A stretch of DNA of 20,455 nucleotides from positions 1-20,455 of IMG/VR virus record IMGVR_UViG_3300026116_000110. The stretch is one strand, 5' to 3'. Below the pieces are notes generated by a model. The model was given only the letters and a program-made list of their open reading frames with translations. It made no database searches and was not told the DNA's origin. Positions within the stretch are counted from its first letter, which is position 1. The number at the start of each line of letters is the position of its first letter. Of this stretch, positions 1 through 20,455 are shown one piece after another. The translations under genes and the position numbers were made by a program. This DNA is from a virus.

Positions 1-243
1 ATGCTCCCCCTCTTCGACAGAAAGCCCAATGAGGGCGCTCAACGCAATCCCGGCCGCAATCCGTTCGCAGGCAACGACAGCCCGCCTCTCATCGATATCC
101 GGTACCGCAATGGGATTGTCGTCCGCTGCATCGACCCCGGCAAGTATCGCTGGAAGCAATGGCCGGATGGTCCACACGCCTTCGATATCGTCAGTTGGCA
201 GCTTGCGAAGGGTAAGGATTACGAGGTGGTTTTCCCGTCGTGA
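1..243 (+). CDS. Small hypothetical phage protein (possibly 5'-truncated by the window edge)
   Basis: An 80-residue frame opens with ATG at the first base, so an upstream start cannot be excluded. The first 30 residues are polar and proline/asparagine-rich. The second half has the pattern D-I-R-Y-R-N-G (about residues 32-38), a tryptophan-containing middle (K-W-K-Q-W), then F-D-I-V-S-W. This 'aromatic, R-x-G, W, D-I-V' layout resembles small beta-rich proteins common in phage genomes, but I do not recognise a named family. It ends at TGA 241-243, just before another small gene and the terminase genes, so it may be a late or packaging-adjacent accessory gene. No signal peptide, membrane segment or catalytic motif is visible. 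Function unknown. Confidence 0.55.
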   Translation: MLPLFDRKPNEGAQRNPGRNPFAGNDSPPLIDIRYRNGIVVRCIDPGKYRWKQWPDGPHAFDIVSWQLAKGKDYEVVFPS

Positions 244-290
244 TCGGACACCCCACCAATGAACACCATGAGCATGAGGGAGCGGTGAGA

Positions 291-428
291 ATGGACAGGT
301 CACAAAGGATTATGTTATTCCAGCACAATGATCCGCACATCATGGTTCCGGGCGATTGTTGGGCAAACGTTCGGGAGAATCTATTTCCGGCACATGCAAT
401 GGACTTGGCCGAGGCGCGGATCAAATGA
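291..428 (+). CDS. Very small hypothetical protein upstream of the terminase genes
   Basis: A 45-residue frame from ATG 291, chosen because GGGAG at 278-282 lies 8 bases upstream. A longer in-frame version would start at GTG 240, overlapping the previous stop as GTGA and giving 62 residues, but a GAGG at 223-226 is 13 bases away, which is long. The product contains M-V-P-G-D-C-W-A-N-V and ends A-E-A-R-I-K. It has one cysteine, no membrane segment and no motif I recognise. Its stop overlaps the small-terminase start as ATGA (425-428), a typical translational-coupling arrangement, which supports it being really translated. Function unknown. Confidence 0.5.
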   Translation: MDRSQRIMLFQHNDPHIMVPGDCWANVRENLFPAHAMDLAEARIK

Positions 429-856
429 CAACAGCACGCAAATCAGGAACGGCTAAGATAGGGCGGCCGAGCGATTTTACACAGGAGATAGCTGACGCGA
501 TTTGCGAGCGGTTAGCTGAAGGCGAAAGTCTCCGCAAGATTTGCCTTGCTGATGGCATGCCGAACAAGGCGACCGTGTTCCGCTGGCTTGTGGCGCATCC
601 AACCTTCAGCGACCAATACGCGCGCGCTCGGGAAGAACAGGCCGAAACGCTGGCTGACGAGATCGTGGAAATATCGGATGGCGATGGCGAAGCTTCTGAC
701 CCGCAACGAGACCGTCTCCGGGTTGATGCGCGCAAATGGGTGGCGTCGAAACTGAAGCCCAAGAAATACGGTGACAAGCAGCTGGTCGGCTCCGATCCGG
801 ATAATCCATTGCCTGAAGGATTCCGCGTCACGCTGGTGAAGGCGAAGGATGCTTGA
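425..856 (+). CDS. terS: Terminase small subunit, Sf6 gp1-like
   Basis: Small terminases form ring oligomers that recognise the pac/cos region and regulate the large-subunit motor. This 143-residue protein matches, from memory, the layout of phage Sf6 gp1 (about 140 residues): G-R-P-S-D-F near residue 13, a helix-turn-helix-like segment with G-E-S-L-R-K-I-C then M-P-N-K-A-T-V-F-R-W-L, an acidic helical middle (A-D-E-I-V-E-I), and R-L-R-V-D-A-R-K-W followed by P-K-K-Y-G-D-K, nearly the same strings as in Sf6. The frame is open from 356, but ATG 425 is preferred: it overlaps the upstream stop as ATGA and begins right before the conserved G-R-P-S-D. The large terminase starts 8 bases before this gene ends. 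P22-type headful packaging is the expected mode, by inference. Confidence 0.93.
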   Translation: MTTARKSGTAKIGRPSDFTQEIADAICERLAEGESLRKICLADGMPNKATVFRWLVAHPTFSDQYARAREEQAETLADEIVEISDGDGEASDPQRDRLRVDARKWVASKLKPKKYGDKQLVGSDPDNPLPEGFRVTLVKAKDA

Positions 857-2075
857 GGTTCAGCTACCCGAATGGGGCGGCCTACTATGGGATGATTTCC
901 GCCACCTTGGGCTGCATGGCGGACGAGCGGCGGCGAAGTCTCGCTCGATCGCAACAGCGCTGGTCATTCAGGCTGCAGAACGGCATGAGCGCGTTCTGTG
1001 TGGGCGTGAAATCCAGAAGTCGATCAAGGACAGCGTGAAACGACTGCTGGATGACGAGATCAGGCGCCTTGGTCTGTCCAGCGTGTTCGATAGCGTGGAA
1101 ACAGAGATACGCGGCCCGAACGACAGCCTGTTCCTGTTCTCCGGCATAAAGGGCAACGCGACGGGCATCAAGTCTATCGAGGGCATAACCACATTCTGGG
1201 GTGAGGAGGCGCAGACCTTCAGCCAGGCCAGCATTGAAACGGTCATCCCGACTATCCGCGCGCCGAACAGCCGGCTGATATGGTCGTGGAACCCGGACCT
1301 TGAAACAGACCCGATCGATGTGCTGTTTCGCGGGCCGAACGGCGCCCCGCCCCGCTCCATCGTGCGTGAAGTCAATTATGATGAGAACCCATGGTTTCCC
1401 GAGGAACTACGGGCGGAAATGGAATATGACCGTTCCCGCGATTACGACAAATACGAGCATGTATGGCTGGGCAAATACCGCCGCAACAGCGAAGCGCGCG
1501 TGTTCAAGAACTGGCGCGTCGAGGCGTTCGATAGCCCGGCCAATGTCGAATATAGGATGGGCGCGGACTTCGGTTTCAGTGTTGACCCATCCTGCGCTCT
1601 GCGCTGCTGGATAGATGGCACACGTATCTTCGTGGACTATGAGGCGTGGGGCCTAGGCATCGAGATCATGGCGCTGCCTGCCCTGTTCATGACGATCCCG
1701 GACGCTGAGAAATACTGGATGACGGCGGACAGCGCGCGGCCGGAAACGATCAGCCACCTTCGCAATCATGGCTTCCCCCGCATCGCTCCAGCCTTGAAGG
1801 GCGCGCGCTCATTGGAAGAAGGCGTCGAGTTCCTGAAGGGCTATGACATCGTCGTGCATCCGCGCTGCCAGCATGTGATCGATGAACTGACGCACTACAG
1901 CTACAAGGTTGATCCCTTGACCGGACAGGTGCTTGGCGTGCTTGAGGACAAGAACAACCACCTGATCGACGCGCTGCGCTATGCGGTTGAAGGCGCACGC
2001 CGGGCATTAAACGCAAAGCCGCGTGTCGTGTCGGTCACAGTGCCCAGCCTTGCGACGGCTTTCAATCGCCGCTGA
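849..2075 (+). CDS. terL: Terminase large subunit, PBSX/Sf6-type ATPase-nuclease
   Basis: This is the packaging motor: an N-terminal ATPase translocates DNA through the portal and a C-terminal RNase H-like nuclease cuts the concatemer. At 408 residues it is shorter than Sf6 gp2 (about 470). Visible motifs: Walker A G-G-R-A-A-A-K-S at 24-31; the following R-E-I-Q-K-S-I-K-D-S-V (53-63) is typical of the family; Walker B and catalytic glutamate F-W-G-E-E-A with E119/E120; W-N-P after the ATPase core. Nuclease acidic residues fit D240 (A-D-F-G-F), D294 (T-A-D-S-A-R-P-E) and D374 (N-H-L-I-D-A-L-R-Y). Start ATG 849 overlaps the small-terminase stop by 8 bases. Oddity: Walker A has alanines where Sf6 has G-S-G before K-S. 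Confidence 0.95.
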   Translation: MLEVQLPEWGGLLWDDFRHLGLHGGRAAAKSRSIATALVIQAAERHERVLCGREIQKSIKDSVKRLLDDEIRRLGLSSVFDSVETEIRGPNDSLFLFSGIKGNATGIKSIEGITTFWGEEAQTFSQASIETVIPTIRAPNSRLIWSWNPDLETDPIDVLFRGPNGAPPRSIVREVNYDENPWFPEELRAEMEYDRSRDYDKYEHVWLGKYRRNSEARVFKNWRVEAFDSPANVEYRMGADFGFSVDPSCALRCWIDGTRIFVDYEAWGLGIEIMALPALFMTIPDAEKYWMTADSARPETISHLRNHGFPRIAPALKGARSLEEGVEFLKGYDIVVHPRCQHVIDELTHYSYKVDPLTGQVLGVLEDKNNHLIDALRYAVEGARRALNAKPRVVSVTVPSLATAFNRR

Positions 2076-2080
2076 CCAGT

Positions 2081-2094
2081 GGTATAGGGATACC
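2081..2094. repeat. GGTAT-N4-ATACC inverted repeat, copy 1
   Basis: A perfect 5-base inverted repeat GGTAT/ATACC around AGGG, extendable to GTGGTAT/ATACCGC (2079-2096) with a G-T wobble. It begins 6 bases after the large-terminase stop. The same element occurs in the spacers before the coat gene and before the gp14-like gene, and I found no further exact copy in the window. No T-run follows, so it is not a standard intrinsic terminator. It may be an RNA hairpin or a dimeric-protein operator. Confidence 0.7.
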
Positions 2095-2101
2095 GCCTGA
2101 C

Positions 2102-2137
2102 CGCACCCCAGGCGCTCGCTTGATAAGCAGGGGTGCG
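2102..2137 (+). promoter_or_regulatory. Hairpin covering the portal ribosome-binding site
   Basis: CGCACCCC (2102-2109) is fully complementary to GGGGTGCG (2130-2137), with a 20-base loop. The 3' arm contains most of the AGGGG (2129-2133) that is the best Shine-Dalgarno candidate for the portal TTG start at 2140. Folding would hide the ribosome site and lower portal synthesis. This is read directly from sequence; the regulatory effect is inferred. Confidence 0.6.
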
Positions 2138-2139
2138 CC

Positions 2140-4197
2140 TTGACGACTGATACCGAAGCCGATCCGCCCGTTCTCCAAAGGGCGCTTCTCCAGTTTAACA
2201 CGATTAGCAGTGCGCTGCGTGACGAGCGCATGTTGTCGCTTGAGGATCGCCGCTTCCTGTCGATCGCGGGGGCGCAATGGGAAGGCGATTGGGGCGCGCA
2301 GTTCGAGAACGGCATTCGCGTCCAGATCAACAAGACCCAGCGCGGCCATGACAAGATCATCAACGACTATCGGGCCAATCGCTTCACGGTCAATTTCCGC
2401 CCGGTCGATAATGGCGCGAACGACGACACATCAGAATTGCTCAACGGCCTGCTCTATGCCGACATCTACCGTTCCAAGGGGCAGCAGGCGTTCGACAATG
2501 CCTTTGCCGAAGGTTCTGCGGGCGGCATGGGAGCATGGCGCCTGTGCAACGAGTATGAGGACGAATACGACCCGGACAACGATCATCAGCGTATCGGCAT
2601 TTACCAGATCGTGGATGCTGACCAGCGCGTGTTCTTCGACCTTGACGCCAAGCTCTACGACAAGTCGGATGCTCGTTATGCCTATGTGATGCACAGCATG
2701 ACGCCGGAAGCCTTCAAGGAGGAATATGGCGACGAGCGGCTTTCTTCATGGCCGGAAAATCGCCTGCGCACCAACTGGTTCGACTGGTTCCGCCCCACGG
2801 TCGTCTATGTCGCGGAATATTACGAGGTTGAGGAACGCAACGAGGAGTTGCGCATCTACAGCCGCAAGGCGACGGGTGAGGAATATCGCTACTGGTCGTC
2901 CGAAGTCACGGACGAGATGGCGCAGGATCTGAAGAACCGTGGCTTCGAGGTCCGCAAGAGCCGCAAGGTGAAGCGCAAGCGCGTGCACAAGTGGCTGCTG
3001 TCCGGTGCCGAGGTGCTGGAGGATTGCGGCTATATCGCCGGTTCCTGCATCCCGATCATTCCCTTCTACGGCAAGCGCGTGTTCATCGACAATATCGAGC
3101 GCGTGAAGGGCCACGTCAGGGACGCGAAAGACCCAGCCCGCGTCTACAACAGCCAGATTTCAAAGCTGGTCGAGACGGCGAGCCTTGCACCGCGCGAGGT
3201 GCCGATCTTCGCGCCCGAACAGATGGAGGGCCTGGGCAAGCATTGGGAGCGAATGAACATCGACCGCCATCCCTATGCGCTGGCGCACCCGCTGACCGAT
3301 CCCATGACAGGCAACATCATCCAGTCCGGACCTGTCGCCTATCTCAAGCCGCCAGACCTTCCGCCCGTGCTGGGGACGCTGATCCAGCAGACCGGCGCGG
3401 ACATCGCGGAAATCACCAATGGCGATGACGGGTCGATGGAGATCAAGTCCAACGTTTCAGCCGAGGCGATGGACATTGCCAGCAGCCGGGTAGACGCGAA
3501 ATCCTTCATCTACATGGACAACTTCCGCCAGTCGATGCAGCGCTTCGGCGAGGTTTACTACGCCATGGCGAAGGAGGTTTACGTCGAGGAAGGCCGCGAG
3601 GTCCAGACGATGGACGAGGACGGCGAGACCGAAACCGCCACACTGCACGAGCTTTACACCGATCCGAATACCAAGGCGCACGGCAAGCGCTATGACCTGT
3701 CGGTTGGCCGGTTCAATGTCATTGCCGATGTGACCGAAGCCACATCCACGCGGCGCGACAAGACGGTTCGCACGATGATGGCGCTGGCGCAGGCGTCGAC
3801 CGCCGTCCAGGCTCCGCAGATCGGGCAGGCCGCATTGCTGACTGCGATCAAGAACATGGACGGCGAAGGCATCGACGGGTTCCAGGACTTCGCGCACAAG
3901 ATGGCGGTGCAGCTTGGTCTCGATGAGTTGACGCCGGAAGAGCAGCAGCAGGCACAGGGTCAGCAGCAGCAACCCGATCCGCAATCGATCACGCTTCTGG
4001 CGCAGGCCAAGGCGCTGGAGGCGCAGGCGGGTAAACTGGAGGCTGATACCAAGCTCAGCAATGCCAAGGTGGTGCAGACGCTGGCCGACGCCCAGAAGAC
4101 GGCGAACGAGGCAGGGCAGATTGCCCAGCAGCCATTGCCGGATCAGGGCGCGAATCAGCAGCCTTCTATCGTTCCTGATATGTCAAGAGCAGCTTGA
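2140..4197 (+). CDS. Portal protein, P22-like
   Basis: The portal is a dodecameric ring at one capsid vertex; it is the DNA channel, docks the terminase and later carries the tail. The 685-residue length is close to P22 gp1 (725) and Sf6. The N-terminal part has the family's W-E-G-D-W segment after a helical region, the middle is rich in tryptophan and aromatics, and residues about 590-660 form a Gln/Ala-rich helical C-terminus (E-E-Q-Q-Q-A-Q-G-Q-Q-Q-Q, then A-K-A-L-E-A-Q-A-G-K-L-E-A-D) that fits the long coiled-coil barrel of P22-type portals. The start is TTG 2140, 6 bases after AGGGG; the first internal ATG is some 30 residues later, inside what appears conserved. The weak TTG and the overlapping hairpin suggest restrained translation, suitable for a 12-copy protein. 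Confidence 0.9.
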   Translation: MTTDTEADPPVLQRALLQFNTISSALRDERMLSLEDRRFLSIAGAQWEGDWGAQFENGIRVQINKTQRGHDKIINDYRANRFTVNFRPVDNGANDDTSELLNGLLYADIYRSKGQQAFDNAFAEGSAGGMGAWRLCNEYEDEYDPDNDHQRIGIYQIVDADQRVFFDLDAKLYDKSDARYAYVMHSMTPEAFKEEYGDERLSSWPENRLRTNWFDWFRPTVVYVAEYYEVEERNEELRIYSRKATGEEYRYWSSEVTDEMAQDLKNRGFEVRKSRKVKRKRVHKWLLSGAEVLEDCGYIAGSCIPIIPFYGKRVFIDNIERVKGHVRDAKDPARVYNSQISKLVETASLAPREVPIFAPEQMEGLGKHWERMNIDRHPYALAHPLTDPMTGNIIQSGPVAYLKPPDLPPVLGTLIQQTGADIAEITNGDDGSMEIKSNVSAEAMDIASSRVDAKSFIYMDNFRQSMQRFGEVYYAMAKEVYVEEGREVQTMDEDGETETATLHELYTDPNTKAHGKRYDLSVGRFNVIADVTEATSTRRDKTVRTMMALAQASTAVQAPQIGQAALLTAIKNMDGEGIDGFQDFAHKMAVQLGLDELTPEEQQQAQGQQQQPDPQSITLLAQAKALEAQAGKLEADTKLSNAKVVQTLADAQKTANEAGQIAQQPLPDQGANQQPSIVPDMSRAA

Positions 4198-4254
4198 TGC
4201 GAAGTTGCGAAACTGATATGCAAAATGGGCTGAACAACTACCAGCGGGGATCGC

Positions 4255-5058
4255 ATGGATAACGAAGAATTGCCGCTCATCGAGGGCGAGGACGTTCTTG
4301 ATCTGACGACCGTTCAGGAGATTGAGGTTGGGGATGAGGGCGAAGAAGCCCTTATAGGGTTCGCGGACGAGGAAGGGGCGGAAGAGGAAGAAACGCCCGT
4401 CATCAAGCGCCTGCGCGAACAGAACCGCGAACTGGCCAAGAAGCTGCGCCAGCGCAATGTGCCGCAGAATGACACGACCGATCCTGAACCCGTCATCCCC
4501 GCCAAGCCGACACTTGCGGATTTCGACTATGACCCGGATCGCTTCGAAGCGGCGATGGATGGCTATGTCGCGGCCAAGGACGATCATCTGGCATGGCAGC
4601 GGCGAGAGGATCAGCGCAAGGCATCACAGGGCCAGCAGCAGGAAGAGCGCGCCCGCAAGATCGAAAAGCAGAAGTCCGCGCTGGGTGTGCGGGATTTCGA
4701 TGAGCGGGCGGCAGAGGTCAAGGACCGCCTGTCCGAAGCCCAGCTTGCCATCCTGATCGAGGGCGCCGATGACCCGGCCCGTCTGATTTATGCGCTCGGA
4801 CGCTCGGCAACAAGGCTCGAAATGCTGGCAGGTGAAGAGAACATGGCCAAGTTCGCAGTCATGATCGGCCGCCTGGAAAAGGATATCAAGGTGAGCAAGA
4901 AAACCCCTCCCGCACCTGAATCCGGGCGCGTTCGCGGCGCTACGGCATCCCTGTCCATGGGAGACAAGGAGTTGGATCGGCTGGAGAAGGAGGCGGAAAA
5001 GACCGGCGATCGGTCCAAGATTATTGCCTATAACAGGGCCAAGCGTCAGGCGGCTTGA
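4255..5058 (+). CDS. Scaffolding protein, P22 gp8-like by position and composition
   Basis: Scaffolds direct coat assembly into a procapsid and then leave. This 267-residue protein lies exactly where P22 gp8 (303 residues) lies, between portal and coat. Residues 1-45 are strongly acidic (E/D-rich, including G-A-E-E-E-E-T), 46-66 form a charged heptad-like helix (I-K-R-L-R-E-Q-N-R-E-L-A-K-K-L-R-Q), the middle is Gln/Glu/Lys-rich and helical, and the C-terminus is basic (R-S-K-I-I-A-Y-N-R-A-K-R-Q-A-A), as expected for the coat-binding helix-turn-helix end of gp8. There is no membrane segment. Start ATG 4255 follows GGGG (4246-4249). Sequence similarity to P22 is not obvious by eye, so the call rests on synteny, charge pattern and length. 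Confidence 0.8.
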   Translation: MDNEELPLIEGEDVLDLTTVQEIEVGDEGEEALIGFADEEGAEEEETPVIKRLREQNRELAKKLRQRNVPQNDTTDPEPVIPAKPTLADFDYDPDRFEAAMDGYVAAKDDHLAWQRREDQRKASQGQQQEERARKIEKQKSALGVRDFDERAAEVKDRLSEAQLAILIEGADDPARLIYALGRSATRLEMLAGEENMAKFAVMIGRLEKDIKVSKKTPPAPESGRVRGATASLSMGDKELDRLEKEAEKTGDRSKIIAYNRAKRQAA

Positions 5059-5068
5059 TTAAATCCAT

Positions 5069-5096
5069 GGCGGGTGGTATCTGAATACCGCTCGCC
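5069..5096 (+). promoter_or_regulatory. 12-bp stem-loop in the coat-gene leader, containing GGTAT-N4-ATACC copy 2
   Basis: The left arm (5069-5080) and right arm (5085-5096) pair along all 12 positions, with two G-T wobbles and a four-base CTGA loop. The top of the stem is the repeated GGTAT/ATACC element (5076-5089), extended to GTGGTAT/ATACCGC exactly as in copy 1. It starts 11 bases after the scaffold stop. No U-tract follows (next bases ACTATTC), so it is more likely a processing, stability or protein-binding structure than an intrinsic terminator. Confidence 0.7.
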
Positions 5097-5144
5097 ACTA
5101 TTCAGCGACCACCGGCTGCAACAGGTGAGAGGCAGGCAAAGCCC

Positions 5145-5159
5145 CGGAGCGCGCCTCCG
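5145..5159 (+). promoter_or_regulatory. Second hairpin in the coat leader
   Basis: CGGAG (5145-5149) pairs with CTCCG (5155-5159) around a five-base loop. It lies about 25 bases upstream of the coat Shine-Dalgarno GAGG (5184-5187). A longer-range alternative pairs AAAGCC (5138-5143) with GGCTTT (5186-5191), which would enclose this hairpin and cover half of the ribosome site. The whole 133-base spacer 5059-5191 holds no plausible gene and appears to be a structured leader. Confidence 0.45.
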
Positions 5160-5191
5160 AGATCGGATCAATCCCTTTCTCGTGAGGCTTT

Positions 5192-6454
5192 ATGTCCAAC
5201 AATTTCAGCAAAGAAGAGCGCGTTGCGTTCGACCAGGTCTTTGAAAAGTTCGAAGATGGCCTGGTGGTTTCCAAACTGTTCAACAAGTATCAGCTTGACG
5301 ATGTGACCGCCGAGCGTACGGGCAACACCATCTGGCGCCCGATGCCATACATTGCGCAGTCGTTTACTGGCCTTGACCAGTCGGCCAACTTCAACCGCAA
5401 CTATACCCAGCTTTCGGTTCCTACCACGCTCGGATACACGCATTCGGTCCCGCTAACCCTGTCGGCCACTGAACTGCGCGACATGCTACAGGAAAAGCGT
5501 CTGGGTGAAGCGGCGATGCAGCGGCTTGCCAGCGATATCAACGTGGATTGCTCGAACCTCGCCGCCATGACCGGCACGGTGTTCGTCAAGCGTTCGTCGG
5601 CTGCGTCAGGCTTCGATGATCTCGCGGCCTGCGACAACGCCTTCAACCGCGTTGGTGTTCCTATGGATAGCCGCAAGGCGCTACTGTCGTCGGGCGATTA
5701 TAACAGCATGGCTTCGAACCTCGCTGCTTCGACCCGCTCGTTCGGCAATGACATTTCCGATCCGGCCCTTCGCAAGGCCTATGTCGGTCCTGTCGCGGGC
5801 TTTGAGACCTACAAGCTCGACTATGCATATCGCAAAGCCGCTGCCGCAGGTTCGGGAACCACGCTCAACGCCGCCAATCAATATTACACTCCGAAGGCGA
5901 CCAGCACGGCGGCAACGGGGCAGACCAGCAACGTTGACAACCGTTTCCAGCAGATCACGGTCAATTCGACCACCAACGTTGCGGCGGGCGATGCCTTCAC
6001 CATCGCGGGCGTCAACGAGTTCCACCACATCACCAAGGCGGATACCGGATCGTCCAAGACCTTCCGCGTCATCTCGGTGGATTCCAGCACCACGATGACG
6101 ATCAGCCCACCGATCATCTCTGGCGGCGGCGGCACTGATCCTGAGCTTCAATATCAGAACGTCTCGGCCACCCCGGCTTCGACGGCTGCGATCACCTGGC
6201 TCAACACGGTTGCCGGTTCGGTCAACCCGTTCTGGCAGGCTGACGCTTTCGAGATCATGCCAGGCAACTATCGTCCGAACGAAGATGCCGGCCTTGCGAT
6301 CCTGCGGGCGACGACTGCGCAGGGTGTGACCGTCACCATGGCCCGCCAGGGCGCGATCGGCGACATGTCCTGCAAATATCGCTGGGACGTGTTCTACGGC
6401 CTCGTCAACAAGCAGCCAGAAATGACCGGCGCCATGATGTTCAGCCAGAGCTAA
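5192..6454 (+). CDS. Major capsid (coat) protein, P22 gp5-like with I-domain
   Basis: The coat builds the icosahedral shell (HK97 fold). At 420 residues it is close to P22 gp5 (430) and Sf6 gp5. Recognisable pieces are N-T-I-W-R-P-M-P near residue 44 (P22 has N-T-I-W-M-P-V) and, from residue 247, N-V-D-N-R-F-Q-Q-I-T-V followed by G-D-A-F-T-I-A-G-V and later T-M-T-I-S-P-P. These align with the P22 coat stretch N-V-D-N-R-F-A-T-V-T-L, G-D-K-I-S-F-A-G-V and V-E-I-T-P-K-P. That is the telokin-like insertion (I) domain of P22-type coats, here roughly residues 220-330. The C-terminus keeps N-P-F-W-Q-A-D-A and W-D-V-F-Y-G. Start ATG 5192 follows GAGG at 5184-5187. Its 133-base structured leader suggests special control of this most abundant virion protein. 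Confidence 0.95.
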   Translation: MSNNFSKEERVAFDQVFEKFEDGLVVSKLFNKYQLDDVTAERTGNTIWRPMPYIAQSFTGLDQSANFNRNYTQLSVPTTLGYTHSVPLTLSATELRDMLQEKRLGEAAMQRLASDINVDCSNLAAMTGTVFVKRSSAASGFDDLAACDNAFNRVGVPMDSRKALLSSGDYNSMASNLAASTRSFGNDISDPALRKAYVGPVAGFETYKLDYAYRKAAAAGSGTTLNAANQYYTPKATSTAATGQTSNVDNRFQQITVNSTTNVAAGDAFTIAGVNEFHHITKADTGSSKTFRVISVDSSTTMTISPPIISGGGGTDPELQYQNVSATPASTAAITWLNTVAGSVNPFWQADAFEIMPGNYRPNEDAGLAILRATTAQGVTVTMARQGAIGDMSCKYRWDVFYGLVNKQPEMTGAMMFSQS

Positions 6455-6469
6455 GGGGAGTAACAGACA

Positions 6470-7063
6470 ATGGCATCCACTTACGTTGCTCCGTATACGC
6501 AGAAGACCCTCACGGTTTCCGCGTCGAACAAGCTCGCTACCTACAGCGCGGCGGCCTATCAGGTCGACAAGCAGGTAGGCTATCCAACCTTCCCGGCCAC
6601 GATCAACAACGTGTTTGCCGGGTCTGGCGGCAATGTGACCACGGCATTCTCTGCCGCAACTGTCGTGATCATCACGGCGGGTGCTCAGGCGGTGTTCTAT
6701 AATCAGGGCACCGACGCCACGGTCTACGAGCGCGGCAATTACCAGCCGACGCCCGGCACGCTGAACGCCACCGGCACGCTTACCATTGCTCTGATCCAGG
6801 GTGGTATCGTTACCTCCACGACTGCCGCAGCAGTGACGGCCACGCTCGACACCGGAACGGTCTGTGATGCAGGCCTGACGATGGCGGTTGATGAATCGTT
6901 CGACTGGACCGCGATCAATACTGGCGGCTCCAATGCCTTCACCGTGACGGCTGCGACCGGCCATACGATCGTCGGCGCTGCGGCGGTGGCGGCCAGCACA
7001 TCCGGGCGCTTCCGGACGCGCAAGACGGCTGCGAACACCTTCGTCACCTATCGCTTGTCCTGA
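6470..7063 (+). CDS. Putative capsid decoration or head-fibre protein
   Basis: A 197-residue Thr/Ala/Val/Gly-rich protein immediately after the coat gene, with a strong GGGGAG ribosome site 10 bases before ATG 6470. Composition and alternating polar/hydrophobic runs predict an all-beta virion surface protein. The C-terminal part (G-H-T-I-V-G-A-A-A-V then S-G-R-F-R-T-R-K-T-A and T-Y-R-L) resembles beta-sandwich ends I associate with phage head-decoration and fibre-base proteins, often seen beside coat genes. P22 has no gene here, although related phages carry decoration proteins at this position. No signal peptide or enzymatic motif is visible. The gene is followed by a very stable hairpin, which may limit read-through into the genes beyond it. 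Role inferred from position and composition. Confidence 0.6.
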   Translation: MASTYVAPYTQKTLTVSASNKLATYSAAAYQVDKQVGYPTFPATINNVFAGSGGNVTTAFSAATVVIITAGAQAVFYNQGTDATVYERGNYQPTPGTLNATGTLTIALIQGGIVTSTTAAAVTATLDTGTVCDAGLTMAVDESFDWTAINTGGSNAFTVTAATGHTIVGAAAVAASTSGRFRTRKTAANTFVTYRLS

Positions 7064-7070
7064 TGAATGG

Positions 7071-7092
7071 CGGCGGGGCTTCGGTCCCGCCG
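7071..7092 (+). terminator. UUCG-tetraloop hairpin, candidate attenuator or terminator
   Basis: Bases 7071-7079 pair with 7084-7092 over nine positions (one G-T wobble) around a TTCG loop closed by C-G, the very stable cUUCGg tetraloop. A short CCTTT follows at 7096-7100, much weaker than a true U-tract. It sits 8 bases after the decoration-gene stop and ends 18 bases before the next ATG. It may be a partial terminator or a 3'-end mRNA stabiliser separating high-level coat/decoration output from the accessory genes. Confidence 0.5.
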
Positions 7093-7110
7093 TAACCTTT
7101 GGAGATTCCG

Positions 7111-7320
7111 ATGCAGTTCCCCGCCATGCTCTACAAGCTCGGTTCCATGTTCGAATGGGACGGCGAGATGTTTGATTACGTCATCGTCAATGACGAGGAA
7201 GAGGCGGAGATCGCCATTTCTGATGGCTGGAGTGTCGGCAAGCCTTCCGATCCGCTTGATCATGACGGTGATGGCAAGAAAGTCGGATCTCGCGCCCGCA
7301 AACCGAAGGATGCTGAATAA
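7111..7320 (+). CDS. Small acidic phage protein of unknown function
   Basis: A 69-residue protein. ATG 7111 is preferred over the in-frame TTG 7099 because GGAGA (7101-7105) lies just upstream of the ATG. It begins with an aromatic/hydrophobic stretch (F-P-A-M-L-Y-K-L-G), carries F-E-W-D-G-E-M-F-D-Y-V-I-V, an acidic patch D-E-E-E-A-E, then S-D-G-W, and ends in a basic tail (K-K-V-G-S-R-A-R-K-P-K). Small proteins with this 'W-x-G ... V-x-D-E-x-E ... D-G-W' layout are common in phage head or neck regions, but no function is established that I can name. TAATG overlap (7318-7322) couples it to the next gene. Could be a minor head component or an assembly adaptor. Confidence 0.6.
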   Translation: MQFPAMLYKLGSMFEWDGEMFDYVIVNDEEEAEIAISDGWSVGKPSDPLDHDGDGKKVGSRARKPKDAE

Positions 7321-7772
7321 TGGCGACAAGGCGTTCTCCCGCTTCTCGTCAGGGTACAGTGGTTGTTGATGTAACGACCACGGACGGATTGTCTGAGAGG
7401 CTTGGTGCGCAGGGCGTTGTCCTTGTCGATCCGTCTTCTGGCGGCCCGATGGGGACGAACTCTATTCCAACCATCACTCAGGCGGCACAGACATCCTACA
7501 CCCTTGCTACCAATGCGACGATAACGGCCACCACCGGAACGACGCCTGTTACCAGCATTGCGAAGGGCAATTATGTGTGGAACGCTGTTTTTACCGGGAC
7601 ATCGGTAAAACTCCAGTCTCTTGGCGCTGATGGCTCCACATGGTTTGATGTCGCCACGCTTTCTGCGTCAGGCATCTTTGCCGGTGAAATTCGCCTTGGG
7701 TCTAATGCACAGATCCGTCTCTACAATCCGAACGGCACCAGCGACACTGGCGTCTATTCGAGCCTAAGCTAA
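7320..7772 (+). CDS. Putative minor virion beta-sandwich protein
   Basis: A 150-residue protein starting at ATG 7320, overlapping the previous TAA as TAATG. Residues 1-45 are a low-complexity lead with R-R-S-P-A-S-R. The rest is Thr/Ser/Gly-rich beta sequence: about residues 80-150 read G-N-Y-V-W-N-A-V-F, V-K-L-Q-S-L-G-A-D-G-S-T-W-F-D-V, then G-S-N-A-Q-I-R-L and G-V-Y-S-S-L-S. That is a beta-sandwich pattern I associate with short phage head-fibre or decoration proteins. It is coupled by TAATG (7770-7774) to the NodB-like gene, so the two are probably made together and could assemble together. Codons here look more T-rich than in the terminase and portal genes, hinting at separate acquisition. 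No catalytic motif seen. Confidence 0.55.
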   Translation: MATRRSPASRQGTVVVDVTTTDGLSERLGAQGVVLVDPSSGGPMGTNSIPTITQAAQTSYTLATNATITATTGTTPVTSIAKGNYVWNAVFTGTSVKLQSLGADGSTWFDVATLSASGIFAGEIRLGSNAQIRLYNPNGTSDTGVYSSLS

Positions 7773-9061
7773 TGGCTGTCACTGCCTGGGCCAGCGGCTT
7801 CCCTCCGGTTCCAGCGCTTCCGGCTGCATCGGCGCCTACCGTCGTTATCGCGAACGGTGCGACATGGACTGCTGCCTCCGGCGTGTCGGTCAACAACGCA
7901 GCAACCTTTTCAAAATCGCACCCATCAGGCCGCACGACTGGCAATCTGATGACGAAGAACCCGACATCGGGCACCTTCGGAGGTGAGCGGGCTACGTCAG
8001 TTCCCGGCAGTTTCAAACTATCGGATTATGCGATCGTCGGCATGGACGTGCTGACCAACATCATCGCCGGGTCTGTCACCATCCGATTTTCGTCAGACAA
8101 TTTCGCAACGAAGCGCGTGGAATATAGCTGGCCCTTCCCGTCTCAAGTCTACAATGGGGATTGGCAGCGCCTGACGGCCCGCGTGCTGGCGGATACGTCC
8201 GGCATCGATCCCAACGGCGCGTGGGTTGTCACAGGCGGTATGGCGATGACGGAAGTCGTCAATGCCGTTCAGATCAGCATTGCGACCACAGCGAACGACG
8301 CATGTACGGTTTATGCCGATCAGGTAGTGGCCTTTGCCAACACGCCTGCACGCGGCGCTATGATGTTCGGATTCGACCGCTATTCCGACGCCTCATTGCC
8401 TACCATCGCTCTCCCGCTCGCGCAGAAATATGGCATTACATGCTATGCCGCAGGTGACAGCGGGCTTGTCGCCAGCAAGGGAGATGCGTGGGCGAGGGTC
8501 AAGCAACTCCATGATGCAGGCTGGCCTATCCTTAGCCAAGGCCCGGATCACAAGGATTATGTGGTTGCTGGCGCGGCTCAGCTTACAGCGGATGTAGCGT
8601 CATCCCGTGCGACATTCCAGAACGTCGGGTTAACCAACGCCCTCAATTATTTTGCCTATCCCTATAGCAGTAATAACACCTCCACTGACGCCGCGCTGCT
8701 GGCTGCTGGTTTCAGGATGGCATCCACCGGGATCGGATGGAATGGTCACCCGAACGAATATAATCTCGGCTTCAAGTTGATCGGGCAGGGTCGCCAGAAT
8801 ATCGGCGGCATGACGCTGGCGCAGGTAAAGGCCCTTATCGATCGGGCCGCGCTCTATGGCGTGGTGGTGGATCTGTTCTGTCATGGACTGGTCGCAGGAG
8901 GCGATGGGACAACCCCTCCAGCTGATACGCTGACATGGTATGCCAATGACTGGGATGCGGCTATTGCCTATGCTGCTGGTTATCAGGCGGCTGGCCGTTT
9001 AGACATTACCAACCCGGTCGCGCTATTTGCCGCTCGCGGCTCTATCCCGGTGGTCGCTTGA
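7772..9061 (+). CDS. NodB-like (polysaccharide deacetylase-related) virion protein with altered metal ligands
   Basis: A 429-residue protein in two parts. Residues about 1-190 are a beta-rich, carbohydrate-binding-like domain. Residues about 195-429 follow the carbohydrate esterase family 4 (NodB) motif order: motif 1 at F-D-R (201-203, normally T-F-D-D); motif 2 S-Q-G-P-D-H (255-260, normally S-H-T-x-x-H); motif 3 Y-F-A-Y-P-Y (293-298, normally R-x-P-Y/F-x-Y-P-Y-G-like); motif 5 L-F-C-H-G with H371. The likely catalytic Asp202 and His371 and one metal-ligand His260 are kept, but the second Asp is Arg203 and the first His is Gln256. Metal-dependent deacetylation may therefore be lost or changed, leaving a sugar-binding role. 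ATG 7772 overlaps the upstream stop (TAATG). It is unusual between coat and tail-completion genes, where P22 has nothing comparable. Confidence 0.72.
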   Translation: MAVTAWASGFPPVPALPAASAPTVVIANGATWTAASGVSVNNAATFSKSHPSGRTTGNLMTKNPTSGTFGGERATSVPGSFKLSDYAIVGMDVLTNIIAGSVTIRFSSDNFATKRVEYSWPFPSQVYNGDWQRLTARVLADTSGIDPNGAWVVTGGMAMTEVVNAVQISIATTANDACTVYADQVVAFANTPARGAMMFGFDRYSDASLPTIALPLAQKYGITCYAAGDSGLVASKGDAWARVKQLHDAGWPILSQGPDHKDYVVAGAAQLTADVASSRATFQNVGLTNALNYFAYPYSSNNTSTDAALLAAGFRMASTGIGWNGHPNEYNLGFKLIGQGRQNIGGMTLAQVKALIDRAALYGVVVDLFCHGLVAGGDGTTPPADTLTWYANDWDAAIAYAAGYQAAGRLDITNPVALFAARGSIPVVA

Positions 9062-9062
9062 T

Positions 9063-9791
9063 ATGACTGTAATCTGGAACCCCAAAGACCCGGCTGAAAC
9101 GGTTGCCTATCTGGATGACTGGTCCGGTGAACTGGGGAATGACAGCATCGCCTCCTATGTGTTCGCGGTTTCGTCGGGAACGGCGACGATCGCCAAGCAG
9201 CAGATGGAAGCCCGCGCCCTCACCTTCTGGATAGCTGGCGGCACGAACGCGGCCACCACTACCTTCACCTGCACGGTCACGACCAGCACGGGGCAGATCC
9301 TCCAGCGCGTCTATTCGCTCTATGTAGAGACGGGGGCGAACAGCTATCAGCCGACCAGCACGACCAAGCGGCAGCTGGTGGAACAGATGTTCATCGAATG
9401 CGCGGTCAACGGCTGGGAATATGACATCACCGCCGACGAGAAGGATGTGGCCCTGGCCCGCCTTGACGCGCTCATGTGGGAGCTTCGTGGGCGGGGTATT
9501 GATATCGGATACAATTTCCCGCTCGGTATCGGCCAAGGCGATCTGGATGATGTTCTGGGCTGCCCGGATCAGGCGTTCTATGGCCTCTCAGTGCTTGGAG
9601 CCGAGCGCCTTTGCCCGACCATGGGGAAGAAGCAGAGCATGGAATCCCGCATTGCTCTGACAGCGGCGATGAAGGCGGTTCGCTCGGCGGCTGTGACGCT
9701 GGTTCCCTCGTCGCAACTTGCGCCGGCCACCCCGATCGGTTCGGGCAACAAGCCCTGGTCATCGCGCTATCCCTTCTCGATGACCAGCTGA
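9063..9791 (+). CDS. Tail accessory protein: Ig-like adaptor domain fused to P22 gp4-like domain
   Basis: P22 gp4 (166 residues) binds under the portal and is the first head-completion factor, retaining the packaged DNA. This 242-residue protein has such a domain in its C-terminal two thirds: T-K-R-Q-L-V-E-Q-M-F (about 100), D-V-A-L-A-R-L-D-A-L-M-W-E-L then G-I-D-I-G-Y, and a tail P-I-G-S-G-N-K-P-W that parallels P22 gp4 M-P-T-G-S-G-N-S. The first 95 residues are an extra beta domain (W-N-P-K-D-P-A-E-T-V, Y-L-D-D-W, F-W-I-A-G-G-T, V-Y-S-L-Y-V) like the Ig-fold fibre-tail adaptor proteins that are usually encoded separately. ATG 9063 follows the previous TGA by one base; a TTG at 9027 would overlap the upstream gene by 35 bases and is less likely. 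Confidence 0.82.
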   Translation: MTVIWNPKDPAETVAYLDDWSGELGNDSIASYVFAVSSGTATIAKQQMEARALTFWIAGGTNAATTTFTCTVTTSTGQILQRVYSLYVETGANSYQPTSTTKRQLVEQMFIECAVNGWEYDITADEKDVALARLDALMWELRGRGIDIGYNFPLGIGQGDLDDVLGCPDQAFYGLSVLGAERLCPTMGKKQSMESRIALTAAMKAVRSAAVTLVPSSQLAPATPIGSGNKPWSSRYPFSMTS

Positions 9792-11182
9792 TGCGCGTGC
9801 CCGTCATCTCTGGTGTGAAGGCAACGGAAAGCGGGGATTTCCTCGTCAGCTATCCGATCAACCGTGACCCGGTGTTGAAGGATACCGGCATTTCGGACGG
9901 ATATCTTGCGCCCCCATTGGGAATCACAGAGGTTGCGAGCGGATACGGCGCCAATCGCGGCGGGATCAACTGGAATGGCGTGTGCTATCGGGTGATGGGC
10001 ACCAGCCTTGTTTCGGTGGGCGAGAATTGGGTGGTAACCGTCCTTGGTGATGTCGGCACCGGCGGCCCGTGCGGTTTCGATTACAGCTTCGATAACCTCA
10101 TCATCAACAGCGGTGACAGGCTCTATTACTGGAACGCCACCGATGGCCTGAGGCAGGTAACCGATCCCGATCTAGGCGAGGTTGTCGATGCGATGTTTGT
10201 CGATGGCTACACCATGACGACCGATGGCACATATCTCGTCGTCACCGAACTGAATGACCCGATGGCGGTCAACCCGCTGAAATATGGCTCGTCGGAAGAT
10301 GACCCTGATCCAGTGACTGGATTGGGCCGGATGCATGGCGAGGTCTATGCCTTCAACCGCAACACGATCCAAGTCTTCCAGAATATCGGCGGATCAGGCT
10401 TCCCGTTCCAGACAGTCAAGACCGCGACCGTCCCTTATGGCTGCGTCGGGCCTCGCGCCAAATGCCAGTTCATCGGCACCTATGCTTTTGTCGGTAGCCA
10501 GAGGAACGCGGGACTTGGCGTCTATCTGCTCGGGGCCGGTGACGCGGCCAAGATCAGCTCGGCCGAAGTTGATGCGGACCTTGACGCCCTGACCGATGAC
10601 GAAAAGGCCGCGCTTTGGGTTGAAGCGCGGGTCCAGAATGACGAACAACGGCTCCTCGTCCATACACCCTACCGTACATGGTCGTTCGCCTCGCAGGTAT
10701 CCAAGCGGTCATCGGTCAAGACCTGGTGCAGCTATGTCACCAGCACGACCGACGCGGGGATCTATGAAGGGCGCGGGCTTGCCTATTGTTACGGCAAATG
10801 GATCGTGGGCAGTTCGACGGGACAGATCGGCTATCTCGATCCGACCACGGCCCAGCATTATGGGCAGGATATCGGCTGGCAGTTCGACACGACGCTTTTC
10901 TACAATGATGGCAATAGGGGCCTTCTGACCGGGATCGAGCTTGTGGGCACGCCGGGGCGCGGAGCGGCCGATGGCCGGATATTCTTCTCATATACCAAGG
11001 ATGGCGAAACCTGGTCGATGGAGCGCGCCACTTCCTCGGGCACCTTGGGCCAGCGGAATAAGCGCCCCGCGTGGCGCCCCGGCATCCGGTTCGAAAATTA
11101 CATGGGCTTGCGCTTCCGTGGCGTCGACGGCTCGCTCATGGGCATTGCCCGCCTTGAATGCGATGTCGAGGCGATGGCATGA
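9791..11182 (+). CDS. Packaged-DNA stabilisation protein, P22 gp10-like
   Basis: In P22, gp10 (472 residues) forms the hexameric hub below gp4 that holds the tail needle and contacts the tailspikes. This 463-residue protein matches in length, gene order and several spots: Y-L-A-P-P-L-G-I-T near residue 38 (P22 has Y-L-R-S-F-P-G-I-T), the V-C-Y-R-V-M-G-T-S-L segment (P22 A-V-Y-R-V-C-G-G-K-L), R-M-H-G-E-V-Y-A-F-N-R-N-T-I-Q-V-F (P22 W-R-D-F-I-V-C-F-G-S-S-T-I-E-Y-F), V-Y-L-L-G-A-G-D-A (P22 V-Y-I-I-G-S-G-Q-A) and W-R-P-G-I-R near the end. The repeated beta-strand pattern fits a propeller-like hub. The frame is open from 9611 but ATG 9791 overlaps the preceding stop (TGATG) and gives the family length. 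The last bases overlap the fibre gene (ATGA 11179-11182). Confidence 0.88.
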   Translation: MRVPVISGVKATESGDFLVSYPINRDPVLKDTGISDGYLAPPLGITEVASGYGANRGGINWNGVCYRVMGTSLVSVGENWVVTVLGDVGTGGPCGFDYSFDNLIINSGDRLYYWNATDGLRQVTDPDLGEVVDAMFVDGYTMTTDGTYLVVTELNDPMAVNPLKYGSSEDDPDPVTGLGRMHGEVYAFNRNTIQVFQNIGGSGFPFQTVKTATVPYGCVGPRAKCQFIGTYAFVGSQRNAGLGVYLLGAGDAAKISSAEVDADLDALTDDEKAALWVEARVQNDEQRLLVHTPYRTWSFASQVSKRSSVKTWCSYVTSTTDAGIYEGRGLAYCYGKWIVGSSTGQIGYLDPTTAQHYGQDIGWQFDTTLFYNDGNRGLLTGIELVGTPGRGAADGRIFFSYTKDGETWSMERATSSGTLGQRNKRPAWRPGIRFENYMGLRFRGVDGSLMGIARLECDVEAMA

Positions 11183-12636
11183 CCCTGCTGAAGACCCGCG
11201 CCCTCACGCGACAGCAGATTGGCCAGTTTGTAGATTCCGAGCGTGGGATAAGAGCATTCGAGGATGTTCAGGCCGACATCATCAACCAGTATGAGGCTAT
11301 TTCCAGCGCATCATTTCTGACCATTAGCACCGAGCCATCCCTTGGTTCCGAACGCGTTTTTACCCCTAGTGGTGATTTCGCCGTGGTGGATGGTGGCCCT
11401 AACACGACCTATTCGCTGTCACTGTCAGACACGGGCATTGCGGCCGGGATCTACGGTGATGCGTCTCACACCCTTGGCATTACCGTTTCTGCGACAGGCA
11501 GGGTTAGCGCGATCAGCAGTTATCTGCTTGTCACCGATAATGTCACGGAAGGTTCGACCAATCTTTACTTCACCATTGCCCGTGCGAGGGGGTCTGTAAG
11601 CGGCGGTCTTGGCATCAGCTACGACAGCATTGCCGGCACAATCGCACTCGACACGGCATCGACGCGGAACACCGATCATGCCAGCGTCACCCTGACAGCA
11701 GGCGCGGGCCTTACAGGTGGTGGAGACATCACCGCCTCCCGCACGTTCGACATAGGCGCGGGAACAGGAATCACCGTCAACGCCAACGATATCGCGATTG
11801 CGACAAACGGCGTGACGGATACATTGCTGCGGCAATCCTCTGGGCTTTCCCTGGTAGGCCGTACGGCCAACTCAACCGGGAATGTCGCGGACATCACAGC
11901 GGCCTCAGACGGCCAGGTAATGCGCCGGGCTGGAACCTCGATCGCTTTTGGTGCAATCGATCTTTCCTCTGCCAACGCAGTGACGAACGCGCTGGCAGCC
12001 GCCAATGGTGGAACGGGGCAATCGTCCTACACGGCGGGCGATTTGCTCTATGCGTCTGGCGCTTCAGCCATTTCCAAACTCGCTATCGGCTCCAACGGCT
12101 ATGTGCTGACCAGCAACGGTTCTGCTCCAGGCTGGACCGCCAATACCGGAACGGGGAATGTCGTAAGGGCAACGCAGCCGCAGTTCACCAATACCATCGG
12201 CGTCGGAACCGCTGCGAGCGCTTCAGGATCTGGCGTATCCTTCCCGGCCACACAATCGCCCAGCACTGACAAGAATACGCTGGATGACTATGAGGAGGAT
12301 GTATGGACGCCAACCGTTACATCCGGTTCCGGCTCGCTCACCAGCTACACGGCATCGGGATATTACACGAAGGTCGGTCGGCACGTTCACGCCACGATCG
12401 TCATCAGCATCACGAATAATGGAACCGGGGCAGGCTCGATAGCTGCCACCCTTCCATTCACGGCTGCATCTGGGCCTCTATGGGTCGGCTCTGGGCGAGA
12501 AAACGCATCGACCGGCAATATGCTGCAAGGCATCCTTGCGTCGGGCGGTTCGGCTGTGACCATCCTTGCCTATAACAACACCTATCCTGGCGGGACCGGC
12601 GCGCAACTTGTTCTGACCATTTCCTATTTCATTTGA
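11179..12636 (+). CDS. Tail fibre or needle-position fibre protein
   Basis: A 485-residue Ser/Thr/Gly/Ala-rich fibre protein. The N-terminal 40 residues are helical (L-T-R-Q-Q-I-G-Q-F, then R-G-I-R-A-F-E-D-V-Q-A-D-I), a type of anchoring helix seen in many phage fibres. The shaft carries typical fibre motifs: T-A-G-A-G-L-T-G-G-G-D-I-T-A-S-R-T-F, A-A-N-G-G-T-G-Q-S-S-Y and L-L-Y-A-S-G. The C-terminus (Y-E-E-D-V-W-T-P-T-V-T-S, G-Y-Y-T-K-V-G-R-H-V) is a common globular tip module. In P22 the gene after gp10 is the tail needle gp26; here that slot holds this fibre, so it may plug the gp10 hub or be a side fibre. ATG 11179 overlaps the gp10-like stop (ATGA). No chaperone gene follows. Confidence 0.78.
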   Translation: MTLLKTRALTRQQIGQFVDSERGIRAFEDVQADIINQYEAISSASFLTISTEPSLGSERVFTPSGDFAVVDGGPNTTYSLSLSDTGIAAGIYGDASHTLGITVSATGRVSAISSYLLVTDNVTEGSTNLYFTIARARGSVSGGLGISYDSIAGTIALDTASTRNTDHASVTLTAGAGLTGGGDITASRTFDIGAGTGITVNANDIAIATNGVTDTLLRQSSGLSLVGRTANSTGNVADITAASDGQVMRRAGTSIAFGAIDLSSANAVTNALAAANGGTGQSSYTAGDLLYASGASAISKLAIGSNGYVLTSNGSAPGWTANTGTGNVVRATQPQFTNTIGVGTAASASGSGVSFPATQSPSTDKNTLDDYEEDVWTPTVTSGSGSLTSYTASGYYTKVGRHVHATIVISITNNGTGAGSIAATLPFTAASGPLWVGSGRENASTGNMLQGILASGGSAVTILAYNNTYPGGTGAQLVLTISYFI

Positions 12637-12653
12637 CGGATTATCTTCAAAGA

Positions 12654-12667
12654 GGTATCAAGATACC
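12654..12667. repeat. GGTAT-N4-ATACC inverted repeat, copy 3
   Basis: GGTAT (12654-12658) and ATACC (12663-12667) flank CAAG, starting 18 bases after the fibre stop; copy 2 also begins 18 bases after its upstream stop. The outer flanks do not extend the stem as they do in copies 1 and 2. A TTGACG at 12633-12638 followed by 17 bases and TATCAA (12656-12661) overlaps it, so a promoter reading is possible. Confidence 0.65.
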
Positions 12668-12677
12668 CGGCAGTTAA

Positions 12678-12712
12678 TGACCAGCGCCAGGTCACTTTGC
12701 TTCGAGGCAAGG
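12678..12712 (+). promoter_or_regulatory. Two adjacent hairpins ahead of the gp14-like start
   Basis: TGACC (12678-12682) pairs with GGTCA (12690-12694). Directly after it, CTTTGC (12695-12700) pairs with GCAAGG (12707-12712) including one wobble. The second loop and stem contain the GAGG (12704-12707) that is the only good ribosome site for the TTG start at 12714, and the stem ends one base before that start. The arrangement parallels the portal leader. Confidence 0.55.
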
Positions 12713-12713
12713 C

Positions 12714-13142
12714 TTGGGCGCGCTGCTACATCTCACGAAAGACGCGGAAGCTGTAAACGCGGTGGTCAACCACCCTGCGGTGCGGCCTTCTTGCGGCCTT
12801 GTGGAGTTGGGTGAACTGGATTTCTCGGAAGTCCTCTCCCGCCCTGAAAATCTCTGCCTCATGGGCGAACATGGCGGATTCCTGCTGCTGTGGAGCGCGC
12901 CACGCGTTCGTGAACTGCATGTGTTCCTGCTGCCGGAAGGCCGGGGTCAATGGGGCTTCAACGCCTGCCCTGAGGTTGTCGACCATGCCCGCGCCCATGG
13001 TGCACAGATGCTGTGGGCGCGGATCGACCCGGCAAAACGCCATCTGGCGATGTTCTCCCGCATCGGCGGCATGAAGCCGACTGGCGAAAAGATCGAAACG
13101 TTTGGCGTCGTTTACGATGTCTATTGCATGGAGGTGCACTGA
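12714..13142 (+). CDS. Putative head-assembly protein with GNAT-like fold, P22 gp14-like by position
   Basis: A 142-residue protein at the position of P22 gp14 (172 residues), just before the gp7-like ejection gene. Its strand/helix pattern suggests an acyl-CoA N-acyltransferase-like fold: a beta region F-L-L-L-W, R-E-L-H-V-F-L-L-P, then G-Q-W-G-F-N-A and a helix V-V-D-H-A-R-A-H-G-A, then L-W-A-R-I-D-P and F-S-R-I-G-G-M-K-P-T-G. A genuine acetyl-CoA R/Q-x-x-G-x-G/A loop is not clear, so catalysis is doubtful. Start is TTG 12714, 6 bases after GAGG; the first internal ATG is about 49 residues in and would remove the core. The 77-base spacer before it carries structured repeats. Family assignment rests mainly on order and fold impression. 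Confidence 0.6.
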   Translation: MGALLHLTKDAEAVNAVVNHPAVRPSCGLVELGELDFSEVLSRPENLCLMGEHGGFLLLWSAPRVRELHVFLLPEGRGQWGFNACPEVVDHARAHGAQMLWARIDPAKRHLAMFSRIGGMKPTGEKIETFGVVYDVYCMEVH

Positions 13143-13999
13143 TGCCTCCTGCAATAGCAGCGGCAGGAATTACGGCGGCGGCTAGTATCGGCGGCGGCAT
13201 CGCCAGCTCGAACGCAACCAAAAAAGCGGCCAATAAGGCGGCTGCGGCTCAGACGGCGGCAGATCAGGCGGCCATTGCCGAACAGCAGCGTCAATATAAC
13301 ACCACCCGCTCCGATCTCATGCCGTGGCAGACTTCCGGTTCCGCCGCGCAGGATCAGATCAACGCGCTGCTTGGCATTTCCACGCCGGTCCAGAAAACCA
13401 CCAATTGGGCCGCCTATGTGCAGGGAAACCCCGATGCGCTGGCCAACTGGAACAGCCTGACGCCCGCACAAAAGGCACAGTTCAACAACGATATGGGCCA
13501 GTTCGGTTCCTACCATTACAGCCAGGACGGCTCGCGGCGGGACTTGTCGGCCTATCAGACCACGACTGGCGGACAAGCTGACCAGCAGGGCGCGATCGAT
13601 GCGCTAAAGGCATCTCCGCTTTATCAGTCGCTGTTCAGCAATGGCGAGAACACGCTGCTGGCCAATGCGTCGGCGACGGGCGGATTACGCGGCGGCAACA
13701 CGGAAAACTCGCTGGCCAATTTCGGCCGCGATACGCTGTCGACCGTCATCCAGAACCAGTTGCAAAACCTGACAGGGGTTTCATCTGCGGGCCAGAATGC
13801 GGCGGCGCAGACCGGCACATTGGGCGCCAATTCGGCCAATGCGATCTCCAACCTTCTTTCAAATAGCGGCACGGCCAACGCGAATGCGGCCCTTGCCAGT
13901 GGGGCAGCGAATGCGGGCGCAATCAATTCCATCGTGGGAACGATTGGCGGACTTGCCGGAAACAAGGATGTCACTAGCTGGGCAGGGAAACTGTTCTGA
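13142..13999 (+). CDS. Internal virion / DNA ejection protein, P22 gp7-like by position
   Basis: P22 gp7, gp20 and gp16 are ejected into the host envelope and form a conduit for DNA. This 285-residue protein is first in that set. It opens with a glycine/alanine hydrophobic segment (A-I-A-A-A-G-I-T-A-A-A-S-I-G-G-G-I-A-S-S), then an Ala/Lys/Gln helix (A-T-K-K-A-A-N-K-A), the motif R-S-D-L-M-P-W, and a Gly/Asn/Ala-rich C-terminus with another weakly hydrophobic glycine stretch (I-V-G-T-I-G-G-L-A-G). Between about residues 88 and 140 is a separate module, W-A-A-Y-V-Q-G-N-P-D-A-L then H-Y-S-Q-D-G-S-R-R-D-L, resembling short NPD/HY-G repeats in other phage and surface proteins. The frame is open from 13013, but ATG 13142 overlaps the upstream TGA (TGATG) and begins the hydrophobic segment. 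Confidence 0.78.
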   Translation: MPPAIAAAGITAAASIGGGIASSNATKKAANKAAAAQTAADQAAIAEQQRQYNTTRSDLMPWQTSGSAAQDQINALLGISTPVQKTTNWAAYVQGNPDALANWNSLTPAQKAQFNNDMGQFGSYHYSQDGSRRDLSAYQTTTGGQADQQGAIDALKASPLYQSLFSNGENTLLANASATGGLRGGNTENSLANFGRDTLSTVIQNQLQNLTGVSSAGQNAAAQTGTLGANSANAISNLLSNSGTANANAALASGAANAGAINSIVGTIGGLAGNKDVTSWAGKLF

Positions 14000-15489
14000 T
14001 GGGCAGTCCTGACTTCGGCCTTCTCGGCAACATCGCGCAGAACACCAACGGCTATGACACGGTGCAACGCGCCCTGTTCAACAGCCAGAGCCAGCAGCAG
14101 AACCAGAACGTCCTGGACCAGCAGGCGCGGGACAATCAGGCGCGGGTGATCCAGGGGCAGATCGTCGCTAATCCCAAGGCGGATGACGCGACGTTCGAAG
14201 GTATGATCGGCCAGCTTGCCGCGCTTAATCCGCAGGCAGCGGCGGAAATGCGTAATGCTCGGATAGCGGCGCAGAAGCAGCAAGAATTGAACAACGACTT
14301 CGGCGCGGTCGCACAGGCGCCCACGGCCCGCAACGTCGCCACCTTCATGATGAAGTATCCCCAATTGCACGAGGGTTTTTCGAAGGCTTGGGATGTCATG
14401 TCCCAAGGCGAGCGGGAAACCGGGATCAAGACCGCCGCCGATGTAAAGGGCCTGCTTGATAGCGGCAACCCGCAAGGGGCAATTCAACTTCTCCAGGCAC
14501 GCATGGATGCTGATCGGGCTGCTGGCGTCGATGTCAGTTCTTACCCGCAACTAATCCAGTCGATCCGCGACAATCCTGATCAGGCGAAGGTGTGGGCCAA
14601 TATCGCGCTTGCGGCGGGTATGGGACCGGACAAGTTCGCTGATGCCTATGGCAAGATCGGTGAGGAAGGCCGAGCGAACGAAAAGCAGCCCTTCGTCGTC
14701 CAGCAGGCCGCTGCCGATGCGGCTAAGGCGCAGACAGATGCGGCTTATGCCCCACAGATGGCGGAGGCGAGCCTTGCCAAAACCCGCGAGGATATCCGCG
14801 CCAGCGTCGATAACAGCAAGCTCAACTGGTCGAAACTGAGCCTCGATCAGGACAAGCTTGCGACGGACACCCAATTGAGGCTGGAGCAGATGCACCAGCA
14901 GGCCGGGCAACTCGACGGCACGGCCAATCAGGCGATCAACAGCGCGGTTATCTCGTCGCAGACCAATCAGGCATTGGCGGATCGGGCTAAGGGCCTCGCT
15001 GACCAGTTCGCGGCTACCGACATGTCGTCAGGCTGGATGGCGACGGCCAGTAGCGCGTGGAAGGGCGCCTACGGCTCGCAAGATCCCGTGTCCGGTCTGC
15101 GCCAATCCTATCAGTCTCTGATCAACAGTCAGGCGGTCAAGAACCTCCCTCCCGGCCCAGCATCGGACAAGGATATCGCCCTCGCCAAGCAGGGATTCCC
15201 GCCTGCCAATGCAAGCAAGGAATATATCGTATCCTTCCTGCGCGGAATGGCGAAGATGCAGACGGCGGCGGCGGAAGCGGATGACCGACGCGCCAACTGG
15301 ATCGCGGCCAACAAGAGCCTCGCCCCTGCCCGTCAGGATATCACGGTAGGCGGCGTTCTAATTCCTGCGGGAACGACCTTCCGCGAGTTCAACCAGAATG
15401 TGACCAAGCGCGGCACGGCGAATGAGCCTGCGCCGTGGATGGATGCGATCCTGAAAAAATACGGGGGGCCTCTCAAAGGCAACCGCTGA
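13999..15489 (+). CDS. DNA ejection protein, P22 gp20-like by position
   Basis: A 496-residue protein, close to P22 gp20 (471), coupled at both ends by TGATG overlaps (13997-14001 and 15487-15491). It is almost wholly helical and Gln/Ala/Asp-rich: long Gln-rich N-terminal helices, M-M-K-Y-P-Q-L-H-E-G-F near 115, and a helical middle with coiled-coil character (about 230-310). The C-terminal segment has N-L-P-P-G-P-A-S-D-K-D-I-A-L, then Y-I-V-S-F-L-R-G-M-A-K, a motif I recognise from internal or structural proteins of many podophages and from some siphophages. The protein ends with a beta/loop part (I-P-A-G-T-T-F-R-E-F). No transmembrane segment. Ejection role is inferred from order and the family motif, not from clear identity to P22 gp20. 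Confidence 0.78.
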   Translation: MGSPDFGLLGNIAQNTNGYDTVQRALFNSQSQQQNQNVLDQQARDNQARVIQGQIVANPKADDATFEGMIGQLAALNPQAAAEMRNARIAAQKQQELNNDFGAVAQAPTARNVATFMMKYPQLHEGFSKAWDVMSQGERETGIKTAADVKGLLDSGNPQGAIQLLQARMDADRAAGVDVSSYPQLIQSIRDNPDQAKVWANIALAAGMGPDKFADAYGKIGEEGRANEKQPFVVQQAAADAAKAQTDAAYAPQMAEASLAKTREDIRASVDNSKLNWSKLSLDQDKLATDTQLRLEQMHQQAGQLDGTANQAINSAVISSQTNQALADRAKGLADQFAATDMSSGWMATASSAWKGAYGSQDPVSGLRQSYQSLINSQAVKNLPPGPASDKDIALAKQGFPPANASKEYIVSFLRGMAKMQTAAAEADDRRANWIAANKSLAPARQDITVGGVLIPAGTTFREFNQNVTKRGTANEPAPWMDAILKKYGGPLKGNR

Positions 15490-18400
15490 TGGCGCTAGAC
15501 CCTTCCATCGTCAATTTCTTCATTCGGAAAGGCTATCCGAGTGCGCAGGCCCGTGGGATCGCGGCTGGCATCGACGCGGAAGCAGCCAATGATCATACCG
15601 CTCGCAATTCGTCTGGCGGCGGAGATGGTGCGCTAGGTCTGGGGCAATGGCGTGGGGCAAGGCAGAAGGCCCTGATCGGTCGCTATGGGCCAAATCCGAC
15701 CAAGGTCCAGCAGCTTGAGTTTCTGCATTGGGAATTGCAAGGTGGCGATCATGGTGGGAAGCGAGTGCTGGCCCAGACAAGCGCAGCTGCAACACTAAAA
15801 TCTTACATCAGTGATTTCATGCGTCCAGCGCAAGGGGCTGAGACGCGGGGGGACAACCAGCGCGGTCGTAATGCGCTTGGCTTGAAAGGAGGTGATCCTG
15901 CATCTGCCGGTGGCGGGTCAACCTATGATCGGGTAACGGCCCGCCAACGCGCCGCTCAGGGGCCATCGCTCGCCCAGGTTTACGCGGCCTATCGCAACAC
16001 TGGCAAGCCTGGTGGCATGACCCCGCAGGAAGCCGCGCAATATGAGCAAGGCGTCCTGTCCGGTCAGATCGTGCTTCCTCGCGGCGGCCAGATCAGGGCA
16101 AAGCCACCCGTTCCCTTGCTGCCCGCTTCTGTGGTGCAGGCTTATAATTCCCACCAGATGGATGATGACCCCGACGCGCGGGCAGAAATCGAGCGTGCAC
16201 TGAAGGCGGGGGAATATGCCCTGCCGCGTGGGATGAAGTTGCAGGCGCCTCAGGCTCGCGGGTTCGGCGAGAGGTTTGGTATGGGCGTCCGCAATGTCAT
16301 CGAAGGAGCAGGTGGCCTTGTCGATCTGGCCGCCGCCCCGGTTAACACGGCGATCAACATGGCGACGGGCACAAACCTGTCGGCCCAACCCTTCCGCGAT
16401 GCTGGATCAGCCCTGTCGGATACGCTCGGCCTCGCAAAGCCGGAAAGCAACACGGAAAAGTTGATTGGGGCTGGCGTCGAAGGCGGCGTGCAGGGCCTTA
16501 TGACAGCGGGCGCTGGTCTTCCTCTGGCTGGCGCATCGGGAACGGCGGGCGTCGTTGGTCGTGCGCTCACATCTTCCCCGCTATTGGACACAGTTTCCGG
16601 CGCGACTGCCGGATTGGCTCAGAAATCTGCCGAACAGGACGGTGCGGGTCCGGTTGGGCAGGTTGTGGCGGGACTAGTTGGGGGCTTGTCCCCCGCTGGT
16701 CTCGCCGCATCAGCAGAACGCATCGCATCTCGCATCCGTGCGCCCAGGGATTTGCCCGCCGTGGTGGCAGAAACGCCCCGCGCAGCAGTGATTGACGACG
16801 CGGGCAACCTCACCCCTCATGGGCAGGAAATCGCGGCCCGTCATGGCGTCAGCCCTGAAGAGGTGGTCGCAGCCTATGAGGCCCCACCCAACGTGCGGCC
16901 GGCTAACGATCAGATGGCGCCTGCGGTGGCGCGGGAAGCGACGAACGACCTTCCGGTGCAGGCTGTCGAGGAAGCGGCCCCTGTGCGTCAAACGGGGGAA
17001 CAGCCTGCGGCGGCACGCGAACCGGAAGCGCCGCAAGTCCCCAACATGCCAGAGGATCAGTCGCCCGATCTCCCTTCCTCCGCTCTCGCGCGGGTGCAGG
17101 CTGGCAAGGAGTTCGGCGTCGATTATTCGCGCGGGCAGGCGACCAAGAGCTTCGACGTGCAGGACGCGGAAAGCCGCCTTCGCAACAGCAATGGCCCGCA
17201 GGCTGAAGAGATGCGGCAATTCGTCGCCCGCCAGCAGGACCAGGTCAAGCAGGCGTCAGAACAGTTCCGCTCCGCCTTTGGTGACGCAAGCGCAACGCCG
17301 GAAGTGCGCGGCGAACAGGTGCAGGAAGCGATCCGCGAATTGCGCGATCTCGGCCAGAAGGGCGTGAACGAGCTTTACAAACAGGCCCGCGAACTGGGCG
17401 CGCCTGTCGATGTCGACGCGCAGCCGATCCGCAATGCTTTTGAGCGGGTGATGGTGGAAGCCGACATTCCCGATAGCGTCAAGTCTGTCATCAAGCAGGA
17501 AGCGGCCCGTTACGGGATCATCGGCAAGCCCGAGGTGGTCGACAAGGCAACCGGCGCCGTCACATCGGAGGCTGGAATCACTACCGTCAAGCTGGATGAT
17601 GGCGAGCGGGTCAAGTTCTATGGGCCGCCTGAAAAGCTGCGCCTCGACAATACGGACAAGTTCCGCACGATCGTGTCGAAGCAATATCCGAATGACGGTC
17701 CTTTGAAGCTTTCCCAGGTGCTGAAAAAGGCGATCGATGACGCGGTGGAGGAAACAGCTACCCGCGTTGCGAGCGAAGGCAATCCGACCGTTTCCGCCAA
17801 GCTCAAGGAAGCGCGGCAGGCGGTCCAGACACAGAAGCAGACCTTCAACGCCAAGGATATTATTCAGTCCATCGCGGATTGGAAGCGCGGTGCCGAGAAT
17901 GTGACCGGCGCGCTCAAGCCAGAACAGGTGATGCAGCGGGCGCTATCCTCGACCTCCGACCTCAAGCGGATGAAGGCAGTTCTGCTGTCCAAGCCCACGG
18001 TCAAGAGCAAGGCAGCATGGCAGGCGATCCAGGCGCATGGGTTAGCCACCGTCTTTGAAAAGGCTGTCACGCGTAACACGAACACAGCAGGCGAGATCGC
18101 CGAAACCATCTCGGGCGCCAAGCTGAGAGCAGCAATCGAATCTTTCGGCACCGACAAGCTTCGATTGCTGCTCGACGGCGATGATTTCAATCGCCTCATG
18201 AAGCTGCGCCGGGTGATCGAGGATGTTACGGTCCCGATCAGCGGCACGACCAATCCAAGCGGGTCGGGCAATCTCCTGATGCGCTTGGTCAAGGATGTCG
18301 ACAATCAGGTGACGGCGGCATTCAGCGCGGCGGGCTTCGCGGCTGGTGGACCTGTTGGCGCAGCCATCGCCGGGGGCGCGGCACGCATGGTTTCTCCCGC

Positions 18401-18641
18401 CGTCAAGGAAGTTAGGCAAGCCGCCAAGGCAACGGAAACCCTCAAGAATGCGGCGGAATATACCGCTGAGCAGGCCGCCAAGGATGACACGCACGGGACC
18501 GCACCCCGCAGCATCGCCGGATCGGTGGCCGACAAGGCGAAGGCGGGCGCGAGCAAGTCCGTAAGCGCCTTCATTGAAACCTACCGATCGCCGCGCATCC
18601 TTGCGCCGATCCTTGCCAGTGCGGGGGCACAAGACGAATGA
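15489..18641 (+). CDS. Large DNA-ejection protein with N-terminal lysozyme/transglycosylase-like domain (gp16 position)
   Basis: At 1050 residues this is far larger than P22 gp16 (609). Residues 1-120 resemble phage tail-lysozyme domains: I-A-A-G-I-D-A-E-A with candidate catalytic Glu31, then G-A-L-G-L-G-Q-W-R-G-A-R, the usual G-x-x-Q-W-x-x-x-R signature, so it may open the peptidoglycan. Residues 160-255 contain two copies of a module V-x-x-A-Y ... E-x-x-L-x-x-G-x-x-x-L-P-R-G. Residues 258-418 are a glycine/alanine-rich amphipathic, membrane-active-looking stretch. From about 540 comes V-D-Y-S-R-G-Q-A-T-K-S and helical coiled-coil sequence, and near 920-980 a second G-G-P-V-G-A-A-I-A-G-G segment. 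ATG 15489 is chosen over the upstream frame opening at 15435 because of the TGATG overlap. Likely ejected to breach wall and inner membrane. Confidence 0.82.
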   Translation: MALDPSIVNFFIRKGYPSAQARGIAAGIDAEAANDHTARNSSGGGDGALGLGQWRGARQKALIGRYGPNPTKVQQLEFLHWELQGGDHGGKRVLAQTSAAATLKSYISDFMRPAQGAETRGDNQRGRNALGLKGGDPASAGGGSTYDRVTARQRAAQGPSLAQVYAAYRNTGKPGGMTPQEAAQYEQGVLSGQIVLPRGGQIRAKPPVPLLPASVVQAYNSHQMDDDPDARAEIERALKAGEYALPRGMKLQAPQARGFGERFGMGVRNVIEGAGGLVDLAAAPVNTAINMATGTNLSAQPFRDAGSALSDTLGLAKPESNTEKLIGAGVEGGVQGLMTAGAGLPLAGASGTAGVVGRALTSSPLLDTVSGATAGLAQKSAEQDGAGPVGQVVAGLVGGLSPAGLAASAERIASRIRAPRDLPAVVAETPRAAVIDDAGNLTPHGQEIAARHGVSPEEVVAAYEAPPNVRPANDQMAPAVAREATNDLPVQAVEEAAPVRQTGEQPAAAREPEAPQVPNMPEDQSPDLPSSALARVQAGKEFGVDYSRGQATKSFDVQDAESRLRNSNGPQAEEMRQFVARQQDQVKQASEQFRSAFGDASATPEVRGEQVQEAIRELRDLGQKGVNELYKQARELGAPVDVDAQPIRNAFERVMVEADIPDSVKSVIKQEAARYGIIGKPEVVDKATGAVTSEAGITTVKLDDGERVKFYGPPEKLRLDNTDKFRTIVSKQYPNDGPLKLSQVLKKAIDDAVEETATRVASEGNPTVSAKLKEARQAVQTQKQTFNAKDIIQSIADWKRGAENVTGALKPEQVMQRALSSTSDLKRMKAVLLSKPTVKSKAAWQAIQAHGLATVFEKAVTRNTNTAGEIAETISGAKLRAAIESFGTDKLRLLLDGDDFNRLMKLRRVIEDVTVPISGTTNPSGSGNLLMRLVKDVDNQVTAAFSAAGFAAGGPVGAAIAGGAARMVSPAVKEVRQAAKATETLKNAAEYTAEQAAKDDTHGTAPRSIAGSVADKAKAGASKSVSAFIETYRSPRILAPILASAGAQDE

Positions 18642-20311
18642 CGAATATCCAGTATCAGCGAGGTTTCTACGCTGACCTGAGTGGTGACCCGCTCGATAGC
18701 GGAAGCCTGTATCTCGGGGTCGCCAACCAGGACCCCCAAACGCACCCGATCAGCGCTTTTTGGGATAGCGCCCTCAGCGTCCCGGCTGCCCAGCCTCTCA
18801 CCATTTCATCGGGCTATGTCGTCAATAACGGCGTCCGGTCTGCTGTCTATGTGTCGCCCGCAACCTATTCTTTGCGCGTTTTGAACAGGGCAGGAACCCA
18901 GGTCGATTACATCGCTGAGGCCAATGACGAAGCGGCGGCTAATGATGCAGCAATCCGAAGCGATCTTGCATCCACATCTTCTGCAAAAGGCGCAGGACTT
19001 TCCGGCTTTTCTCAATCGGCCGTCTACGCCACCAAGACGGTCGGCAGCAAGATCGGGCAGACGGTTTCTCCGCTCGATGACCCCTATAATGCTGCTGGTG
19101 ATGCCTCGACTGATGATCTGAATGCCATCAATTCGGCCATTGCCGCAGCTGCAAACAAGGGTGAGGTCAATCTCGCCGGGGCAACCTATCGGGTCAGCGC
19201 TTCCCCAACCAATAACCGTGGCGTCCAACTGACCAACGGCAATGTCGTTATCGGAACTGGTTCAGCGGCCTATGCGGTGAACAGTTACACGCGGGGCTTC
19301 GACTTCGTTCATGGTCGGGGCAATCACTACGCGCTCAAAAATGCGATCAACACTGCTGGTACGAGTTGGAATGCCTATTTCTATGGTGACAGCACCGTTG
19401 CAACCACGGGCAACGGCGGCATACCGGGTGGTTCCTACACGCCGGATGTTCTTCTTGCCCAGCATATGCGGGAGCATGGGGTCCGCAATGTCGGCACATT
19501 CACCAATCGGGCCGTAGGCGGGACGAACTGGTCCAACGCAAATCCCGTTCCCGATCTCGGCGCCAATACAAAGCTGCTCGTATTCAAATATGCGGTCAAT
19601 CACGTTTCCGGTCAGGATATCGATGCCGAGATTTCTGCAATGCGGACGGTTCTTGCCGCTGTCCGTGCGGCATCCAACGGTTCATGGGATAAAGTTACGA
19701 TCCTGCTCGTCGGGCCGAACTCGACGCACGATACCGCAGGCGGGCGAACGTCTCTCTGGTATGAAAAACTGCGCAATGCCTATGTGCAGGCAGCGTGGGA
19801 TTATGGCTGTGTCTACGTCGATCTATATGGTCTGTTCCCGGATTCCACGCGATGGGCGGGATATTATGCCGATACGCCCGCCGTTCATGTCCAGTCCTTG
19901 TTGTTGCAGGAGATGTGGGCTTATGTTGGGAATGCCGTCCTTCCTTCTGGTGGATTGCAAATCTCGACCGGTTCTCGGTGGGTGCCGCTCTCTTTCCAGA
20001 ATAGCTGGGCGTCCTATGATAACGGTTTCAAGCCGCTCCAGGTTTCACTGAAGGAGGACGGTCGGGTTTTTCTCGTGGGAGGAACCGCGCCTCCGGGTGG
20101 AACGATCACCGCCAGTCAGGTTATCGCGTCCCTCCCGAACACCAATTATTATTCGAACAGATCCGTGCTTCTGACTGGCTGGACGTTCGATGGCACAAAC
20201 TATGCCACGCTTCCATGCGGGACCGATACGGGCGGGACTATCTATGCGCGCAAGGCCGCAACTGGGATCACTGCTTTGCTGTTCGACAGCGAATCCTGGC
20301 AAACGTGGTGA
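18638..20311 (+). CDS. Tailspike with P22 head-binding domain and SGNH-hydrolase domain
   Basis: A 557-residue receptor-binding spike. Residues 1-100 match the P22 tailspike head-binding domain: G-S-L-Y-L-G-V-A-N-Q-D-P-Q-T-H-P-I, P-A-A-Q-P-L-T-I-S-S-G-Y-V-V-N-N-G and A-G-T-Q-V-D-Y-I-A, the last nearly identical to P22. Residues about 147-215 look like the opening of a pectate-lyase-type beta helix (A-G-D-A-S-T-D-D, A-T-Y-R-V) but no helix follows. Instead residues 245-435 fit an SGNH hydrolase: G-D-S at 250-252 with nucleophile Ser252, G294 in A-V-G-G-T-N, N321 in A-V-N-H, and D412/H417 (spacing longer than the usual D-x-x-H). The rest is a beta C-terminal domain. Likely a sugar O-deacylase on capsule or LPS. 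ATG 18638 overlaps the upstream stop (ATGA). Confidence 0.88.
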   Translation: MTNIQYQRGFYADLSGDPLDSGSLYLGVANQDPQTHPISAFWDSALSVPAAQPLTISSGYVVNNGVRSAVYVSPATYSLRVLNRAGTQVDYIAEANDEAAANDAAIRSDLASTSSAKGAGLSGFSQSAVYATKTVGSKIGQTVSPLDDPYNAAGDASTDDLNAINSAIAAAANKGEVNLAGATYRVSASPTNNRGVQLTNGNVVIGTGSAAYAVNSYTRGFDFVHGRGNHYALKNAINTAGTSWNAYFYGDSTVATTGNGGIPGGSYTPDVLLAQHMREHGVRNVGTFTNRAVGGTNWSNANPVPDLGANTKLLVFKYAVNHVSGQDIDAEISAMRTVLAAVRAASNGSWDKVTILLVGPNSTHDTAGGRTSLWYEKLRNAYVQAAWDYGCVYVDLYGLFPDSTRWAGYYADTPAVHVQSLLLQEMWAYVGNAVLPSGGLQISTGSRWVPLSFQNSWASYDNGFKPLQVSLKEDGRVFLVGGTAPPGGTITASQVIASLPNTNYYSNRSVLLTGWTFDGTNYATLPCGTDTGGTIYARKAATGITALLFDSESWQTW

Positions 20312-20351
20312 TGTTCGCGATCTTCGAAGCTAAGGCGAAAACGTCAAGGGT

Positions 20352-20363
20352 CGGGACAACCCG
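20352..20363 (+). promoter_or_regulatory. Small hairpin before the terminal partial gene
   Basis: CGGG (20352-20355) pairs with CCCG (20360-20363) around ACAA, extendable by one T-G wobble. It lies 3 bases before the candidate start at 20367. No T-run follows. It may be incidental. Confidence 0.3.
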
Positions 20364-20366
20364 GAA

Positions 20367-20455
20367 ATGATGAACATGGAAACAGCGGGGTCGCGTGTGG
20401 ATGGAATAGATTGGTTGGGCGCGAGCGGGGGGCAACTCGCTATCGCGTTCGGCGC
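20367..20455 (+). CDS. Partial gene running off the window end, unidentified
   Basis: A frame from ATG 20367 stays open to the last base (29 codons plus two bases). It begins M-M-N-M-E-T-A-G and runs into D-W-L-G-A-S-G-G-Q-L-A-I-A-F-G, which is turning hydrophobic. The start overlaps the stop of a 19-codon frame (20311-20370) that itself overlaps the tailspike stop. The ATGs at 20370 (other frame) and 20376 (in frame) are alternatives. Podophage tailspike genes are often followed by lysis genes, so a small membrane protein such as a holin is possible, but too little is visible to say. Start choice and reality are uncertain. Confidence 0.4.
   Translation, partial: MMNMETAGSRVDGIDWLGASGGQLAIAFG

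Follow-up and report, generated by a model that had tools for sequence, protein, structure and literature searches.

A conserved dyad before three virion modules of a P22-type podovirus suggests distributed, lineage-specific late promoters

In the textbook case, P22, one antiterminated promoter turns on all late genes jointly. What, then, is the function of a short inverted repeat that recurs before the portal, coat and ejection genes of a virus whose virion cluster is of the P22 type? The question arises from IMG/VR record IMGVR_UViG_3300026116_000110, a virus record of 20455 bases that was analysed whole and is called the window here. According to PHROG assignments, its genes are those of a P22-type podovirus, encoding terminase, portal, scaffold (PHROG 648), coat, head-closure and ejection proteins (PHROG 598 and 917). 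The closest named portal is that of Sphingopyxis phage VSN-002 with 47% identity, and prophages with related coat and portal genes point to a probable host in the Sphingomonadaceae, the family of Sphingomonas kyeonggiensis. A DNA similarity search of named phages with the coat spacer of the window returned nothing relevant. The relatives used below were gathered through portal and coat similarity, and most of their records are incomplete. The genes that concern the repeat are as follows.

2140 to 4197, plus strand: portal gene (PHROG 156)
5192 to 6454, plus strand: major coat gene (PHROG 283, P22 type)
12714 to 13142, plus strand: gp14-like gene, which opens the ejection module
13142 to 13999: DNA ejection gene directly after the gp14-like gene (PHROG 598)

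The initial annotation had described exact copies of GGTAT-N4-ATACC in all three long spacers of the operon, and the three copies were recovered with the pattern GGTATNNNNATACC, which has three matches in the window, all in spacers.

2081 to 2094, no strand: repeat copy 1, GGTATAGGGATACC, preceding the portal gene
5076 to 5089, no strand: repeat copy 2, GGTATCTGAATACC, preceding the coat gene
12654 to 12667, no strand: repeat copy 3, GGTATCAAGATACC, preceding the gp14-like and ejection genes

The absence of copies inside genes was likewise confirmed by zero further matches across the whole window, and the distance of 6–18 bases past a stop proved accurate, the stops at 2075, 5058 and 12636 preceding the first base of the copies by 6, 18 and 18 bases. 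No other spacer of the window is as long as those with the repeat (64, 133 and 77 bases), and the motif is absent from two shorter ones (57 and 47 bases). Non-coding DNA makes up 2% of the interval, and all three copies fall within that share. No copy of the motif appeared in 100 dinucleotide shuffles of the window, and the background of 66 sites in 197 Mb (60 Sphingomonadaceae genomes) leads to an expectation of 0.007 in 20.5 kb. Some palindrome with 5-base arms (gap 0–12) nevertheless reached three copies in 89 of 200 shuffles, for which reason copy number was dropped as sole proof. Since a triplication noticed post hoc is not rare in shuffles, the claim must rest on position and conservation.

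The check set beforehand was whether the motif recurs in the same spacers of close relatives or is scattered at random; it recurs in those spacers and is not randomly placed in these genomes. Copies lie in the portal spacers of L004, L005, L006, L007, L008 and L019, in the coat spacers of L005, L007/L023, L008, L019 and L020, and in the gp14/ejection spacers of G001, G002 and G003. Together with the window, the close relatives provide a set of 14 non-redundant copies in which GGTA and TACC are invariant (14/14), giving GGTA-N6-TACC as the conserved unit. The 14-mer of copy 2 is identical in the coat spacers of L005, L007/L023, L019 and L020. At positions 5 and 10, 11 of the 14 copies have T/A and the remaining three have T/T, A/A and T/G, without compensation; the inner pair is broken without repair in 2/14. 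The proposed extension of copies 1 and 2 to GTGGTAT/ATACCGC did not hold, as it requires a T.G pair, and its outer two pairs are unpaired in 5 and 6 of the 14 copies. In the L008 coat spacer the common 14-mer appears in reverse-complement form, with a TTCA loop in place of CTGA, a form to be expected of a symmetric DNA site. When viral and bacterial collections were scanned for the exact 14-mer, most of the matches listed were chance matches, and a scan with a longer pattern (repeat plus portal leader) recovered the known relatives plus three chance matches.

The surroundings of the repeat resemble a promoter. In nine of the 14 copies TTGNNN precedes the TAT of the repeat by exactly 17 bp (TTGATT, TTGACG four times, TTGCCG, TTGCAA, TTGCGT and TTGACT), and the mean match to TTGACA is 3.6/6 at this offset vs 0.5–2.4 at other offsets. 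Nine TTG at any one offset were obtained in 0 of 20000 shuffles, a test which, like the other shuffle and permutation tests, assumes independent copies or loci, related sequences having been dereplicated beforehand. The corresponding hexamers of the window are listed here.

2060 to 2065, plus strand: weak −35-like hexamer TTTCAA, 17 bp before the TAT of copy 1
5055 to 5060, plus strand: −35-like hexamer TTGATT, 17 bp before the TAT of copy 2, overlapping the scaffold stop codon
12633 to 12638, plus strand: −35-like hexamer TTGACG, 17 bp before the TAT of copy 3, overlapping the preceding stop codon

For copy 1 and its nearest relatives the upstream hexamer is only TTTCAA, L005 likewise showing TTTCAA at 17, and the ejection-spacer copies of G001, G002 and G003 carry TTGACW 9 bp upstream, not 17. 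In the coat copies the preceding TGA stop shares bases with the TTG and may be another reason why the TTG is conserved; unlike these, portal copies (L004, L007, L008 and L019 have TTGNNN at the 17-bp place) carry it in unrelated contexts. The −10 hexamers of the window, TATAGG, TATCTG and TATCAA, are poor, and for this reason a consensus promoter scan of the window did not report the repeat-associated promoters. The TTGNNN at 17 bp suggests that the repeat overlaps the −10 of a host-type promoter. The layout read from the sequence is TTGNNN, 17 bp ending in GG, and TATNNN, with the putative −10 inside the repeat and a predicted structured leader next, and the transcription start is predicted at about the first base 3' of ATACC.

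These observations bear on whether the repeat acts in DNA or in RNA. The initial annotation had offered selection on pairing and an RNA-processing hairpin beside a dimeric binding site or phage-specific regulatory repeat, and the data separate these options. As an RNA hairpin within a long late transcript, the repeat would be an RNase processing site, a transcript-end stabiliser or an intergenic attenuator. In read-through RNA, copy 2 forms a very stable 13-bp hairpin (z = −2.99 for the 138-nt spacer), and the spacers of distant relatives also tend to open with some hairpin. Against this, pair counting over the 14 copies found arm covariation not above shuffled columns, the two copies with a broken inner pair are unrepaired, and for copies 1 and 3 no such hairpin is predicted in their spacers. 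No intrinsic terminator (G+C-rich stem, T run) was found at any of the three repeats, the U-tract being absent at every copy. A hairpin would also leave the fixed TTG distance and the reverse-complement copy unexplained, and with the −10 inside the repeat a locally started transcript would omit most of it. RNA action of the repeat is accordingly improbable, and the copies lend no support to selection on pairing. The dimeric or phage-specific site gained from the same data, namely the invariant outer arms in 14 copies, the uncompensated changes at 5/10, the −35-like hexamer at fixed distance, the presence in the same spacers of relatives and the different repeat that other lineages carry. Because its inner positions vary without compensation, GGTA-N6-TACC reads as a DNA site that a dimer would recognise by its sequence, and not as a hairpin in RNA.

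Behind each repeat lies a predicted leader.

2095 to 2139, plus strand: predicted 5' leader of the portal transcript, from sequence and fold, starting at about 2095
5090 to 5191, plus strand: predicted structured leader of the coat transcript, from sequence and fold
12668 to 12713, plus strand: predicted leader before the gp14-like gene, conserved in G001 (L345) and G002 (L348)

The portal leader contains a stem of GCACCCC (2103–2109) and GGGGTGC (2130–2136) that covers the ribosome-binding site, and the leader with this stem is kept in the portal spacers of L007, L008, L019 and prophage G283. This leader (GACCGCACCCC...GGGGTGCG) is common to the window clade and G283 despite the different repeat of G283; a window-type leader behind another repeat indicates that repeat and leader are separate modules. 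The coat leader has a stem GCCTC/GAGGC at the ribosome-binding site and a possible pseudoknot formed by CAGC (5103–5106) with GCTG (5115–5118) and CACC (5110–5113) with GGTG (5124–5127), and it looks like a putative element for translational control of coat synthesis. The coat leader CAGCGACCTCCGGCTGYGACGGGAGAGAC...GTCTC is conserved in the coat spacers of the window and about 20 relatives (e.g. L022, L025, L027, L037 and L057). The ribosome-binding region has its complement in the 5' segment of this leader, and the two complementary parts vary together from one locus to the next (17.5 vs 14.4, permutation p = 1.4e-4; e.g. CCCCTGCTGTG/CACAGCAGGGG in L352), the window's own value not being above other loci by the same measure. 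The gp14-like leader reads GGCAGTT...GACC-GCGCC-GGTCA, with a small hairpin adjoining the start codon. Among 4227 Rfam models, none matched the window up to E = 1 and none matched 12 relatives at gathering score; one short relative spacer yielded chance matches only, far under the gathering score.

More distant relatives, both metagenomic contigs and Sphingomonadaceae prophages, carry other repeated elements that are common within a genome and not between lineages. GTTGC-N5-GCAAC occurs three times in G004, in the portal, coat and ejection spacers, the coat copy with one arm mismatch. TGCCTA-N5-TAGGCA is present in all three spacers of G010 and prophage G283 and in two spacers of G019 and G251, and prophage G277 has GCGTAAAGCCGTCAA in three spacers. 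Directional elements occur in G013 (CTGTTCAATCGC seven times, in the form CTGTTCAATCGC-N19-TANNNT) and in G008 (TTGTCCAAACGC five times, in the form TTGTCCAAACGC-N19-TANNNT), all on the gene strand. In these two types a TA follows 19–20 bp downstream in 18/22 copies, 15 of them reading TANNNT, and is nearly absent from other offsets, a fixed distance that reads clearly as promoter anatomy; the elements are probably activator-dependent late promoters. In L361/L365 (G013) and L363 (G008) the 12-base directional elements, seven and five in number, stand before late modules. Portal and coat spacers are more similar within genomes than between them (11.2 vs 8.5, permutation p = 5e-5, 34 dereplicated loci). 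Within the host genome that carries G283 (4.6 Mb), TGCCTA-N5-TAGGCA is confined to the three prophage spacers, and its absence elsewhere in that genome indicates a phage regulon, not a host one. The repeats sit at module edges, where they could be boundary sequences aiding module exchange by homologous recombination, but partners could not align because the elements of the lineages differ, and the repeats show promoter-like spacing; such a role is very improbable.

From this anatomy, GGTA-N6-TACC is probably a 14-bp dyad operator of a lineage-specific dimeric regulator, placed in the −10 of three late promoters. Three separate late promoters would start transcription of the portal, the coat and the gp14/ejection module, with host sigma70-type RNA polymerase beginning immediately downstream of ATACC. 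The lineage-specific dimeric regulator, most probably a phage product, would bind over the −10 and, given this position of the site, most likely repress the late promoters in the prophage state or early infection. In other lineages this role, at the same places, would fall to another site and another regulator. The second choice of sign is activation or licensing of a weak −10, and positive control stays in play since the directional G013 and G008 types resemble activator sites.

A site for a late activator or phage-specific initiation factor enabling a weak −10, following the logic of P2 Ogr or Mu C, shares the promoter reading of the main explanation, and the sign alone differs. The poor −10 hexamers agree with it, as do the confinement of the element to late modules and the place of the G013/G008 element, which lies where a class II activator would bind, with the −10 following at 19 bp and no −35. 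Unlike activators with one fixed position, however, the dyad covers the −10 in the window clade and occupies other core-promoter places in G010, G019 and G004, and a −35-like TTG is present. Activation is a possible but less likely reading.

The repeats might otherwise be operators of a prophage (cI-type) repressor, or elongation-blocking stoperators, across the late genes. The relatives are temperate (integrase in G001), a symmetric 14-bp dyad is typical of helix-turn-helix repressors, and the lineage-specific specificity recalls immunity groups. The operators of 434/P22-type helix-turn-helix repressors are 14-bp dyads with 4-bp outer half-sites, and the window site resembles them in its 14-bp symmetry, its 4-bp outer half-sites and its overlap with the core promoter, differing in sequence and in that the window element was not seen at an immunity region. 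Within the extent of their records, however, the elements of G004, G010, G013, G283 and G277 occur only in late spacers, no copy was seen at early genes in the incomplete records of G001, G003 and G004, and the directional types hold a fixed 19-bp distance to the −10. Stoperators are asymmetric and scattered (PMC9262239), unlike the repeat. Operators of this kind are thus an unlikely explanation. For the putative late regulator preferred here, a comparison of the gene content of phages with the same element (mostly incomplete records) gave no convincing candidate gene. Small helix-turn-helix-like proteins were noticed by eye in G010 (L351:18019-18567), in the early region of G283 and in the region before terS of G001. 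Such DNA-binding-like small proteins before the terminase or in early regions are possible candidate late regulators, none being tied to the site.

Comparison with known systems places the repeat near several of them. In P2, four late promoters share TGT-N12-ACA and are served by the regulator Ogr (PMC3931495). The likeness to P2/Smp131 lies in several late promoters per genome, predicted ones in the present case, the same dyad before each virion module and a regulator that would here too be phage-specific; a repeated element per virion module is seen in three spacers of the window and its relatives and at seven sites in G013. The dyad itself differs from the P2 type, being GGTA-N6-TACC instead of TGT-N12-ACA, and it overlaps the −10, whereas the Ogr dyad lies upstream of it, in a window whose genes are P22-type. 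No Ogr/Delta zinc-finger gene was found among the scanned ORFs of G001 and G003, which comprise part of the small ORFs in mostly incomplete records. Classical P22 has one late promoter under gp23/Q antitermination, and its relatives are generally taken to have the same (PMC8022706). Homologous portal, scaffold, coat and ejection genes in similar order link the window to P22/lambda, but the late region here contains three to seven promoter-like sites. The stoperators of cluster A mycobacteriophages are asymmetric 13–14 bp sites throughout the genome (PMC9262239). They share with the repeat a short repeated protein-binding site (binding here being putative) in short intergenic regions of a temperate phage genome. 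The window site is symmetric, has promoter spacing and is limited to three copies in the late region; a dyad with a reverse-complement form in the L008 coat spacer is not an asymmetric site held in one orientation. The repeat therefore seems to fit none of the P2, P22 and stoperator systems as a member and would work most like distributed late promoters. In the literature searched, mostly without subscription papers, no description of such elements was found.

For this P22-type podovirus group, including Sphingomonadaceae prophages, it is about an even call that the single antiterminated late promoter has been replaced by several within the virion cluster, whose lineage-swapped control boxes and leaders able to hide the ribosome-binding site form a diversifying specificity code. 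At least six element codes were seen, which would be swapped as sets between lineages. The late genes of each lineage would seem to have a lock of their own, the putative docking sequence differing and the places being the same. If true, transcription from the portal, coat and ejection promoters could determine when capsid parts are made and in what relative amounts, the site/regulator pairs would be a natural set of orthogonal late switches, and the sites of a contig would predict phages with a common regulator.

Between the head and head-closure genes of the window, positions 7772–9061 hold a 429-aa gene that has no PHROG match and whose product, by eye, shows likeness to polysaccharide deacetylase-like enzymes.
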